NCBI RefSeq assembly: GCF_900109615.1
Contig: NZ_FOIX01000004.1
Span: forward strand, 1 to 64,000
Length of the DNA stretch: 64,000 bases
Source of the DNA: Kaistella antarctica
GTDB lineage: Bacteria > Bacteroidota > Bacteroidia > Flavobacteriales > Weeksellaceae
Direction: 5' to 3'
Every line of letters starts with the position of its first letter. Position 1 is the first letter of the stretch. Both the position numbers and the translations under genes were made by a program. Positions 1 through 64,000 of the stretch are shown one piece after another. The notes beneath the pieces are model-generated. The model was not told where the DNA came from, did not search any database, and saw nothing but the letters and a program-made list of their open reading frames with translations.

Positions 1-197
1 GGTGAAAAACAAAATTGCATATCAACAAGATTATCAGAAAAACTTAAAAATTTTAACCTAAATAATTTGCAAAATAACATAGAACATCAGGGCTACAATT
101 TCAGGCTTTTTTACATTCGAAGACGGACTATTAATTAAAAAAAGCGGCTGCAAATTTTAAGGTGTATTCACCCTATTTTCCCTAAAGAGCTCAATAA
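1..197. other. Left edge, no identified gene
   Basis: Frame 1 is open from the left edge to a TAA at 136-138, giving 45 residues without a start. It could be the tail of a gene that begins outside the window, but I do not recognise it and in AT-rich DNA such a frame can occur by chance. From 139 to 197 I see nothing coding. Confidence 0.25.
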
Positions 198-230
198 TTT
201 TTGCCTGTCAGTTATTTAATGATAATTTTA
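198..230 (+). promoter_or_regulatory. Candidate promoter of the injection-system operon
   Basis: A TTTTTG box (198-203) and TAATTTTA (223-230) are separated by 19 bases, the usual spacing of the Bacteroidetes -33 TTTG / -7 TAnnTTTG promoter. The last base of the -7 box is A instead of G. The first ATG of the operon lies 30 bases downstream. If real, the operon starts here and does not continue from the left. Confidence 0.45.
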
Positions 231-260
231 TATAGCCTAACAACACAAAACAGATGAATC

Positions 261-728
261 ATGATCTTCTTATTACTGAACGATCTGCTCCATTACTTAC
301 AAGCGAACATTCCAGAGAGAACCTTCGAGCTCAACTCTTTACCCGACCGCAACATCACTTATCAATGTGAACTTGATTGTATTCATATTACTTTGTTAAA
401 CGTTGCTGAAGATTCATCTTCTAGAATCCCGTATACTAGACCGCAACCTGGAGCTGTCACCTATAGACCAGAAAACCCTCCGGTGAATCTTAATTTAAAC
501 CTGATCATTTCTTGCTCCTTTAAGCAATATGGTGAAAGTCTGAAAGCGCTTTCGGAAGTGATTACAACTATAAACTCCAAACAAGTATTTATAACAGAAA
601 AGTTCAAGTACACGGTTACGCTACAAAGTCTGACCATTGATCAAAATATTCAGCTGTGGAGCGCGTTTTCAGCGGGTATTTTGCCAAACGTGATATACAA
701 AATACGTTCAGTTCCGACAGGTAATTAA
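261..728 (+). CDS. Pvc16/DUF4255-type protein of a contractile injection system
   Basis: 155 residues, matching the Pvc16 N-terminal (DUF4255) family. In extracellular contractile injection systems (eCIS) and related phage-tail machines this family is linked with capping and assembly of the sheath-tube. Visible family features are an N-terminal helix (NDLLHYLQANIP), a central strand pair ending in NLNLIISCSFKQYGESLKAL, and the C-terminal stretch QLWSAFSAGILPNVIYKIRS, which is the most conserved part. It is the first gene of a six-gene plus-strand operon and is followed by the sheath gene after 68 bases. An ATG at 254 lies in another frame and is not the start. The family assignment is by eye; the exact role is inferred from family position in other loci. 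Confidence 0.8.
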   Translation: MIFLLLNDLLHYLQANIPERTFELNSLPDRNITYQCELDCIHITLLNVAEDSSSRIPYTRPQPGAVTYRPENPPVNLNLNLIISCSFKQYGESLKALSEVITTINSKQVFITEKFKYTVTLQSLTIDQNIQLWSAFSAGILPNVIYKIRSVPTGN

Positions 729-796
729 TCTCACTCAAACATATAATACTTAGATAATTAACTGCTACAACTTTATCTTAAAAACGAAAAAAAGCT

Positions 797-2575
797 ATGC
801 CTACTTTCAAAACTCCAGGCGTTTACGTTGAAGAAACTCCCTCACTTCCACCGAAAGTAATCGAAATAAATTCGTCGATTCCAGCACTTATTGGCTACAC
901 GCAGCGGACATCTTTTAATGAACAAGATTTACTTTACCAACCCACAAAAATAAAATCGATCTTGGAATTTGTCAGTATTTTCGGAAAGTCAGCACCATTC
1001 AACATTACAGGAGTTACCGCTAATCTTGCTGAAACCGACGCGAAGGCTAAAGTTGAAAATCAATATTTCCTCTATGATTCATTACAACTCTATTACCTCA
1101 ATGGCGGCGTTCCCTGCTACATTGTTTCCATTGGCTCCTATTTTGAAACCCCAACTCTAATAGATTTTGAATCAGGTTTAAATGCACTTGATTATTTCGA
1201 TGATCCCACTATTTATCTTTTTCCAGATGCGGTGAAATTGAATGCTGATGATCTTGGGAAACTTCAACAACTTTCGTTAAATAAATGTGCGAAGCTGGGC
1301 GACCGATTTAGTATTTTCGATTTCCATCGAAATACCAATTCTTCAGCTAATTTAAATTCTGCGGCGACCTTTAGAGAAAAAATTGGAATATCAAACCTGA
1401 GTTACGGTGCTGCCTATACTCCTTGGCTGAAAACGACTTTAGATAAAGATCTTACGGCAAATTCCATCGCGGGTATTTTTGAAACTATTAATGGTTTAGA
1501 TGACATCATTCTCAATCAAAACATTAAAGGGAAAACGGTCAAATCTCATGTTAAAGAATATCAGGACTTATTAAGCGATATCAATAGTTTGCAAACAAAT
1601 GTTGCAATCTCGGCGGTTTACCAGAAATTTCCAGATGAAGTTGCTGACTTCTCAACTGGTCCTTATGCAGATGGATCTAGAAATCCTTTTGAAAACGATG
1701 AAATTTTTAATTCTATTATCAAGTTCGTTCCGACCTCTTCCTATTTTCAAACTTTTTGGAAAGACGAGTTTTTATCAACGATCGCTACTTACAAAACCAA
1801 TTATACAGGAAATCCGACTGAAAAGGAGAAATATCTGATTGCCTTATTAAATAGTCCATCGATGCGTCGCTTCAGGAATTTAGCAGAGTTTGTAAGCAAT
1901 GACTTAAAATCAACTTTAGATTCTTTTGAAAAGGTGCTGTTTGATAACATTCCCTACTACGCCGCATTAATAAAAATATTAAAAAACAAAATAACCATTC
2001 TTCCACCCTCTGGACCTATTGCAGGAATTTATTGCAAAACCGATAAAGAAAAGGGAATTTGGAAAGCTCCAGCAAATATTTCCTTAAGCGCAGTTACTGG
2101 CGTCGCTCAACAATTTTCCACTACTGATTTAGACGCTTTAAATATCGATGCTGTCGCTGGCAAATCGATTAATGTCATCCGGCAAATTACGGGTCGTGGC
2201 ACTATGGCAATGGGCGCCAGAACGCTGGCCGGAAATAATTCTGATTGGCGCTACATTCCAGTTCGAAGACTATTAATTTTCATTGAAGAAAATAGTAGAA
2301 GGTCTTTAGCATGGGTGGTTTTTGAACCTAATAATCAATTGCTTTGGTTAAAAGTAAAAAGCCAGTTGGAAAATTATTTGTTTGAACTTTGGAGAAGAGG
2401 AGCCTTATCCGGCTCAAAACCTGAGCAATCTTACCATGTCAATTGCGGCTTGAATTCTACAATGACTGCGCAAGATGTGTTGGACGGAAGACTTCGGATC
2501 GACATCAACTTGGCACCAATAAGACCAGCGGAGTTTATCGTGTTGAAAATTATTCAGCAATTGCAAAAGTCATAA
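797..2575 (+). CDS. Phage tail sheath protein of a contractile injection system
   Basis: 592 residues, full length for a contractile sheath. The N-terminus (TPGVYVEE, then IPALIGYT) is the classic start of tail-sheath proteins. The conserved C-terminal half begins near residue 405 (GPIAGIYCKTD, GIWKAPAN) and includes RGTMAMGARTL, DWRYIPVRRLLIFIEE and a final segment (RIDINLAPIRPAEFIVLKI) that forms the inter-subunit strand mesh in known sheaths. Contraction of this polymer drives the inner tube into a target. Only one sheath gene is present, whereas many eCIS loci carry two or three. The tube gene follows after 25 bases. Confidence 0.92.
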   Translation: MPTFKTPGVYVEETPSLPPKVIEINSSIPALIGYTQRTSFNEQDLLYQPTKIKSILEFVSIFGKSAPFNITGVTANLAETDAKAKVENQYFLYDSLQLYYLNGGVPCYIVSIGSYFETPTLIDFESGLNALDYFDDPTIYLFPDAVKLNADDLGKLQQLSLNKCAKLGDRFSIFDFHRNTNSSANLNSAATFREKIGISNLSYGAAYTPWLKTTLDKDLTANSIAGIFETINGLDDIILNQNIKGKTVKSHVKEYQDLLSDINSLQTNVAISAVYQKFPDEVADFSTGPYADGSRNPFENDEIFNSIIKFVPTSSYFQTFWKDEFLSTIATYKTNYTGNPTEKEKYLIALLNSPSMRRFRNLAEFVSNDLKSTLDSFEKVLFDNIPYYAALIKILKNKITILPPSGPIAGIYCKTDKEKGIWKAPANISLSAVTGVAQQFSTTDLDALNIDAVAGKSINVIRQITGRGTMAMGARTLAGNNSDWRYIPVRRLLIFIEENSRRSLAWVVFEPNNQLLWLKVKSQLENYLFELWRRGALSGSKPEQSYHVNCGLNSTMTAQDVLDGRLRIDINLAPIRPAEFIVLKIIQQLQKS

Positions 2576-2600
2576 TTCACTCCTATAAAAATTAGTAATC

Positions 2601-3026
2601 ATGGACCCTCAAAAGCACTTAGCAAAATCAAATTTCCGCGTAATTTGCGGAGAGAGCAGCATTGAATTCGCTGAAGTTTCTGGGCTTCAGGTCAAATTAA
2701 ATAATTTTGACTTTAAAGTAAAAGCTGATCAAGATCTCAAGCCTGAAGATATTTCCAGCTTACAGAAATTTGTTACCCTCTCTTTGAAAAGAGGAGTAAC
2801 CACCTCTGATAATGAATTTTTTAAATGGCTAAATACGAAAGCTCCTAATCAAGCAGAGAGTCGATTGATTGGTATCGCGATTTTAGACGACAGACACCGT
2901 ACGGTGGGATACTATGAAATTTCAGGCATGTATCCTTCAAAAATAGATTACGTAACGCTTGATCCTGAAACTGATAAAATTGCCATTGAACGAGTTGAGC
3001 TTTCCGTTGCTAAATCGGATTCATAA
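2601..3026 (+). CDS. Phage tail tube protein (T4 gp19-like family)
   Basis: 141 residues. The pattern of a short N-terminus (NFRVICGESSIEFAEVSGL), then TLSLKRGVTTSDNEFFKWL and a C-terminal strand set (VGYYEISGMYPSKIDYVTLD) is that of the conserved phage-tail-region tube family found in eCIS and R-type tails. Hexameric rings of this protein stack to form the rigid inner tube inside the sheath. Many eCIS loci encode two or more tube paralogs; only one is seen here. An 87-base gap separates it from the spike gene and holds nothing larger than a 16-codon frame. Confidence 0.88.
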   Translation: MDPQKHLAKSNFRVICGESSIEFAEVSGLQVKLNNFDFKVKADQDLKPEDISSLQKFVTLSLKRGVTTSDNEFFKWLNTKAPNQAESRLIGIAILDDRHRTVGYYEISGMYPSKIDYVTLDPETDKIAIERVELSVAKSDS

Positions 3027-3113
3027 ATCGTTTCAAAAGATAGAGCCCAACAATGTATTATACCCAGGAACGGAAGCTGAAGGAATTATTAAAATTTGCT
3101 TAAAAACACTAAA

Positions 3114-4823
3114 ATGCCAGAAAACAAATCTAAACCCAGCCTTTCAATTTTAAGAAATGATATTGAAATTTCTTCAAAACTCATTTATTCTGTGAGTGTT
3201 GAATTTGCGTTTTCAACCATCCCAAAAGCTACAATATTGATTAACGATCAAAATCTCGAACATCAGTTTTTCGGAGAATCTGAAAAAGAAGAATGGCAGA
3301 TTGGCGAAAGAATCGATTTAAGGTTCGGGTACAATCAACAATTTGATTTGATTTTTTCTGGCGTCATTATAAAGCAAGGAATACGTTCGTCTGGAACCGA
3401 GCATTATAAATTATATCTCGAATTACGACACCGCTATTATCTCAGTTCACTTAAAAAATCTTCACGGGTTTTTAACGATAAAAGAGACAGCGAGGCGATC
3501 GAAGAAATTATGACTGATTATGGTTTTAAAAAAGAAATTGATGTTACGAACGGCTATCAGAGCCAACTCATCCAGTTCAATAGCACCGATTGGAACTTCA
3601 TTAATCTGCGCGCACAAGCTAATAATAGATACGTCATTCCAAGAAATGATCTTTTTTTAGTGAAAAATATAAATAGTCTCTCGGCTGAAAAGGCGCAACT
3701 TGTTTTCGGACCTGACATTTTGAAATTGAATTTAGAAACAGACAGCAGATTTAGTTTTGAAACCTTCAGCACTATTACTTGGGATGTAAATAATCAAGAA
3801 GTCGCAGAATACGAATCGTCGAAAAATACGCCTTCCACAGCGGGAATAATCTCTTCGGTACAAATTGCTGAAAAAAGCAAACATGGAAAGGAAGATTTTT
3901 TAGGATTGGGTTCACTTTCAGAAATAGAAGCGACCAATTTATCCGACCTATATCATGGCAATGCAGAACTTTCGAAAATCAGAGGAATGATAAAATGCAC
4001 AGGGAATAACGCAGTGGTAATTGGCGACTGGATTATATTAGAAGGTGTCGGAAAACAGTTTAGCGGAAAACTTTTGGTAAGTGGAATTATTCATGAACTT
4101 TCTGCCACTGAATGGTTTACTACTTATCAAATTGGAACCGATCCACAAGATTATGCAAATCAAAATGATGATAGTTTCAAAAAGCCCACCACAGAATTAT
4201 TACCAGGAATTAATGGTTTACAAATTGGGATTGTTACAAAAATAACAAGTGATGATGAGAAAATTCTGGTTGAATTACCACATTTAAATCAGGGCGTAGG
4301 TTCTGTCTGGGCCCGATCTGCCAGAATGGAAGCCGGACATGAACGCGGCTGGATATTCCGACCCGAAATCGGCGATGAAGTGATTTTGGGTTTCATTAAT
4401 GATGATCCACGCCAAGCCATTATTCTTGGCTCCCTGCATAGTGCAAAAAACGCGGCTCCAATTGTTGCTGAAGATGAAAACAATCTTAAAGGCTATATCA
4501 GCAAAGAAAATTTGAAGTTATTGTTTGATGATGAGCATAGAATTATCAGTATTTTAACGCCAACTGCCACGATTCAACTGGATGACAATGCCGGGAAAAT
4601 CACCTTAAGAAATGAGGAAAATTTAGTAGAAATAAGCGCTGACGGAATTAAAATGGAAACTCAAAAAGATATTAAATTAAAAGCCGCCGGAAACATTGAT
4701 CTTGAAGGGATCAATATCACCCTAATTGCCAATACCGAATTGACTGTGGAAGGAAAAAGAAGTACAAAAGTAACTTCTGCTGGAAGTACCGTAATCAAAG
4801 GAACTATCGTACAAATCAACTAA
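3114..4823 (+). CDS. VgrG-like spike protein
   Basis: 569 residues from ATG 3114. A longer frame begins at a TTG (3096), which I reject as start. The N-terminal two thirds look like the gp27/gpD-type hub domain (SVEFAFSTIPKATILIND, then ERIDLRFGYNQQFDLIFSGVI). A gp5-type OB fold follows at about residues 366-445 (LQIGIVTKITSDDEKILVE, SVWARSARMEAGHERGW, GDEVILGFINDDPRQAIIL). The rest is a repetitive strand-rich needle (ITLRNEENLVEISADGIKM ... STKVTSAGSTVIKGT) and no extra effector domain is fused. It would form the trimeric spike at the tube tip, capped by the PAAR protein encoded 13 bases downstream. Confidence 0.9.
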   Translation: MPENKSKPSLSILRNDIEISSKLIYSVSVEFAFSTIPKATILINDQNLEHQFFGESEKEEWQIGERIDLRFGYNQQFDLIFSGVIIKQGIRSSGTEHYKLYLELRHRYYLSSLKKSSRVFNDKRDSEAIEEIMTDYGFKKEIDVTNGYQSQLIQFNSTDWNFINLRAQANNRYVIPRNDLFLVKNINSLSAEKAQLVFGPDILKLNLETDSRFSFETFSTITWDVNNQEVAEYESSKNTPSTAGIISSVQIAEKSKHGKEDFLGLGSLSEIEATNLSDLYHGNAELSKIRGMIKCTGNNAVVIGDWIILEGVGKQFSGKLLVSGIIHELSATEWFTTYQIGTDPQDYANQNDDSFKKPTTELLPGINGLQIGIVTKITSDDEKILVELPHLNQGVGSVWARSARMEAGHERGWIFRPEIGDEVILGFINDDPRQAIILGSLHSAKNAAPIVAEDENNLKGYISKENLKLLFDDEHRIISILTPTATIQLDDNAGKITLRNEENLVEISADGIKMETQKDIKLKAAGNIDLEGINITLIANTELTVEGKRSTKVTSAGSTVIKGTIVQIN

Positions 4824-4836
4824 AACAAGATAAAAA

Positions 4837-5106
4837 ATGCCAGATGCAGCACGAATAACAGACACAACGAGCCATGGTGGAACGATAATAGGACCAGGAA
4901 TTCAGACTGTAATCATTGGCGGATTGCCTGCGGCCGTAATCGATTCTGTTCATGTTTGCGCCTTAAATCCACAACATGCGCCTGGACCATTCTTGTTGGG
5001 AAGTATGACAGTCTTGATCGGTGGAAAAATGGCTTTACGAGTTGGTGATATGGCAGCCTGCGGAGCAATAATTGTAAAAGGATGTCCCAATGTAATTATT
5101 GGGTAA
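4837..5106 (+). CDS. PAAR-motif spike tip protein
   Basis: 89 residues, a single PAAR domain. Visible are PDAARITDTTSHGGTI at the N-terminus, the repeated glycine-rich strands (GPGIQTVIIGGLPAAVI; TVLIGGKMALRVGDMAACG) and the His/Cys residues expected to hold a metal at the cone tip (H in SHGG, H in QHAPGP, C in AACGAI). In T6SS and eCIS this protein sharpens the spike and can carry effectors. There is no C-terminal extension, so no toxin is fused. Its stop overlaps the start of the next gene in the sequence TAATG, so the two are probably translationally coupled. Confidence 0.9.
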   Translation: MPDAARITDTTSHGGTIIGPGIQTVIIGGLPAAVIDSVHVCALNPQHAPGPFLLGSMTVLIGGKMALRVGDMAACGAIIVKGCPNVIIG

Positions 5107-5627
5107 TGGAAACTTCAAATAATAATTTCCCAGTGCCTCTTCCAAATTGCGGAATCATTTTTCTTCATTTCTATTTTACGCAATTCTTTGAAGAGCAAGG
5201 ATTACTATTAAATAAGGAATTCAAAAATTCAAATAGTAAAATCAAGGCAATTCAATTGCTGCTTTATTTAGCCACTTCTCAAGTTGATTTTAAAGATGAT
5301 TTCGAATTGTCTTTTTTTAAAATACTGGTTGAAATCCCCAATGATGATTTAATCACCTTTCCAAAACCACTGACTGAAAGAGAAATAACGGATTGTAGAG
5401 TCGTGCTTCAAAGTCTGATAGAACATTGGTCTGTTTTAAAAAAAACAAGTATCGAAACGTTGCAGATTCAATTTCTTCAAAGAAAAGGCTTAGTGATGTT
5501 CGAAGATGAGTCAATAAAAGTTCACCTTGAACAAAGTGGCCTCGATATTCTGCTAACCTATTTTCCTTTCGATTATAGCCTCGTAAAGTTTGAATGGTTA
5601 AAGAAACTGTTAAGGACGAGCATATAA
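5106..5627 (+). CDS. Short protein equal to the tape-measure (CIS_TMP) C-terminal domain
   Basis: 173 residues from ATG 5106, which overlaps the PAAR stop by one base; an ATG at 5082 would sit inside the PAAR gene and is less likely. The sequence follows the C-terminal domain of eCIS tape-measure proteins: NCGIIFLHFYFTQFFEEQGL, then AIQLLLYLATSQ, a conserved E-x-x-L-x-F-FKIL-V-IP block, LIEHWSVLKKTSIETLQIQF with FLQRKG, and a final W-rich segment (FEWLKKLL). The long N-terminal coiled part that would set tube length is absent. It is the last gene of the operon. Function beyond this domain match is unknown. Confidence 0.65.
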   Translation: METSNNNFPVPLPNCGIIFLHFYFTQFFEEQGLLLNKEFKNSNSKIKAIQLLLYLATSQVDFKDDFELSFFKILVEIPNDDLITFPKPLTEREITDCRVVLQSLIEHWSVLKKTSIETLQIQFLQRKGLVMFEDESIKVHLEQSGLDILLTYFPFDYSLVKFEWLKKLLRTSI

Positions 5628-5679
5628 GTAATCTTTACAGCAAGTAACAAAACATCAAGTTTACTCCAAAACAAAAATC

Positions 5680-6525
5680 ATGGAAGACCATTTTCAGCAA
5701 ATCAGCGATAGTCAAAAAACATCCTGGAATAAATTTTCTCCTGGCTGGAAAAAGTGGCAGTCAAAATTATACGACCATATGCAACCTGCTGCGGATGGAA
5801 TTATCAATCTGTTAAACCCCAGCGGTTCACAACTTATTTTAGACATTGCCGCTGGCACAGGCGAACCAGGTTTAAGCATTGCCAAAATGCTGACTGGAGG
5901 AAAAGTCATCCTTACCGATTTATCCCCGCAAATGCTAGATATTGCTAAGGAAAACGCCGCGAAAAAGGGGATCACAAATGTAGAATTCGAAGCCTGTGAC
6001 GTGACTGAACTTCCTTTTGCTGACAATACGTTTGATGGTGTAAGTTGTCGCATGGGATTTATGTTTTTTCCAGACATGATTTTAGCAGCAAAAGAAATAC
6101 GCCGCGTTTTAAAGCCAGGTGGAAAACTGGCAACTTCCGTTTGGGGCACTCCTGAACAGAATTTTTGGGGCACCGCGATTGGCGATGCGATCATCCGAAA
6201 TATGAACTTACCCAATCCCAAACCAGATTCCCCCGGAATTTTTAGATGTGGCGAAAGTGGTCTGATGACGAATATTCTAGAGCAAGCAGGTTTCAAAAAT
6301 ATTACTGAACGAGAAGTAACCTGTGAACTCAACTGCGGAACCGCTGAAATTTACTGGGAAATAATGACCGAAATCGCCGCGCCAATTGTGACCGGACTTC
6401 ACAATGCTGATAGAGCGATGAAAGAAAAAATTAAAAAAGAAGTCTGTGGAATAATCCGGGAAAAGTATTCTGAGGGAGAGGTAATTATTTCTGGAACAGC
6501 ATTTTTAATTTATGGTAAAAAATAA
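5680..6525 (+). CDS. Class I SAM-dependent methyltransferase (UbiE-like)
   Basis: 281 residues. The SAM-binding motif I is clear (LILDIAAGTGEPG, about residues 47-59), followed by the acidic strand-2 end (VILTDLSPQML), motif II (ACDVTELPFADNTFDGVSC) and the post-motif RVLKPGGKLATSVWG. The fold is that of small-molecule methyltransferases of the UbiE/COQ5-like group; the C-terminal substrate region is not diagnostic, so the substrate is unknown. It starts 52 bases after the injection operon on the same strand, but nothing links it to that machine. No terminator is evident between them. Confidence 0.82.
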   Translation: MEDHFQQISDSQKTSWNKFSPGWKKWQSKLYDHMQPAADGIINLLNPSGSQLILDIAAGTGEPGLSIAKMLTGGKVILTDLSPQMLDIAKENAAKKGITNVEFEACDVTELPFADNTFDGVSCRMGFMFFPDMILAAKEIRRVLKPGGKLATSVWGTPEQNFWGTAIGDAIIRNMNLPNPKPDSPGIFRCGESGLMTNILEQAGFKNITEREVTCELNCGTAEIYWEIMTEIAAPIVTGLHNADRAMKEKIKKEVCGIIREKYSEGEVIISGTAFLIYGKK

Positions 6526-6717
6526 TGCAAGGATTTTTTACGTGCGAAAAACTTAATAATTATTGCTATTTTTAATTTTCACCTGCTTTCGGTAACGTAT
6601 TGTGCTGCTTTACCGGACAAAACTGATCAGCTTTTTTAATGCCACTGACACACCCACATTAATTTAAAGCATCAATAAAAATTCTTAAATTAATCTTAAT
6701 CTATAAAAACGATTACA

Positions 6718-7824
6718 TCATATCCTTAATTTTCTCATTAAAAAATCATACAGTAAATAAAGTAGATAACTGAGAATAAAAAGCAGGAATAGATATAAGA
6801 ATGTCCGTTCAAATTTTAAGGCAGGATCAACCATAAATAAAGGATTTGCCCGAAATGGACCATTGACCACAAACAAAATCATAGAGATCTTACCCATAAA
6901 TAAGAAAGTTCTTCTAAAATAATCATTTGAATATTCTTTTATTTTCGTAATCAAAATCAACAACAAAACAGTCATCGACAGAAAACTTAGCGGAAAGAGC
7001 CACTCAGTTAATTGCGATCCAATAAAAACAATCAGTGCTAGAATGATAGCTGCTGGATGAAACGATTTTAATTTAAAATGCGCCATTGAAATTCCCAAAA
7101 TTAGCTCTGGTAAATGTCCAATAATATTACTAAAAACTTGAAGGCTAAATGACTTATTCTGAATAGTAAATTCCAAGCCATCAACTGTAAAATAAAGAAT
7201 GTAAATAATTGAGAAAGAGATTAGAAGAGGAATATAAGATTTATGTAAATTAAATTTGATGACAAACCGGTAAAGAAAAGGGAATAGAATATAGAACTGT
7301 ATAATCGCCGCAAAAAACCAAAACGGACCGCTTAAAATTAGAATATTGGTAAAGCTATTTAAAGTCGACGCTAATATTAAAGAACGAATAAGAGAACCCA
7401 AAAAATCTGGCGCATTGCCGAGTTTCAGATAATAGAGTAAGCAGAATAGAATACCAAAAGCGAAAAGAAAATAAACTTTTTTCAACCTCTTTACCACAAA
7501 TTTTAAATCAGACCCAATCCATTTCTTATATTGAATTGTTAAACCGTAAGCCGAAAAAAAGAAGAATAGTTGCACTCCATAATGACCTAAAAATGAAAAC
7601 ACCCCACCAACAATTCCCATTGCGGTTCCGCTACTAACCTTATCTAAAAACTGAAAGACGCTCGTCGAACTAAATGAAAATTCATTCTCAATGCTGTAGC
7701 CTGGTAGAAAATGCAGATAATTATGAAGAATAATCATCATAATCGCAATCCCTTTAAAAAAAAGGGTATCACTTTTTGAAAATAGATCAGAGGACGTGTT
7801 AAACTTTTTATTTTTATAAATCAT
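6718..7824 (-). CDS. Acyltransferase 3 family membrane protein
   Basis: 368 residues from ATG 7824. A longer frame begins at 7890 with TTG, which is itself the -33 box of a good promoter, so the longer start is rejected. The protein is strongly hydrophobic with about ten membrane segments. Near the N-terminus the family pattern LFFKGIAIMMIILHNYLHF carries the conserved His. Members acylate (often acetylate) sugars of surface polysaccharides or other cell-envelope substrates. It is a single gene, convergent with the preceding methyltransferase. Substrate unknown. Confidence 0.8.
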   Translation of the reverse strand: MIYKNKKFNTSSDLFSKSDTLFFKGIAIMMIILHNYLHFLPGYSIENEFSFSSTSVFQFLDKVSSGTAMGIVGGVFSFLGHYGVQLFFFFSAYGLTIQYKKWIGSDLKFVVKRLKKVYFLFAFGILFCLLYYLKLGNAPDFLGSLIRSLILASTLNSFTNILILSGPFWFFAAIIQFYILFPFLYRFVIKFNLHKSYIPLLISFSIIYILYFTVDGLEFTIQNKSFSLQVFSNIIGHLPELILGISMAHFKLKSFHPAAIILALIVFIGSQLTEWLFPLSFLSMTVLLLILITKIKEYSNDYFRRTFLFMGKISMILFVVNGPFRANPLFMVDPALKFERTFLYLFLLFILSYLLYLLYDFLMRKLRI

Positions 7825-7860
7825 CAGATTTTGTAAAAATCGATTAAGACAAATTATATT

Positions 7861-7890
7861 CAAACTTAGTCGATTGATCAAAAATAACAA
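7861..7890 (-). promoter_or_regulatory. Promoter of the acyltransferase gene
   Basis: On the minus strand TTG (7890-7888), 19 bases, then TAAGTTTG (7868-7861): an exact TAnnTTTG -7 box at standard spacing. Transcription would begin near 7855, which fixes translation at ATG 7824. Confidence 0.65.
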
Positions 7891-8077
7891 TAAAGATGTT
7901 TAAAACAATAGGCATATTGCGGGACCTTAGTTAAAAACTTTTCATCTGTACTTTTCACTAAAAATATAGATGCTCCGTCACTTTGAATATAAATTTGAAT
8001 TTTTAAAAAATACTTTCAACGACAAGCGCAACCTTACAAATTTTATTATCTTTAGTGCAAATAAGTCCACGACGCCA

Positions 8078-9199
8078 ATGTGTCGGCAAAAGGACCGCTC
8101 CTATCAAAAATTTATGCATCTATTTTATTACATTTTTTCCTCTTTTTGTATTCTAGCCAGTCTTCTTCCCTTAATTCCGAATCAGCATTGGATTTTTAGA
8201 ATTTGGGAGTTTGCCAGAATTCAAGTAGTCATCTTCCAAGTGGCAATTTTGGCTTTGGGATTAATATTCTTCGAACCGAAGACGTTTATTTTCTGGGCCA
8301 TAGTTGTGATAAGTATAGCATTCATAACCAATCATGTCATCATTTTAATTCCTTATACTTTTATTTATAAAAGGAAACCGGCGAAAAATGTATCTACAGA
8401 TTCAGACCCAATTTCTATTATTTCGGTCAATGTGTATCAGTTTAATAATGATTATCAAAAGCTCATCGATCTCGTAAATGAAGTCAAGCCCGATATTCTA
8501 CTGACCATGGAATCGAATCAAGACTGGGAAAATGCTTTAAAGGTTATTGAAAAAGATTATCCGAACTTTAAAAAAGTGGCCCTCGAAAATACGTATGGAA
8601 TTCATTTTTACACCAACTTAGAGGTCGAAAATATTAAAGTCAATTATTTCATTGCCGATGATTTACCCAGCATTCAAGCCTCTTTATTAACCGAGAATGG
8701 ACAACCCTTCACCTTTTTCGGCGTTCATCCGCCACCGCCAAGTCCGACCGAAGAAGATACCTCCAAGGAAAGAGATGCCGAATTATTAGCCGTGGCAAAA
8801 AAAGTAAGAGAAATAGAAAATCCCGTGATCGTGGTCGGCGATTTCAACAATGTCGCCTGGGCACGCTCTTCCATTTTGTTCAGGAAAACCTCGGAATTAA
8901 TTGATCCCAGAATCGGGCGCGGATTTGTCGCCACCTTTCACGCAAACTACCGTCTGCTGAGGTTTCCCATAGATTTATTTTTCCACTCTACGGAAATATT
9001 TGTCGACGATTTTAAAACCTTGCGCAATATCGGCAGTGATCATTTGCCGCTCTATTGTAGTTTTTTCATTAATAAAAATGAAGATTTGCAAGAGGATGAA
9101 ATCGAAACCCTGCACGAAGATGAGCTGGAAGAAGTAGACGAATTAATCGAGGAAGGAATTGAAGAAGATGGTAATCGCCCAACCGTCGCGACGGAATAA
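8078..9199 (+). CDS. Membrane-anchored endonuclease/exonuclease/phosphatase (EEP) family protein
   Basis: 373 residues from ATG 8078; the reading frame is open from 7970, and 8114 is another possible start. Three hydrophobic segments (FYYIFSSFCILASLLPLI; VVIFQVAILALGLIFF; IFWAIVVISIAFITNHVIIL) precede the catalytic domain. Catalytic landmarks of the EEP superfamily are present: VNVYQFN, the Mg-binding Glu in TMESNQDW, FFGVHPPPP, VVGDFNNVAW, PIDLFFHS and the final GSDHLPL. The C-terminus is a highly acidic tail of about 35 residues. Related proteins hydrolyse phosphodiester bonds in nucleic acids or lipids; the substrate cannot be told. Confidence 0.82.
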   Translation: MCRQKDRSYQKFMHLFYYIFSSFCILASLLPLIPNQHWIFRIWEFARIQVVIFQVAILALGLIFFEPKTFIFWAIVVISIAFITNHVIILIPYTFIYKRKPAKNVSTDSDPISIISVNVYQFNNDYQKLIDLVNEVKPDILLTMESNQDWENALKVIEKDYPNFKKVALENTYGIHFYTNLEVENIKVNYFIADDLPSIQASLLTENGQPFTFFGVHPPPPSPTEEDTSKERDAELLAVAKKVREIENPVIVVGDFNNVAWARSSILFRKTSELIDPRIGRGFVATFHANYRLLRFPIDLFFHSTEIFVDDFKTLRNIGSDHLPLYCSFFINKNEDLQEDEIETLHEDELEEVDELIEEGIEEDGNRPTVATE

Positions 9200-9265
9200 A
9201 TGATTTTTATTACACCGAAAAAACTATTTGTTTTTAGAAGCATCAAAATTATAACTTCTTAAAAA

Positions 9266-9336
9266 CCCGTCCCGCTGTCCACTATATCCGCTCACTGCTA
9301 TCGCAGATTCGCGGGATACCGTTGCCATCGCGGCTA
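9266..9336 (+). repeat. Dispersed intergenic hairpin repeat, family F1, copy b
   Basis: The GC-rich arm CCCGTCCCGCTGTCC, then ACTATATCCGCT, a variable centre and the right arm GGGATACCGTTGCC with ATCGCGG. This resembles the reverse complement of the copy at 43645-43750 (CTCCACTTTATC / GGATGTCGTTTCG). It lies in the 226-base gap between two plus-strand genes. Confidence 0.5.
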
Positions 9337-9403
9337 GAAGATCAGGCAGTTTCTATCTTCACCGAAAAAATAAGTAGCTTTTATAAAACCATCCTATTAT
9401 CAA

Positions 9404-9411
9404 TATATTTG
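9404..9411 (+). promoter_or_regulatory. -7 box upstream of the Gfo/Idh gene
   Basis: TATATTTG matches TAnnTTTG and ends 14 bases before the ATG at 9426. No clear -33 box at 19 bases. Confidence 0.45.
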
Positions 9412-9425
9412 TAAAAATTTAGCCT

Positions 9426-10490
9426 ATGCAATTGGTAAAAGTCGGACTTTGCGCCTTTGGAATGAGTGGAAAAGTTTTTCACGCGCCGTTTTTAAAAGAA
9501 CATCCGGGATTTTTCATGACTGCCGTGGTAGAAAGAACTAAACAAGAATCCAAATCAAAATATCCTGTAAGCACAATTTACAAATCAGTTGCAGAAATGG
9601 TGCAGAACGCAGATATTGATTTAGTTATCGTCAACACACCCGTTCAAACCCATTTTGAATATGTGAAAATGGCTTTGGAAGCCGGAAAAAATGTAATCGT
9701 TGAAAAACCTTTTACCGTAGATGTTTCCGAAGCTGAAACTTTAGTTAAGTTAGCCAAAGAGAAAAATCTGTTTCTGAGTGTTTATCAAAACCGGAGATTC
9801 GATCGAGATTATCTTCAAGTCCAAAACATGATAGCCGACGGAAAACTCGGAACTTTAAAAGAAGTTGAAATCCGTTTCGACCGATTCCGAACCGAACCCA
9901 GCACAAAAGAACATAAAGAAAACCCACAACTAAAAGGTTCTGGCGCGCTACATGATTTGGGTTCCCATCTCATTGATCAAGCCACTCAACTTTTTGGCTT
10001 TCCAGAAAAACTTTTTGCAGATGTTTTTTCAATGAAAGGTTCAGCCTTCGCCAATGATTATTTTGAAATTCTGCTTTTTTATAAAAATGATTTGCGTGTC
10101 CGGCTGAAATCCTCTGTCTTCAGCAAAGAAGCCCGTTACGCTTATATTCTTCACGGCGACAACGGAAGTTTATTACAGGAAAGATCGGATAATCAAGAAA
10201 ATGAATTAGTCGGCGGAGCAATCCCAACTTTTAACGAAGACTGGACAAAACCTCGAACCGAACCGGATGGAATTTTAAACTATCTCACCGAGAATTCCGA
10301 AACCGAACGAACACTCACTTCCAGCCAGCCGGGAAATTACATGAATTACTATCAGGAGATTTACGAACATATCGTTTTCAGATCAGCTTTACCTTCTACT
10401 GGTTCCGAAATTATTAAAAATATGAAAATAATTGAAGCCGCTTTGGAAAGTTCGCGGCAAGGGAAAGTTGTTGAGTTGAAAGATTATTAA
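9426..10490 (+). CDS. Gfo/Idh/MocA-family NAD(P)-dependent oxidoreductase
   Basis: 354 residues. The N-terminal Rossmann fold (VKVGLCAFGMSGKVFHAPFL) and the family signature VIVEKPFTVD, with the EKP motif, are present. The C-terminal dimerisation domain has GSGALHDLGSHLIDQATQLF, where the conserved Asp and His of the active site lie. Family members oxidise or reduce sugar or sugar-like alcohol groups using NAD(P). It is a stand-alone gene with its own -7 box; the substrate is unknown. Length is normal for the family. Confidence 0.88.
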   Translation: MQLVKVGLCAFGMSGKVFHAPFLKEHPGFFMTAVVERTKQESKSKYPVSTIYKSVAEMVQNADIDLVIVNTPVQTHFEYVKMALEAGKNVIVEKPFTVDVSEAETLVKLAKEKNLFLSVYQNRRFDRDYLQVQNMIADGKLGTLKEVEIRFDRFRTEPSTKEHKENPQLKGSGALHDLGSHLIDQATQLFGFPEKLFADVFSMKGSAFANDYFEILLFYKNDLRVRLKSSVFSKEARYAYILHGDNGSLLQERSDNQENELVGGAIPTFNEDWTKPRTEPDGILNYLTENSETERTLTSSQPGNYMNYYQEIYEHIVFRSALPSTGSEIIKNMKIIEAALESSRQGKVVELKDY

Positions 10491-10651
10491 ATTTTGCTGA
10501 GAAGATTATCCACATTTTTAAACCACCTCCACTTTTTCCTGATTTTCCAAACCCCATTTTCAAATAGCCATCATTACTTCTTTCTATATTTCAGACCACC
10601 CCTTTGGAACAATATTTCTATACCTTGCTGTCACAAATTAGGAGATAGAAG

Positions 10652-11794
10652 ATGACGAATAAAGAATTAAATTTTGGAAAAGGATTTACTTTTCAAAAAC
10701 ATACTCCCGAAGAAATTTCCCATTTCGATCGGGTTTTTGATGTTTTCAAAGATTTACTGACCCACACTTCCGGCGATATTGAAGAAGCCTTCGAATGGTT
10801 GGAAATGCTGGATAAAGAATACAATATTTTTACAGATGAATATACGCTTGAAAATTTTGAAGAAGATTTAAAAAAGCGCGGTTACATCAAAGAAGATCCA
10901 GATCAAAAAGATGGAAACACTGGAACTGGAAAAGGCAAAAACTTACTTACCGCCAAACTCGAAGCAGCTTTGCGCGAATTTGCCTTAGACCAAATCTTTG
11001 GAAAACTAAAGAAAAGCGGCATCGGAAATCACAACACCAAAAAAGTTGGCGTTGGTGACGAGCGCGATGGCGAGAACCGTTCCTTTCAATATGGCGACGA
11101 TTTATCCACGGTAAATATGACGGAAAGTTTGAAAAACGCCCAGATTAACAACGGAATTTCAGACTTACGTTTAACCGAAGATGACCTCATCGTCGAGGAA
11201 ACCAAACACAAAGCACAGATGAGCACGGTCTTGATGATCGACATCAGCCACTCCATGATTCTCTATGGTGAAGACCGAATCACGCCGGCGAAAAAAGTTG
11301 CCATGGCTTTGGTGGAACTAATTAAAAGAAAATATCCCAAAGATTCCATCGACATTATTGTTTTTGGAAATGAAGCCTGGCCGATCAAAATTAAAGACCT
11401 TCCCTATCTGCAAGTCGGACCGTATCACACCAACACCGTTGCCGGACTTGAACTCGCTATGGATATTTTGCGCAGAAAGCGAAATACCAACAAGCAGATT
11501 TTTATGATCACCGACGGAAAACCAAGTTGCATCAAATTGCCATCTGGGGAATTTTACATGAACAGCAATGGTCTCGATGAAATCATCGTTTCCCAATGTC
11601 TGACCAAAGCCGCTCAAGCCCGAAAACTGAAAATTCCAATCACCACTTTTATGATTGCCCAAGATCCTTACCTTCGAAAATTTGTGGAAGTTTTCACCGC
11701 CCAAAATCAAGGAAAAGCTTTCTTGACTGGACTCTCTGGATTAGGCGAAATGATTTTTGAAGATTACGAAAAAAATCGAATTAAAAGAATTTAA
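10652..11794 (+). CDS. VWA-domain protein (CoxE/chelatase-subunit-like)
   Basis: 380 residues. The von Willebrand A domain occupies the C-terminal half with a complete MIDAS: DISHS (D197, S199, S201), a Thr near residue 262 and the Asp of MITDGKPS (about residue 288). The N-terminal half is charged, with a Gly/Lys-rich linker (GNTGTGKGKN). The gene downstream encodes the matching AAA+ ATPase, so the two probably act as a MoxR/chelatase-type ATPase plus VWA adaptor pair, as in cofactor-insertion or complex-remodelling chaperones. The client is unknown. The gap to the ATPase (136 bases) holds a compound short repeat. Confidence 0.8.
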   Translation: MTNKELNFGKGFTFQKHTPEEISHFDRVFDVFKDLLTHTSGDIEEAFEWLEMLDKEYNIFTDEYTLENFEEDLKKRGYIKEDPDQKDGNTGTGKGKNLLTAKLEAALREFALDQIFGKLKKSGIGNHNTKKVGVGDERDGENRSFQYGDDLSTVNMTESLKNAQINNGISDLRLTEDDLIVEETKHKAQMSTVLMIDISHSMILYGEDRITPAKKVAMALVELIKRKYPKDSIDIIVFGNEAWPIKIKDLPYLQVGPYHTNTVAGLELAMDILRRKRNTNKQIFMITDGKPSCIKLPSGEFYMNSNGLDEIIVSQCLTKAAQARKLKIPITTFMIAQDPYLRKFVEVFTAQNQGKAFLTGLSGLGEMIFEDYEKNRIKRI

Positions 11795-11800
11795 AAGACA

Positions 11801-11900
11801 ATAGATAATAGACCGATAGATAACAGACCTGCAAATAGAAGCGATAGAGACTCCTAAAACCCTTGCGTTCATTGCGTTTTTCACTTTGCGTCTTTGCGAG
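11801..11900 (+). repeat. Compound short direct repeats
   Basis: ATAGATAATAGACC (11801-11814) is repeated as ATAGATAACAGACC (11816-11829). Then four TTGCG units occur within 11861-11900 (CCTTGCGTT, ATTGCGTTT, CTTTGCG, CTTTGCGAG). This fills the gap between the VWA and AAA+ genes and contributes spurious codons to the start of the longer ATPase frame. Confidence 0.6.
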
Positions 11901-11930
11901 AAAAAAATAGAAATAAATCATAACATTTAC

Positions 11931-13385
11931 ATGAAAAAAGATATCACCTTTAAAGAATTAAAAGATTCCGGGTATACCCACAAAACAATTAACCAGGAAA
12001 TTCAGGCCAACTTAATTGCCAGAATAAAAGCTAAAGAACCCGTCTTCGAAGGACTTTGGGGTTACGAAGACACCGTAGTGCCACAATTGAAAAAAGCAAT
12101 TTTAGCTGGACATCACATCAACCTTTTAGGTTTACGTGGACAAGCGAAAACCAAAATTGCCAGGAGTATGGTAAGTTTGCTCGACGAATACATGCCGATA
12201 GTCAAAGGATCTGAAATTAATGACAGTCCCTTTCAGCCGATTTCAAAGCATGCCCGAGATTTAATCGATGAGCACGGCGACGAAACCATGATTTCCTGGA
12301 TTCATCGCTCCAACCGTTTTTATGAAAAACTGGCGACGCCGGATGTGAATGTAGCCGACTTGATCGGTGACATCGATCCCATTAAAGCGGCGACTTTAAA
12401 ATTACCGTACTCCGACGAACGCGTTTTGCATTACGGCATGATCCCACGTGCGAACCGTTGTATTTTTGTCTTGAATGAATTGCCCGATTTACAGGCAAGA
12501 ATTCAGGTTTCCTTGTTTAATATCTTGCAGGAAGGCGACATTCAAATCCGTGGGTTTCAATTGAGAATGCCGTTGGACATTCAGTTTGTCTTTACGGCAA
12601 ATCCAGAAGATTACACCAACAGAGGAAGTATTGTGACGCCTTTAAAAGACAGGATCGGCTCTCAGATTTTCACGCATTATCCTAAAACGATTGAGCTGGC
12701 GAAACAGATTACGGCGCAGGAAGCTAAAGTTTCAACTGATGATTTAGCCCAAATCACTATTCCAGATTTGGCAAAAGATCTATTAGAAGAAGTCGCTTTT
12801 GCCGCACGGGACAGTGAATACGTTGATGCGAAAAGTGGAGTCAGTGCGAGATTGACCATCAGTGCCATGGAAAACTTAATTGCCGCCGCCAAGTTGCGTT
12901 TGATTGAATCAGCTGCCAAACAAACGACGGTTCGTTTGTTAGATTTCATGTCCATCATTCCATCCATTACCGGAAAGATCGAACTGGTTTATGAAGGTGA
13001 ACAGGAAGGTGCCGATCACGTTGCAAAAATATTGATCGATCAAGCCGTGATGACGCAGTTCGAACTGATTTTCCCACGCGTACCGAAACTGGAGAAAGAA
13101 GGAATCAACACGCCTTACACCGACGTTATTAAATGGTTTAATAAAAACTCACTCGAATTAAATTACGACGATACCGACGAACAATTCTACACCAAACTCA
13201 ACAGCATCACGCCGATTGCGGAGGTGGTAGAAGAATACGCCGAACATTTGAGCGATGAAGATAAAGACTTTTGCAAAGAACTTATTTTATGGGCGCTGAC
13301 CATTAATAAAAAACTCGATAAGTCAGAAAATGAATCTGCTTATATCTTCGACTCTGCTGGAATCGGAAAATATTACAGCAACTAA
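11931..13385 (+). CDS. AAA+ ATPase, magnesium-chelatase/MoxR-like
   Basis: 484 residues from ATG 11931; a frame open from 11886 reads through the TTGCG repeat and is rejected. The ATPase domain starts near residue 40 (VFEGLWGYEDTVVPQLKKAI). Walker A is LGLRGQAKT (residues 66-74), with Ala where Gly usually precedes the Lys. The sensor/arginine region is LKDRIGSQIFTHYP. Walker B appears as CIFVLNELPDLQ, with Asn-Glu in place of Asp-Glu. It is paired with the VWA gene upstream. The pair resembles chelatase I/D or MoxR systems that use ATP to remodel or metallate a partner. A terminator hairpin follows at 13478. Confidence 0.82.
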   Translation: MKKDITFKELKDSGYTHKTINQEIQANLIARIKAKEPVFEGLWGYEDTVVPQLKKAILAGHHINLLGLRGQAKTKIARSMVSLLDEYMPIVKGSEINDSPFQPISKHARDLIDEHGDETMISWIHRSNRFYEKLATPDVNVADLIGDIDPIKAATLKLPYSDERVLHYGMIPRANRCIFVLNELPDLQARIQVSLFNILQEGDIQIRGFQLRMPLDIQFVFTANPEDYTNRGSIVTPLKDRIGSQIFTHYPKTIELAKQITAQEAKVSTDDLAQITIPDLAKDLLEEVAFAARDSEYVDAKSGVSARLTISAMENLIAAAKLRLIESAAKQTTVRLLDFMSIIPSITGKIELVYEGEQEGADHVAKILIDQAVMTQFELIFPRVPKLEKEGINTPYTDVIKWFNKNSLELNYDDTDEQFYTKLNSITPIAEVVEEYAEHLSDEDKDFCKELILWALTINKKLDKSENESAYIFDSAGIGKYYSN

Positions 13386-13477
13386 ATAACTTTGCTGAAT
13401 TAATTTCAGATTCACCAAGTAATAGAAATAAAAATCATCAATTTTCCTTAAAAAGAAAAACTTTGATTCAAAATAAT

Positions 13478-13504
13478 TCCGACCAGTTTCGCTGGTCGGA
13501 TTTT
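13478..13504 (+). terminator. Rho-independent terminator after the AAA+ gene
   Basis: TCCGACCAG, loop TTTCG, CTGGTCGGA, then TTTTCTTT. It also lies just beyond the 3' end of the convergent ankyrin gene. Confidence 0.75.
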
Positions 13505-13588
13505 CTTTATCCTAAATAAAACTTACTCAGTTGCCCCAGCTTTAAGCAGTAAATCCGCAATTTTTGTCAGCGATTTATTTTTTGCATG

Positions 13589-14227
13589 TCACACCGGAGA
13601 AACGCCCTCACGGTCAGGAATATTGACATCAGCGCCCGCCTCGACCAACGTCTTGATAATTTTATGTTGCGTTTCATTGACGTCACTCAAGATAACCGCC
13701 TCCATCAGCGCCGTCCAGCCCAGATTGTTAACATGATCAATGGGAAAACCTGGCGTTTTACACAGAATTTCTACCACTTCCAAATGACCTTTCTCAGCCG
13801 CCGGTATAAGTGCCGTTCCGCCGTAACGATTGAATATTTTGAAATCGGCACCGTGGCTTAGACAAGAATTTAAAAGCGGAACATTTCCATTCGCGCCGGC
13901 AAATAAAAACGGACTGTTGAGCATATCATCCTGCGCATTTACATTTGATCCGGCAGAAATTAACAAGTTGGCAATTTCATTATCAACTTGGTAAGCCGCC
14001 ACCATCAACGCGGTGCGCCCTTTTTTGTCCTTCAATTCCAGGTTGGGGTTGGTCCTCAAAATTTCAGTTACGAGGTTGACATCTCTTTTCTCAACCGCTT
14101 CTAATAAAGTAAATTTCGCACGCTCGGAGGGACTGTTCATCACGGTATTTTGTTTTTTATTGCCACAACTTTGTACCAGCAAACCGCCAATGAAAAAGAA
14201 GTAAATTATTTTAAAAAGCTTACACAT
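13589..14227 (-). CDS. Ankyrin-repeat lipoprotein, C-terminus cut by an in-frame TGA
   Basis: 212 residues from ATG 14227. The frame is open to 14347, but that extension is translated from a dispersed repeat (14286-14389) and is rejected. The N-terminus is a lipoprotein signal (KLFKIIYFFFIGGLLVQSC) with lipobox Cys. Five ankyrin units follow (for example KDKKGRTALMVAAYQVDNE, NRYGGTALIPAAEKGHLE, NNLGWTALMEAVILSD). The coding frame stops at TGA 13591-13589 in the middle of the last repeat (EGVSPV), yet the same frame continues for 21 residues of good ankyrin sequence (HAKNKSLTKIADLLLKAGA and two more) to TAA at 13525-13523. So the gene has probably lost its last half repeat by a nonsense change. 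Confidence 0.78.
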   Translation of the reverse strand: MCKLFKIIYFFFIGGLLVQSCGNKKQNTVMNSPSERAKFTLLEAVEKRDVNLVTEILRTNPNLELKDKKGRTALMVAAYQVDNEIANLLISAGSNVNAQDDMLNSPFLFAGANGNVPLLNSCLSHGADFKIFNRYGGTALIPAAEKGHLEVVEILCKTPGFPIDHVNNLGWTALMEAVILSDVNETQHKIIKTLVEAGADVNIPDREGVSPV

Positions 14228-14285
14228 TCTGGTAAGATAAAGTTCAAATCTTGAAATTACAAATTTACCGTGCGTATTTTTTTTA

Positions 14286-14389
14286 TTTGGGCGCCTATTT
14301 CCATCCTCCACTCCCACTTTTTTTATTTTCGCCGAAGCTTTCCCCACGCAAAAAATAAAAAAGAGTTCCGTTCAGGCTGGGGCGTGGGG
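14286..14389 (+). repeat. Dispersed hairpin repeat family F2, copy A
   Basis: Left arm TTTGGGCGCC, then CCATCCTCCACTCCCAC, a T-rich stem CTTTTTTTATTTT pairing with AAAATAAAAAAGAG, and the right arm GTTCCGTTCAGGC with GGGGCG. The same arms with different centres occur at 45050, 52952 (inverted) and 63087. Confidence 0.75.
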
Positions 14390-14605
14390 TTTCGCTACCA
14401 AAAAAAGTCAGCCCAAAATTAAATTCTAAAACCTGAGGATCGCTCAAAAATTATTCTTGCAAAAATCGGCCAGACTCTAATGCTAACCATATATTATGTT
14501 AATCTGATGTTAAACTGGTATTTTATCTGCGCTACTCTCTTCGTATAGTTTACCTTTAAATACCGATAAAAAATCGACAAACAAACAATTAAAAAATAGA
14601 CTAAA

Positions 14606-14920
14606 ATGGAAATCTTAATCAATACCGATCACAATATTTCAGGGAGCGCCGAAATGAGATCATACCTCACCGCAGATTTAGAAAGTTCTTTCGAAAGATT
14701 CAGCGAACACCTCACCCGACTTGAAGTAAAGTTGAGCGACGAAAACGCTGGCAAAGAAGGTGACAATGACAAAAAATGTGTCCTAGAAGCCCGCCTCAAA
14801 GGCATGCAACCCGTAGTCGTAACCGGCCAGGGCAACTCCATCGACCAATCGGTTACCGATGCCACCAACAAATTGAAAACCTCCCTGGATTCGATGATGG
14901 GCAGATTGAGAAGTTATTAA
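14606..14920 (+). CDS. HPF/RaiA-family ribosome-associated protein
   Basis: 104 residues. The sequence has the compact beta-alpha-beta-beta-beta-alpha layout of ribosome hibernation factors: MEILINTDHNISGSAEM, an amphipathic helix (LESSFERFSEHLTRLEVKLS), CVLEARLKGMQPVVVTGQG and a C-terminal helix (SVTDATNKLKTSLDSMMGRL). There is no C-terminal dimerisation domain, so it is the short type. Such proteins bind 30S subunits and reduce translation in stationary phase; this role is inferred from the family. It stands alone and is followed by a terminator at 14947. Confidence 0.72.
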   Translation: MEILINTDHNISGSAEMRSYLTADLESSFERFSEHLTRLEVKLSDENAGKEGDNDKKCVLEARLKGMQPVVVTGQGNSIDQSVTDATNKLKTSLDSMMGRLRSY

Positions 14921-14946
14921 TAGTAGTTTTTATATAATTGATATTG

Positions 14947-14973
14947 AAGACGCTCTTTTGGGGCGTCTTTTTC
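14947..14973 (+). terminator. Terminator after the HPF-like gene
   Basis: AGACGC, loop, GCGTCT followed by TTTTTCC. Confidence 0.7.
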
Positions 14974-15160
14974 CTCATTCAATATTCTTATTTTTTTTGT
15001 TCCTTTACCCTGCATTAATTAAAATAAGGAGATTTTTATTTATTTCATCGCGCATATATTATCTGTAGTAAATTTAGTTGTTGAAAACAGATGCAAAAAG
15101 GCTCTTTTAAAAGTTGACTGTGATAAAATCATAATAAGAATCAGACAAACTAGTAAGTAA

Positions 15161-15637
15161 ATGAAAATATCAAAACAATTATGTGGTGTAGCAGGTGAAT
15201 ATTATGTTGCAGCTGAAATTTCTCGGCGTGGATTTTTAGCTGCAATAACTTTAAGAAATTCGGATGGAGTGGATATTTTAGTAAGTAATATTGCAGGAAA
15301 TAATATATTTTCCATTCAAGTAAAAACCACTCAAAATAAACGAAAATGGATATTTAATAAGAAAATAGAGAATGAGAAATCAGAACACAAATATTTCGTA
15401 TTTGTAAATATTCCTGAAAATTTAGATTTCCAGCCTGAGTATTATATTATCAAATCCACTATTTTATCTACAAATATTTATAATGGTCATAGAATGTGGT
15501 TAAAACAGACTGGTAAGAACGGTCTGATTAGGAATGATTCAGATGCGAGACAGTTTGATCCCAAGTATTATGAAAAAGAAGATCTCTTAACCTGGAATTC
15601 ATTAATCGAAATAATATCACAAGACGAAAATAAATAA
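15161..15637 (+). CDS. Small PD-(D/E)XK-like nuclease-fold protein, unknown role
   Basis: 158 residues. The N-terminal part shows the pattern of the PD-(D/E)XK fold as in Holliday-junction resolvases and DUF4365-like proteins: a helix with Glu (GVAGEYYVAAEISRRGF, E13), then DGVDILVSN (D38) and IFSIQVKTTQ with Q53-x-K55. The Glu usual before x-Lys is Gln here, so activity is uncertain. It begins the AT-rich accessory stretch and is followed by a zinc-ribbon gene after 148 bases. It may belong to defence or DNA-processing functions, but that is inference from fold and location only. Confidence 0.55.
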   Translation: MKISKQLCGVAGEYYVAAEISRRGFLAAITLRNSDGVDILVSNIAGNNIFSIQVKTTQNKRKWIFNKKIENEKSEHKYFVFVNIPENLDFQPEYYIIKSTILSTNIYNGHRMWLKQTGKNGLIRNDSDARQFDPKYYEKEDLLTWNSLIEIISQDENK

Positions 15638-15785
15638 AGTATACCTATATCGAGAATAAAAAATTATCTTAAAAGTTTGAACGTAGATTTAAAAAAAATC
15701 TTTTTAAACTTGATTCAGAAAAATTTTGTAATAAATATCTTTTAGAACCTAACAGTGTTTTTACCTAAAATAACTCAAGACTAAT

Positions 15786-16646
15786 ATGACACCAGAATAT
15801 AGAATTGATACTGAAAAAAGAATAATTCATTACTTCAAATCATATAATGATAGCGAAGCTATCACAAACATCAAGTGCGAGAAAACCTTTTCAGATTTAG
15901 ATTACGATGTAAATGTTTGGAATATCAAAACAATCAAGGAAGCTTTTTGGGTAGTTGAAGGCAAAGATATTCCTATGAATATATATACTCAAAATGCATT
16001 TTATTTTTCAGCAGATGAAGCTTACTCTTTTCACATAGGTATAATTGAAAGATTATCTAAAAGCCACCAAAATAACTTTAAGCACATAATTGACGAATTA
16101 CCTTTAGATATTGAACGAATTAAATCCATTAATAGAAAACTAAATTTAGCCTCTGAAAAATTATCGCTTGATTTAGAGCCCGAAGAATTTCAAGCTGTCG
16201 GATTAATTTGTAGAGAAAGTTTGGTCGAACTATCTAAGGAACTATGTAAAAGAAATGAAGAATTAATTAAAGAAAAAGATTTTAAGGCTTCTGATTTTAA
16301 AAATGTTGCTTCCACATTCATAGATTTATATATAGATGGCTCAAAAAATTCTGCTTTGAGAAGTCATTCAAAAAAAATAGTAGACATTGCTTGGAGTTAT
16401 TGTTCTACTATTGTACACTCACAAAATAAATCTTATCCTGATGTGAAGATTGCCTTATTATTCACCTCAATGGCAGTTAGTTTATTAGAAAATCTATTTT
16501 TAAAATATATAGGATTTGATAATGAAGCTATTTGTAGCGTCTGTGGAAGTAAAAAAATCATCATCGTCCAAAAAACAGAAGACATATTTATAAAATCATG
16601 CGAATCATGTAAAAACGAAGAGGCAGTTGAACAAATTGAAGAATAA
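15786..16646 (+). CDS. Uncharacterised protein with C-terminal zinc ribbon
   Basis: 286 residues, not recognised. The first 100 residues are mixed strand/helix, and the middle is helical and charged (LNLASEKLSLDLEPEEFQAV, then a helix with ESLVELSKELCKRNEEL). The segment SYCSTIVHSQNKSYPDVKIA recalls the His-containing helical core of DUF4145-like proteins. The C-terminus carries a zinc ribbon, CSVCGSKK ... CESCK (C-x2-C, 20 residues, C-x2-C). It is co-oriented with the PD-(D/E)XK-like gene and may form a pair with it. AT-rich like the rest of the accessory stretch. Confidence 0.5.
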   Translation: MTPEYRIDTEKRIIHYFKSYNDSEAITNIKCEKTFSDLDYDVNVWNIKTIKEAFWVVEGKDIPMNIYTQNAFYFSADEAYSFHIGIIERLSKSHQNNFKHIIDELPLDIERIKSINRKLNLASEKLSLDLEPEEFQAVGLICRESLVELSKELCKRNEELIKEKDFKASDFKNVASTFIDLYIDGSKNSALRSHSKKIVDIAWSYCSTIVHSQNKSYPDVKIALLFTSMAVSLLENLFLKYIGFDNEAICSVCGSKKIIIVQKTEDIFIKSCESCKNEEAVEQIEE

Positions 16647-16710
16647 CCACTCCATTAGTTTATAATTTGCAGAATTACTAACCGCATTGGTCCACATTCA
16701 GAGGTCAATT

Positions 16711-16795
16711 TACAACTCTTTAATCCGCTCGACCTTTTTCTGCCAACTCAGCGCGCGCTGCTTTTTCAGCTTTGGTATCAAAAGGAATATTCAAA
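16711..16795 (-). pseudogene. Decayed copy of the neighbouring HTH gene's C-terminus
   Basis: Read on the minus strand this gives NIPFDTKAEKAARAELAEK, which matches NIPFETKVEKELRAELVEK near the C-terminus of the HTH gene at 16933-17295. At the nucleotide level the match runs over about 75 bases (CCAACTCAGCGCGCG against CCAACTCGGCGCGCA; TATCAAAAGGAATATTC against TTTCAAAAGGAATATTC), with a one-base insertion shifting the frame near its end. No start or HTH part is left. It is a remnant of a tandem duplicate. Confidence 0.65.
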
Positions 16796-16845
16796 AATTA
16801 AGAGTAAGTATGTTTTCTTGAAAGTACATTTCTTATCAACCACTC

Positions 16846-16898
16846 ATTTGTCATTCCGTAGGAATCTCAGCAGTTCAGATTCCTACGGAATGACAAAT
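16846..16898. repeat. Perfect inverted repeat with 22-bp arms
   Basis: Arms at 16846-16867 and 16877-16898 are exact complements (they contain TCATTCCGTAGGAATCT) around a 9-base loop. It lies between the decayed fragment and the HTH gene. It would form a very stable stem in RNA from either strand, but there is no adjacent T-run. Similar CATTCCGTAGGAATC elements are common intergenic repeats in flavobacteria. Confidence 0.7.
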
Positions 16899-16932
16899 AC
16901 CGTTTCCACCATTCGTGCATTTGGTTTTAAAA

Positions 16933-17295
16933 TCACTTCTCCACAATCCTCTTATAAACCCCAAGCTCAATTTCCATCGTTTTAATCAGCTCCTCTTTTT
17001 CTACCAACTCGGCGCGCAACTCTTTTTCAACTTTGGTTTCAAAAGGAATATTCAGATGTTCGCCAATGGCCATCACCAGATTAAATTTCATGGCCTGACT
17101 CAAGCGCCACAAAATGCCAAACTGCATCGAGCGCTTTTTGAAATATTGATTAAGTGTCGTGGGCAGAATTTGTAAAGTATCTGCAATATCCTTTTTTTTC
17201 AACTGAAATTCCAAAATATACCAGTGCACGAAATTGCCTAAATCGGGATGATCATTCTCCCCTTTGGCCAAATATTTTTGTTCTCTTCCCATCAC
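16933..17295 (-). CDS. Small helix-turn-helix DNA-binding protein
   Basis: 120 residues. The N-terminal two thirds look like an XRE-type or related HTH (FQLKKKDIADTLQILPTTL, then NQYFKKRSMQFGILWRLSQA). The C-terminus is a charged helix likely to form a coiled coil (EKELRAELVEKEELIKTMEI). It is transcribed away from the tandem 22-bp array, whose first unit starts 102 bases upstream of its ATG. A broken copy of its 3' end lies just downstream. It may be a regulator that binds the array; that link is inferred from position only. Confidence 0.6.
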   Translation of the reverse strand: MMGREQKYLAKGENDHPDLGNFVHWYILEFQLKKKDIADTLQILPTTLNQYFKKRSMQFGILWRLSQAMKFNLVMAIGEHLNIPFETKVEKELRAELVEKEELIKTMEIELGVYKRIVEK

Positions 17296-17396
17296 TTTGT
17301 GTTTTTATGATAACTCAAATGTAAGACATTTTAGGAAAAAATCAGCTCAACTTAAGCGCTAATTAGATAAGCTTCAACGAAGTAGGTTATTTGTTT

Positions 17397-17660
17397 GAAC
17401 CAATAAAGGTGGTAGCTTGAACCAGTAAAGGTGGTATCTTGAACCAATAAAATTACTTGATTGAACCAATAGACTTACCTAATTGAACCAATAAAATTAG
17501 TAGCCTGAACCAATTAGAGTAGTTGCTTGAACCAATAAACTTACTTAATTGAACCAATAATGGTGGTAACTTGAACCAATAGACTTACTTGATTGAACCA
17601 ATAAAGGCAGTAGCTTGAACCAATAGACTTACTTGACTGAACCAATAGTAGCATCTGATT
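17397..17660. repeat. Twelve-copy 22-bp tandem array with two alternating unit types
   Basis: Twelve head-to-tail units of exactly 22 bases start at 17397 and each 22 bases to 17639. Every unit starts with GAACCA and nearly all with GAACCAATA; the 13-base tail falls into two types: a (AAGGTGGTAGCTT-like: units 1, 2, 8, 10; weaker in 5, 6) and b (GACTTACTTGATT-like: units 3, 4, 7, 9, 11). From unit 7 on they alternate b-a-b-a-b, giving a 44-base higher-order period. The unit length is not a multiple of three, so it does not encode a peptide repeat. There are no unique spacers, so it is not CRISPR. Confidence 0.9.
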
Positions 17661-17702
17661 CAATTAATTAGAAACCTAGACCTCACCAACCCTGAATTCT
17701 TT

Positions 17703-17736
17703 CCAAAAAAAAGCGCCCCATAGAAGGAGCGCTTTG
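17703..17736 (-). terminator. Terminator of the 163-residue gene
   Basis: On the minus strand AAAGCGC, loop, GCGCTTT running into a T-tract of eight. It lies downstream of the gene ending at 17802. Confidence 0.8.
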
Positions 17737-17742
17737 TAAAAA

Positions 17743-17771
17743 CATTGCCAAAGCCTACGACTTTGGCAATG
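17743..17771. repeat. Inverted repeat next to the terminator
   Basis: CATTGCCAAAG (17743-17753), 7-base loop, CTTTGGCAATG (17761-17771): perfect 11-bp arms. It sits between the stop of the 163-residue gene and its terminator and may stabilise the mRNA 3' end. Confidence 0.65.
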
Positions 17772-17801
17772 ATGATCAAGATAAATGTCGACAGAAATTT
17801 G

Positions 17802-18293
17802 CTACACTGGATTTTTTGGGAGCGTGTTCGGCGTATTTCCCTGCGAGCTAAATCGCTCGCGAAGCTGCGCCACAATTGCATCTGCCCCTGGAATCCCGGA
17901 ATCGGCTGCGGCTCCAAATAATTTGTAAAGCATCAGCGCTGAACTGTAAGATTCGCTCCCCGCCAGGAGTTGGGTATCATCTAATTTTTCCACCGTTTGT
18001 TTCAGCATAGCGATCAGCTCATCCAGCTGATTAAAAAGCGCCAGGTCGGTTTGCATGTCACTCACTGAGAGAAAATTCGGCAACATACCGGCATTATTAA
18101 CCCCGGCGTTGATGGCGTCTTCCGTGAAAACTTTGTTATCTACGTTAATAGCGGGCAGCAAAATTCGCTCTTCTGTGGTTAATCCGATAAGAAACGGAAG
18201 ATTGGTGTCGATTGTTGTCAGCGCAGCTTTCACCGCGGCGATCTGAGCCGCCGTCGCTACAACATTGAGTCTGTTGTTTGTTAAATTTGCCAT
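17802..18293 (-). CDS. Conserved-looking hypothetical protein, 163 residues
   Basis: Not recognised. The sequence is alanine-rich and mostly helical (VVATAAQIAAVKAALTTID; ALFNQLDELIAMLKQTVEKL; ALMLYKLFGAAADSGIPGA), with no signal peptide, membrane segment or catalytic motif. The composition and base content are closer to the core genes than to the AT-rich genes on either side. It has its own terminator (17703-17736). It is probably a cytoplasmic structural or capsule-like helical protein, but no function can be assigned. Confidence 0.6.
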   Translation of the reverse strand: MANLTNNRLNVVATAAQIAAVKAALTTIDTNLPFLIGLTTEERILLPAINVDNKVFTEDAINAGVNNAGMLPNFLSVSDMQTDLALFNQLDELIAMLKQTVEKLDDTQLLAGSESYSSALMLYKLFGAAADSGIPGADAIVAQLRERFSSQGNTPNTLPKNPV

Positions 18294-18578
18294 AATTTGT
18301 GTTTTTTAGGCGTTAATGTCCTATAAAATTACACAATTGTTGCGGATAATATAAAATATTTACCAACTTTTCACATACTGCAATCTAATATTTTCTACAA
18401 ACAATGATCAGGTAAACTGAGTAACTATTTTAAGAAATTAAAAAAATATTTTTTTAATAAAACATCTTTTTATTCATTTTTTAACAATTTCGTATCGTTC
18501 GCAAATAATTTATTAATCACATTATATAAATTATGCGTATTTTTAACTTAGTAATTACATCACTACATTTAATAAATT
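18294..18578. other. AT-rich gap between divergent genes
   Basis: 285 bases between the 163-residue gene (leftward) and the next pair (rightward), so it should hold two promoters. Possible -7 variants are seen, for example TACATTTA just before ATG 18579. Nothing else recognised. Confidence 0.4.
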
Positions 18579-18962
18579 ATGGAAAAAAAAGATTTTGTTA
18601 AAAACCTCACATATCTCCAGTCTGCAACTAGTTTGACGGGAAAAAAATACAGATTAGATAAAATATTTGATGGCAAAATATACTTTACACGAGAAAATAA
18701 AAGTCAGTCTGAAACAATTTACATTTCAGAATTATTTGAATTATTTACAAAAGAAAGAGTACTAAACACCACAGTTGCAAAATCCTATATTTCAGGCAGA
18801 GTTCAGTCACCTGCTGTTGCTATATTAAACGAATTGAAATTAAAACAAAATAATTATCTCACTACTGTTTCTGCTTTAGCAGATGAAAAAGAAAAAATCT
18901 TTAAAAATGAAACAGCGAAGAAATCTGCAAATAATTTAAAAGACGAAACTAGATTTTTGTAG
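18579..18962 (+). CDS. Uncharacterised protein, first gene of an accessory pair
   Basis: 127 residues, not recognised. It has an N-terminal strand-rich part (LTGKKYRLDKIFDGKIYFTR), a central segment (ETIYISELFELFTKE, then TTVAKSYISGRVQSPAVAIL) that could be a small DNA- or protein-binding domain, and a lysine-rich C-terminus. The next gene starts two bases after its stop, so they are almost certainly one transcript. High AT content and position in the accessory stretch suggest acquired DNA. A toxin-antitoxin or nuclease-helper pair is possible, without direct evidence. Confidence 0.6.
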   Translation: MEKKDFVKNLTYLQSATSLTGKKYRLDKIFDGKIYFTRENKSQSETIYISELFELFTKERVLNTTVAKSYISGRVQSPAVAILNELKLKQNNYLTTVSALADEKEKIFKNETAKKSANNLKDETRFL

Positions 18963-18964
18963 CA

Positions 18965-19690
18965 ATGTCAGAACTTATAGGAGAAGATTATTTACTTTCT
19001 AAAAGTATTAACAAACCAATAGATTCATCACATTTCTTTTTATCAAATAATTTTGAAATGTATAAGTTCCCGGATGTGGTAAATTCAAGTTATCTGAAAA
19101 TACTATCAGATTTGAAATCAAACAAACAATTTAGTTCTGATAGCTTAGCTCATTTCATAGATGGTGCAATTATGAACCATCCGATTTTAAAAAGTAGAAT
19201 TGTTGAATTTGATGAAGAACAACATTTCACACCAGCAAGATTAAGTACAATAAAACACCTTAAAAAAATATTACCTGATAACTATTTTTCGACTGTCAGC
19301 AATATTTGTAATGACAAAACCTACCTCAATAATCATGTTTTGAAAAAACATCGGATGAAAAACAAAATAGAAAATTTACCAAAATCATTTTCTGATTTCA
19401 TTGAGTGGCTGGAGCAATCAGACGAAAAATTATCAGGATACATTTGTGAGAAAAATGGTTTTAGATTTTTAGGTGGACGTATGGCGCAGAGAGCATATTA
19501 TGATTGCTTACGCGACACGGCCCATCTTTCTGAAAAAAATAAAGATTTAGAAAGTCCATTAAGATTTGCAAAAAAAAGTTTTGAGGATATAGAAAAAATT
19601 AGTTTTAATAAGATTGAAAATAAAAGAATTAAAGAAATAATTGTGGAAATTCTACAAACTGATTATCAACTATCAATTGCTAGTACGTAA
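18965..19690 (+). CDS. Uncharacterised protein, second gene of an accessory pair
   Basis: 241 residues, not recognised. Mostly helical, with a basic middle section (LNNHVLKKHRMKNKIENLPK) and the notable segment GFRFLGGRMAQRAYYDCLRD. No signal peptide, membrane helix or zinc motif. It is tightly coupled to the 127-residue gene. It ends before a bidirectional terminator at 19746 shared with the convergent J-KTSC gene. No function is assigned. Confidence 0.6.
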   Translation: MSELIGEDYLLSKSINKPIDSSHFFLSNNFEMYKFPDVVNSSYLKILSDLKSNKQFSSDSLAHFIDGAIMNHPILKSRIVEFDEEQHFTPARLSTIKHLKKILPDNYFSTVSNICNDKTYLNNHVLKKHRMKNKIENLPKSFSDFIEWLEQSDEKLSGYICEKNGFRFLGGRMAQRAYYDCLRDTAHLSEKNKDLESPLRFAKKSFEDIEKISFNKIENKRIKEIIVEILQTDYQLSIAST

Positions 19691-19745
19691 ATTAGTTCCA
19701 AAAGTTTTTTTGATTTAAAATCGATTTTCACGAAATATTACCATC

Positions 19746-19780
19746 AAAAAAGCACAACCTCATCCAAGATTGTGCTTTTT
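19746..19780. terminator. Bidirectional terminator
   Basis: AAAAAGCACAA, loop, TTGTGCTTTTT. It separates the accessory pair (plus strand) from the J-KTSC gene (minus strand), and both read into a T-run. Confidence 0.8.
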
Positions 19781-19801
19781 AAATTGTAGAACAACGGGAA
19801 A

Positions 19802-20248
19802 TTAATCCTCCATTGCTTCCCCATTTTTTCTGTAGATGTAGCTTCCGTAAATGTGTCTACGGGCAAAGCGGCTCGGCGAATCAGCGTTGACCATTTTGAT
19901 GTAGGTATTACGGGGAACACCGATGTATTCGTACATTTTACCATTCAAATGCTGCACTTTCAAGATTTGTTTTTCGTAATCGAAATCCTGAATGTTTGAT
20001 TTTGAAATAGTCTCGGTATATTCTTCTTTGTATTTTGCCTGCGTTTCTGGGTTGATGCTCACCAAAAAATGGTAGGCTTCAATCACAGACTTGCTTTTTT
20101 CTTCGGCTTCCAGTTTTGCCGCATCGTCGTTGACAAATTTATCAGGATGCGCATCTTTCATCGTATTCCGGTAAATGGATTTTAAATCTTTTAAAGTAGC
20201 GGTTTTATCAACCCCAAGAAGCTTTCTGTGCTCACCAACTCTTTTCAT
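19802..20248 (-). CDS. J-domain protein with C-terminal KTSC domain
   Basis: 148 residues. Residues 7-70 are a J domain with the HPD signature (YRNTMKDAHPDKF), which in other proteins stimulates Hsp70/DnaK ATPase. Residues about 91-143 are a KTSC domain (YEKQILKVQHLNGKMYEYI, VPRNTYIKMVNADSPSRFA, RHIYGSYIYRK), a short fold often found alone or at the end of lysyl-tRNA synthetases and of unknown chemistry. The combination would bring DnaK to whatever the KTSC domain binds. Single gene. Confidence 0.8.
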   Translation of the reverse strand: MKRVGEHRKLLGVDKTATLKDLKSIYRNTMKDAHPDKFVNDDAAKLEAEEKSKSVIEAYHFLVSINPETQAKYKEEYTETISKSNIQDFDYEKQILKVQHLNGKMYEYIGVPRNTYIKMVNADSPSRFARRHIYGSYIYRKNGEAMED

Positions 20249-20464
20249 AAATGCTTTTTTATATTTTAAAGGGTGTAGAGAAGCGGCGTTTTAAATTTGA
20301 TTTAAATAAGTCTTTAAAAATAACCTCTTCCACTATACCTTTTTAGCGGGTGCAAAAGTAGGGAATTAAAATTTAATGAAACCAGAAAATATAAGGTAAT
20401 ATTAAAACCAGGACTCACTAACTAAGACAAAACGAATACCTTAACGATTTATAATGAGTAAAAA

Positions 20465-20482
20465 ATGGGTGTTTTCACCCAT
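20465..20482. promoter_or_regulatory. Palindrome upstream of the T9SS cargo gene
   Basis: ATGGGTG, TTTT, CACCCAT: a perfect inverted repeat ending 21 bases before the -7 box TAACTTTG (20503-20510). It could be an operator or a weak hairpin. Confidence 0.4.
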
Positions 20483-20502
20483 AAATTACAGTGTGGATGC
20501 AA

Positions 20503-20510
20503 TAACTTTG
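20503..20510 (+). promoter_or_regulatory. -7 box of the T9SS cargo gene
   Basis: TAACTTTG, an exact TAnnTTTG match, 26 bases before ATG 20537. Confidence 0.5.
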
Positions 20511-20536
20511 GTATCTAACCAATAAATACAATTGCT

Positions 20537-22093
20537 ATGAAAACTCTGTTTACCTACTTACTTCTATTTGTAATGTCAGTCGGCGGTTTCAAGGCACAGA
20601 AGTCTCTGAAAACTTTAGCCCCACCAATTAATAATGATTGCGCAAATGCGATTTCTCTAACGGTTAATGCAGATACAAACTGCACTATATTTAAAACCGG
20701 CACAACCATCGATGCGTACCAATCTTCAGAAATAGAACCGACCTGTGGCGCTGCTTTAGATCAACGCGATGTGTGGTTCAAATTTATTGCAACTCGTAAG
20801 ATTCAAACCATTAAACTTTTAAATATTATCGGAAATCCTGATATGGTATTGGCGGCTTATATTGGCGCCTGCGGAAATTTGACACAAATTAAATGTAGCG
20901 ATCCAGAAACAATGACGCTTACCAAGCTTGTGATTGGTTCAGAATATAAAATCCGGGTCTGGACCAACAGTGATACCGACACCAGATCAACATTTGATAT
21001 CTGTGTGACTTCAGGACCCATACCTATTAATGACGATTGTGCCGGAGCTATTTCACTAAACGTAAGCAATACAGAATTCTGCACTGCACCCCAGAGTGGA
21101 ACCACAATTAATGCAACCAATACCAGTGGCGGTCCTAATTGCAATGGTGCCGGAGTTGACGATGATGTTTGGTATTCATTCATTGCGACCTCTACAACGC
21201 ACTTGGTGACGGTAGATTATGAAGATTTTCATACCAGTATGCAGATCTATTCCGGATCTTGTACGAATGAGATGATAGGAGCGTGTGTGAATGGAAATTA
21301 TGGAAACTCCAACATATTGTGGAAGACTTTCACCGTAGGACAAAAATACTATCTGAGAATTTTTTCTACAAATCCAAACAACACCTTTTCTAATTTCAAA
21401 GTCTGTATTACGACTCCCTCCGTCCCTACAAATGATAACTGCGCCACACCACAAACAATTCCCTGTGACGGAATGGTCAGCGGATCGAATGCGCTTGCTA
21501 CCAATGATATAATACCTACCTCTTCATGTGGATTTGCTAATCCCATCGCTTCCTCCAGAGGGGTTTGGTTTAAAGTGACTGCAACTAAAAATGGCCCGAT
21601 GACGATTTCTGCGTGTGGCACAGATTACGATTCTTTCCTAAGAGTTTACACTGGCGATTGTGCAACACTGTCGTGCACCAGCAATGTTAATGGTGCTGGT
21701 TATGCAGACGCTGGCTGTCCCGGGTTAAATAATAGTCCAATAGTTACTTTCAATGCAACGATGGGAACGACCTATAGAATATTATTGACCGCCTACTCTG
21801 ATACCCAGTTTGGTAATTATATAATTTCTGCAAACTGTTCTGCATTAGCAACTTCAAACGTAATTGCGACAGACGAAATTAAAGTATATCCAAACCCCTT
21901 CACGGATGTTTTGAATATTTCCGATGTGAAAGATCTTGCCACAATTTCTGTTAGGGATTTATCAGGAAGATTAGTTAAATCACTTAAAGCAAGTTCTACA
22001 CTCAATCTTGTTGATTTGAAATCAGGTATTTATTTGGTTTCACTTACCTATAAAGACGGAAGTGTGAAGACGATAAAAGCAATTAAAAAATAA
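20537..22093 (+). CDS. Secreted protein with three repeats and T9SS sorting domain
   Basis: 518 residues. A signal peptide (MKTLFTYLLLFVMSVGGFKA) is followed by three homologous domains of about 130 residues that start NNDCANAISL, NDDCAGAISL and NDNCATPQTI, each containing DVWFKFIA-like and Y-G-C elements. These look like pre-peptidase C-terminal type beta domains found in flavobacterial surface proteins. The C-terminus is a type A T9SS sorting domain (VYPNPFTDVLNISDV ... VRDLSGRLVKSL ... SGIYLVSLTYKDGS), which directs export and surface anchoring. No enzyme domain is present, so adhesion or binding is the likeliest role. Confidence 0.88.
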   Translation: MKTLFTYLLLFVMSVGGFKAQKSLKTLAPPINNDCANAISLTVNADTNCTIFKTGTTIDAYQSSEIEPTCGAALDQRDVWFKFIATRKIQTIKLLNIIGNPDMVLAAYIGACGNLTQIKCSDPETMTLTKLVIGSEYKIRVWTNSDTDTRSTFDICVTSGPIPINDDCAGAISLNVSNTEFCTAPQSGTTINATNTSGGPNCNGAGVDDDVWYSFIATSTTHLVTVDYEDFHTSMQIYSGSCTNEMIGACVNGNYGNSNILWKTFTVGQKYYLRIFSTNPNNTFSNFKVCITTPSVPTNDNCATPQTIPCDGMVSGSNALATNDIIPTSSCGFANPIASSRGVWFKVTATKNGPMTISACGTDYDSFLRVYTGDCATLSCTSNVNGAGYADAGCPGLNNSPIVTFNATMGTTYRILLTAYSDTQFGNYIISANCSALATSNVIATDEIKVYPNPFTDVLNISDVKDLATISVRDLSGRLVKSLKASSTLNLVDLKSGIYLVSLTYKDGSVKTIKAIKK

Positions 22094-22113
22094 ATGGGTA
22101 ATAATCTTAGATT

Positions 22114-22145
22114 AAAGAAGTGGTAACAGCCACTTCTTTTTTTAT
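22114..22145 (+). terminator. Terminator after the T9SS cargo gene
   Basis: AAAGAAGTGG, loop TAACAG, CCACTTCTTT with T-run. Confidence 0.8.
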
Positions 22146-22195
22146 GGAAAAATGTTAGACTTAAGATTAACTGAGCTCATTTTAAACTCTCGACC

Positions 22196-22921
22196 CTACA
22201 TTTTACGACTTTCCGTACCCATCCATTTGTCCCAAAACGTAAAGTACAACCCGTAATTGGTGGTGAATTCTTTGTGGTGAAAGTGATGATGCGTGGCATC
22301 AATCCACATTTTCCCGAACTTACTTCGTCTGAAAGGAGCCGGATAAATTTCAATATCCAGATGATTGACCATGCTGCTGAAGGTCATGAAAATCAGATAA
22401 AATAAAAGTACATAAATATTCAGCGGAATGATTAATAAAATAATCGGTAGAATTAAAGCTTCCAAAATAGTTTCCCAGGGATGAAATGAAAAGGCCGTCC
22501 ACGGCGTAGAACTCAAACTATTGTGATGAACTTTGTGAACTACTTTGTAGATTTTTGGAATATGCATGGCGCGATGCAGCCAGTAATAATACGTCTCGTG
22601 TACCAGCAAAACCGCGACGATGCTGACAGGTAAATACCAATATCCGTACTCCGCAGGATCGAGATAAATCCCGGTAAACTGATGGAGATACAACCAATAA
22701 AGCAAGGCGCCAAAAAAAGCAAAGATGGCGGAAGAAATAATGCTCCAGTAAATTTCTTTTTTGACTTGATCTTTTTTAAGTGGTCTTTGACTTAAGATCT
22801 TTTTGTCGGTTTTTTTGTTTTTAACTTTCAGATAATAGGCATAGAAAAAACCAGCCGTTATAAAATAGCGAATCAGTAAAATCGCGAAAAAGGCGATGAC
22901 ATAACCAAGAAAATCTCCCAT
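22196..22921 (-). CDS. Sterol desaturase/fatty acid hydroxylase-family membrane protein
   Basis: 241 residues with about four membrane segments. The family's histidine clusters that bind the di-iron centre are all visible: H and HRAMH in HETYYYWLHRAMH, HKVHH, and HHHFHH near the C-terminus (THHHFHHKEF). Enzymes of this family use O2 to hydroxylate or desaturate lipids or carotenoids. The substrate is unknown. The gene is alone, transcribed toward the T9SS cargo gene's terminator. Confidence 0.85.
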   Translation of the reverse strand: MGDFLGYVIAFFAILLIRYFITAGFFYAYYLKVKNKKTDKKILSQRPLKKDQVKKEIYWSIISSAIFAFFGALLYWLYLHQFTGIYLDPAEYGYWYLPVSIVAVLLVHETYYYWLHRAMHIPKIYKVVHKVHHNSLSSTPWTAFSFHPWETILEALILPIILLIIPLNIYVLLFYLIFMTFSSMVNHLDIEIYPAPFRRSKFGKMWIDATHHHFHHKEFTTNYGLYFTFWDKWMGTESRKM

Positions 22922-23036
22922 GAATACTTTTCAGAATTGAAGAATTAAAATACAAAACTAAGGAAAACCATTTGAATTTTTCAGGATTTTTTAAGGGAGA
23001 TATTTTTAAAGAAAATACTTAAAAAAACAAATCAAT

Positions 23037-23960
23037 CTATCTTCTGATTCCTTCTGGAAACTGAACCTGAGCTGGCGCCGCATTCAATTTTGGCAACACC
23101 ATTTTCAAAATTCGATTCCGTCGATCAGTCGTATCTCTGGGTTCAACGGGATACATCAATACGGCTTCCATCCAGGCATACGCATTATTTCTAAAGTAAA
23201 CGCCGGGTTCCCAAAGGCTATGTTTCTGCATATTGATTCGGGGATATTTTTGTTTAAAATCTTGCCGTGCCGCCTCGAGCAGACAATCTTCCACAAACTG
23301 TAAATCGCTGGTGAAGGCCACCTGAATGGCAGTTTCGTTCCAGATAAAAGGAACCTGCGGCCCAGAGTAATTAATGATTTCTTCACGCAAAATTAAACTA
23401 TTGGGAAACCGAATGGTTCGGCCACTTCGTCGGTCATTGCCCAAATAATCGCCACTGCATTCCAGAATCGACGTATCTAAATAATTAATTTCTACGACAT
23501 CACCACGAAATCCTTTGATCTGAATACGATCGCCAACTAAATAGGAGCGTCTTAAAATTAAATAAATCCAGGCGATAAAAGAGGAAATCGGCGCTTGCAA
23601 GGCAAACCCTAAAATCAAGGAAATCAACCCAAAACTCACGGCCGCGGCATATAAATTTTGAAACAAGAAAGAGGCTGCAACAATTAAACTGAAGACTAAG
23701 GCTAGAAACCTGACGATGCGCAAAAGGTTGTAGCGATCGCCCTCGAGATGGTTCTGACTGTAAATCAGTTTCTCAATAAATTTGCTGATGAAAAAAATAA
23801 GGGAGATGAGAAAGAGACTTAAACTCAACTTTCGGAGGAAAGGAATATAATGTCCCCACGAACTGAAGATGGGCAGATTCACCAAATAATAAATGGCGAT
23901 TAGGACCATTGCGACGGATCCGTAAATGATCGTCCATTTTCTGTTATGTTGTTTTTCCAT
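23037..23960 (-). CDS. MscS-family mechanosensitive ion channel
   Basis: 307 residues. Four N-terminal hydrophobic segments lead into the pore helix and beta domain of the MscS family (LGFALQAPISSFIAWIYLIL, RSYLVGDRIQIKGFRGDVVE, INYLDTSILECSG). The family's RIPN-type strand is here TIRFPNSLILREEIINYSG. Members open on membrane tension and protect against osmotic downshock. The C-terminal cytoplasmic part is complete. A near-consensus -7 box (TAAATTTC) lies just upstream of the start. Confidence 0.87.
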   Translation of the reverse strand: MEKQHNRKWTIIYGSVAMVLIAIYYLVNLPIFSSWGHYIPFLRKLSLSLFLISLIFFISKFIEKLIYSQNHLEGDRYNLLRIVRFLALVFSLIVAASFLFQNLYAAAVSFGLISLILGFALQAPISSFIAWIYLILRRSYLVGDRIQIKGFRGDVVEINYLDTSILECSGDYLGNDRRSGRTIRFPNSLILREEIINYSGPQVPFIWNETAIQVAFTSDLQFVEDCLLEAARQDFKQKYPRINMQKHSLWEPGVYFRNNAYAWMEAVLMYPVEPRDTTDRRNRILKMVLPKLNAAPAQVQFPEGIRR

Positions 23961-24142
23961 AAAGGATAATTGAAATTTAGAGACTGAAAATTCTGCGGAT
24001 TTTGTTAGAATTTAAAATCGAAAAAAAGATATGAAAAAAATAGACCAGTCGCAAATCTTTGTGAAGACTTGCGGAATGTTTTTAGAAAACCTTTAAAAAT
24101 CGAGAAATTTTAACGGTGCCAGTTTAAGATGAATCGCAGAGG

Positions 24143-25303
24143 TTATCCTCTAAATAAAAAGAAATCATCTTTCATATCTTCAATTTGGGCATCTTCATTG
24201 GTCACAATATAATCAATGGCTTTGGTAGTAAAGTCATTTCCCTTCTCCGTCAATGAAACGATGTCGTTATCAATGGTAAACAAATTATTTTTCAAGCCTA
24301 AATTCAACACCGTTTTGCTGCGAATCTTCTGCCAGTTGATATGCTCGTTGAGATGATTCACATGACGTTCCTTTTGCTCGTGATGGTTTTTTAAATGTAG
24401 AATAAAAGTAATCAAGGAAACTTCAATTCGCTGCTGTTTCTCGCGATACAAAACCGCAATTAATCCTTTACTCGGCGCAAATAAATAGACGACCAAAAAC
24501 ACCAGACCCAACATGGTTGCGATACTTCCGGCAATCGAGGCATCTAAATAGTTGGCGGCCCAATAGCCGGCAATTGCACTAAAGACGCCAAAAAAACAAG
24601 CCAGCACAATCATTTTCGTAAGGTTCGTCGTCAGCAAATAAGCGGACGCCGCAGGAGCAATCATCAAAGCCACCACTAAAATAGCACCGACGGCATCAAA
24701 GGCGCCAACGGTCGTAATCGACGCCACACTCATCAAACCATAATGGATAATGGCAGGCGAAAACCCTAAGGAAGTAGCCAATCCCGCATCAAACGTACTC
24801 ATCTTTAATTCTTTATAAAAAGCAAATAAAAGCGCGAGCGTTGCCAGCAAAATAATACTGATCACCCATAATGATTTCGGACCTAGATCCATGCCGTCAT
24901 AATAAATCCGGTCAAACGGCGTGAAGGCCAGTTCGCCCAAAAGCACTGCGTCGATATCCAGGTGCACATCATTCGCATATTTCGCAATCATGATCACGCC
25001 AATACTGAAGAGCGCTGGAAACACCAGGCCGATGGCTGTATCTTCCTTTACCAATTTGGTCTGCTGAATTTTCTCCACCAAAACCACGGTCAAAACACCA
25101 GTCATCGCGGCGAGCAAAATCAATAAAGGTGAATTTAAATCTTGGGTAATAAAAAATCCAACCACAATCCCAGGCAAAATAGAATGGCTGATGGCATCAC
25201 TAATCATCGCCATCTTCCGCAGAACCAAAAAAGTTCCTGGAATGGCGCAGGCAATCGCTACCAAACTGGCTATGATCTGTATTTCTAACTGAGCACTACT
25301 CAT
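24143..25303 (-). CDS. Mn/Zn/Fe ABC transporter permease with C-terminal winged-helix extension (TroD-like)
   Basis: 386 residues. Eight or nine membrane segments make up the ABC-3 permease domain (residues about 1-280), with the typical MISDAISHSILPGIVVGF and LMIAPAASAYLLT. After it come about 100 soluble residues (VSLITFILHLKNHHEQKERH ... VLNLGLKNNLFTIDNDIVSL, TEKGNDFTT) that look like the metal-responsive winged-helix repressor (DtxR/MntR) fold. The gene overlaps the preceding permease by 8 bases and is the last of the operon. Confidence 0.85.
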   Translation of the reverse strand: MSSAQLEIQIIASLVAIACAIPGTFLVLRKMAMISDAISHSILPGIVVGFFITQDLNSPLLILLAAMTGVLTVVLVEKIQQTKLVKEDTAIGLVFPALFSIGVIMIAKYANDVHLDIDAVLLGELAFTPFDRIYYDGMDLGPKSLWVISIILLATLALLFAFYKELKMSTFDAGLATSLGFSPAIIHYGLMSVASITTVGAFDAVGAILVVALMIAPAASAYLLTTNLTKMIVLACFFGVFSAIAGYWAANYLDASIAGSIATMLGLVFLVVYLFAPSKGLIAVLYREKQQRIEVSLITFILHLKNHHEQKERHVNHLNEHINWQKIRSKTVLNLGLKNNLFTIDNDIVSLTEKGNDFTTKAIDYIVTNEDAQIEDMKDDFFLFRG

Positions 25304-26420
25304 CTTTCAGGTTTTGATTGTACATATTCGTAGCCACTTCCACGCCTTGAGGAGTTAAACTCCACATCTCACCTTGCAAAGTCACGTAGTTTTTATTGAC
25401 TAATTTTTGCAGCCCTTTCCGACTGTAGCCTTGAAAATTATTTAAAATTTTGATGGCGTGTGGATGAGAAATGTCTTCGTGATCCTCTACAATGTGGTAC
25501 ATAAAAGCCAAGGTTTTCTGTAATTCTAAATCGTTCCGGTTTTGAATCAATCTTATTTGTCGGAATAAAAGGCCACGTTTGGGTGAAAATATAAACGAGA
25601 ACAAAACAAAAACTGAGGCAACTAAAACGATCACAGGTCCGGTTGATAAATTATTTTGAGTCGAACTGATGGCGGTGCCAAAAACTCCAGCAGCTGCACC
25701 TAAAACTGCGGCCAGAAAAACCATGACGCTTAAACTATTCGTCCACTGTCTCGCTGCGGCAGCGGGTGCTAGAAGCATGGCGCTCATCAAGACAACTCCG
25801 ACCGTTTGCAAGCCCAGCACAATTGCAAGCACAATAAAACTCGTTATTAAAACATCAATGAACTTGGTATTAAACCCGAGCGTATGCGCATAATCTTTAT
25901 CAAAAAGTAGAATTTTGAATTCTTTCCAGAAAAGCAGAAGTACAATTAAACATAACCCAGTGACGATGCTCATGAGCCAGACATCGCTTTCGACCAAAGT
26001 AGCAGCTTGTCCGAACAGATATTTATCCAGTCCAGCTTGATTCGCGTTGGGTTGTTTCTGTATAAAAGTCAGCAACAACATTCCAAAACCGAAGAAAACG
26101 GACAGGATTAATCCTAAAGCCGTATCCGATTTCAGATGGGTTTTGGTGGTGATTCCACGAATCCAAAAAGTACCGATGAGGCCACTAATTAAAGCTCCGA
26201 TTAGAAGAACGTTGGTATCTTTGGAACCCGTAATCAGAAAAGCTAAAGCAATCCCAGGCAGGGCTGCGTGAGAAATCGCGTCACCTAATAAACTTTGTTT
26301 CCGCAACACGGCGAAACTGCCCAACATTCCGGTGACTCCGCCTAAGATAGCAGTTCCCAGCGTGATTGTTCGCAAGGTATAATCACTAAAAACAAGTTTG
26401 ATGTATTCTAGTATTTCCAT
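25296..26420 (-). CDS. Mn/Zn/Fe ABC transporter permease with C-terminal winged-helix extension (TroC-like)
   Basis: 374 residues. The ABC-3 permease part spans residues about 1-275 (SLLGDAISHAALPGIALAF; VGVVLMSAMLLAPAAAARQW). The C-terminal 95 residues (TLAFMYHIVEDHEDISHPH ... LQKLVNKNYVTLQGEMWSLT, PQGVEVA) match the winged-helix and linker of DtxR-like regulators. It starts one base after the ATPase gene and overlaps the second permease. The two permeases would form the membrane channel. Confidence 0.86.
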   Translation of the reverse strand: MEILEYIKLVFSDYTLRTITLGTAILGGVTGMLGSFAVLRKQSLLGDAISHAALPGIALAFLITGSKDTNVLLIGALISGLIGTFWIRGITTKTHLKSDTALGLILSVFFGFGMLLLTFIQKQPNANQAGLDKYLFGQAATLVESDVWLMSIVTGLCLIVLLLFWKEFKILLFDKDYAHTLGFNTKFIDVLITSFIVLAIVLGLQTVGVVLMSAMLLAPAAAARQWTNSLSVMVFLAAVLGAAAGVFGTAISSTQNNLSTGPVIVLVASVFVLFSFIFSPKRGLLFRQIRLIQNRNDLELQKTLAFMYHIVEDHEDISHPHAIKILNNFQGYSRKGLQKLVNKNYVTLQGEMWSLTPQGVEVATNMYNQNLKDE

Positions 26421-26421
26421 T

Positions 26422-27156
26422 TTATTTTTGAATACTCACTTTGTAATTGATGCCGTAAGTCTTCGTAAGATTATCATCATTAAAGATATCTTTCACTGGT
26501 CCAGTGGCAATTTTTTTCACATTGAGAAAGGTTACCCAATCAAAATATTCAGGAACGGTTTGCAAATCGTGATGCACCACCACAACCGTTTTGTTGGCTT
26601 TTCGAAGTTCTTTTAAAATATTGATGATCGCAACTTCAGTCGTGGCGTCAACTCCTTGAAAAGGTTCATCCATAAAATAGATTTCAGCATCCTGCACTAA
26701 AGCGCGTGCTAAGAAAATCCGCTGTTGTTGTCCGCCCGAAAGTTGGCTGATCTGTCGATCTTTAAAGGAAAGCATTCCCACTTTTTCCAAAGCTTCTAGA
26801 GCCTGTTTTTTCTCTTTTTCTTTGGGACGTTTAATCCAGCCCAGAGTACCGTAAGTTCCCATCATCACCACATCGAGCGCAGTCGTAGGAAAATCCCAAT
26901 CGACACTACCCTTTTGCGGAACATAAGCGACTTTTTTGCGTTGAGAATCATAAGGTTTTCCAAAAATAGTAACGCTTCCAGCGATAGGTTTTAAAATTCC
27001 TAAAATGGCTTTAATTAAAGTTGATTTCCCCGCACCATTGGGTCCGACAATCGCCATCAAAACACCTTCGGGAATCTGTAAATCAATATCCCAAAGAACC
27101 GGTTTGTAGTTGTAAGCGACCGTAAGATCGTCTACTTTAACTGCTATTTTTTCCAT
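26422..27156 (-). CDS. Mn/Zn/Fe ABC transporter ATP-binding protein (TroB-like)
   Basis: 244 residues, a complete ABC ATPase: Walker [10 protein letters not shown] (near residue 38), Q-loop [13 protein letters not shown], signature [15 protein letters not shown], Walker [13 protein letters not shown] and the H-loop VVVHHDL. The sequence clusters by eye with the metal-uptake ATPases (TroB/MntB/ZnuC-type). Its ATG overlaps the stop of the binding-protein gene as TAATG, which suggests translational coupling. Confidence 0.92.
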
Positions 27157-28067
27157 TATTTTAAAGCGCTAACGATGGTGTGAACATTAAATTTAAACAT
27201 TCCTATATAGGTTCCTTCGGGTGTTCCCGGATTTCCTAAAGCATCAGAAAACAAAGTTCCTCCAATAACCACGTTGTGATTTTTAGAGTTGACAGCTTTC
27301 TGCAGAGCTTCTACCGTACGTTTCGGAACGGAACTTTCAATAAAAACTGCTTTTACTTTATGATCGATAATATAGGCGGCGGTTTTTTGAACATCCTGCA
27401 CCCCAGCTTCTGTCGCGGTGGACAATCCCTGCAAACCGACGACATCAAACTGATACGCTCTGCCAAAATAAGAAAAAGCATCGTGTGCCGTAACCAATCG
27501 GCGTTTGTCAACAGGAAGTGTTGCGATTTCCGCTTTAATTTCTTCTTCTAAAGTTTTCAACTTCGCCAGATAAGCTGTAGCGTTAGCTTGAAAAAACGCC
27601 TTGTCTTCTGGACGCGCTGCCGATAATTGATCAGCAACAAAAACGGTAATTTTTTCCCAATTGGTAACATCAAACCAAATATGCGGATCATAATTCGATG
27701 CAAATAAGGTGGAGCCAATCAAATCTTTTTTATCTAAAGCATCGGAAACCGCGACAGTCTTGATATTTTGTTTTTGCATTTTTTCAAAAACTTCTACCAA
27801 CTTTCCTTCTAAGTGAAGACCTCCGTACAAAATCATGTCCGCATTCGAAAGTTTTGAAACGTCGCCTTCAGACGCTTTATACAAATGTGGATCTACTCCT
27901 GCACCCATTAATCCTTGAACTACCACTTTGTCTCCGCCGATATTTTCAACGAGATCGGTAATCATAGAAGTCGTGGTAACGATGTGGAATTTACCATCTT
28001 TCGGTTTTGTGTCCTTACATCCCAATAAAAAAACGCTTAGAAAAGCGATGAGTATAAATTGTTTCAT
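27156..28067 (-). CDS. Metal ABC transporter substrate-binding lipoprotein (TroA-like)
   Basis: 303 residues from ATG 28067; the frame is open to 28208 but the extension has no signal sequence. The N-terminus is a lipoprotein signal with lipobox ([18 protein letters not shown]). The cluster A-I fold of TroA-type proteins is seen in [35 protein letters not shown] (first His), [11 protein letters not shown] (second His) and [13 protein letters not shown] (third His), with [15 protein letters not shown] and FSDALG providing the acidic ligand. These suit Mn or Zn. It is the first gene of the operon. Confidence 0.9.
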
Positions 28068-28240
28068 TAATCTAACATTTACGGCGAAGTTATAAAAAAA
28101 AGATGATTTATAATCAATAAAGATAATTAAAGACACTGAAGACGCGAGATTAAAACAGAAAATTTTTAGAATATAATTACTAGCAAATATTTTCAACGCT
28201 GCACCCAAGTTAAGTTTCGCAACTTATCTTTTCATAAGCT

Positions 28241-28248
28241 TATCTTTG
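28241..28248 (+). promoter_or_regulatory. -7 box of the YeeE/YedE pair
   Basis: TATCTTTG, exact TAnnTTTG, 17 bases before ATG 28266. Confidence 0.5.
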
Positions 28249-28265
28249 CCGCAAATTAAGAAAAT

Positions 28266-28829
28266 ATGAATTTGATTTATGAGCCGTGGCCGTGGTATGT
28301 CGCCGGACCTTTGATTGCCCTAACAATGTTTTTACTCCTCTACATGGGAAAACATTTTGGCATGTCTTCTAATTTGAGAACCATGTGTGCGATTGGCGGC
28401 GCTGGGAAAGTTTCCTCTTTCTTTCAATTTGACTGGAAAAGCCAACGCTGGAATTTAATGGTTGTAATTGGTGCAATCATCGGTGGATTTTTAGCTTCAA
28501 CTTTTATGTCGAACAATGTGGTTGAAATCAACCCAGAAATCGCGACCCAACTTTCTCAGGATTACGGAATTGAAAGCGCTAATAATGCGTACTTACCTAC
28601 GGAAATTTTTAATGTTGAAAAACTTTCTGATCCGTTTACGCTTGCGATTTTAATTGTGGGTGGATTTTTAGTTGGATTCGGAGCAAGATACGCAGGAGGC
28701 TGCACCTCAGGTCATGCGATTTCTGGGTTGAGTAATTTACAAATCCCGTCGCTGATTGCAGTGGTCGGTTTCTTCATCGGAGGTCTTGTGATGATTCATT
28801 TATTATATCCCTTAATTTTCGGTTCATGA
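28266..28829 (+). CDS. YeeE/YedE-family transporter, first half
   Basis: 187 residues with four to five membrane segments. The conserved YeeE/YedE Cys motif appears as GFGARYAGGCTSGHAISGLS. In the related TsuA protein this cysteine region passes thiosulfate. The next gene overlaps its stop (ATGA), and the two half-size proteins make up the usual two-gene arrangement of the family (PmpA/PmpB type). The transported sulfur species is unknown. Confidence 0.82.
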   Translation: MNLIYEPWPWYVAGPLIALTMFLLLYMGKHFGMSSNLRTMCAIGGAGKVSSFFQFDWKSQRWNLMVVIGAIIGGFLASTFMSNNVVEINPEIATQLSQDYGIESANNAYLPTEIFNVEKLSDPFTLAILIVGGFLVGFGARYAGGCTSGHAISGLSNLQIPSLIAVVGFFIGGLVMIHLLYPLIFGS

Positions 28830-29239
28830 AATATTTAAAATTTTTAGCAGTAGGTATATTCTTCGGCATCGTCATGTACAAATCAGAAGCAGCGTCGTGG
28901 TTCCGAATTTACGAGATGTTTCACTTTGCCTCTTTTCACATGTACGGAATCATTGGTTCAGCGGTGATCATTGGATTAATAGGCGTTCAGTTGATTAAGA
29001 GAAATGATATCAAAGCGTTTGACAATCAAGAGATGTGTTTGACACCAAAGAAACTTGGCATTTATAGATATTTGATTGGAGGAACGATTTTCGGTTTAGG
29101 CTGGGCACTAACTGGCGCATGTCCGGGACCGATGTTTGTTTTGGCTGGCGCTGGTTTTTACTCAATTTTAGTTGTAATTGCTGGTTCGATTTTAGGAACT
29201 TTGGCTTACGGACTTTTACATAAAAAGCTGCCACATTAA
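28826..29239 (+). CDS. YeeE/YedE-family transporter, second half (DUF6691 type)
   Basis: 137 residues with four membrane segments. The second conserved Cys motif is seen in [20 protein letters not shown]. Its ATG overlaps the stop of the first half by four bases. Together they resemble the full-length TsuA/YeeE channel split into two subunits. It ends about 165 bases before the tyrS start, with no clear terminator. Confidence 0.82.
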
Positions 29240-29374
29240 AAGTTGAAATTGTCGATACATTTAGTTTTGGAAAGTTTGGTTTAATAGAGAAAGTAGGTCT
29301 TTTCATTATTGAAGTTGAGATTCATTGTATGAAATTTCACAGACTGTCCATCTTCCATTCTCCCTCAAAATTCT

Positions 29375-29382
29375 TACCTTTG
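29375..29382 (+). promoter_or_regulatory. -7 box of tyrS
   Basis: TACCTTTG, exact TAnnTTTG. It lies inside the longer open frame that starts at 29329, so translation must begin at ATG 29404. Confidence 0.6.
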
Positions 29383-29403
29383 CCTCTTAAAATTTTTAAG
29401 ATA

Positions 29404-30699
29404 ATGAACGCTTTTATTGAAGAACTGAAATGGCGCGGGCTATTTGCCGACATGATGCCAGGAACCGAAGAACAATTGAATAAGGAAATGACCACGGCGT
29501 ATATAGGCTTTGATCCGACCGCTGATTCGTTGCATATCGGAAGTTTAATCCCTATCAAAGTTCTGGCACATTATCAACAACACGGTCATAAACCAATCGC
29601 TTTAGTTGGTGGTGCAACCGGCATGATCGGTGATCCTTCTGGAAAATCAAACGAAAGAAACGCTTTAGATGAAGATACACTCAACCATTATGTGGATTGT
29701 TTGAAAGGTCAATTGTCTAAGTTTTTAAAATTTGATGGATCAGAACCAAACAGCGCCGAATTGGTGAATAATTACGACTGGATGAAAGAAATTTCATTCC
29801 TTGATTTTATTCGTGATACGGGTAAACATATTACCGTGAATTATATGATGGCCAAAGAGTCGGTGAAGAAAAGAATCACCGGTGAAGGTGGCGCAGAAGG
29901 AATGAGTTTCACCGAATTTTCTTACCAACTTTTACAAGGCTACGATTTCCTTCATTTGTACAAAGAGAAAAACATCAAACTTCAAATGGGAGGTTCTGAT
30001 CAGTGGGGAAATATTACCACCGGTACAGAATTAATCCGCAGAAAAGTTCAGGGAGAAGCATTTGCGCTAACGATGCCATTAATTACCAAAGCCGACGGTT
30101 CTAAATTTGGGAAATCGGAAGCTGGCGAAAATTACTGGCTGGATGCGAAGAGAACTTCACCTTATAAATTTTACCAATTTTGGGTTAACGCAACTGATTC
30201 GGATGCAGAACGATTTATTAAATACTATACCTTCTTAAGCAAAGAAGAAATCGAGGCTTTAATTGAAGATCATAAAACAGCGCCACACGAAAGAAAACTG
30301 CAAAAGAAATTAGCAGAAGAAGTTACCGTTTGGGTTCACAACCGTGAAGAATTTGAGAAAGCCATAAAAGCTTCTGAGATTTTATTCGGACGTTCAACTG
30401 CAGAAGATTTAGTGAGTTTGAATGAAGCCACTTTTCTAGAAGTTTTCGAAGGAGTTCCACAAAAAGAGATTTTGAAATCTGAAGTGGTTGGTTGTAATAT
30501 CGTAGATTTAATTTCAGACAAATCTGGTTTCTTGAAATCTAAAGGAGAAGCAAAAAGAGAATTGACCAGCAACTCTATTTCTATTAACAAAGAAAAAGTA
30601 AGCGAAACGTTTGAAGTCGCAGAAAAAGATTTAATCGATGGGAAATTCCTTTTATTACAAAAAGGGAAAAAGAATTATTTCATTGTGAAAGCTATTTAG
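29404..30699 (+). CDS. tyrS: Tyrosyl-tRNA synthetase
   Basis: 431 residues from ATG 29404. This is a class I aminoacyl-tRNA synthetase: the HIGH signature is [17 protein letters not shown], and the KMSKS loop is [13 protein letters not shown]. Tyrosine-binding signatures are seen in [14 protein letters not shown] and [13 protein letters not shown]. The C-terminal S4-like domain ([20 protein letters not shown]) binds the tRNA. Full length for the bacterial enzyme. A -7 box lies 22 bases upstream. Confidence 0.96.
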
Positions 30700-30739
30700 A
30701 AATAACTGATATTCGTCAGTATTAACAAATATTTGTGAG

Positions 30740-30767
30740 AGCCGGATGATTTCCGGCTTTCATTTTT
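30740..30767 (+). terminator. Terminator after tyrS
   Basis: AGCCGGA, loop, TCCGGCT followed by TTCATTTTT. Confidence 0.7.
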
Positions 30768-30780
30768 AAGGTTTTCATTG

Positions 30781-30788
30781 TATCTTTG
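30781..30788 (+). promoter_or_regulatory. -7 box of the desaturase gene
   Basis: TATCTTTG, exact TAnnTTTG. The longer frame from 30778 would start inside it, so ATG 30805 is the start. Confidence 0.6.
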
Positions 30789-30804
30789 TGAAATAATATA
30801 TACT

Positions 30805-31557
30805 ATGGTTATCATCCTATTTATCATAGTCCTTTGGTATTCTGGACTATTTTTTCAAACGTTTTTCCTGCACCGATATGCAGCACACCAATCTTTTAAA
30901 ATGTCAAAATTTGGAGAGAAATTGTGCTACGTTTTAACTTGGGTTACGCAGGGTTCTAATTATCTTTCTGCTTACGGTTACGGGGTTATGCACAGAATGC
31001 ACCACGCTTATGCTGATACCGAGAAAGATCCACATTCTCCGAAATACGACGACAATTTGTTTTCGATGATGTGGCGTACAAAAAAAATCTATGCTGACAT
31101 CAATAGTCAGAAAGCAATTATCGAAGAAAAATTTACTAAGAATGTACCTCAGTGGGCGGCTTTCGATAAGTTCGCAAGTTCTTGGGTTTCCAGATTGGCG
31201 TGGGCAATCGCTTATACGGTATTCTTTTATTTCTTCGCAACAGCTTGGTGGCAGTGGCTTTTATTGCCAGTTGCTTATATGATGGCGCCAATTCACGGAG
31301 TTATTATTAACTGGTTTGCACATATTTACGGTTATACCAACTTTAAAGTTTCTGATACTTCTAAAAACTTATTGAGATTCGATTGGTTAATGATGGGTGA
31401 AGCGTATCACAATAATCACCACAAACATGGTGGAAGAGCGAACTTCGGTGGTGTAAGATGGCACGAAATGGATGTCACTTATCAAATCATGATTGTCTTA
31501 GACAAAATGAAACTGATTAAACTGAATCCAGTTGCTGTTGTAAAAAGAGAGCATTAA
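30805..31557 (+). CDS. Membrane acyl-CoA/fatty acid desaturase
   Basis: 250 residues from ATG 30805. The three histidine boxes of di-iron desaturases are present: HRYAAH, HRMHH (in VMHRMHHAYADTEKDPHSP) and HNNHH (in EAYHNNHHKHGGRANF). Hydrophobic segments lie before the first box and between the second and third. It would introduce a double bond into membrane acyl chains using O2 and electrons from a reductase. It resembles delta-9-type enzymes of Bacteroidetes. Confidence 0.88.
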   Translation: MVIILFIIVLWYSGLFFQTFFLHRYAAHQSFKMSKFGEKLCYVLTWVTQGSNYLSAYGYGVMHRMHHAYADTEKDPHSPKYDDNLFSMMWRTKKIYADINSQKAIIEEKFTKNVPQWAAFDKFASSWVSRLAWAIAYTVFFYFFATAWWQWLLLPVAYMMAPIHGVIINWFAHIYGYTNFKVSDTSKNLLRFDWLMMGEAYHNNHHKHGGRANFGGVRWHEMDVTYQIMIVLDKMKLIKLNPVAVVKREH

Positions 31558-31565
31558 AAAAATAG

Positions 31566-31603
31566 AAACCGTCTCGTCTTTATTGATGAGACGGTTTTTT
31601 TTT
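31566..31603 (+). terminator. Terminator after the desaturase gene
   Basis: AAACCGTCTC, loop, GAGACGGTTTTTTTTT. Confidence 0.85.
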
Positions 31604-31738
31604 GAACTTGTTTGGTTTTAGCAATTTAAAATTCTCGTTTTAGCGTTCGCGTTAAACTTTAGTTAATGTTTTTAATACCGAACCCATGGCTTAATTTGTG
31701 CGCCACCATTTTAATTAACAACAATTAATATTTAAATT

Positions 31739-32032
31739 ATGAAAACTAAATTGTTATCCGTTGCCGCAGTAATCTTACTTTCAATCGGAGTTTCTGCACA
31801 AGAAAAAAATACCGTTAAACAAGAAATAAAAAAAGATGCAAAAGCAGTCGAAAATGGCGTTTCAGATGGTGCAGAATGGACTGCTAAGACGGCAAAAAAA
31901 GGAGTGAAAGCGACTAAGAAAGGAGTGAAAAAAGGAGCTAGATGGACTAAAAAAGCGGTGAAAAACACAGGCAAAGCTGTAGATGAAAGTTACAAAGACA
32001 CCAAAGATTACTTAAAAAAAGAAACAAAGTAG
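31739..32032 (+). CDS. Small secreted lysine-rich repeat protein
   Basis: 97 residues. The signal peptide (MKTKLLSVAAVILLSIGVSA, then Q) is followed by a mature part rich in Lys, Ala and Thr made of imperfect 11-residue periods (TAKTAKKGVKATKKGVKKGA, RWTKKAVKNTGKAV). The pattern suggests a basic amphipathic helix, like periplasmic or histone-H1-like small proteins of flavobacteria. Predicted periplasmic; function unknown. Own terminator at 32061. Confidence 0.7.
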   Translation: MKTKLLSVAAVILLSIGVSAQEKNTVKQEIKKDAKAVENGVSDGAEWTAKTAKKGVKATKKGVKKGARWTKKAVKNTGKAVDESYKDTKDYLKKETK

Positions 32033-32060
32033 TTTTTCGAAACTGCCTTCAAATAAAAAT

Positions 32061-32089
32061 TCAACCATTAATTTTGGTTGATTTTTTTT
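32061..32089 (+). terminator. Terminator after the small secreted protein
   Basis: TCAACCA, loop, TGGTTGA, then eight T. Confidence 0.75.
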
Positions 32090-32109
32090 GAATTTAAAAA
32101 GAGAAGATT

Positions 32110-32877
32110 TTACTTTTGAAGTTTAATCTCTGGTTGTAGTTGCTGAACAAAATCAATAAGGAAAGGCAATTCCTCCATATCTTGATCAGTAATAAATCCG
32201 TTGTAAGTAAGGACATCCAAATCGATTTCGCGCGGTGCATTTTTGTTTTCAGTTCTTACTCTTCCTAATAACGCTTCAATTTGTTTTAAATGCATTGTTA
32301 ATTCTGACAGGCTTTTTTTGGTGTGCAGAAGAATGGCTCCATTCAAAAACTCGGGTTGCTCTTCAAACTTTAGAGGTTCTGTTTTGATAAAAGCAGTTCT
32401 CTGCATGACAAATCCTATTTCTTGAAGATGATTTAAAGCCTTAGTAAAATTATCTTCTGAATTGATATTAGAACCCATCGCGATTACAGCCGTGTGGTAT
32501 CGATCTTTGCCATCGATTTCCACCATCACATTATCAGCAAAACGCAAAGCGTGAGGTTTTTCAACTTTCACCATAATATCTTGTAATGCCGCACCTACTT
32601 TTTGAATATGCATGTAAATTTCCTCCGCCAAAGCCTCAATCAAATGAAAGCTTTTATGATCAACGAAATCAATAACTCCTTTGGTGATTTCTTTATAATC
32701 CACCGCATGTTGCACGTCGTCCGTTTTCGAGGCCATCGCAGTATCATATTTAAATGAAAAAGAAATAATTACATCTTGCAATTTCTCTTTTTCCCAATCA
32801 AAGAAACCGATATAAGATCGAAGTCTTAAATTTTCTACTCGAACGATGGATAATTTTGGATTATAGGTTGCGCCCAT
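32110..32877 (-). CDS. folBK: Bifunctional dihydroneopterin aldolase / HPPK (FolB-FolK)
   Basis: 255 residues, two fused folate enzymes. Residues about 10-122 are dihydroneopterin aldolase (VRVENLRLRSYIGFFDWEK, VDYKEITKGVIDFVD, SFHLIEALAEEIY). Residues about 128-255 are 6-hydroxymethyl-dihydropterin pyrophosphokinase (TAVIAMGSNINSEDNFTKAL, PEFLNGAILLHTKKSL, APREIDLDVLTYNG). Together they turn dihydroneopterin into the activated pterin for folate synthesis. An SDR enzyme gene of possible pterin reductase type lies upstream on the same strand, 95 bases away. Confidence 0.9.
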   Translation of the reverse strand: MGATYNPKLSIVRVENLRLRSYIGFFDWEKEKLQDVIISFSFKYDTAMASKTDDVQHAVDYKEITKGVIDFVDHKSFHLIEALAEEIYMHIQKVGAALQDIMVKVEKPHALRFADNVMVEIDGKDRYHTAVIAMGSNINSEDNFTKALNHLQEIGFVMQRTAFIKTEPLKFEEQPEFLNGAILLHTKKSLSELTMHLKQIEALLGRVRTENKNAPREIDLDVLTYNGFITDQDMEELPFLIDFVQQLQPEIKLQK

Positions 32878-32972
32878 ACTTTTTTCTATTTGTTGTTTGT
32901 TTTTTTCTGTTTTTGCTTTGGAAGCAAATGTCTAAGTAAGTAGTATTTCCAGTTGTAAAATATTCAATTTTC

Positions 32973-33692
32973 TTAAACCAAATGTTCGCCACCATCAATA
33001 TACAAAATTTGCCCAGTGAAGAATTGACTCTCTAAAATAAACTGAACTGCTTTTATAATTTCTTCTAAATTACCGATTGTTTTTAAAGGAATATTTTTCG
33101 CAAGATTCAAAAGGTAACTTTCATCTTCTCCTGGTGGTGGGAGAATCAATCCTGGTCCGATTCCATTAACTCTGATGTTTGGAGCTAATTCAACTGCGGA
33201 AATCTTAGTGAAATCTTTTAATAATTTTTTACTCAAAATATAATCGAGGTGAACGGTCTTATTTTTTTCAACTTTGGTATCCACGAAGTTAATAATATTT
33301 CCGCTGCCATACACGCTGGCAAAAGCTTTGGTGAGTAGGTAAGGGATTTTGAAATTGATCGTCATTTCTTTATCGTAAAGCTCGCTTCCTTCGTCTTTAA
33401 AATTAGAAGGAATAAAATCTGACGCACAATTCACCAATACTTCAATAATTATTTTTTTCTTTTTTAATTCCTGAAAGATTTGATCGAAATTATTTTCTTT
33501 TAAAAAATTGATCTGTAGCAATTCTACTTTGGTGTCTTCATAAATAGATTCGATTTCCTCTTTCAGTTTTTCGGCTTTGTGCTTCGACGAATTATAATGT
33601 AAAACCAAATTGTAATTCTGTTTCACTAAATGAATGGCCACGGCTTTTCCTATTCGGTCGGCGCTACCCGTTACGAGAGCATAATTTTTCAT
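32973..33692 (-). CDS. SDR oxidoreductase, possibly a FolM-like pteridine reductase
   Basis: 239 residues. The cofactor motif is TGSADRIGKAV, the TGxxxRxG form of pteridine reductases and FolM in place of the common TGxxxGxG. The catalytic YxxxK is YILSK, and the C-terminus is GQILYIDGGEHL. Next to the folBK gene, reduction of dihydropterin or dihydrofolate is a plausible role, but the assignment rests on the motif and the neighbour only. Length is normal for an SDR. Confidence 0.7.
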   Translation of the reverse strand: MKNYALVTGSADRIGKAVAIHLVKQNYNLVLHYNSSKHKAEKLKEEIESIYEDTKVELLQINFLKENNFDQIFQELKKKKIIIEVLVNCASDFIPSNFKDEGSELYDKEMTINFKIPYLLTKAFASVYGSGNIINFVDTKVEKNKTVHLDYILSKKLLKDFTKISAVELAPNIRVNGIGPGLILPPPGEDESYLLNLAKNIPLKTIGNLEEIIKAVQFILESQFFTGQILYIDGGEHLV

Positions 33693-33767
33693 AAATGTAT
33701 TTTTGGGCTAAATAATGCTCAAGTTAGAAATTTTAACTTGAGCAAGATCAATATAATAAAGAAAGGT

Positions 33768-34436
33768 TTAAAAACTTTCTTTGACGATAAATTCCGAGGC
33801 AATTCCTAAAGCGTGTAAATGACCTTCAATCGCTTCCATCATTGGTGGTGGACCACAGAGGTAATAATAATTTAAATCATCCTCATCGTACTTCTTAATA
33901 ATTTCCGGTGAGATGTAACCATGTTCGTATCCATCTAAATCTTCATTGGAAAGAATATTAATGAAATTTCCATCAAGAACCGACTTGAAATAATCTTCTA
34001 AAATAATATCAGCCTTTCCTTTATTGGCGAAAATCAGTTTATTTCCGTTCAACCTATTTTGTTTTTCTAAATCTTTTATCATCGCAATAAACGGAGTAAC
34101 TCCCGCTCCACCAGCGATAAACATTCCGGGACCTTTAAAATAGATATCGCCAAAAGAATCATAAATAAGAACCTCATCTCCGGGTTGAGCTGACAACAGT
34201 TCATTCGTCATTCCGTGATGGTCAGGATAGGTCTTTATGGTAAATTCGACCTCATCATCTTCTGGCAGAGAAGTAAAGGTGAAGCAGTTTTCCTTATCAC
34301 TCCAACCCAGTTTATTCAATGCAATATCAGCAGCCTGACCTGGAATATAAGTGATCCCTGCTGGTTTATCTAGAACCACACGAAGCACATCGTGAGTAAG
34401 ATTTTCAATTGATTTTATTTTTGTTAAATGTGACAT
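33768..34436 (-). CDS. FAD/NAD(P)-binding ferredoxin/flavodoxin reductase-like protein
   Basis: 222 residues from ATG 34436; an open frame from 34577 extends it, but a near-consensus -7 box (TACATTTA) lies just before ATG 34436. The FAD-binding fold is shown by YIPGQAADIALNK and CFTFTSLPEDDEVEFTIK. NAD(P) binding is shown by MFIAGGAGVTPFIAMIKDL and the C-terminal YYYLCGPPPMMEAIEGHL. There is no fused iron-sulfur or globin domain. It passes electrons between NAD(P)H and a partner, unknown here; a membrane desaturase is one possible client. Confidence 0.84.
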   Translation of the reverse strand: MSHLTKIKSIENLTHDVLRVVLDKPAGITYIPGQAADIALNKLGWSDKENCFTFTSLPEDDEVEFTIKTYPDHHGMTNELLSAQPGDEVLIYDSFGDIYFKGPGMFIAGGAGVTPFIAMIKDLEKQNRLNGNKLIFANKGKADIILEDYFKSVLDGNFINILSNEDLDGYEHGYISPEIIKKYDEDDLNYYYLCGPPPMMEAIEGHLHALGIASEFIVKESF

Positions 34437-34602
34437 ATTCACTCTTTTATAATTATAAATGTACGATTTAAATCCTTTTTTAGGCGGTAATTTTTTCAAT
34501 GCTTTTCCGAAGATATAAGTGATTGTTTGACCATGCGTGTCTTCGATTCCGCACGAAAATGCAGTGAGAGTCGGCATCAGTATAAATTCGATTCTGCTAA
34601 TT

Positions 34603-35073
34603 TTATTTTACAATAATTTTACCTTTCATCACCACATGTACGGTACAATAATAATTGGATGTTTTTTCGGGTGCAAAAGTCCAGGATTGTCCATTCGCTA
34701 ACATTGGAGAAGCCCAGGAATTTTTAGTTTCTGTGGCATTATGAGCAACGATATCTTTATTGATGAAGGTTACTTTTTCTCCTTTGTTTAAGGTAATAGT
34801 GGCGGGATTGAATTTCATATTTTCAATCGTAACGATGGTTGCCGTTTTTGAACTGGCATCATCAGTCGCTTCAATATTCAGCTTTTCAGTAGAATTAATT
34901 GCGGGTACAATCGCTGTCGCATTCTTCTCAGCAACCATCATTTTAGAGGTAGGCGCAGAATTATCATTCATGGCCGGCATTGTGTCTGCGGACCCAGAAT
35001 TACAGCCGGCCAGGAGTAATAAACACCCAATTGCAACGGTAGAAAAATCTATTTTGAAATACGATTTTAACAT
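34603..35073 (-). CDS. Plastocyanin-like cupredoxin lipoprotein
   Basis: 156 residues. The lipoprotein signal ends in LLLLAGC. A low-complexity linker (about residues 27-75) leads to a single cupredoxin domain: IENMKFNPATITLNKGEKVT, then the first His in VAHNATETKN and the C-terminal ligand loop YYCTVHVVMKG, giving a type 1 copper site His-Cys-His-Met. It is likely a periplasmic electron carrier. It is two bases from the DUF4142 gene and surely co-transcribed. Confidence 0.86.
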   Translation of the reverse strand: MLKSYFKIDFSTVAIGCLLLLAGCNSGSADTMPAMNDNSAPTSKMMVAEKNATAIVPAINSTEKLNIEATDDASSKTATIVTIENMKFNPATITLNKGEKVTFINKDIVAHNATETKNSWASPMLANGQSWTFAPEKTSNYYCTVHVVMKGKIIVK

Positions 35074-35075
35074 GA

Positions 35076-35633
35076 TTACATTTTAGGGGAATTCAATTTT
35101 TTATGAATCATTTCTGCATGTTCAAGATGGGTTTTAAATATCGGCAAAGCTTTTTCAAGCAGCGCTTTTAATTCAGCATTTTGAGCTTGCGGAATCAACA
35201 TATTTTCTACGGCTCCGATCGCAAAAATATGATAAGTCACCTCATTATCGACGTACGCTTTGTCAAAGGCTTTTCCCGTTTTAGCATTTAAAACTGCTTT
35301 TTCTTTTTTTGCACCTTCTAATAATGATTTAGAAACATCATTGGTTAGAGGCGTAACTTTTAATTTCGTTACCAAATCGACTGCCATTTTAATGACGCCG
35401 CTATGGTCGTTTTTCATCGCGGTGGCAAAATTCTTCACCTCTTTATTCTGTGATTTTTTCAAAGCGATTTCTGCATATTCCACATCAACCTGATTTGCGG
35501 TTACGGCAACAGAGGCAATTTCTGGATCGGTCAAATTAGGAGTTTTTTGATCTTGTCCGGAAACGGCAGTTGATGACAACATGGCGGTCACTAGCACGGC
35601 GCTCGATAAAGCTAAGTTTTTTAGCGTTTTCAT
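35076..35633 (-). CDS. DUF4142 periplasmic protein
   Basis: 185 residues from ATG 35633; a frame open to 35693 is rejected because the signal peptide begins at MKTLKNLALSSAVLVTAML. The mature part is a four-helix DUF4142 (ferritin-like) domain: IASVAVTANQVDVEYAEIAL, NKEVKNFATAMKNDHSGVI and THLEHAEMIHKKL, where the DH and HxEH positions could bind metal. It is the first gene of the operon with the cupredoxin. Confidence 0.82.
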   Translation of the reverse strand: MKTLKNLALSSAVLVTAMLSSTAVSGQDQKTPNLTDPEIASVAVTANQVDVEYAEIALKKSQNKEVKNFATAMKNDHSGVIKMAVDLVTKLKVTPLTNDVSKSLLEGAKKEKAVLNAKTGKAFDKAYVDNEVTYHIFAIGAVENMLIPQAQNAELKALLEKALPIFKTHLEHAEMIHKKLNSPKM

Positions 35634-35951
35634 TTTTGCTGATTTTTTTAGGTTAATAATTAGATGACTTTGAATTTTAAATACCCTTTCCATTAAAAAT
35701 TAATTTTTTTCAAATTGGAAAAAAACCTTTTAGTTAACAGACGTCTTTTAAAATTCCCTTCATCTACTTAGAGTTGAGCAAACGCAAAAAGGTTACAAAA
35801 ATATTGTTAGATGAATTCTAAATGAAAATCTTTACTTCTAAAATTTTTGAACTCAGCTCATTAAAATTGAAAACTTACTACAATAGAAAAAGCCGTCTCA
35901 TCAAATAATGACGAAACGGCTTTTGAATAAAATCTGAAGAAATATTTTTCT
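35634..35951. other. Gap with two divergent promoters' worth of AT-rich DNA and one terminator
   Basis: 318 bases between asnB's 3' end and the DUF4142 gene, which is transcribed leftward from 35633. It holds the asnB terminator (35888-35924); the rest is AT-rich with no reading frame, and no other element is recognised. Confidence 0.4.
35888..35924 (-). terminator. Terminator region near the asnB 3' end
   Basis: AAAAGCCGTCTC, loop, then ACGGCTTTT with weak extra pairing (TCA/TGA). On the minus strand it follows the asnB stop at 35952 and runs into a T-rich tail. Confidence 0.7.
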
Positions 35952-37622
35952 TTAGTAAGAATCTTCGTGAACCGAAAGGACGGCTCTTCCACTTGGATCG
36001 TTGGCATTTTTAAAGGCTTCATCCCACTCCAACGCTATCGGCGTAGAACACGCTACCGAGGGAACAGAAGGAACCGTTGCCGCGGCAGTTTCACTTGGGA
36101 AATGTTCTTCGAAAATCGTGCGGTATCGGTATTCTTCTTTATTCTGAGGCGTATTTAAAGGAAAACGGAATTTTGAATTGGTCATCATTTCATCCGTCAC
36201 TTCATTTGCGGCAACTTCTTTTAAAGAATCAATCCAGGAGTAACCAACGCCATCCGAGAATTGTTCCTTCTGCCTCCAGGTAATGTTTTCTGGCAAAATA
36301 TCTTCAAAGGCTTTTCGAAGAATCCATTTTTCAATTCGCGGTTCGTGAGCGCCAACCATTTTATCTTTTGGGTTAAGGCGCATCGCAACATCAATAAATT
36401 CTTTATCTAAAAACGGCACACGTCCTTCAATTCCCCAACTCATCAAGGCTTTGTTGGCTCGCAAGCAATCATATAGATGAAGTTTACTCAGTTTTCTAAC
36501 ATTCTCTTCATGGAATTCTTTAGCGTTGGGAGCTTTGTGGAAATATAAATATCCACCAAAAATCTCATCACTTCCTTCGCCTGACAGAACCATTTTTATT
36601 CCCATTGATTTAATGACCCGCGCCAATAAATACATCGGCGTGGAAGCCCGAATTGTAGTAACATCATACGTTTCCAAATGGTAGATCACATCGCGAACGG
36701 CATCTAATCCTTCTTGAATGGTGAAATGAACTTCGTGGTGAATCGAGCCGATATGGTCGGCCGCTTTTTTGGCAGCAATTAAATCTGGACTTCCTTCTAA
36801 ACCAATTGCAAAACTGTGCAGTCGCGGATACCAAGCTTCCTGCGTGTCGCCACTTTCAATTCTATTTCGGGCATATTTTGCTGTAACCGCCGAAATAATA
36901 GAAGAATCTAAACCACCGGAAAGTAGAACTCCGTAGGGAACATCGCTCATTAACTGGCGGTGAACGGCATCTTCCATGGCTTTTCGCAGCACATCGATAT
37001 CAGTGGTATTGTCTTTTACATTGTCGTAATCTTCCCAATCTCTTTTATACCATTGCTGCATTTCGTAACCGTCTTCCCTATATAGAAAATGTCCGGGCAA
37101 AAAGGTTTCTATGGTTTTACAAACTCCTTCCAAAGCCTTTAATTCTGAGGCTACAAAATAGCTTCCATTTTGATCCCAGCCTTGATAGAGCGGACAAATT
37201 CCCATGTGATCTCTGGCAACTAAATAAATATCATTTTCAATATCATAAATGGCAAAGGCGAAAATTCCGTTCAGTTTATCAACGAAGGTTTTTCCATATT
37301 TTTGAAATAAAGGGATAATCACTTCACAATCCGATTCTGTTTGAAAATCGTATTCCGGAAATTCTAATCGCAGTTCTCTATGGTTGTAAATTTCACCGTT
37401 CACGGCTAAAACTATTTTTTTATCTTTTGAAAACAACGGCTGTTTCCCAGAGGTTGGGTCTACAATTGCCAAACGTTCATGCGAGAAAATTACTTTCTCA
37501 TTCTGAAAAATTCCGCTCCAATCTGGACCGCGATGGCGGATTTTCTTCGACATTTCTAAAACTTGAGGTCTTAATATTTCGGTTTTTTGTTTGGCGTCAA
37601 ACAGGCATACAATTCCACACAT
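35952..37622 (-). CDS. asnB: Glutamine-hydrolysing asparagine synthase
   Basis: 556 residues. The N-terminal class II glutaminase domain begins MCGIVCLF with the nucleophile Cys2 and includes RHRGPDWSGIF. The synthetase domain has the ATP-binding P-loop VLLSGGLDSSIISAV and GEGSDEIFGGYLYFH. It makes asparagine from aspartate with glutamine as nitrogen donor. Full length. A -7 box (TATGTTTG) lies upstream at 37681-37674. Confidence 0.95.
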   Translation of the reverse strand: MCGIVCLFDAKQKTEILRPQVLEMSKKIRHRGPDWSGIFQNEKVIFSHERLAIVDPTSGKQPLFSKDKKIVLAVNGEIYNHRELRLEFPEYDFQTESDCEVIIPLFQKYGKTFVDKLNGIFAFAIYDIENDIYLVARDHMGICPLYQGWDQNGSYFVASELKALEGVCKTIETFLPGHFLYREDGYEMQQWYKRDWEDYDNVKDNTTDIDVLRKAMEDAVHRQLMSDVPYGVLLSGGLDSSIISAVTAKYARNRIESGDTQEAWYPRLHSFAIGLEGSPDLIAAKKAADHIGSIHHEVHFTIQEGLDAVRDVIYHLETYDVTTIRASTPMYLLARVIKSMGIKMVLSGEGSDEIFGGYLYFHKAPNAKEFHEENVRKLSKLHLYDCLRANKALMSWGIEGRVPFLDKEFIDVAMRLNPKDKMVGAHEPRIEKWILRKAFEDILPENITWRQKEQFSDGVGYSWIDSLKEVAANEVTDEMMTNSKFRFPLNTPQNKEEYRYRTIFEEHFPSETAAATVPSVPSVACSTPIALEWDEAFKNANDPSGRAVLSVHEDSY

Positions 37623-37673
37623 AATTTTCTATAGTTGATCAGTGATGATTAATAATTGATTATAATTCTATCG

Positions 37674-37681
37674 CAAACATA
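37674..37681 (-). promoter_or_regulatory. -7 box of asnB
   Basis: Minus-strand TATGTTTG, exact TAnnTTTG, about 50 bases upstream of the asnB ATG. Confidence 0.5.
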
Positions 37682-37824
37682 TTGCAAATGTTTATGAAAC
37701 GAAAGTAAAAATTGGCCATTATGAATTATCTACTATAATTAGATTGCAATTAGTAAAAATTTAAGTTAGAAAGATTAATTTTAGCTATTAACTGAATTTT
37801 ATTTAGTCGTGTTATTAAAAAATA

Positions 37825-37832
37825 TATATTTG
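37825..37832 (+). promoter_or_regulatory. -7 box of the large T9SS gene
   Basis: TATATTTG, exact TAnnTTTG, 15 bases before ATG 37848. Confidence 0.5.
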
Positions 37833-37847
37833 TTTAAATAATTTAAT

Positions 37848-40800
37848 ATGAAAAAAGCACTACTACTTCTTCTGTTTTTCACACTTTGCAACTTTACGTT
37901 TTCACAAACAGCACCCCCAAATACCAGATTATTCCAATTAAACACCATTAAAGGCAGTGTACTCTCGCTGGTTGAAATGTCGGAAAATTATGTTTACCAC
38001 GTCGGAACAACCAATTCGTCGGAAGTTGGTTTTGATGGATTGGCTGCAACTACCGTGGGTTTAGATGATCTATATATTCTAAAATCAAACGCAGCGAACG
38101 GAACCAATGTTTGGTTTAAAAATTTCAATGCCGGAACGAACGGAACCATGAACGCACGTTATGTGCATGTTGATTCCTCAGAAAACGTTTATGTTTTTGG
38201 GCAATTTAAAGGAACAATTACGGTAAATGGCCGGACCATTAATGGCGTGAATGCTAATGATGCTTTTTTAATGAAAATCGACCCTAACGAAAATGCTGTT
38301 TGGGTTCAATTTTTTGAAAATGGATACAATTCTATTCGTAAAATAAAAACCGTAACTGATGGGACAGATACTTTCATTATTTATGACAATAAATTAAGAA
38401 GGCTCAATGATGTCAATGGTGATGTTCTGTTAGAAAATTCTTATGGAGCTGAAATACAATCTGTAGCATTAAAAGGTTCTGATCTCTATCTGTCAGGCGT
38501 GGCATTTTATGGCGATGCTTTTTTTGGCTCACAAGTAATTGCCGCTAAATCTGGTTTTATCGTAAAAGGAGATAAAGACGCGAGCTTTACGTCCGCATTA
38601 AAAACTGCCGGTAGCAATCAACCTTCGGTGATTAGCGATATCACTTTCGATTCTACAGGTAAATTATTATTGACAGGATTTAATACGCAAGCCATTAATA
38701 TTTTCACGCCAACGCAGGCGGTTCCTTATACTTATAATCCTAATTCACAATTCGAAACAAACCTTGTTTGTTATTTCACTGCGAAAGTAAATGCTAATTT
38801 AGAAGACGTAGAATTTTTTAGAACCTCGAGTGGATTTAAGACTTCATCGGGTTATATTTTTCGTGCTGATATACTTTCATCCAAAGTAAATCCTACTCTT
38901 ACAGGTTTCAACGTATTACTTTTTGTACGGGGTTCATTTCAAAATCATAGTCCTTTTACAAATGCAAATTCTTCTACTACCACCGTGCAAATGACGCCTT
39001 TCGTAGATTCCTACAGTCTTTTATTGCAGTCGAATAATAATGGAAATTATGTATCTGGCAGCCAACCCATTTTCTATGGTTCAAATATGAGCGCCAATCA
39101 AAGTAAACATTCACAGTCTACACAAAATATCAGAATTTTCAAGACTGATATTAAAAGTTCCATCACAGGAAACGTAGAATGGAGTAAAGAAAAAACTTCT
39201 GCTTTAGGTGGCACCTATTCACGACAATTTTCGAAACATTTAAAATCTGCTCCAAATGAACTTCTATTCACTGCGTTGGTAGAGGGAAAAGGTAATTTTT
39301 TCGGAAGACAAGTCAGTAATTTTCCCTCTACTAAATCAAGATATATTACCCGACTTGGTGTTGACGGTTTACCAAAATGGTTTGCTAATTTCAACGCTGA
39401 TTTAGGAAAAACCGAACTCAACGTCTCTGGCGATTATATCCACGTCGATAAAGATGATAATCTATTATTCATCAGTACCATCTCCGGCTTACAATCAACA
39501 TTCACTGATGCAGTTGGAACTCAGGTTATTTTTAATGGTGTTATGTCCAGTAACGAGAAAGTTTTAATAAAAATAAATAAGGATGGAATTCTTTTGTGGA
39601 GCAAACAATTAAAAATGCCTGGTAGTAGTAGATTCACAGTAATTACAGATGCAAATGCAGATGCTTATTTACTATGTACCTTGGGTGGTTATTATATCGA
39701 CGACCAACAAATAAACGGTTATTCTAGCGTTGTAAAACTTGATAAAAACGGTATTTTCAAATATGGAAAGAGTTATAACATTAGTACGTATTCATTTATT
39801 CCGGTTTTTGATACCAATAATACCCTGTATTTATTTTGTGAACCAATTAATAGTCTGCAGTCCGATTATGTTTTAGACGGAATAACGATTCCTACCAGCA
39901 CAGAATTTGCCGATCACCTCATGCTAAAATGTGACAGCGAAGGAAACATCATATGGGGGAAAAATTTCTATGCAAATTCAACAAATTACAATTATTCATG
40001 GCCAAATGATGTGGTTTTCGATGGAGAAAATTTTGTAATGATGGGCAATTATTCTAATTATGAGGACAGTGATTTTGTGGGTCTTGATTTAGTTCCGGTA
40101 CCAAGGGTTTATCAGAACGTAGCTTACATTCCTTTTTTCGCCAAAATAACACCGACAGGAAATGTGCTATGGCAAAAACCGCTGCATTCGAATAATGCTA
40201 ATACTGGCGCCTATACCAATATCGAACTAGATGAAAACAAAAATAGCTACATGTATTATTATGCTAAAGACAAAGTTTCCTTTAATGGTATTGAATATTC
40301 GTTTGACGCAGTTTCCGGTAATAAAGTTTTGACCAAGATTGATAATTCTGGAAATCTTAAATATTTCAAATCGGTTGATGGTGCAACTTATGGATCCAAC
40401 TTTATAGATGTTATCGGTAATGACAAAATTAATGTTACAGGATTTACCACAGCGAATAATCTATTAAACTACCCGGTAAATAATAGCCGAGCTTCCAATT
40501 TATACATCGCCACCTTTGGAAATTTAGATTCCTATTATTTAACGCCGATCAAAGATTATTTGTCACTGAATGCTATTGAAATAGAAAACAATCCAGCTAA
40601 TGCAAACACTTTTTCTTTTGATTTAATCAACAATGTAGATTGGACTGCCAACAGCGACCAACATTGGCTAAATCTTTCTTTCCTTAGTTTAACCGAGAAG
40701 AATAATTTCAAAAATTTAATATCTGGAAATGGTGACGCTAAAATTATAATGTCAGCGACCACAAATACTTCCGGAGCCAGCAGAAGTGCAACTGTTGTAG

Positions 40801-41099
40801 TTTCAGGAACGGGTGTCGATTCAAAATCGATTATCGTGACGCAGAGTTTTATTTTGGCCACAGGAGAAACCAAAACTTTTGTAACCACGCTTTATCCAAA
40901 TCCAACTGCAGATCTATTAAATATTGAAACCAAACAAAATATTTCTAAAATAGAAATTTACGATTTGAGCGGAAGATTAGTAAAAACTGGTGCTGGTAAA
41001 GACAAACAGATCTCTGTTTCCAATTTAAATAAAGGAATGTATCTCATCAAATTGCATACAGAAAATGGAATCATTAATTCTAAATTTATTAAGAATTAA
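37848..41099 (+). CDS. Large secreted T9SS-sorted protein with BACON-like domain
   Basis: 1083 residues. The signal peptide (KKALLLLLFFTLCNFTFS) is followed by about 900 residues of repetitive strand-rich sequence with repeated DKNGILLWSK / GNVLWQKPL / DSEGNIIWGKNF type units, like SBBP/beta-propeller repeats. Residues about 900-1000 resemble a BACON domain (DWTANSDQHWLNLSFLSL ... ATVVVSGTGVDSKSIIVTQS). A type A T9SS sorting domain ends the protein (LYPNPTADLLNIE, IYDLSGRLVKTGAG, LNKGMYLIKL). Probably a surface or secreted binding protein; no catalytic site seen. Confidence 0.85.
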   Translation: MKKALLLLLFFTLCNFTFSQTAPPNTRLFQLNTIKGSVLSLVEMSENYVYHVGTTNSSEVGFDGLAATTVGLDDLYILKSNAANGTNVWFKNFNAGTNGTMNARYVHVDSSENVYVFGQFKGTITVNGRTINGVNANDAFLMKIDPNENAVWVQFFENGYNSIRKIKTVTDGTDTFIIYDNKLRRLNDVNGDVLLENSYGAEIQSVALKGSDLYLSGVAFYGDAFFGSQVIAAKSGFIVKGDKDASFTSALKTAGSNQPSVISDITFDSTGKLLLTGFNTQAINIFTPTQAVPYTYNPNSQFETNLVCYFTAKVNANLEDVEFFRTSSGFKTSSGYIFRADILSSKVNPTLTGFNVLLFVRGSFQNHSPFTNANSSTTTVQMTPFVDSYSLLLQSNNNGNYVSGSQPIFYGSNMSANQSKHSQSTQNIRIFKTDIKSSITGNVEWSKEKTSALGGTYSRQFSKHLKSAPNELLFTALVEGKGNFFGRQVSNFPSTKSRYITRLGVDGLPKWFANFNADLGKTELNVSGDYIHVDKDDNLLFISTISGLQSTFTDAVGTQVIFNGVMSSNEKVLIKINKDGILLWSKQLKMPGSSRFTVITDANADAYLLCTLGGYYIDDQQINGYSSVVKLDKNGIFKYGKSYNISTYSFIPVFDTNNTLYLFCEPINSLQSDYVLDGITIPTSTEFADHLMLKCDSEGNIIWGKNFYANSTNYNYSWPNDVVFDGENFVMMGNYSNYEDSDFVGLDLVPVPRVYQNVAYIPFFAKITPTGNVLWQKPLHSNNANTGAYTNIELDENKNSYMYYYAKDKVSFNGIEYSFDAVSGNKVLTKIDNSGNLKYFKSVDGATYGSNFIDVIGNDKINVTGFTTANNLLNYPVNNSRASNLYIATFGNLDSYYLTPIKDYLSLNAIEIENNPANANTFSFDLINNVDWTANSDQHWLNLSFLSLTEKNNFKNLISGNGDAKIIMSATTNTSGASRSATVVVSGTGVDSKSIIVTQSFILATGETKTFVTTLYPNPTADLLNIETKQNISKIEIYDLSGRLVKTGAGKDKQISVSNLNKGMYLIKLHTENGIINSKFIKN

Positions 41100-41121
41100 A
41101 ATTTAAACTCATCTAAAAATG

Positions 41122-41152
41122 AAAAACACTTCCCAATCGGAAGTGTTTTTTT
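41122..41152. terminator. Bidirectional terminator
   Basis: AAAAACACTTCC, loop CAATC, GGAAGTGTTTTTTT. It stands between the T9SS gene and the convergent GMC gene. Confidence 0.85.
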
Positions 41153-41174
41153 ATGTGGATGAATCTTGTGAGTT

Positions 41175-42779
41175 TTAAGCAAAATCTTTCTTAATAATTT
41201 CTTCCATACAATATTCTGCAATCGCAGTTATGGTCACGAACGGATTCACGCCAATCGTACCCGGAATCAAGGAACCGTCGATGACATATAAATTTTGATG
41301 ACCATTGAGTCTTCCGAACTGATCGGTGGCTTTTCCTAAAACAATTCCACCAAGCGGATGATAGCAGACATCAGCGCCAAATCCATTATGAAACAACATA
41401 TGTGCGCGCGTGCCACCGTTGGCTTTATTCATCGACCGAAGAAAATATTTTGCATTGTCTTTCATGTGGGCCGTGTGAGATTTATTCCAATCCAAATCTA
41501 GCTTTTCCGATTTTACATCATAACTAACTCCTCCAAATTTCTTCAGCTTATTCACCATCAAATAAAGCGAAGTCGCCACATTCATGCCCATTGGCAGCGG
41601 CGCGATCTCTACAAAGAAGGGATATTTTTCATCTTCCCAATGATCAATTCCACCAACCGGAATCGTAGATTGCTGAAAGCCGGTACCGCCTGAAAAGGCT
41701 TTAACCCAGTTTCGTCCGGTCATAAAGTTTCCATTATTCCCCCACTCTTTACCAATATTTTGATCAATCGGAAATTGAGTTTTCGCCTGAGATTTTAACA
41801 ACAATTCCAGAGATCCCATGGTTCCAGCCGCCATAATTAATTTCTTGGTCTTAATGATTTTATGCTGAATTTCTTCGCCTTTCGTATTGATGACCGAGAT
41901 ATCCAAGGAATAACTTTTATCTGAATTTTGGGTGATATGGTTGACCTGATGAAGTTCCAGGATTTCTAATTTTCGAGTGGCGGTGGCTTTTCTCAGATAG
42001 GTTTTGTCGAGGGAATTTTTTCCGTGGTTATTTCCGTAAATCACTTCACCAGCCAAAGCAGACCGTGGAACTTCATTCTTGTATTCCTGTTCCATATACT
42101 TAAAGTCGTACACATTTGGAACACGCACCGTTTTGTAACCAGCTTTATGAGCTTCTTCTTCACCCACTCTATTGAACTTATAAAAATCGCAATCTTCCAG
42201 GAATTCCTCCGAGGCAACATTGGTTTTCAATTCTTTATTAGCCAAAGGAAAATAATGAGAATAGAATTTATCGGTATCCAAAGTTGGAAACATTTCTTTG
42301 AAATATTCCATCTTCGGCGTTACGGCCATTCCGCCGTTCACCAGCGAACCGCCACCAACTCCGCGACCGACCCATATTTTAATATGTTCATAATCGAGAC
42401 GATCGAGAGCGCCCGTAAACTTTTCTAAGCTAAACAGATTGAAAAAAGGAGCAATGCTTTTTGTTTTTAACCAAGCCGCCGAATGTCCCGGATTGCTCAT
42501 GGCAGAAAACTTCTTACCAGACTTCTCCCAGTCCAAACCCATTTCTAATAAAGTAACGGGAATGTTTTTCTCGCAAAGCCTCAAAGCTGCAACCGACCCA
42601 CCATAACCAGAACCGATGATGACCACGTCTTTATCGATAATTTCTGTGGGATTTTGGGATTGATTTTCCCTTGGGTCTTCTAAAGGATTTTGGGCTTTTC
42701 CAAATAAAGTGCCTGATCCTAAAAAGAAAAAGGCAGCAATTCCAAAACTACTCATCTGAATAAATTCTTTGCGATTCAT
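41175..42779 (-). CDS. GMC-family oxidoreductase, cholesterol-oxidase-like
   Basis: 534 residues. An N-terminal signal-like segment (IQMSSFGIAAFFFLGSGTLF) precedes the FAD-binding motif VVIIGSGYGGSVAALRL. The GMC family features are RGVGGGSLVNGGMAVTPKM and the C-terminal YHPLGG and NPFVTITAIAE, close to bacterial cholesterol oxidases. It would oxidise an alcohol with O2 or another acceptor outside the cytoplasm. The substrate is unknown; a sterol is only inferred from family resemblance. Confidence 0.85.
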   Translation of the reverse strand: MNRKEFIQMSSFGIAAFFFLGSGTLFGKAQNPLEDPRENQSQNPTEIIDKDVVIIGSGYGGSVAALRLCEKNIPVTLLEMGLDWEKSGKKFSAMSNPGHSAAWLKTKSIAPFFNLFSLEKFTGALDRLDYEHIKIWVGRGVGGGSLVNGGMAVTPKMEYFKEMFPTLDTDKFYSHYFPLANKELKTNVASEEFLEDCDFYKFNRVGEEEAHKAGYKTVRVPNVYDFKYMEQEYKNEVPRSALAGEVIYGNNHGKNSLDKTYLRKATATRKLEILELHQVNHITQNSDKSYSLDISVINTKGEEIQHKIIKTKKLIMAAGTMGSLELLLKSQAKTQFPIDQNIGKEWGNNGNFMTGRNWVKAFSGGTGFQQSTIPVGGIDHWEDEKYPFFVEIAPLPMGMNVATSLYLMVNKLKKFGGVSYDVKSEKLDLDWNKSHTAHMKDNAKYFLRSMNKANGGTRAHMLFHNGFGADVCYHPLGGIVLGKATDQFGRLNGHQNLYVIDGSLIPGTIGVNPFVTITAIAEYCMEEIIKKDFA

Positions 42780-42882
42780 AATTAACCTTAAACAAGAACC
42801 GTACTACAAAACCCATTGTTAAAGGATATTGCTGTGTAACTCACATCATTATTGATTTATAAAAACCGATTGGGAAAAACGA

Positions 42883-43451
42883 TTACGATTCTATATTAAA
42901 AAAACGGTAGATAAAGGAAATCTCATATAAAATAAATGCAACCACCAAAACATATTGGAAAGTTCTATTCCTAATAAAGATAGCCAACAGACAAAGCGCG
43001 GCATGAACAATAATTCTAGAGTAATATTCTGGTTCACTCGCGAGGAAATAATTGTTGCCTTTTAAATAGGTGTCAATAATATCGGCTAAAAAGCAAAGTC
43101 CTAAAATTGAAAAAAACCATTTTTTACGCGAGAAAAAATAATCGTCGTATCCTCTATAATCTTTCAAATCATCAGGATAGAGAATGGCACAAAGCAGGTA
43201 ATAAAGAAGAATATAAATGATGATGAAAATATAATCTGTAAAACTCCATTGCGTAATCAATTTCAAGTTAAACTCCCACCACCAAAAGTGAATGATCAAA
43301 ACAAAATATAAAAGACCCATAAGAAATGAAGCAGTGAGAATTTCTTCCGACCTGGATGTTGAATAAAATTGACAGATCCTTTGATGAGATGCGTCAAACT
43401 CAACCCCAGAATAATCGCAATGATTGACTTGATATGAATGAATTCTTCCAT
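42883..43451 (-). pseudogene. Frameshifted membrane protein gene
   Basis: Two overlapping frames on the minus strand together make one protein. Frame 1 starts at ATG 43451 (MEEFIHIKSIIAIILGL, SLTHLIKG) and runs to TGA 43298-43296. Frame 2, open from 43320 to 42883 (145 residues), continues it: the 5' frame reads FLWVFYILF and the 3' frame then gives LIIHFWWWEFNLKLITQW. A one-base slip between about 43296 and 43320 would join them into about 190 residues with five or so membrane helices. Later parts (DYFFSRKKWFFSILGLCFLA) look intact. Either a true frameshift mutation or a sequencing error. Family unnamed, predicted integral membrane. Confidence 0.72.
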
Positions 43452-43581
43452 AGAATAATATTACGAAAAAATTCTAAAATAAATTAGAATTGTCAATTAG
43501 AAATCTATCGCACTTTATGGAGGATCGTTTCATGTAATTCGAGTGGCGAACAAATATTTATGAAAGGGGCAGAAATAAAAA

Positions 43582-43604
43582 ATAGCGCTCCAGTGGAACG
43601 CTAT
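43582..43604 (-). terminator. Terminator-like hairpin downstream of the RNA methyltransferase
   Basis: ATAGCG-C-TCCA, one-base loop, TGGA-A-CGCTAT; on the minus strand it runs into TTTTTTATTTC. Confidence 0.6.
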
Positions 43605-43644
43605 CAATATTTTAAAATTGTAAAAGAAGCCTGCTCTTTATTCT

Positions 43645-43750
43645 AGCCCGGATCGAAACGACATCCTTTTTTGAGGAGGAACGACGAAGAAAAGATAAAG
43701 TGGAGAGCCGGATTGTATTTCGAAAAAACGAAAATCTTGTGGCTCCTAAA
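43645..43750 (-). repeat. Dispersed hairpin repeat family F1, copy a
   Basis: In plus orientation: AGCCCGGATCGAAACGACAT, a T-stem, variable centre, AAAGATAAAGTGGAGAGCC with GG, and a final TTGTGGCTCCTAA. The order of elements matches the repeat at 9266-9336. It ends two bases before the stop of the RNA methyltransferase gene. Confidence 0.6.
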
Positions 43751-43752
43751 CA

Positions 43753-44958
43753 TTATGCTTTTCGCTGGATCAACGCCATATAAAAGCCGTCGAAGCCCGA
43801 ACTCGGCATAATTTTCTCTTCTTTGATCAACGTATATTCTTCATTATTTTTAAGGAAAGTTTCTACTTGCTCATTATTTTCACTTGGCAAAATAGAACAG
43901 GTCGCATACATCATCTTGCCGCCTTTTTTCAAAATCTTGGCGTAATCCTGTAGAATTTGTTGTTGCTCTTTTCGGATTCGATCGATGAATTCTTGATCGA
44001 TTTTCCATTTAGAATCTGGATTTCTTTTTAGAACACCCAACCCCGAACACGGCGAATCAATCAGCAAACGATCTGCGGTTCCGTGTAGCCTTTTGATGAC
44101 TTTGTTATCGTCGATTAAGCGGGTTTCAATATTATGAGCGCCGGCTCTTTTGGCGCGACGTTTTAATTCTGCCAATTTCCAGGCGTAAATATCAAGGGCG
44201 ATAATCTGACCTTTGTTTTTCATCAAAGCCGCCAGGTGCAAGGTTTTTCCACCCGCTCCAGCACAAACATCAACCACACGCATTCCTTCTTCAACGTCTA
44301 AAAGCTCACCAATTTTTTGAGAAGAGGCATCTTGAACTTCAAACAAACCATCTTTAAACGCAGTCGTTAAAAACACGTTTTTCTTTTGCTCTAACTGAAC
44401 TGCATCTGGATAATTTGGAATCAAGAAACTTTCAACATTCTCATCTCTCAAGTCTGACACCAATTCTTTGGCCGTCGTTTTTAAGGTGTTGACGCGGAGG
44501 ATTGTCGGTGCTTGTTCGTTCAAAGCCACCATTTCCCGTTCCCAGCTTGGCCCCAATTCTCTTTCGAAAGTTTCTGCCAACCAGTCCGGAATCGAATGTT
44601 CGATCGCTTTCGTCGGAACGTTGTTTTTCTTTAATTTATTGAGGATTTCAGCATTTTTAATACCGTCAAACTCTTCAAATTTCTTGTAATGCGTTTTGGT
44701 CCACAGGCAATAGGTCAAAATTAATTTGTAAATATTGGCAGGTTTCACGCCTTCGCCCATGTAATATTCAAGGCGTTTTTTCCAACGGATGATGTCGTAA
44801 AAAGTCTGCGCCACCACTTTTCGGTCTTCGCTGCCCCATTGTTTGTGTCCTTTCAAAAGTCGTTCTATTACTTTATCGGCGTATTTTCGGTCTTCGAAAA
44901 ATGTTTCTTGCAAGGCATCGTGAATTCCGATGAGTAAGTTTCTGTGTATGAGTTCCAT
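43753..44958 (-). CDS. RsmB/NOP-family rRNA (cytosine-C5) methyltransferase
   Basis: 401 residues. The N-terminal NusB-like part is followed by an Rsm methyltransferase domain with SAM motif RVVDVCAGAGGKTLHLAAL, motif IV DSPCSGLGVLKRNPDSK (the conserved Pro-Cys) and motif VI MYATCSILPSEN, where the Thr-Cys is the catalytic cysteine pair. It modifies a cytosine in ribosomal RNA or another RNA; the exact site cannot be told. A -7 box lies upstream. Confidence 0.88.
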   Translation of the reverse strand: MELIHRNLLIGIHDALQETFFEDRKYADKVIERLLKGHKQWGSEDRKVVAQTFYDIIRWKKRLEYYMGEGVKPANIYKLILTYCLWTKTHYKKFEEFDGIKNAEILNKLKKNNVPTKAIEHSIPDWLAETFERELGPSWEREMVALNEQAPTILRVNTLKTTAKELVSDLRDENVESFLIPNYPDAVQLEQKKNVFLTTAFKDGLFEVQDASSQKIGELLDVEEGMRVVDVCAGAGGKTLHLAALMKNKGQIIALDIYAWKLAELKRRAKRAGAHNIETRLIDDNKVIKRLHGTADRLLIDSPCSGLGVLKRNPDSKWKIDQEFIDRIRKEQQQILQDYAKILKKGGKMMYATCSILPSENNEQVETFLKNNEEYTLIKEEKIMPSSGFDGFYMALIQRKA

Positions 44959-45010
44959 TTCGGATAATTTAAATTGAATTCAGCCTCGAATCTTCGGGCT
45001 ATAATTTTTG

Positions 45011-45018
45011 CAAAAATA
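45011..45018 (-). promoter_or_regulatory. -7 box of the RNA methyltransferase gene
   Basis: Minus-strand TATTTTTG, exact TAnnTTTG, about 50 bases before ATG 44958. Confidence 0.45.
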
Positions 45019-45049
45019 AGGTTTTTTAACCGAAACATGATGATACTTA

Positions 45050-45135
45050 TTTGGGCGCCTTCATCCATCTTCCGTTCCCACTTTTTTGCTGCACTGCGTT
45101 TCGCAAAAAGAGTTCCACTCAAGCTGGGGCGCAAA
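45050..45135 (+). repeat. Dispersed hairpin repeat family F2, copy B
   Basis: TTTGGGCGCC, CCATCTTCCGTTCCCAC, a short T/A stem with a TTTCG loop, AAAAAGAGTTCCACTCAAGC and GGGGCG. Same arms as copy A, different centre. It separates two divergent genes. Confidence 0.75.
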
Positions 45136-45182
45136 CCTCGCCTAAAAAAACCGTAGGGATAATCGTAGTTTCGGTAAATGTG

Positions 45183-45190
45183 TATATTTG
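45183..45190 (+). promoter_or_regulatory. -7 box of the 326-residue secreted protein
   Basis: TATATTTG, exact TAnnTTTG, located inside the longer frame from 45178; this places the real start at ATG 45214. Confidence 0.55.
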
Positions 45191-45213
45191 ATATTCAATC
45201 ACCAAGCAAAAAC

Positions 45214-46194
45214 ATGAAATATTTCTACGCCCTGTTTCTTATCGTTCTCAATTTTTCCAATTATTATTCACAAAGTAAAGACCTGACCGGAAAATGGATT
45301 ATGGTTAAAACGATGCTCAATAACGGTAAAAACCTTGACCTTACTGATCCTCAATATTCCACAAAACAAATTTTTGAGATTAAGGAAAACGCCATTAAAA
45401 TCAGCAACTTTCCCTTCGCTGCACAATTCACAAAGAACCAAATAAAAACGTCCTTTCGAACGCTTAATTTTCGTATTAAAGACAACTATTTAATTATTCA
45501 AGAAGATAAAGAAGACAAATCCAGCTCCTATTTAAAAGCCGAAGATTTTGTGAAAAAGTTTCCCGAGTTTGCATTGAAAGAAATTGAAAGAGACGGCACA
45601 ACCATTCTTGTTGATAATTCATTGACTGGCTATGAATTCAACAACGAGTTATCTTTAGACGATTTCATCGACAAAAACATCAATGCTAGAAACTCCAAAG
45701 ATTTCAAAAATTTGAACTTTCAAATTGAGTTTATCCTAACTACCAACAATCAGCTTAAAAACATCAAAGTTCTAAATTCAATCGATGCGTTATATGATAG
45801 TCAGTTCATCTTAGGGCTAAAAAGAGCTACCAAATATTTTAATAATCTAACCGGAAAGGATTTACTCATTTTTAAAGAAGTCAATCAGTTAAAATGGGAA
45901 AATGATTTAGCTGATAAAGAAGAACGAAAGCTATATTCCTATAGTGCCATTGGGTTGAAATATTTTTACACCAAGAAATACGACAAAGCAATTACAGAAT
46001 TGTCTAAAATAAAAACTTTAAAAACCGAGCGAAATCAATTTAAAACGATCATCAAAGAATCCATGATTAAGCTTGGGATTTCTTATCTCGCCACGGGCAA
46101 AATTAATGATGCTTGTCAAACCTTCAATGAAGTTGGTGATAAAACAGATTTTGAAATAAGGAATTACCTCTTGGACTTTTGTGAGAATAAGTAG
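45214..46194 (+). CDS. Secreted protein with C-terminal TPR-like helices
   Basis: 326 residues from ATG 45214 (signal peptide KYFYALFLIVLNFSNYYS). The N-terminal part starts LTGKWIMVKTMLNNGKNLDL and looks like a lipocalin-like beta barrel. The middle (FQIEFILTTNNQLKNIKVLN) resembles the C-terminal TonB-like fold. The end has two TPR-like helices (YSAIGLKYFYTKKYDKAITE; KLGISYLATGKINDACQTF). Unknown function; probably periplasmic. Confidence 0.65.
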   Translation: MKYFYALFLIVLNFSNYYSQSKDLTGKWIMVKTMLNNGKNLDLTDPQYSTKQIFEIKENAIKISNFPFAAQFTKNQIKTSFRTLNFRIKDNYLIIQEDKEDKSSSYLKAEDFVKKFPEFALKEIERDGTTILVDNSLTGYEFNNELSLDDFIDKNINARNSKDFKNLNFQIEFILTTNNQLKNIKVLNSIDALYDSQFILGLKRATKYFNNLTGKDLLIFKEVNQLKWENDLADKEERKLYSYSAIGLKYFYTKKYDKAITELSKIKTLKTERNQFKTIIKESMIKLGISYLATGKINDACQTFNEVGDKTDFEIRNYLLDFCENK

Positions 46195-46305
46195 ATTATT
46201 AAAAAAGAGATCGGTATTTCCTAATAGCAATTATCAATGGAAGATTTTTATAAAGTTGCTGCTAGTTGGCAACGCCTTTGCAGTGATTTGCGCTAAATTT
46301 ACTGC

Positions 46306-47703
46306 ATGCCAATAATCCAAGAAAATTCTGTTAAAAAATTCCTGCCTTTAATTCTGGCGACTTCCATTTTTATGCAGATGTTGGATTCTACCATCCTCAA
46401 TACTTCGCTGCCTTCCATCGCAAAAGATTTGATGGAATCTCCCTTGAACATGCAGAACGCGATTATCTCCTACGTCTTGACTTTGGCTTTATTCATGCCG
46501 GTAAGCGGATTTTTAGCCGATAAATTCGGAACCCGAAAAATATTTATCGCGTCTTTAATTATTTTCAGCCTGGGTTCGATTCTTTGTGCAGCTTCGCAAA
46601 ACCTCAACCACTTGGTCATCTCCAGAGTGATTCAGGGAATTGGCGGTAGTTTGATGACGCCAGTTGGACGACTCGCTTTAATTAAAACTTTTAAGAAAAA
46701 AGAACTCGTACAAGCCATGAACTACGCGATTATTCCCGCGTTAATCGGACCAATTCTCGGTCCGCTGGTCGGCGGTTACATGGTTGATTATTTATCGTGG
46801 CACTGGATTTTCCTGATTAATATCCCTTTCGGTTTGTTAGGAATTATCCTCAGTTTGAAATATATGCCCGATTATCGCTCGACTGAAATCACCTTTGATT
46901 TAAAGGGTTTTTTAATCTTTGCCTCAGCCTCACTCCTGCTTTCAATTTCACTGGAACTTTTTGGTACTGCAAAAAACACTACACCCGTTTTGTTAATTTT
47001 CACTTTAGGATTTTTAATGATTTACTATTATTATGTCCACGCTAAAAAAACTGCAAATCCTATTTTTCCCCTAAATTTATTTAAGGTCAGAACCTTCCGC
47101 GTTGGAATTCTAGGAAACTTAGCCACCAGATTGGGAATTAGTGCAATCCCGCTTTTATTACCTTTAATGATTCAAATCGCTTACGGACAGACTGCCGTAA
47201 TCTCCGGTTGGATTGTGGCTCCAATGGCTTTAACAGCGATGTTTGGGAAATCATTCGTGATTAAAATTCTAGATAAATTTGGGTATCGCCAAACGCTGAT
47301 GATTAATACGTTCATCATCGGATTTTTGATTGCCTGCTTGGGAATCCCTGGAATCGATACTTCTATTTATTGGTTTATACCGATTATTGCGGTGCTCGGT
47401 TTTTTCAACTCGATTCAATTCACAGCGATGAACACTATTGCGATTGCAGATTTGCGTGATTCTCATACCAGCAGCGGCAATTCACTCCTCGCAGTTAATC
47501 AACAGTTAGCGGTTGGGTTTGGTATTGCCATTGGGCTAATCACTTTAAAGTTATTTGAAAACAACGCAGCAGTTACTCACGGCGAAATTCATTTGGCTTT
47601 TCGCTACACCTTTTTCTTAGTCGGATTTCTAACAATTGTTACTGGGTTTGTTTTTAGAAGACTCCACTCTACCGATGGCAATAACATGAAATCGCAAGCT
47701 TAA
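46306..47703 (+). CDS. MFS drug efflux transporter, DHA2 (EmrB/QacA) type
   Basis: 465 residues with about 14 hydrophobic segments. Family motifs: the first helix carries MQMLDSTILNTSLPSIAKDL, the A motif is GFLADKFGTRKIF, motif B is VISRVIQGIGGSLMTPVGRL, and motif C is IPALIGPILGPLVGGYMV. Exports toxic compounds by proton exchange. Start ATG lies 5 bases after a near-consensus -7 box (TAAATTTA). No regulator or membrane-fusion partner is adjacent. Confidence 0.88.
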   Translation: MPIIQENSVKKFLPLILATSIFMQMLDSTILNTSLPSIAKDLMESPLNMQNAIISYVLTLALFMPVSGFLADKFGTRKIFIASLIIFSLGSILCAASQNLNHLVISRVIQGIGGSLMTPVGRLALIKTFKKKELVQAMNYAIIPALIGPILGPLVGGYMVDYLSWHWIFLINIPFGLLGIILSLKYMPDYRSTEITFDLKGFLIFASASLLLSISLELFGTAKNTTPVLLIFTLGFLMIYYYYVHAKKTANPIFPLNLFKVRTFRVGILGNLATRLGISAIPLLLPLMIQIAYGQTAVISGWIVAPMALTAMFGKSFVIKILDKFGYRQTLMINTFIIGFLIACLGIPGIDTSIYWFIPIIAVLGFFNSIQFTAMNTIAIADLRDSHTSSGNSLLAVNQQLAVGFGIAIGLITLKLFENNAAVTHGEIHLAFRYTFFLVGFLTIVTGFVFRRLHSTDGNNMKSQA

Positions 47704-47708
47704 ATAAA

Positions 47709-47760
47709 AAACGGTTTCAAAACTAACCGTGTCAAGGTTCAAAACCTTGACAAGGTTTAG
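47709..47760. repeat. Two hairpins after the MFS gene
   Basis: ACGGTT ... AACCGT (47711-47730) followed by a perfect GTCAAGGTT-CAA-AACCTTGAC (47731-47751). The second resembles a common intergenic repeat of flavobacteria. There is no strong T-run, so it is not a classical terminator. Confidence 0.55.
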
Positions 47761-47964
47761 CTATTCTACTTTTAACTTAAACCACGTCAGCGGCGATCTT
47801 TTATTATAATAAATCATTCAAAAGTTTTCACAGTAAAATTGTAAAATGTCGAATATTTTGTGGCCTCTTAAAAATATTCTTCATTGATTCTGCTCTTGTC
47901 GATTTTAAGAATTGCACCTATTCATAACTTACCTTACATCAATGATTTCAAATATTTTCTGCTG

Positions 47965-47972
47965 TAAATTTG
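47965..47972 (+). promoter_or_regulatory. -7 box of the pirin gene
   Basis: TAAATTTG, exact TAnnTTTG, in the longer open frame; real start ATG 47993. Confidence 0.55.
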
Positions 47973-47992
47973 TATTTATAAATAAGAAAAAG

Positions 47993-48868
47993 ATGTCAGT
48001 AAAAAAGGTAGAAATCATAGTAGCGCCAAGACCTGCGCATTTTGTAGGCGATGGTTTCAGAGTGCATAATTTTATTCCCAGTGGTCAGCGATTGGATATG
48101 AAAAGAATGGATCCCTTCATTATGTTGGATTACAATTCTAAGTTTAATTTCGGGCCAACTTCGACACCAAGAGGCGTTGGCGTTCATCCGCATCGTGGGT
48201 TTGAAACCGTGACCATTGCTTACCAAGGAAAAGTAGAACATCACGATTCTGCCGGCGGTGGTGGAATTATTGGGCAAGGCGATGTACAATGGATGACGGC
48301 GGCTTCTGGAGTTCTTCACAAAGAATTTCACGAAAGAGAATGGGCGAAAGAAGGGGGAACATTTCAAATGGTTCAGTTGTGGGTGAATCTTCCGGCAAAA
48401 GATAAAATGAGTGCGCCTAAATATCAAGCGATTGCAAATGGTGAAATGGAAATGGTAGATTTAGGAGAAAACGGATTTATAGAAGTGATTGCTGGAAATT
48501 ACCTGAATAAAAAAGGTCCAGCCTCAACTTTCAGCCCAGTTCATTTAATGAATGCTAAATTGAAAACTGGTGGAACAGCCGAATTTAATTTTCCAGCCAA
48601 CTTCAATACTGGAATTTTAGTTATTGAAGGAAATATCATCATTAATAATGAAGAAAAAGTACCGACCGATCATTTTGCACTCTTTCAAAATGCAGGAGAA
48701 CTATTCACAATTGAAGCCACGGAAGAGAGCATTGTTTTAATTCTCAGTGGAGAACCTTTAAATGAACCAATTGTTCCGCACGGACCTTTTGTAATGAATA
48801 CCAAAGAAGAAATCCATCAAGCTTTCGATGATTATAATAATGGAAAATTCGGATTTCTGGACAACTAA
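47993..48868 (+). CDS. Pirin-family cupin protein
   Basis: 291 residues from ATG 47993. The N-terminal cupin carries the pirin metal site: GVGVHPHRGFETVTIAYQGK, with two His, and later GVLHKEFHEREW with the remaining His/Glu. A second cupin (residues about 180-280) follows: LKTGGTAEFNFPANFNTGIL ... HFALFQNAGE. Bacterial pirins show quercetinase or regulatory activity; the substrate here is unknown. Confidence 0.88.
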   Translation: MSVKKVEIIVAPRPAHFVGDGFRVHNFIPSGQRLDMKRMDPFIMLDYNSKFNFGPTSTPRGVGVHPHRGFETVTIAYQGKVEHHDSAGGGGIIGQGDVQWMTAASGVLHKEFHEREWAKEGGTFQMVQLWVNLPAKDKMSAPKYQAIANGEMEMVDLGENGFIEVIAGNYLNKKGPASTFSPVHLMNAKLKTGGTAEFNFPANFNTGILVIEGNIIINNEEKVPTDHFALFQNAGELFTIEATEESIVLILSGEPLNEPIVPHGPFVMNTKEEIHQAFDDYNNGKFGFLDN

Positions 48869-48892
48869 AAATCAGCCAATTTTAATTAATGA

Positions 48893-48919
48893 AACAGTCA
48901 ATGTTATTGGCTGTTTTTT
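48893..48919 (+). terminator. Terminator after the pirin gene
   Basis: AACAGTCAAT, GTT loop, ATTGGCTGTTTTTT with one mismatch. Confidence 0.65.
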
Positions 48920-49057
48920 ATTTTAATAATTATCAAAGCAATTATTTAGGAATTTCCTAAAATAAAACCCAACCATTTAAATTAAATAACTCTTTTAGAT
49001 ACAATGAATAATAATCGTAGATATTAATCGCTAACTTTAATCCTTAAATATTTTACC

Positions 49058-50566
49058 ATGGACGATAAGAAAAAACTGACCAGACAAACCGGAGCACCCG
49101 TTCCAGATAATCAGAATACGCAAACCGCCGGACCAAGAGGACCGATGCTGATGCAGGACTATTGGTTTTTAGAAAAGATGGCCAACTTCGATCGAGAAGT
49201 TATTCCCGAAAGAAGAATGCATGCAAAAGGATCTGGAGCTTTTGGAACGTTCACCGTCACGCACGATATTTCCGAATATACCAAAGCAAACATTTTTAAT
49301 GAAATAGGAAAACAAACAGAAATGTTTGCGCGTTTTTCTACCGTTGCAGGCGAAAGAGGTGCGGCAGATGCAGAACGAGACATTCGTGGCTTTGCTTTGA
49401 AGTTTTATACCGACGAAGGAATTTGGGATATGGTTGGAAACAACACGCCCGTTTTCTTTTTCCGTGATCCGATGAAATTCCCAGATTTGAATCACGCGGT
49501 AAAACGGGATCCAAAAACCAATATGAGAAGTGCCCAAAACAACTGGGATTTCTGGACTTTGTTACCCGAATCATTGCATCAGGTCACCATCATTATGAGT
49601 GATCGTGGTTTGCCAAATGGTTACCGACACATGCACGGTTTCGGCAGTCATACGTACAGTTTTATCAACAGCGCGAATGAAAGAAATTGGGTGAAATTCC
49701 ATTTTAGAACCCAGCAGGGTATCGAGAATTTAACCGATAAAGAAGCAGGAAAATTAGTAGGAATGGATCGAGAATCCTCGCAGAGAGATTTATTCGATAA
49801 TATCGAAAACGGCAATTTCCCGAAATGGAAAATGTTTGTTCAGATCATGTCGGAAGCAGAAGCAAAAACGTATCGTTTCCATCCGTTTGATTTAACGAAA
49901 GTTTGGTCTAAAAAAGATTTCCCCTTAATTGAAGTAGGAGAATTTGAATTGAATAAAAATGCGGAGAATTATTTTGCTGATGTAGAGCAAGCCGCTTTTA
50001 ACCCGACGAATATTGTTCCTGGAATTGGCTTTTCTCCAGACAAAATGTTGCAAGGAAGATTATTTTCTTACGGTGATGCACAGCGTTATCGTTTAGGAGT
50101 CAATCATTATCAGATTCCAGTAAATAAACCGAGATGTCCATACAACGCTTATCACCGAGACGGACAAATGCGCGTTGACGGAAATTACGGTGGCACCAAA
50201 CATTACGAACCGAACAGTTATGGTGAATGGCAGGAGCAGCCTTCTGCGAAAGAACCACCTTTGGAATTGTCTGGCGATGCTTACGCTTACAACTTCCGCG
50301 ATGATGATGAAGATTATTTCACCCAGCCAGGCGATCTATTCAGAATCATTAAAGCAGATGGAAAAGCAGAAGTTTTGTTTAAAAATACGGCAGGACAGGT
50401 TGGTGGCGCAGAAAAATTCGTACAGATTCGCCATATCAAAAATTGTTACCAAGCAGATCCAGAGTATGGACAAGGTGTAGCAAACGCTTTGGGCTTGAGT
50501 ATAGAAGAAGTCAATAGTTTCGATATGACGCCTTATGATCAGTGGGCGCCTTCGAAAACGAGATAA
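49058..50566 (+). CDS. katA: Monofunctional haem catalase
   Basis: 502 residues, typical small-subunit clade 3 length. The catalytic His lies in [14 protein letters not shown], the distal Asn in [19 protein letters not shown] and the proximal haem-binding Tyr in [15 protein letters not shown]. It breaks down hydrogen peroxide in the cytoplasm. Divides 2 H2O2 into water and oxygen; oxidative-stress control is expected but no OxyR-like operator is recognised. Terminator follows. Confidence 0.95.
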
Positions 50567-50598
50567 AATAAAAATCAGGATTAAATAGGATTGATGCG

Positions 50599-50637
50599 AA
50601 GCGGAAATGTTTTTATAAAAACATTTCCGCTTTTTTA
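50599..50637 (+). terminator. Terminator after the catalase gene
   Basis: AAGCGGAAATGTTTTT, short loop, AAAAACATTTCCGCTT followed by TTTTTA. Confidence 0.85.
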
Positions 50638-50767
50638 TTTTTTAAGCAAAAGTTTTTTCACTATTGTTTTTTTCAATATTGCAATTGTAAAGTTTGCCAT
50701 ATCATTTTCCGTGAAAATTCCCGATTTTTGCGCCTTCAAATATTAATGAAGAAGTTTTACAATAAAG

Positions 50768-51952
50768 ATGCTAAAAGAAAAGAATAAATCTATTGCGACG
50801 CTGCTTGCATTTGCAATGATTCCGATGTCGGGTTTGGCGACTGATATTTATCTGCCTTCCATGCCGAGTATGGCGCTCGAACTTCAGCAACCCGAAACTA
50901 AAATTCAACTCACGCTCACTTTATTCTTGATCAGTTATGGCGTCACTCAGATTTTTGCGGGAAGTGTCGTAGATTCTTTCGGAAGATATCGTGTTTCGCT
51001 TGTTTCGCTCGGATTATTTGCGGTGAGTTTTTTAGTGACTGCCTTAACCAAAGATATCATGGTCATTTATGCAATGCGTGTTTTACAAGGCGTATTAGCC
51101 GGTTTTGCAGTCGTCGCAAAGCGTGCATTTTTTGTGGATGTCTTCGAAGGTGCAAAAAGAATCCATTATCTAAGTGTCATGACGATCGTTTGGTCGGTCG
51201 GTCCGATAGTCGCCCCTTTTATTGGAGGCTATCTGCAGAAACTGTTCGGTTGGCAATCTAATTTTTATGTTTTAGCGATTTACAGTTTTTTGTTATTGAT
51301 TTTTGAAATCTTATTTTCTGGCGAAACCTTGAAAGTAAAAAAGCCATTTGCTATTCAGTTAGTTCTAAAGGAATACGATATGCTATTCCGAGCGAAAGAT
51401 TTTTTCTACGGAATGCTCATGTGCGGCATTAGTTATGCGATGGTAATTTTCTTCAATCTTTGCGGCGCCTTTATTATCGAACATGAAATGGGTTACTCAG
51501 AAGTGGTTGCCGGTTACGTTTCTTTAATACTTGGATTTGCCTGGATGTCGGGAGGATTTTTAGGTAAATTTTTAATCAACAAAGATTTTCTTCCTAAAAT
51601 CAGAGTGGCCAATTACGCCCAAATAGTTTTAATTCTTTTAATGATCTTTTCTTCTTTTTATCTGAATAGCATTTATAGTTTGGTCGCGTTTGCGTTTGTA
51701 ATCCATGTGACGGCCGGATTTATTTTCAATAACTATTTCGCCTATTGCCTCGGAAGATTTCCAAATTCTGCGGGAGTTGCGGGCGGTTTAACGGGCGGTG
51801 TTTCGTATATTATTACGTCTGCAGTAAGCTACAGCATCGTTGCAATGCTTCGACCAACCATGCAGTTGGATGTTGCGGAAGGATATCTGATTATGGGAAT
51901 TTTGGGATTCTTGATTTTAAGCATGACCAAATTTAGAAAGGCGTACCGTTAA
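50768..51952 (+). CDS. MFS drug efflux transporter, Bcr/CflA type
   Basis: 394 residues with twelve hydrophobic segments. The N-terminus MIPMSGLATDIYLPSMPSMA is the Bcr/CflA signature, followed by QLTLTLFLISYGVTQIFAGS and VVDSFGRYRVSLVSL (motif A-like), RVLQGVLAGFAVVAKRAFFV and WSVGPIVAPFIGGYLQ. Exports small drugs by proton antiport. Stand-alone gene. Confidence 0.87.
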   Translation: MLKEKNKSIATLLAFAMIPMSGLATDIYLPSMPSMALELQQPETKIQLTLTLFLISYGVTQIFAGSVVDSFGRYRVSLVSLGLFAVSFLVTALTKDIMVIYAMRVLQGVLAGFAVVAKRAFFVDVFEGAKRIHYLSVMTIVWSVGPIVAPFIGGYLQKLFGWQSNFYVLAIYSFLLLIFEILFSGETLKVKKPFAIQLVLKEYDMLFRAKDFFYGMLMCGISYAMVIFFNLCGAFIIEHEMGYSEVVAGYVSLILGFAWMSGGFLGKFLINKDFLPKIRVANYAQIVLILLMIFSSFYLNSIYSLVAFAFVIHVTAGFIFNNYFAYCLGRFPNSAGVAGGLTGGVSYIITSAVSYSIVAMLRPTMQLDVAEGYLIMGILGFLILSMTKFRKAYR

Positions 51953-52077
51953 AGTCGTACTTTTTTACAAAAGTATTTCCTCATGATCCAATAAGTTCGA
52001 TTGTTCTCTCCTTTTGATTGGCATTATTATGGCTCGATATGGACAGAAGATTACCAAACAATTAAAAATAAAATGAG

Positions 52078-52371
52078 ATGGCAACACAAAATTACGATAT
52101 GATCAATATCGACCAAAACGACGAAACTTTTGACCTTTTCTATGATGCTGAAAAAGCAGGTTTCCTGGAATACAATAAAAACAAAGAAGGTGTTTTAGAA
52201 ATTACACATACCGAAGTTGCGGAAGAATTTGGTAGAAAAGGTTTAGGAATGGAACTGGTAAAAGTGGCGGTCGAAGATGCGAAAAAGAATAATTTGAAAA
52301 TTCATTCGCTTTGTCCGTATGCGAAAAAGATGATTGAGAAAACGCCGGAGTTTAAAGATCTTTTGGTTTAG
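52078..52371 (+). CDS. Small GCN5-related N-acetyltransferase (NATD1-like)
   Basis: 97 residues. This is the short GNAT form: GFLEYNKNKEGVLEITHTEV, then the acetyl-CoA binding loop EFGRKGLGMELVKVAVEDAK (R/Q-x-x-G-x-G/A-type) and HSLCPYAKKMIEKTPEFKDL, whose CPY is typical of this group. Substrate unknown. Related small GNATs occur in many bacteria and eukaryotes. Confidence 0.83.
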   Translation: MATQNYDMINIDQNDETFDLFYDAEKAGFLEYNKNKEGVLEITHTEVAEEFGRKGLGMELVKVAVEDAKKNNLKIHSLCPYAKKMIEKTPEFKDLLV

Positions 52372-52413
52372 TGAACGTTGCGATTAAACTATAATCATTA
52401 ATAAATTTATATC

Positions 52414-52875
52414 ATGAAATCAAGATTAAGCATTGCCTTATTGCTTGTTGGATTAGTTACATTACAATCCTGTAAAAACGAAAAAGTAGAAAGCACAGAC
52501 GTTGTTTCAAACGCACCGAAGATAGACACTGCAGTTATTCCCGATCCAGAAGTGGAAATGTCCGAAAGCCCTGGAACGCAAATCTATTCTGAACTTAGAA
52601 AGCAAGATATTGCACTTCAAGCAGAAGCAGTTATCCTTAATTCCGTTGCGGAAGGCAGTAGTGAAAAAGCATATCTGATCTTCAATGAGGACGAATCTAA
52701 AGTCGAAGTTTTTTTACCAGAAAATTCTAAAGGATTCATCTACGAACGCAAAGGGACTGAGGGCAATTACACTTGGACCGATGGTTTAAATGAACTCATT
52801 CAGTGGAAAGGTTACGTTTTAAGGACCTTGAAACAAGCGAAACCTCTTTTCGCGGGAGATTTAAAATATCAATAA
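52414..52875 (+). CDS. Hypothetical lipoprotein
   Basis: 153 residues. The lipoprotein signal ends in LVTLQSC. The mature protein is acidic with no known motif (EGSSEKAYLIFNEDESKVEV, then FLPENSKGFIYERKGTEGNY, TWTDG), and looks like a small beta-sandwich domain. Starts 42 bases after the GNAT gene and may be co-transcribed. Terminator at 52884. Confidence 0.65.
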   Translation: MKSRLSIALLLVGLVTLQSCKNEKVESTDVVSNAPKIDTAVIPDPEVEMSESPGTQIYSELRKQDIALQAEAVILNSVAEGSSEKAYLIFNEDESKVEVFLPENSKGFIYERKGTEGNYTWTDGLNELIQWKGYVLRTLKQAKPLFAGDLKYQ

Positions 52876-52883
52876 TTACAAAA

Positions 52884-52923
52884 AAAATACCCTTTCGGAA
52901 AGTTCCGAAAGGGTATTTTTTTC
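52884..52923 (+). terminator. Terminator after the lipoprotein gene
   Basis: AATACCCTTTCGGAA, AG loop, TTCCGAAAGGGTATTTTTTT. Confidence 0.88.
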
Positions 52924-52951
52924 GTCGACATTGTTTAAAGAAGCAAAAATC

Positions 52952-53064
52952 TGCGCCCCGACCTGAGTGGAGCTCCTTTTTTCCTTGGCTAAGTCTTTCT
53001 GCTTGGGCGAGGTTAGTATAAGGAAAAAAGAGCGGGAACGGAGGGTGGAATTGTGCGCCCAAAT
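52952..53064 (-). repeat. Dispersed hairpin repeat family F2, copy C (inverted)
   Basis: Same arms as copies A, B and D in the reverse orientation: TGCGCCCC, GAGTGGAGCTCC, CCTTTTTTCCTT, variable centre, AAGGAAAAAAGAGC, GGGAACGGAGGGTGG, GCGCCCAAA. It sits in the 5' leader of the symporter gene, and the longer frame from 52967 is translated from it. Confidence 0.75.
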
Positions 53065-53079
53065 CATTACAAAAAAAAC

Positions 53080-53087
53080 TATATTTG
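53080..53087 (+). promoter_or_regulatory. -7 box of the symporter gene
   Basis: TATATTTG, exact TAnnTTTG, 17 bases before ATG 53105; rules out the longer start. Confidence 0.55.
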
Positions 53088-53104
53088 CTCATAAATTTTC
53101 AAAA

Positions 53105-54667
53105 ATGAACACAGGAACTATTTTACTCTTATTTGTTTTCGCCTATTTTATCGGGCTCTTGGTGATCTCTTATATTACGAGCAGGAATGCGGATAATCAG
53201 TCTTTTTTCATCGGGAACAAAAAAAGTAAATGGTGGCTGGTGGCCTTCGGGATGATCGGGACGAGTTTGAGTGGCGTGACCTTTATTTCGGTGCCGGGAA
53301 CCGTTGGAAAGATGACTTCTGGCGATTATGCTTTCGGTGGGTTTGAATATTACATGCTGGTTATTGGATTTTTTATAGGCTACTTTATCGTGGCCTTCGT
53401 ACTTTTGCCGCTTTATTATAAAATGAATCTGACGTCGATTTACACTTATCTCGGTCGGCGTTTTAATGTGGAAGCCCATAAAATTGGATCGATATTTTTT
53501 ATTATTTCACGCTCTATCGGGGCGACAGCGAGGTTATTTCTCGTCGTTAATGTTTTGCAGATTTTCCTTTTAGAAGGGTTAGGAATTCCTTTCTGGTTGA
53601 CGGCAGCCGTTATTTTATTAATGGTTTTACTGTACACTTTTGAAGGTGGTGTAAAGACGATTGTGATTACCGATACGTTGCAAACTTCGTTTATGATCAT
53701 CAGTTTGATCGCTTGTATTGTTTTTATTTTATCGCAACTGAATCTTTCGGCGGGTGAAGCGTACACCGTTTTAGCCCAAAAAGATTATACGCATTTTATC
53801 AATTTTGATGTCAACTCTAAAACCTTTTTCCTGAAAACTATTTTGGGTGGAATGTTTATTACCATCGCAATGACGGGATTGGATCAGGAAATGATGCAGA
53901 AAAACATCTCGGTTGACAATCTTCATAATTCGAAAAAGAATATGCTGACTTTCGCCGTGACCTTATTAATTGTGAACCTTGCTTTCTTATTTTTGGGTGG
54001 ACTACTCTATCTATTTTCCATGGAAAATGGGGCGGTTTATGGTGAGATTGTAAACGTGGTAAATGGTCAGGAAAGCATCACGAATGCTTTTGGTTTTAAA
54101 GATGCTTCAACAGGCGCGATTAACAACATTATGGGTGATGATTTGTTTCCAGCACTTTCGTTGCAAGGCTATTTTCCCTTATTTATTTCGGTCATTTTTA
54201 TTATCGGTTTAATTTCGGCGCTTTTCCCGTCTGCCGACGGCGCGCTCACAGCGGTAACCAGTTCTTACTGTGTCGATTTATTAAACATGAACGAAGACAA
54301 GGAGAAAACAGAAAAGCTAAAGAAGAAAACCAGAATGACTGTTCACTTGATCTTCACTGTTATTTTCTTTGTTTTAATCATGGTTTTCAAAGCCATCAAT
54401 GATAAGTCCATCGTATATCTCATCATGGAAGTTGCGGGTTATACGTACGGACCACTGCTAGGACTTTTCGCTTTTGGGATTTTAACGAAATATCAGATTG
54501 TAAAGAAATACGGAATTCTGGCAGTGACTTTAGTTTCGCCAGTTTTAACTTGGTTGCTTAATTATTTTGTGACTCACAATAGCGATTATAAAATCGGTGT
54601 AGAATTGATTATTATTAATGGATTGCTGACTTTTATTGGGTTGTGGTTGATTCGGAAGAAGAGTTGA
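53105..54667 (+). CDS. Sodium/solute symporter (SSS) family protein
   Basis: 520 residues from ATG 53105 with thirteen predicted membrane helices. Typical SSS sequences are KSKWWLVAFGMIGTSLSGVT, FISVPGTVGKMTSGDYAFGG and the Na-site helix region MTGLDQEMMQKNISVDN. It resembles the flavobacterial solute:sodium symporters. Substrate unknown. The frame from 52967 would add 46 residues coded by a repeat and the promoter, so it is rejected. Confidence 0.85.
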   Translation: MNTGTILLLFVFAYFIGLLVISYITSRNADNQSFFIGNKKSKWWLVAFGMIGTSLSGVTFISVPGTVGKMTSGDYAFGGFEYYMLVIGFFIGYFIVAFVLLPLYYKMNLTSIYTYLGRRFNVEAHKIGSIFFIISRSIGATARLFLVVNVLQIFLLEGLGIPFWLTAAVILLMVLLYTFEGGVKTIVITDTLQTSFMIISLIACIVFILSQLNLSAGEAYTVLAQKDYTHFINFDVNSKTFFLKTILGGMFITIAMTGLDQEMMQKNISVDNLHNSKKNMLTFAVTLLIVNLAFLFLGGLLYLFSMENGAVYGEIVNVVNGQESITNAFGFKDASTGAINNIMGDDLFPALSLQGYFPLFISVIFIIGLISALFPSADGALTAVTSSYCVDLLNMNEDKEKTEKLKKKTRMTVHLIFTVIFFVLIMVFKAINDKSIVYLIMEVAGYTYGPLLGLFAFGILTKYQIVKKYGILAVTLVSPVLTWLLNYFVTHNSDYKIGVELIIINGLLTFIGLWLIRKKS

Positions 54668-54752
54668 AAATTCGAGAACTAATACTTTTTGAATTTGCTT
54701 GACTAACATTGTCGAGATCTTTAAAACTAACAATATTTATTATTTGAAAAGT

Positions 54753-54779
54753 AAATCCGAGCTAACCACTCGGATTTTT
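54753..54779 (+). terminator. Terminator after the symporter gene
   Basis: AAATCCGAG, loop, CTCGGATTTTTC. Confidence 0.75.
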
Positions 54780-54833
54780 CATTTTAAAATAAAAAAAAAT
54801 TTTCCACAAAATAATAAATGTTAGTATTTTTAC

Positions 54834-54841
54834 TATCTTTG
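54834..54841 (+). promoter_or_regulatory. -7 box of the HicAB operon
   Basis: TATCTTTG, exact TAnnTTTG, 18 bases before ATG 54860. Confidence 0.55.
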
Positions 54842-54859
54842 ATTCATCATTTGTAAAAT

Positions 54860-55054
54860 ATGAAAAGACTAAAAGTTGGTGAAGTAATAAAAATGCTGGA
54901 AAAAGACAGTTGGTTTCTTCATAGACAGAAAGGAAGTCATAGGCAGTACAAACATCCTGATAAAAAAGGGACAGTAACTGTAAATGGTAAACCAAGTGAA
55001 GTTTTATCGCGAATGCTCTTAAACAGCATCTTTAAACAAGCCGGCTGGAAATAA
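54860..55054 (+). CDS. hicA: HicA-family mRNA interferase toxin
   Basis: 64 residues. HicA/YcfA fold with conserved KVGEVIKMLEKDSWFLHRQ, catalytic His in KGSHRQYKHPDK and TVNGKPSEVLSRMLLNSIF. Members cleave mRNA; the antitoxin gene starts 16 bases downstream, on the same transcript. Full length for the family. Confidence 0.88.
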   Translation: MKRLKVGEVIKMLEKDSWFLHRQKGSHRQYKHPDKKGTVTVNGKPSEVLSRMLLNSIFKQAGWK

Positions 55055-55069
55055 TTTAAATTTAAAAAA

Positions 55070-55462
55070 ATGCAAAAAATAAAAGTAATAATAGATTGGG
55101 ATGAGAATTTCGGTGCAGTTTCAGATTTGGTTGACGGTTGCGTGGCGACTGGAAAAACATTCGATCAAATAAAAGAAAATTATGCTTCTGCTTTGGAGTT
55201 TCATCTTGAAGGTTTAGAACAGGAAGAAATTCCGCCAGAACTTTTGGGGAAATATAAACTTGAGTTTGAACTTACTGCTCAAGCGCTGTTACATCGATTT
55301 GATAAAATTCTTACGCGCGCAACTCTATCGCGGATTACGGGAATTAATGAAAGACAATTAGGTCATTATGTGTCAGGATATAGAAATCCAAAAGCAGAAC
55401 AAAGAAAGAAAATTGTAGAAGCATTTCATCAGTTAGGAAAAGAATTCCTTTCGGTATCATAA
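55070..55462 (+). CDS. hicB: HicB-family antitoxin with C-terminal HTH
   Basis: 130 residues. N-terminal HicB domain (KVIIDWDENFGAVSDLVDGC, VATGKTFDQIKENYASALEF), normally binding and blocking HicA, followed by a C-terminal XRE-like HTH (LTRATLSRITGINERQLGHY) that should bind the operon's own promoter. Toxin-first order is typical of hicAB. Confidence 0.88.
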   Translation: MQKIKVIIDWDENFGAVSDLVDGCVATGKTFDQIKENYASALEFHLEGLEQEEIPPELLGKYKLEFELTAQALLHRFDKILTRATLSRITGINERQLGHYVSGYRNPKAEQRKKIVEAFHQLGKEFLSVS

Positions 55463-55563
55463 ATATAAATACTGCAACTAAAAGCAGGATTTTTCATTTC
55501 CAAAACTAATTCAAAAATTGCTAATTTAGCACTGAAAAACATTACCAAAAAAACACAATCACC

Positions 55564-56100
55564 ATGAAAAAACTATTAATTCTAAGCCTGCTCTTCTTCG
55601 GAATGATCCATTCCTTCGCACAAGATAACTTCGACCTTTCCACTTTAAGGATTGGCCCTTTTACGGTTTTCATGAAAGATAAAGCGGCAGAGCAATTCAG
55701 CAAAACGAAATTGGTGACCTACGATGGTCCCAATGAATACAACAAAAAGAATAAGGTCAATTACAATGGTGAAATTATTGAAATCGCCATTATGCCCAAT
55801 TGGGATGATGTAGGACAAAAGGAAAATGGTTATCAAATTTATTCCTTATCAACCAAAAGTAAAAAATTCCGCACCAAAAGCGGAATGGGTGTTGGCAGCA
55901 CCAAAGATCAATTGATCGATGCTTACAGAAACTATCCCAATTTTTCCGTCAATCAAATGTGGGATGAAAAAACCGAAAAACAATCTTCTGCGATGAGCAG
56001 TTTTGTGCTGACTGATAATGATGCTGGAACGTACTTATCGTTCACACTGACAAATAATATAGTCACAGAAGTGAGTATTTATATGAATGAAGGTTGTTAA
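55564..56100 (+). CDS. Hypothetical secreted protein
   Basis: 178 residues. Signal peptide KKLLILSLLFFGMIHSFA. The mature part contains SKKFRTKSGMGVGSTKDQLI and the tail LTDNDAGTYLSFTLTNNIVT. No lipobox and no known motif. Predicted periplasmic or secreted. Its terminator is at 56154. Confidence 0.65.
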   Translation: MKKLLILSLLFFGMIHSFAQDNFDLSTLRIGPFTVFMKDKAAEQFSKTKLVTYDGPNEYNKKNKVNYNGEIIEIAIMPNWDDVGQKENGYQIYSLSTKSKKFRTKSGMGVGSTKDQLIDAYRNYPNFSVNQMWDEKTEKQSSAMSSFVLTDNDAGTYLSFTLTNNIVTEVSIYMNEGC

Positions 56101-56153
56101 TTATTTATGGTAAGAATCGAGAATACATTCGACTGTTAGAAAAAAGTAGACCT

Positions 56154-56189
56154 AAAAAATCCGAGTTAATAGTGCTCGGATTTTTTTTA
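56154..56189 (+). terminator. Terminator after the secreted protein gene
   Basis: AAAAAATCCGAG, loop, CTCGGATTTTTTTT. Confidence 0.85.
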
Positions 56190-56217
56190 TATCAATTAAC
56201 CATTTTACTGCATTAAA

Positions 56218-56766
56218 TTAAGGTTTCCAATAAGTCCAGCCTTCACCATTGAAAACAGCCAGCCTTTTTGCACCAGCTTTGTTGATGTAGACCATCATGC
56301 CGGGAGCGGGACGGGGAATATCATCGGTACTGGCAACCATTGGTAGAACCATTGCTTTGGTTTGAGATTCTAAAATCAGAACGCCGTCTGCATCAGATGT
56401 CTTAGCACCAATAATCGCTCGAGAAGAAGCATCTTCCGTAATAGTAGAAGCTTGAGTGGTCAGCGCCGAAGTTACATTCGCTTCATTTCCGCTGCTAAGA
56501 TCTACCCAGGTTGGCGAACCGTTATAATACTTTACTTTAGCTTTGGTCGGATCTGAGGCGTCCAGAATGATTGTTCCTTCTACAAGCCCAGCTCCTACCG
56601 GTTTTACTTTAACATAAGGCAGAATAATACCTTTGTTTTCTCCGGCTGCAAACTCAACCAAGACTGAATTTTTGTTCGACGCAGTTCCGATGGCATCGCC
56701 AATAATCACTTGTGAAAAGGCAGTAACAGAAACGAGCATAAATAAGATTGAAACTATATTTTTCAT
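56218..56766 (-). CDS. Secreted protein, second gene of a surface-protein operon
   Basis: 182 residues with a signal peptide (KNIVSILFMLVSVTAFS). The ending AKRLAVFNGEGWTYWKP, with earlier PAPGMMVYINKAG, matches the ending of the 950-residue protein upstream (PQEGMMLYDTTDKCLKIYAD, GVWACF). Members are flavobacterial secreted proteins that often follow or accompany surface repeat proteins. It lies 55 bases after the larger gene and is probably co-transcribed. Confidence 0.72.
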   Translation of the reverse strand: MKNIVSILFMLVSVTAFSQVIIGDAIGTASNKNSVLVEFAAGENKGIILPYVKVKPVGAGLVEGTIILDASDPTKAKVKYYNGSPTWVDLSSGNEANVTSALTTQASTITEDASSRAIIGAKTSDADGVLILESQTKAMVLPMVASTDDIPRPAPGMMVYINKAGAKRLAVFNGEGWTYWKP

Positions 56767-56821
56767 TGTGTATTTCTTTAATTTTTAAAATGAACTTGAG
56801 TGTAATGATTGACACCAACCA

Positions 56822-59674
56822 TTATGGACAAGCTGGTTGAGAGAAGCAAGCCCAAACTCCATCTGCGTAAATTTTAAGACATTTATCAGTGGTATCATAA
56901 AGCATCATTCCTTCTTGTGGAGTGGTGATTCCACCTAGATCTGCTTTGGCAACTCTGGTGATGACAAAACCTTTGGTATTCGATTCTAAAGCAATGTGAC
57001 CCGACTTTCTAACCATTGGCCATTGATCTGCATCTTCAATTCCCGCTCTTTGTAATAAAGTGATTCCCAGCTTCGTATCGGGACCAATCCCTGTTGTGTT
57101 TGCCGGATTATAACAGGCACAAGGCACAATTTTTAATCCATATCCACGACCTGTGATGTTGGTTGTCCCAACTACATTTTGGGTAATGGTGATCACGTTG
57201 GGAGAATTAGCATTCCACAAGATCGTATTAAAGACATTACCATTAATTAGTTCTAAAGGAAATAGGAGACCGCCCGACACTTTGCTTCCGAACATGGTTA
57301 CCGTTCCAGTTGGGCTAATCACCACCTTAATTAAAGGCGCCGCTGAAGTTCCCGTCATCTGCCATATCTTTTGCGTTCCCGTTACACCGCCCGTGCCGTA
57401 GGTTGTTCCATCCAGAAAACGGATATTGATTCCGGGCGCCGGCGTACTTTCCTGCTGAAATTCTAGTTCCGAACTCGCCAGATTAACTCCATTGATATTC
57501 ATATTAAAGGAATTATCTAACTTATAAATATCGAAAACAAAACCATAATTGGTAGCGGGCTGATTAAATACTTTTGGCACACCACCTTCTGCCGTAAATG
57601 TTTCACCTAAAACCTGTTCTGTACAAATCTCTGTCTGACTAAAAAGAACTTGAAGAACTTTTATATTATTACAAACTCCGCCTAATCCATTATTAGCACA
57701 CTCAAATGCGGCGTTGGTCGGAGGAACATTGAGATCAGAATTCGTTGCGTCAGGATCTGTAACATCGTTCGGTCTCAAAATAGACGCATTAAAATCTTGA
57801 TTTCCTGGAGTCACAGCAGAAGTGACAAGGGTGGCGAAGTTGTAGGTGATCTCACAACCGTTCGGCAGATCGAGACTGGAGGAATACGTTCGGGTTGCTG
57901 AATTATAAGTAATCGCAAGAGATTCTGTTCCACAACCGTTTCCGATAAAAGAAAGACTTTGCGGATTAAAACCAAGTGGAAGAACGAATTTAAACTGAGC
58001 GCCTTCCACACTACTCGGTCCATCATTTTTCACTTTGATGCTGAAGTTCAGAATGTCTCCAGGCACAACTGCAGCTTTACTGGCAATAACATGAGAAATT
58101 TTAAGATCAGCAATCTTGGTTTCGATGTTGGTCGGTAAGGTTACTGAAGGTCCAGTTACGAAAGCCCAAGTATCCATGGATTTCTTGTCTCCAAATTGGC
58201 CTGCAGTTCCGGTGCCGCCTACTCCCCAAATATGTCCATTCGTATTACTGCTAATTCCGGCACTGCTCGTCGGGGGCAACTGGCTGTTATTTTTCGGATT
58301 GGAATTCGTTCCATTGGTTACATCAGGAATGTCGATATCATTCCAGTACACAATATCTGAAACCACATTGTTCAGGTTCGTATCATCTAAAAGCTCGATC
58401 ACAGTACCAAATTGATTATATTCCATATCAATGTAGGGAAAGTGAACTTCAGCTCCCTGCAATTTTACAGTGGTCGCGACTGGTTCAATTCCGGCGGGTA
58501 ACAAATTGCCACTTCCATCTTTCCCATCCCAATAAATGCTGTTATCTCCAGTGGCGGCAAAACCAATCAGAACTCTGGCAGGAAAAGCCTCCGGATTCTC
58601 GGAACTTTTAATATTAATATTATATTTACCATCACGATTGGAGGTAAATTTCACGTAGCCACCTTTGTTACTCACCTGTCCTTCAACACCTTCAACACCC
58701 TGAAAAGTTAAACCTGTTACGACAGGAACTACGGGTGCTTTTTTCAGCCACGTGGAATTTCCGGGAACTGCACCGATCGAAGTCAACGGAAGATCACCAG
58801 CAGGTAAATTGTAAAATATTTTATGAGTAACGTGCGTTGGGGTGTCTGCATTCAGAGGATTCTGAACGTCTGAATTGCTTAAATTGCTTTTGTTTAAACT
58901 TTTGTAAAGAGGAACGCCACCTGCTCCCAGGAAACCATTATTGTTCACAAAAAAGGTAAAATATAAACCGTTATTTCCATTGTTGTTGATACGATACGTA
59001 AAACCGTCATCCGTTAAAGCGTAAACAATTCCCCGAAAACCATTGGCGTTAGAGCTTGTATTCCCATTGGAAAGATTCAGCACATTGGTATAAACCCGAC
59101 CTTTAATAAAAGCAGTGTTAGCGGTATTAATTACGGAAACATCCCAAGATGGAATACCATTATCTCCCTGTGTCCAACTGGCATTTGCCAAAATCGTCGT
59201 ACCTGGATCTCCCGTAGTTCTTCCAATAAATTCTACGCGGTAGATCCCAGTGGCTCCGGTAGGAACTTGATAATAGATTGGCGTGTATCGATTGCCGCCA
59301 GTTTGTCCAGACAGTTGCGGTCCGGCAAGCTCCGCTACACGATTCGAAATTTGACCTGCGATCGTAGCATCATTCAGAAGTAGGCCTCCGGAAGGACTAT
59401 AAAGTTTAATTGCTGAAGGGCCTGTTGCCAATTGCGCGCTCGATGCCAGGGTGATTCGTTCTCCCACTTTAGCATAGACGAAATGCGTTCCTTGTGTGGG
59501 GAAAGGCCATCGCTCTGCATCAACAGTAGGACTGGAACGCAGAAATGCGCGATAGCCAAGTTTTCCATCTGGATAAAGATCTTTCGAACCGTCCGCCAAA
59601 AGTTGATTGCTAAAAAGCAGAAAAAGCCCGATAAATGATATCCGAAGTTTAAAAAAAGTAGTTAGTTTTCTCAT
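56822..59674 (-). CDS. Large secreted surface protein with DUF11 domain
   Basis: 950 residues. Signal peptide ends near FSNQLLA. The first 500 residues are repetitive and Asn/Gly-rich with no known domain, and a DUF11-type beta-sandwich follows (ADLKISHVIASKAAVVPGDI, LNFSIKVKNDGPSSVEGAQF) as in many adhesin-like bacterial surface proteins. The C-terminal part ends in a motif shared with the next gene. No T9SS type A sorting domain is seen, so its export route is uncertain. Confidence 0.75.
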   Translation of the reverse strand: MRKLTTFFKLRISFIGLFLLFSNQLLADGSKDLYPDGKLGYRAFLRSSPTVDAERWPFPTQGTHFVYAKVGERITLASSAQLATGPSAIKLYSPSGGLLLNDATIAGQISNRVAELAGPQLSGQTGGNRYTPIYYQVPTGATGIYRVEFIGRTTGDPGTTILANASWTQGDNGIPSWDVSVINTANTAFIKGRVYTNVLNLSNGNTSSNANGFRGIVYALTDDGFTYRINNNGNNGLYFTFFVNNNGFLGAGGVPLYKSLNKSNLSNSDVQNPLNADTPTHVTHKIFYNLPAGDLPLTSIGAVPGNSTWLKKAPVVPVVTGLTFQGVEGVEGQVSNKGGYVKFTSNRDGKYNINIKSSENPEAFPARVLIGFAATGDNSIYWDGKDGSGNLLPAGIEPVATTVKLQGAEVHFPYIDMEYNQFGTVIELLDDTNLNNVVSDIVYWNDIDIPDVTNGTNSNPKNNSQLPPTSSAGISSNTNGHIWGVGGTGTAGQFGDKKSMDTWAFVTGPSVTLPTNIETKIADLKISHVIASKAAVVPGDILNFSIKVKNDGPSSVEGAQFKFVLPLGFNPQSLSFIGNGCGTESLAITYNSATRTYSSSLDLPNGCEITYNFATLVTSAVTPGNQDFNASILRPNDVTDPDATNSDLNVPPTNAAFECANNGLGGVCNNIKVLQVLFSQTEICTEQVLGETFTAEGGVPKVFNQPATNYGFVFDIYKLDNSFNMNINGVNLASSELEFQQESTPAPGINIRFLDGTTYGTGGVTGTQKIWQMTGTSAAPLIKVVISPTGTVTMFGSKVSGGLLFPLELINGNVFNTILWNANSPNVITITQNVVGTTNITGRGYGLKIVPCACYNPANTTGIGPDTKLGITLLQRAGIEDADQWPMVRKSGHIALESNTKGFVITRVAKADLGGITTPQEGMMLYDTTDKCLKIYADGVWACFSQPACP

Positions 59675-60064
59675 ATGTCTAGTAAATAATGATGTAAAAT
59701 CTAATCCTGAGTGTGTTTTTGTAATGGTGACCGGAAAGCTTTAAGTTTTTAAATATTCGGATTTCTACTACTTAAGAATAAGTGTGTAAAATCTTTTATC
59801 GTTGTAAAGAGTGCTGTTTCACAATTTCAGACGCGGAGCATAGTAACTCCGCATTCTGTCCTTGCTTTTCATCATTTGCCCCGAAGGGACATTCTTTAGT
59901 TTGGATCAAATCCGTATATCGATTTCAACTGTAAGTCTTTTTATTTGTCGGAAGCAAAAGTAAGTGCCGATGAGACATCAACAAAGGACAAGACTTACCA
60001 CTTTCCCTAAAGTGGTAAAACAAACATTTTTAAAAACTTGACTTTTAGTATTTTAGCGAGATTA
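59675..60064. other. Long leader region of the surface-protein operon
   Basis: 390 bases between the regulator gene and the surface-protein operon. Holds the palindrome at 59995-60018, a hairpin GCGGAG ... CTCCGC (59833-59852) and a TTGCCCCGAAGGGACA element near 59876. No reading frame of note. Long enough to hold the operon promoter and a 5' leader. Confidence 0.5.
59995..60018. promoter_or_regulatory. Palindrome P1, possible operator
   Basis: TTACCACTTT, CCCT, AAAGTGGTAA: perfect 10-bp arms. Its centre and arms match palindrome P2 at 61963-61988 (TTACCGTTTT, CCCG, AAAACGGTAA). P1 begins 321 bases upstream of the surface-protein ATG at 59674. It could be an operator for the neighbouring regulator. 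Confidence 0.55.
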
Positions 60065-61642
60065 CTATTTTTCGATCTCTTGTAAATAAGCGATGAAAAC
60101 AGACGGCGACATCGTCATAATCTTTTTGAAAACCGTAGAAAATTTGTTTTGAGAGGAGAATCCGGCTTCTTCGGAGAGAACTGCCATTTTATATTTACGG
60201 TAAATGGGAAAGTCTTTTAATTTTTTAACGATATAATTAATACGCAGCTCATTGATGTAATTATTGAAATCCTTCTTTTGATACGTATTAATAATATAGG
60301 AAAGGTATTTTGAATTGGTTTGGCAATAAGTCGACAGACTTGAGAGTGAAATAGTGTTTTCTAAAAATAAAGTGGATGCCTCAAATTCCTGCAATTTCAG
60401 TAGGAGCTTACGTTCTGTTTCTTCATTCATCATTGCAGATGATTCTGTTTTCGAACAGTCAGAAACCGCCTCACTCACTTTTATTTTGTCACTATCTAAT
60501 TGCGAAATATATTTATTTTTTTCGTTGAGTTTTTCGTCCAGATCTTTCAACAGCTTTTTAAAATCTTCAAGATTTCTTTTATGTCTTCTTTTTGAAAGGA
60601 TAAAATAGACCGCGCCCAAAACAAACAATAAACCACAAACAACGATAATAATTGTTTTAGTATGGTTTTTTTCTTCTGAAATTTTATTGGTTGTTTCTAA
60701 AGAATTAAAGGATTTGTTAATAAAATCGGAAGTTTCCAAATTGATTTTTTCTACCACAGAATCCTGCTTTTTCTGCACGATCAATACCTTCTCAACATCA
60801 TTTGTCAGCGTGTAGAATTTTGTAGAAGTTTCATTGAACTCTTTTTTCAAGGCTAAATAGTCGGACTTATTACAGATTTTCTCTGCTAAAATTAAATACT
60901 TTTTTGCTTCCTTTAAATCTTTTCGATCGATGTAAATATTTGCAAAACCATTATAGATTAAACCGACTATAAAGTTTTCAGGGTCGGCTTTGGTAAACTC
61001 CAAAGCCTTCTTATAGTGAATCAAGGATTGATCGAGGTCTTCAAGTTTATAATAGCTCAAACCCAGTAACTGCTCATTGTTAGCCGTGAAAAAATCGAGA
61101 TTTGCCTCTGCTAAATTGAAATGCTTCTGAGCTTGACGAACATTTTGTATCGCGATTTTATATTTCTTCTGATCGATCTGGTTGTATGCTTTCTCCTGGA
61201 ACATTAACCCTTTTAAATTATTTGCCGATTTTGGATTTTCGATTTTATCGCTTATCTCCAACGCTTTATCTAAATATTTTTTGGAGTAATCATGTAATTG
61301 CAAGAGTCGGTACTGGGTGCCCAAAAAACCATAGACCTTCGCTTGCCAGGAATAATTATCGGTCTGCCCGATGATCTCCGCCGATTGCAAAGCGTAGTCG
61401 ACTGACTTTTTTACTTCTCCGGACTGTTTGTACAAAGAAGCAGAAAGCATTAAACTTCTGGTTTTCAGCAAAGGTGTTTCAGAAATAGTATAAAGCGAAT
61501 CGGCCGTCTTCAGTGCTGATTTAAAATCAGTGTGAGCCGTTTCTAAATAAGTTTTAGTATAAATTTTATTGTAAATCTCAAGATCCTGAGAAAAAGAAAG
61601 GGAGTAAAAAAATAAGCTAACTAATAAAAGAGCGTTCTTCAT
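60065..61642 (-). CDS. TPR-domain membrane regulator with AraC-type HTH
   Basis: 525 residues. Signal peptide (KNALLLVSLFFYSLSFS), then about 300 residues of TPR-like helical repeats (AKVYGFLGTQYRLLQLHDYS; GLSYYKLEDLDQSLIHYKKA; NGFANIYIDRKDLKEAKKYL), one membrane helix (TIIIVVCGLLFVLGAVYFIL) and a C-terminal AraC-type HTH (YIINTYQKKDFNNYINELRI, and EEAGFSSQNKFSTVFKKIM). The layout is a sensor outside the cytoplasm joined to a DNA-binding part inside. Known flavobacterial members regulate nearby secreted-protein genes. Likely to act on the two palindromes flanking it, by inference. Confidence 0.8.
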   Translation of the reverse strand: MKNALLLVSLFFYSLSFSQDLEIYNKIYTKTYLETAHTDFKSALKTADSLYTISETPLLKTRSLMLSASLYKQSGEVKKSVDYALQSAEIIGQTDNYSWQAKVYGFLGTQYRLLQLHDYSKKYLDKALEISDKIENPKSANNLKGLMFQEKAYNQIDQKKYKIAIQNVRQAQKHFNLAEANLDFFTANNEQLLGLSYYKLEDLDQSLIHYKKALEFTKADPENFIVGLIYNGFANIYIDRKDLKEAKKYLILAEKICNKSDYLALKKEFNETSTKFYTLTNDVEKVLIVQKKQDSVVEKINLETSDFINKSFNSLETTNKISEEKNHTKTIIIVVCGLLFVLGAVYFILSKRRHKRNLEDFKKLLKDLDEKLNEKNKYISQLDSDKIKVSEAVSDCSKTESSAMMNEETERKLLLKLQEFEASTLFLENTISLSSLSTYCQTNSKYLSYIINTYQKKDFNNYINELRINYIVKKLKDFPIYRKYKMAVLSEEAGFSSQNKFSTVFKKIMTMSPSVFIAYLQEIEK

Positions 61643-62177
61643 AATATTTTTTGCTGAGATTTTGCCGTAACCGATTGAGACGTTTAGATATTGAAAATCT
61701 AATGAAACTGAAATGGAATAATTTACAATTCAATTACTAAAATTCTTGGTTCAATAATAATCGTAGCGAATTTAAAGCTTTTATTGAACAATCGTTTAAC
61801 ATTATTAACTATTTAATGAAAACTTATTTTTCAACTAAAACCAACTGAAGCGGTACAAAAATTAAATGGCGCAACAAACTTAAAGACCGTCATACAAAGG
61901 TATAGACAATGAAATCACCTTCGAATACAAACAACTGCAATCTTTTAATTATCGATAACTAATTTACCGTTTTCCCGAAAACGGTAAAGACAAAAAACCA
62001 TATCGGCGGCCACTTTCACTAAACTTCGGCTCAAATTAAAATACCTGTGTAACCTTTTACTATAAGATTGCTAGAAGCTAAAAAATAAACAATTAAATGT
62101 TTAAAATTAGATCATCACCCTCAAAACGGATTCCCAATAGGTGGTTTATATCATTTCTTTAACCCATCTATAATTCG
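61643..62177. other. Long gap between the regulator and transketolase genes
   Basis: About 535 bases upstream of two divergent genes (regulator leftward, transketolase rightward). Contains palindrome P2 and the transketolase -7 box, and is AT-rich. No coding frame of note. Confidence 0.5.
61963..61988. promoter_or_regulatory. Palindrome P2, possible operator
   Basis: TTTACCGTTTTC, CC, GAAAACGGTAAA: perfect 12-bp arms. It starts 321 bases upstream of the regulator ATG at 61642, the same distance as P1 to the surface-protein ATG. It is also about 220 bases upstream of the transketolase start. Confidence 0.55.
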
Positions 62178-62185
62178 TAAATTTG
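62178..62185 (+). promoter_or_regulatory. -7 box of the transketolase operon
   Basis: TAAATTTG, exact TAnnTTTG. A TTG at 62183 that opens a longer frame lies inside it, so translation begins at ATG 62207. Confidence 0.6.
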
Positions 62186-62206
62186 CCCACACATAAATCA
62201 ACAATA

Positions 62207-63058
62207 ATGAGTAAATCTACTGAAGAGCTGAAATCTCTTACCACACAGATTAGAAGAGACATTTTAAGAATGGTTCACGCCGTAAATTCTGGCCACCCCG
62301 GCGGAAGTTTGGGCTGTACCGAATACTTCACCGCACTATACGGGAAAGTGATGAACTACAAATTTCCTTTCACCATGGAAGGAAAAAACGAAGATCTTTT
62401 CTTCCTTTCCAACGGACACATTTCCCCCGTGTTCTACTCCACTTTAGCGAGATTCGATTTTTTCCCAGTTGCAGAATTGGCAACCTTTAGAAAATTAGGA
62501 AGCAGATTGCAAGGTCACCCAACCACGCATGACGATCTACCCGGAATCAGAGTCGCTTCTGGTTCTCTAGGACAAGGTTTATCCGTGGCGATTGGCGCCG
62601 CTTTAGGGAAGAAATTAGACGGTGATGACAGTATCATCTACACTTTACAAGGTGATGGCGAACTGCAGGAAGGTCAAAACTGGGAAGCATTTATGTACGC
62701 TGCTGCTAAAAAAGTAGACAATATAATTGCAACTATTGATTACAACGGTCGTCAGATCGATGGCGACACCGATGATGTTTTAGATCTTGGAGATTTACAC
62801 GCAAAAATGGAAGCTTTCGGTTGGACTGTTTTGAACGAGAAAAACGGAAACGATTTAGAAGCCGTCATTGCAATTCTTGAAAGAGCAAAATCGGAGACTG
62901 GCAAAGGAAAACCCGTGTGTATTCTATTGCATACCGAAATGGGTTATGGTGTTGATTTTATGACAGGAACGCACGCGTGGCACGGAAAAGCGCCTAGCGA
63001 TGAGCAGCTGGATACGGCTTTCAAACAATTGTATTTAGAAGCTCCGGCTGATTATTAA
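62207..63058 (+). CDS. Transketolase, N-terminal (thiamine diphosphate) subunit
   Basis: 283 residues from ATG 62207. This is the N-terminal half of transketolase as a separate subunit. ThDP-binding signature GDGELQEGQNWEAFMYAAAK (GDG...N) and early catalytic His residues in VNSGHPGGSLGCTEYF and NGHISPVF are visible. It works with the C-terminal subunit encoded downstream in the non-oxidative pentose phosphate pathway. A dispersed repeat (63087-63184) lies between the two subunit genes. Confidence 0.9.
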   Translation: MSKSTEELKSLTTQIRRDILRMVHAVNSGHPGGSLGCTEYFTALYGKVMNYKFPFTMEGKNEDLFFLSNGHISPVFYSTLARFDFFPVAELATFRKLGSRLQGHPTTHDDLPGIRVASGSLGQGLSVAIGAALGKKLDGDDSIIYTLQGDGELQEGQNWEAFMYAAAKKVDNIIATIDYNGRQIDGDTDDVLDLGDLHAKMEAFGWTVLNEKNGNDLEAVIAILERAKSETGKGKPVCILLHTEMGYGVDFMTGTHAWHGKAPSDEQLDTAFKQLYLEAPADY

Positions 63059-63086
63059 AAATGCATTGCGAGGAACGTGGCAATCA

Positions 63087-63184
63087 GGGCAGACATTTCC
63101 GCCTTCCACTCCCGCTTTTTTTATTGCTGGCTTCGACAGGCTCAGCCACCAAGAAAAAAGAGCTCCGTTCAAGTCGGGCTGCAG
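63087..63184 (+). repeat. Dispersed hairpin repeat family F2, copy D
   Basis: GGGCAGACATTTCC, GCCTTCCACTCCCGC, T-stem, a variable centre that contains a nested hairpin GGCT-TCGACA-GGCTCAGCC, AAAAAAGAGCTCCGTTCAAG and TCGGGCTGCAG. It sits between the two transketolase subunit genes. Just left, CATTGCGAGGAACG is another common flavobacterial short repeat. Confidence 0.72.
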
Positions 63185-63322
63185 ATTATTTATAATTAGA
63201 AAATTCGTTATTAATTCCGAGAGATTCGGAAAATTTAAAATTTATAATTTAGAATTCAAAATTTAAACGTCGTCATGAAACCAGAGGTTCCATGAGTCCA
63301 TAAAAAAAAATGTAAACTCCTC

Positions 63323-64000
63323 ATGAAATATACATACACAGAACAAAAAGATACAAGAAGCGGATTCGGCGCTGGATTAGCAGAATTGGCAGATACCAAC
63401 CCCAATGTCGTCGCACTTTGTGCAGACCTTATCGGATCTTTGAAAATGGAGAAATTCATTGAAAAAGCACCGGAACGTTTTTTCCAGATCGGAATCGCAG
63501 AAGCCAATATGATGGGAATAGCAGCCGGATTGACCATCAACGGAAAGATTCCTTTCACTGGAACGTTCGCTAACTTTTCCACCGGAAGAGTCTACGATCA
63601 GATCCGTCAGTCAATTGCTTACTCCAACAAAAATGTAAAAATTTGTGCTTCTCACGCCGGTTTAACTTTGGGTGAAGATGGCGCCACGCATCAAATTTTA
63701 GAAGACATCGGCATGATGAAAATGCTTCCTGGAATGACCGTGATCAACACTTGCGATTACAACCAAACCAAAGCAGCAACACTTGCCATCGCAGATTTCC
63801 AAGGGCCAGTTTATTTAAGATTCGGAAGACCAGTTGTTCCAGTTTTCATTCCAGAAGATATGCCGTTTGAGATCGGAAAGGGAATTCTTTTGAAAGAAGG
63901 AGCTGACGTAACCATCGTAGCTACCGGACATTTAGTTTGGGAATCTCTTTTGGCTGCAGATACATTAGAAAAGGAAGGAATTTCTTGTGAAGTCATCAAC
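63323..64000 (+). CDS. Transketolase, C-terminal subunit (cut by window end)
   Basis: 226 residues visible from ATG 63323, open to the right edge. Pyrimidine-binding domain of transketolase: [20 protein letters not shown], catalytic Glu in [58 protein letters not shown] and [12 protein letters not shown]. It pairs with the N-terminal subunit to make one active site per dimer interface. The first part of the trailing third domain ([20 protein letters not shown]) is included. Confidence 0.92.

Follow-up and report, generated by a model that had tools for sequence, protein, structure and literature searches.

Bacterial genomes contain tandem repeats of 20 to 23 nucleotides with a constant unit size, a variable sequence, and a short conserved core. 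These repeats comprise a minimum of four units, are mostly noncoding, and are called enigmatic in the accessible part of one account (PMC8161180); they are also treated in the available portion of another (PMC6749651). Nucleoid proteins or small RNAs are the ideas offered for them, and the accessible text of that first account does not use the terms "helix-turn-helix," "transcription factor," or "Bacteroidetes" (PMC8161180).

Protein systems on plasmids provide a second point of comparison. KfrA regulates its own expression, assembles into filaments, and is partnered by the helical protein KfrC (PMC8124265). The stbDRs of StbA are plasmid-borne 9-bp repeats spaced by 2 bp, as given in the accessible part of PMC3098194. 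KfrA/KfrC and StbA are the nearest working analogues of the system described here; they are plasmid-borne and have a maintenance role, whereas in the present system homologues lie on multi-megabase contigs (single contigs of 3.9–5.4 Mb in genomes G363, G464, and G521), and the units measure 21 or 22 bp rather than 9 bp with 2-bp spacing. The Par system of plasmid pSK1 is grouped with KfrA and StbA. C-proteins, in turn, act at a few short dyad operators at their own promoters, beside restriction-modification genes. C.Esp1396I and Cro/C1-type autoregulators have a fold like that of the helix-turn-helix (HTH) protein discussed below (Z about 8 over about 70 residues), but C-proteins have few operators, whereas the arrays here hold 4–20 phased units.

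We analyzed a 64,000-nucleotide stretch of Kaistella antarctica (the window; positions 1 to 64,000 of contig NZ_FOIX01000004.1, assembly GCF_900109615.1), where a 22-bp tandem array lies beside a small HTH gene. We propose, with a probability of about 75%, that the adjacent HTH protein binds the array, which would be a homotypic row of phased dimer sites abutting the promoter of its gene. The new element is a specific protein family that is tied to arrays of the 20–23-nt type by position, spacing, and co-variation, which opens their function to direct tests with a single protein and a single DNA fragment. The family is thereby a candidate partner for these enigmatic repeats; a 2020 Journal of Bacteriology paper on them reportedly contains a statement on 22 and 44 nt and suggests undescribed transcription factors. 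Our literature search, in which subscription journals were thinly covered, found no report of an HTH-linked 21/22-bp array in these bacteria.

The locus and its array

The array occupies 17397..17660 on the forward strand and consists of 12 contiguous units of exactly 22 bp, each made of GAACCAATA and a 13-base tail. All begin with GAACCA, as the initial annotation had stated. Unit positions 1–6, 8, and 22 are invariant, and positions 7 and 9 are kept in 11 of the 12 units. The tails fall into two classes told by unit positions 15–17, which read GGT or AGT in units 1, 2, 5, 6, 8, and 10 and ACT or ACC in units 3, 4, 7, 9, and 11; unit 12 has ATC. The classes alternate strictly from unit 6 to unit 11, in keeping with the alternation first noticed in the second half of the array, and the 44-base period claimed at the same time is borne out by Tandem Repeats Finder (TRF) scores of 259 at 44 bp and 259 at 66 bp vs. 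187 at 22 bp. Mean mismatches are likewise 5.5 between units two apart vs. 6.5 between adjacent units.

In the direction of transcription, the locus comprises a gene for a 163-aa protein (17802..18293, minus strand), its terminator-like hairpins, the array, a possible promoter, and the HTH gene. The scan placed two such hairpins at 17710..17735 and 17743..17771, both on the minus strand, in a region where 3 were found vs. 1.6 expected; the array thus ends before the terminator of its neighbor, as had been read at the outset. The HTH gene (16933..17295, minus strand) reads away from the array and encodes 119–120 residues, depending on whether it begins at the ATG at 17292 or the GTG at 17295; the array lies 102–105 bp from these starts, in agreement with the 102 bases given earlier. 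Between the two, the sequence TACATTTG (17316..17323, minus strand; −31 from the ATG) is a possible promoter box of the HTH gene, as it fits TAnnTTTG, which we take to be the consensus of the Bacteroidetes −7 box. Upstream of 75 HTH homologues, 15 of the 25 such boxes found within 200 bp lie at −40 to −21; this clustering near −30 is all that stands out, since boxes within 130 bp show no overall excess (21/75 upstream vs. 23/75 downstream). A sigma-70 scan gave 5 sites vs. 3.9 expected, and we place no weight on it.

The window array is noncoding, has a period within 20–23 nt, and has at least four units; comparison of related loci shows a constant unit size and a sequence that is not conserved between species or families. 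It therefore resembles the repeats of Subirana and Messeguer, which also have a constant size and a period of about two helical turns. The initial statement that no element of this form is described was too strong, because the 20–23-nt repeats are described, with function and partner given as unknown in the accessible text (PMC8161180); the present array differs from them in having a linked, co-varying HTH family.

Some other identities were rejected. The units are contiguous, their tails belong to two related classes, and no cas family occurs among 8 nearby proteins scanned, which sets the array apart from CRISPR. Plasmid iterons were set aside because no Rep family was found among the 8 proteins scanned in 14.6–20.2 kb. 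A plasmid or phage origin was likewise discarded: comparison of the window proteins with plasmids and phages found no homologue, and the window sits on a 623-kb contig of a 3.1-Mb genome in six contigs.

The helix-turn-helix protein and its homologues

An AlphaFold model of the HTH protein (15 sequences; pLDDT 79, pTM 0.48) has five helices plus a long C-terminal helix. Structure comparison matches residues 11–82 to Cro/C1-type (XRE) and C-protein chains, including C.Esp1396I; the top matches have Z about 8, rmsd 2.4–3.4, and 70–75 aligned residues, where Z under 8 can reflect a common arrangement, and the Foldseek E-values, taken alone, are weak (0.4 and above). The model thus indicates a lambda-repressor-like (Cro/C1-type) domain. 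The window protein matched no Pfam family, and two homologues pass Pfam cut-offs, L011 for HTH_26 and L024 for HTH_3 and HTH_26.

A protein search found homologues in 10 of 60 genomes. Profile searches found them in 18 of 395 genomes from the order and in 12 of 395 from the phylum, all three counts including the window genome, and also in 31 of 299 Flavobacterium genomes. A named collection holds 32 HTH loci in Kaistella, Chryseobacterium, Flavobacterium, and some metagenome-assembled genomes, two of them titled Paludibacter. Occurrence is sporadic, with up to seven paralogues in one genome.

Linkage of 21- and 22-bp arrays to the helix-turn-helix family

Homologues were collected by protein only; the window's own locus is the sole one chosen for its array. 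After deduplication, 94 hits yielded 75 intact homologues with enough upstream sequence, and 19 were dropped for a score under 70, a protein under 100 aa, or less than 300 bp upstream. For each gene, we scanned the 500 bp upstream and recorded which period from 12 to 40 bp repeats most strongly. This period is 21 in 39 homologues and 22 in 27, that is, 66/75, compared with 5/74 downstream of the same genes and 4/74 upstream of other genes at the same loci. The contrast persists among representatives of 70%-identity clusters (32/40 upstream vs. 1/39 downstream) and with TRF (54/75 vs. 3/74). The association of array and HTH gene, which the initial annotation had asked to see in related strains, is thus kept, and the neutral minisatellite foreseen there as the alternative outcome is disfavored by it.

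In 63 of the 75 homologues, the upstream 21/22 score was reached by none of 100 shuffles. Across the 66 arrays, the median number of units is 9.65 (range 4.4–19.9), and the median distance from array end to start codon is 41 bp. Four of them are weaker: the scores of L010, L101, L016, and L034 were reached by 1, 2, 4, and 7 of 100 shuffles, and the best repeat stretches of L016 and L034 lie 392 and 349 bp upstream. Nine homologues have no top 21/22 lag; when lags up to 90 were considered post hoc, seven of these had 41–43 or 65 bp (or about twice 42) in first or second place. The other two are L056, where 22 bp ranks third behind 14 and 28, and L109, which has no repeat signal. Repeats of 14-bp period (also 21 or 28) occur upstream of L056 and downstream of L063, L114, and L034, and are distinct from the 21/22-bp arrays. 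At two loci with broken HTH genes, L013 (in-frame stop) and L019 (split between frames), the upstream 21-bp array is still present.

Dyads within the units

Dyad symmetry was detected in 40 of the 66 arrays at p ≤ 0.05 and in 27 at p ≤ 0.01 (200 column permutations each). In the window's branch, several array consensus sequences read GGT-N7-ACC with AT-rich flanks, and since the unit is 22 bp, GGT and ACC alternate at about one helical turn. The window array has an ACC half-site in every unit and a GGT-like second half-site in 6 units; ACT or ACC replaces GGT in 5 units, and unit 12 is degenerate. We read the two unit types as probable full-dyad and half-dyad sites, and such a mixture could account for the nonsignificant p of 0.545 that the window array gives in its own dyad test.

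Co-variation of arrays with the recognition helix

The period is far more stable than the letters. It is identical in all homologue pairs with at least 50% protein identity and in 91% of pairs at 40–50%. Median array similarity is 0.91 above 90% protein identity, 0.71 at 70–80%, and 0.43 at 60–70%, the last being the median of column-permuted controls; the relation is not smooth, with 0.53 at 40–60% vs. 0.43 at 60–70%. Two types of Flavobacterium homologue, represented by L059 and L139, are 68% identical and have an array similarity of 0.40. Several array families of one repeat size can coexist within single Flavobacterium genomes, and in the genome with seven paralogues, six of which have arrays, 12 of 15 array pairs score 0.25–0.56 and three score 0.71–0.90. 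Such sets of paralogues, many with unlike arrays, are a natural helix-operator set for the study of change in HTH specificity.

Among proteins 55–90% identical (209 pairs), array similarity follows recognition-helix identity with a rho of 0.83, compared with 0.57–0.69 for most of the first 36 residues and −0.22 to 0.03 for the C-terminal half. The pairs are not independent, and the helix contrast is significant only among these moderately similar proteins: after dereplication (96 pairs) it stands at 0.81 vs. 0.04 for the C-terminal half (Mantel p of the difference 0.0005), and without the LVTKADVAR group at 0.74 vs. 0.31 (p 0.001). Over 40–90% identity the helix reaches 0.44 vs. 0.33 for the C-terminus (p 0.12), or 0.44 vs. 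0.48 without the LVTKADVAR group (p 0.68); over 20–90% the values are 0.13 vs. 0.09 (p 0.27), and in the 21-bp class alone 0.11 vs. 0.11 (p 0.48).

The 163-residue protein family

The 163-aa protein belongs to what we call the "MANL" family and is tied to 21/22-bp arrays across Bacteroidota, which gives this family its first context. Its model consists of helices only, one of them 55 residues long (pLDDT 84.5). Fold searches with the model returned no recognized fold, although absent or weak matches do not establish that a fold is new, and a viral_contigs scan with the family found no relative. Homologues occur in 13 of 40 genomes and in 26 of 296 genomes of the phylum, the window genome included in both. 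Among HTH loci of the 22-bp class, 21 of 27 have the gene upstream of the array; in the 21-bp class, 7 of 39 carry it.

At 45 distinct loci of the 163-aa family, the top period within 500 bp is 21/22 downstream in 34 and upstream in 7. An HTH homologue lies within the stretch at only 4 of the 45, and 30 of the 41 HTH-less loci still have an array downstream, so some arrays need another binder. These HTH-less arrays often carry a GGTT-AACC-like dyad in relatives of Kaistella and other sequences in other families. At 26 HTH-less loci with arrays (108 pairs), array similarity rises with 163-aa protein identity, with the highest rho (0.54–0.61) at alignment columns of about 56–84 and 0.51 at the C-terminus; because this co-variation is moderate and broad, we claim no binder for these arrays.

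Where both proteins are encoded (26 loci, 68 pairs at 55% identity or more), the array correlates with the HTH domain at 0.86 and with the 163-aa protein at 0.41 (p 0.0015). Loci L141 and L094 separate the two: the C-terminal parts of their HTH proteins are 81% and their 163-aa proteins 87% identical, their HTH domains are 48% identical, and their arrays are unrelated, with a similarity of 0.28. This would be the expected outcome if the HTH domain reads the array.

At loci L155–L170, in the window's genus, the genes past the HTH-less arrays differ from locus to locus, with methylase-like and RelE/ParD-like ones among them (by eye), which suggests that the arrays border variable regions.

Remote arrays

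The window genome (G000) has one array of the window core, at the HTH gene, and the congeneric G010 likewise; further sites of the core in the window genome are stray, at control level, and none is arrayed. Across nine genomes with window-class HTH genes, the pattern ACCAATA-N15-ACCAATA has 98 matches vs. 1 in the reversed control. Ten arrays of the same core, with a period of about 22 bp, lie away from HTH genes in seven Flavobacterium genomes (L201–L203, first found by a longer pattern, and L209–L215). Five of the eight places given by the longer pattern (L204–L208) are single sites within open reading frames and not arrays. The count leaves aside four further places: G464:C1:2616294, G445:C93:12897, and G521:C1:3404067, with one match each, and G445:C134, where three matches adjoin a truncated HTH hit.

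The 3.0–3.3-kb stretches around the remote arrays contain no gene of the HTH or 163-aa family at E ≤ 0.01; that of L211 holds a short XRE-like gene of another kind (by eye). Neighbors recur: L201, L209, and L211 adjoin the same gene pair (256–257 and 173 aa, exporter-like by eye), L202 and L210 adjoin a phytase-like gene, and L203 and L213 adjoin the same glycosidase-like gene. As these arrays share the core and lie far from family HTH genes, the HTH protein may act at several arrays, remote ones included, in some Flavobacterium genomes. Both the remote arrays and the link to the 163-aa family were absent from the initial annotation, as each needed other genomes to be seen.

Proposed mechanism and alternative explanations

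Linkage and period, the dyads of many arrays, the co-variation at moderate protein similarity, and the remote arrays are read directly from sequence; binding, dimer contacts, oligomerization, the sign of regulation, and any architectural role are inferred. Each 22-bp unit would hold one dyad, formed by the ACC half-site and, where complete, GGT about one turn away. On one face of the DNA, HTH dimers would occupy dyad after dyad at intervals of two helical turns, and neighboring dimers would touch and assemble cooperatively along the array. Occupancy of the array would set expression of the HTH gene; autoregulation would be the first consequence, because the HTH promoter lies immediately beyond the end of the array. 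The operator cluster named among the possible roles in the initial annotation is thereby strongly supported: arrays are linked to the HTH family, keep a 21/22-bp period, and co-vary with the recognition helix. More broadly, we tentatively suggest, while thinking it somewhat less probable than not, that chromosomal small HTH proteins may form matched pairs with their own phased arrays that co-evolve with the recognition helix, often with a helical partner and dispersed arrays, and that the resulting nucleoprotein bodies may regulate or organize the chromosome, this being the purpose of at least part of the 20–23-nt bacterial satellites.

An unlikely but serious alternative gives the HTH protein a primary role in chromosomal architecture or segregation, in which it would coat its own and remote arrays and bridge or anchor DNA in the manner of KfrA, StbA, and pSK1 Par, with autoregulation secondary. 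The long C-terminal helix beside the HTH, the 4.4–19.9 units per locus, and the remote arrays, which recur at equivalent places with no HTH gene of the family beside them, all fit such a role, and the helical partner gene recalls KfrC with KfrA in the accessible part of PMC8124265. Against it, G000 and G010 each have only one such array, a genome can hold up to seven paralogues with 12 of 15 array pairs unlike (0.25–0.56), occurrence is sporadic, and the window proteins have no plasmid or phage homologue. More doubtful than an architectural role is a scheme in which the arrays' true partner is the 163-aa protein, alone or in a complex, and one branch gained the HTH gene later. The position of arrays downstream of the 163-aa gene (34/45 vs. 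7/45 upstream), the HTH homologue at only 4 of those 45 loci, and the co-variation at HTH-less arrays (rho 0.54–0.61) are what this reading explains; yet the array tracks the HTH domain more closely where both genes are present (L141 and L094, with 163-aa proteins 87% identical and array similarity 0.28), an array stands without a 163-aa gene in the stretch at 32 of the 39 HTH loci in the 21-bp class, and the 163-aa model has no recognized fold.

Transcription of the array as a structured or small RNA, an idea put forward for other tandem repeats in the accessible text of PMC8161180, is very improbable here. Folding is no better than in shuffles for either strand (z 1.0 and −0.57), so that a structured RNA, one form of the transcribed array suggested in the initial annotation, is not supported. 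Positions 14000–20000 contain no Rfam match at gathering thresholds, and the array follows the 163-aa gene's terminator-like hairpins. We give even less credence to a neutral minisatellite that grew by slippage beside the gene by chance. Although the higher-order periods of 44 and 66 bp fit duplication of multimers and unit sequences do turn over between loci, the linkage (66/75 vs. 5/74), the near-fixed 21/22 period, and the co-variation with the recognition helix argue together that the array is not of this kind. The preferred reading thus remains a row of dimer sites for the adjacent HTH protein.

Neighboring genes and minor features

Protein scans found no restriction-modification gene adjoining the window HTH gene, and defense-system models did not match the HTH or 163-aa proteins at E ≤ 0.1. 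A 158-aa protein at 15161–15637 weakly matches PADLOC HamA (DUF1837) models (E about 0.0015). Two adjacent genes of 127 and 241 aa (18579–19690), without a match in Pfam or PADLOC, separate the 163-aa gene from a DnaJ-KTSC gene (19802–20248). At locus L154 of G010, a DnaJ-KTSC-like gene adjoins the 163-aa gene without this pair, which points to a likely insertion in the window or a loss in G010.

Beyond the stop codon of the HTH gene, positions 16702–16793 carry a decayed partial duplicate of that gene, whose counterpart starts at 16964 (local alignment score 101 vs. at most 31 in 100 shuffles). Also downstream of the HTH gene, an inverted repeat with TTTGTCATTCCGTAGGAATCT arms spans 16847–16897; it is perhaps a small dispersed element, because the window genome has a second pair of these arms at G000:C2:615528-615593 (up to 1 mismatch).
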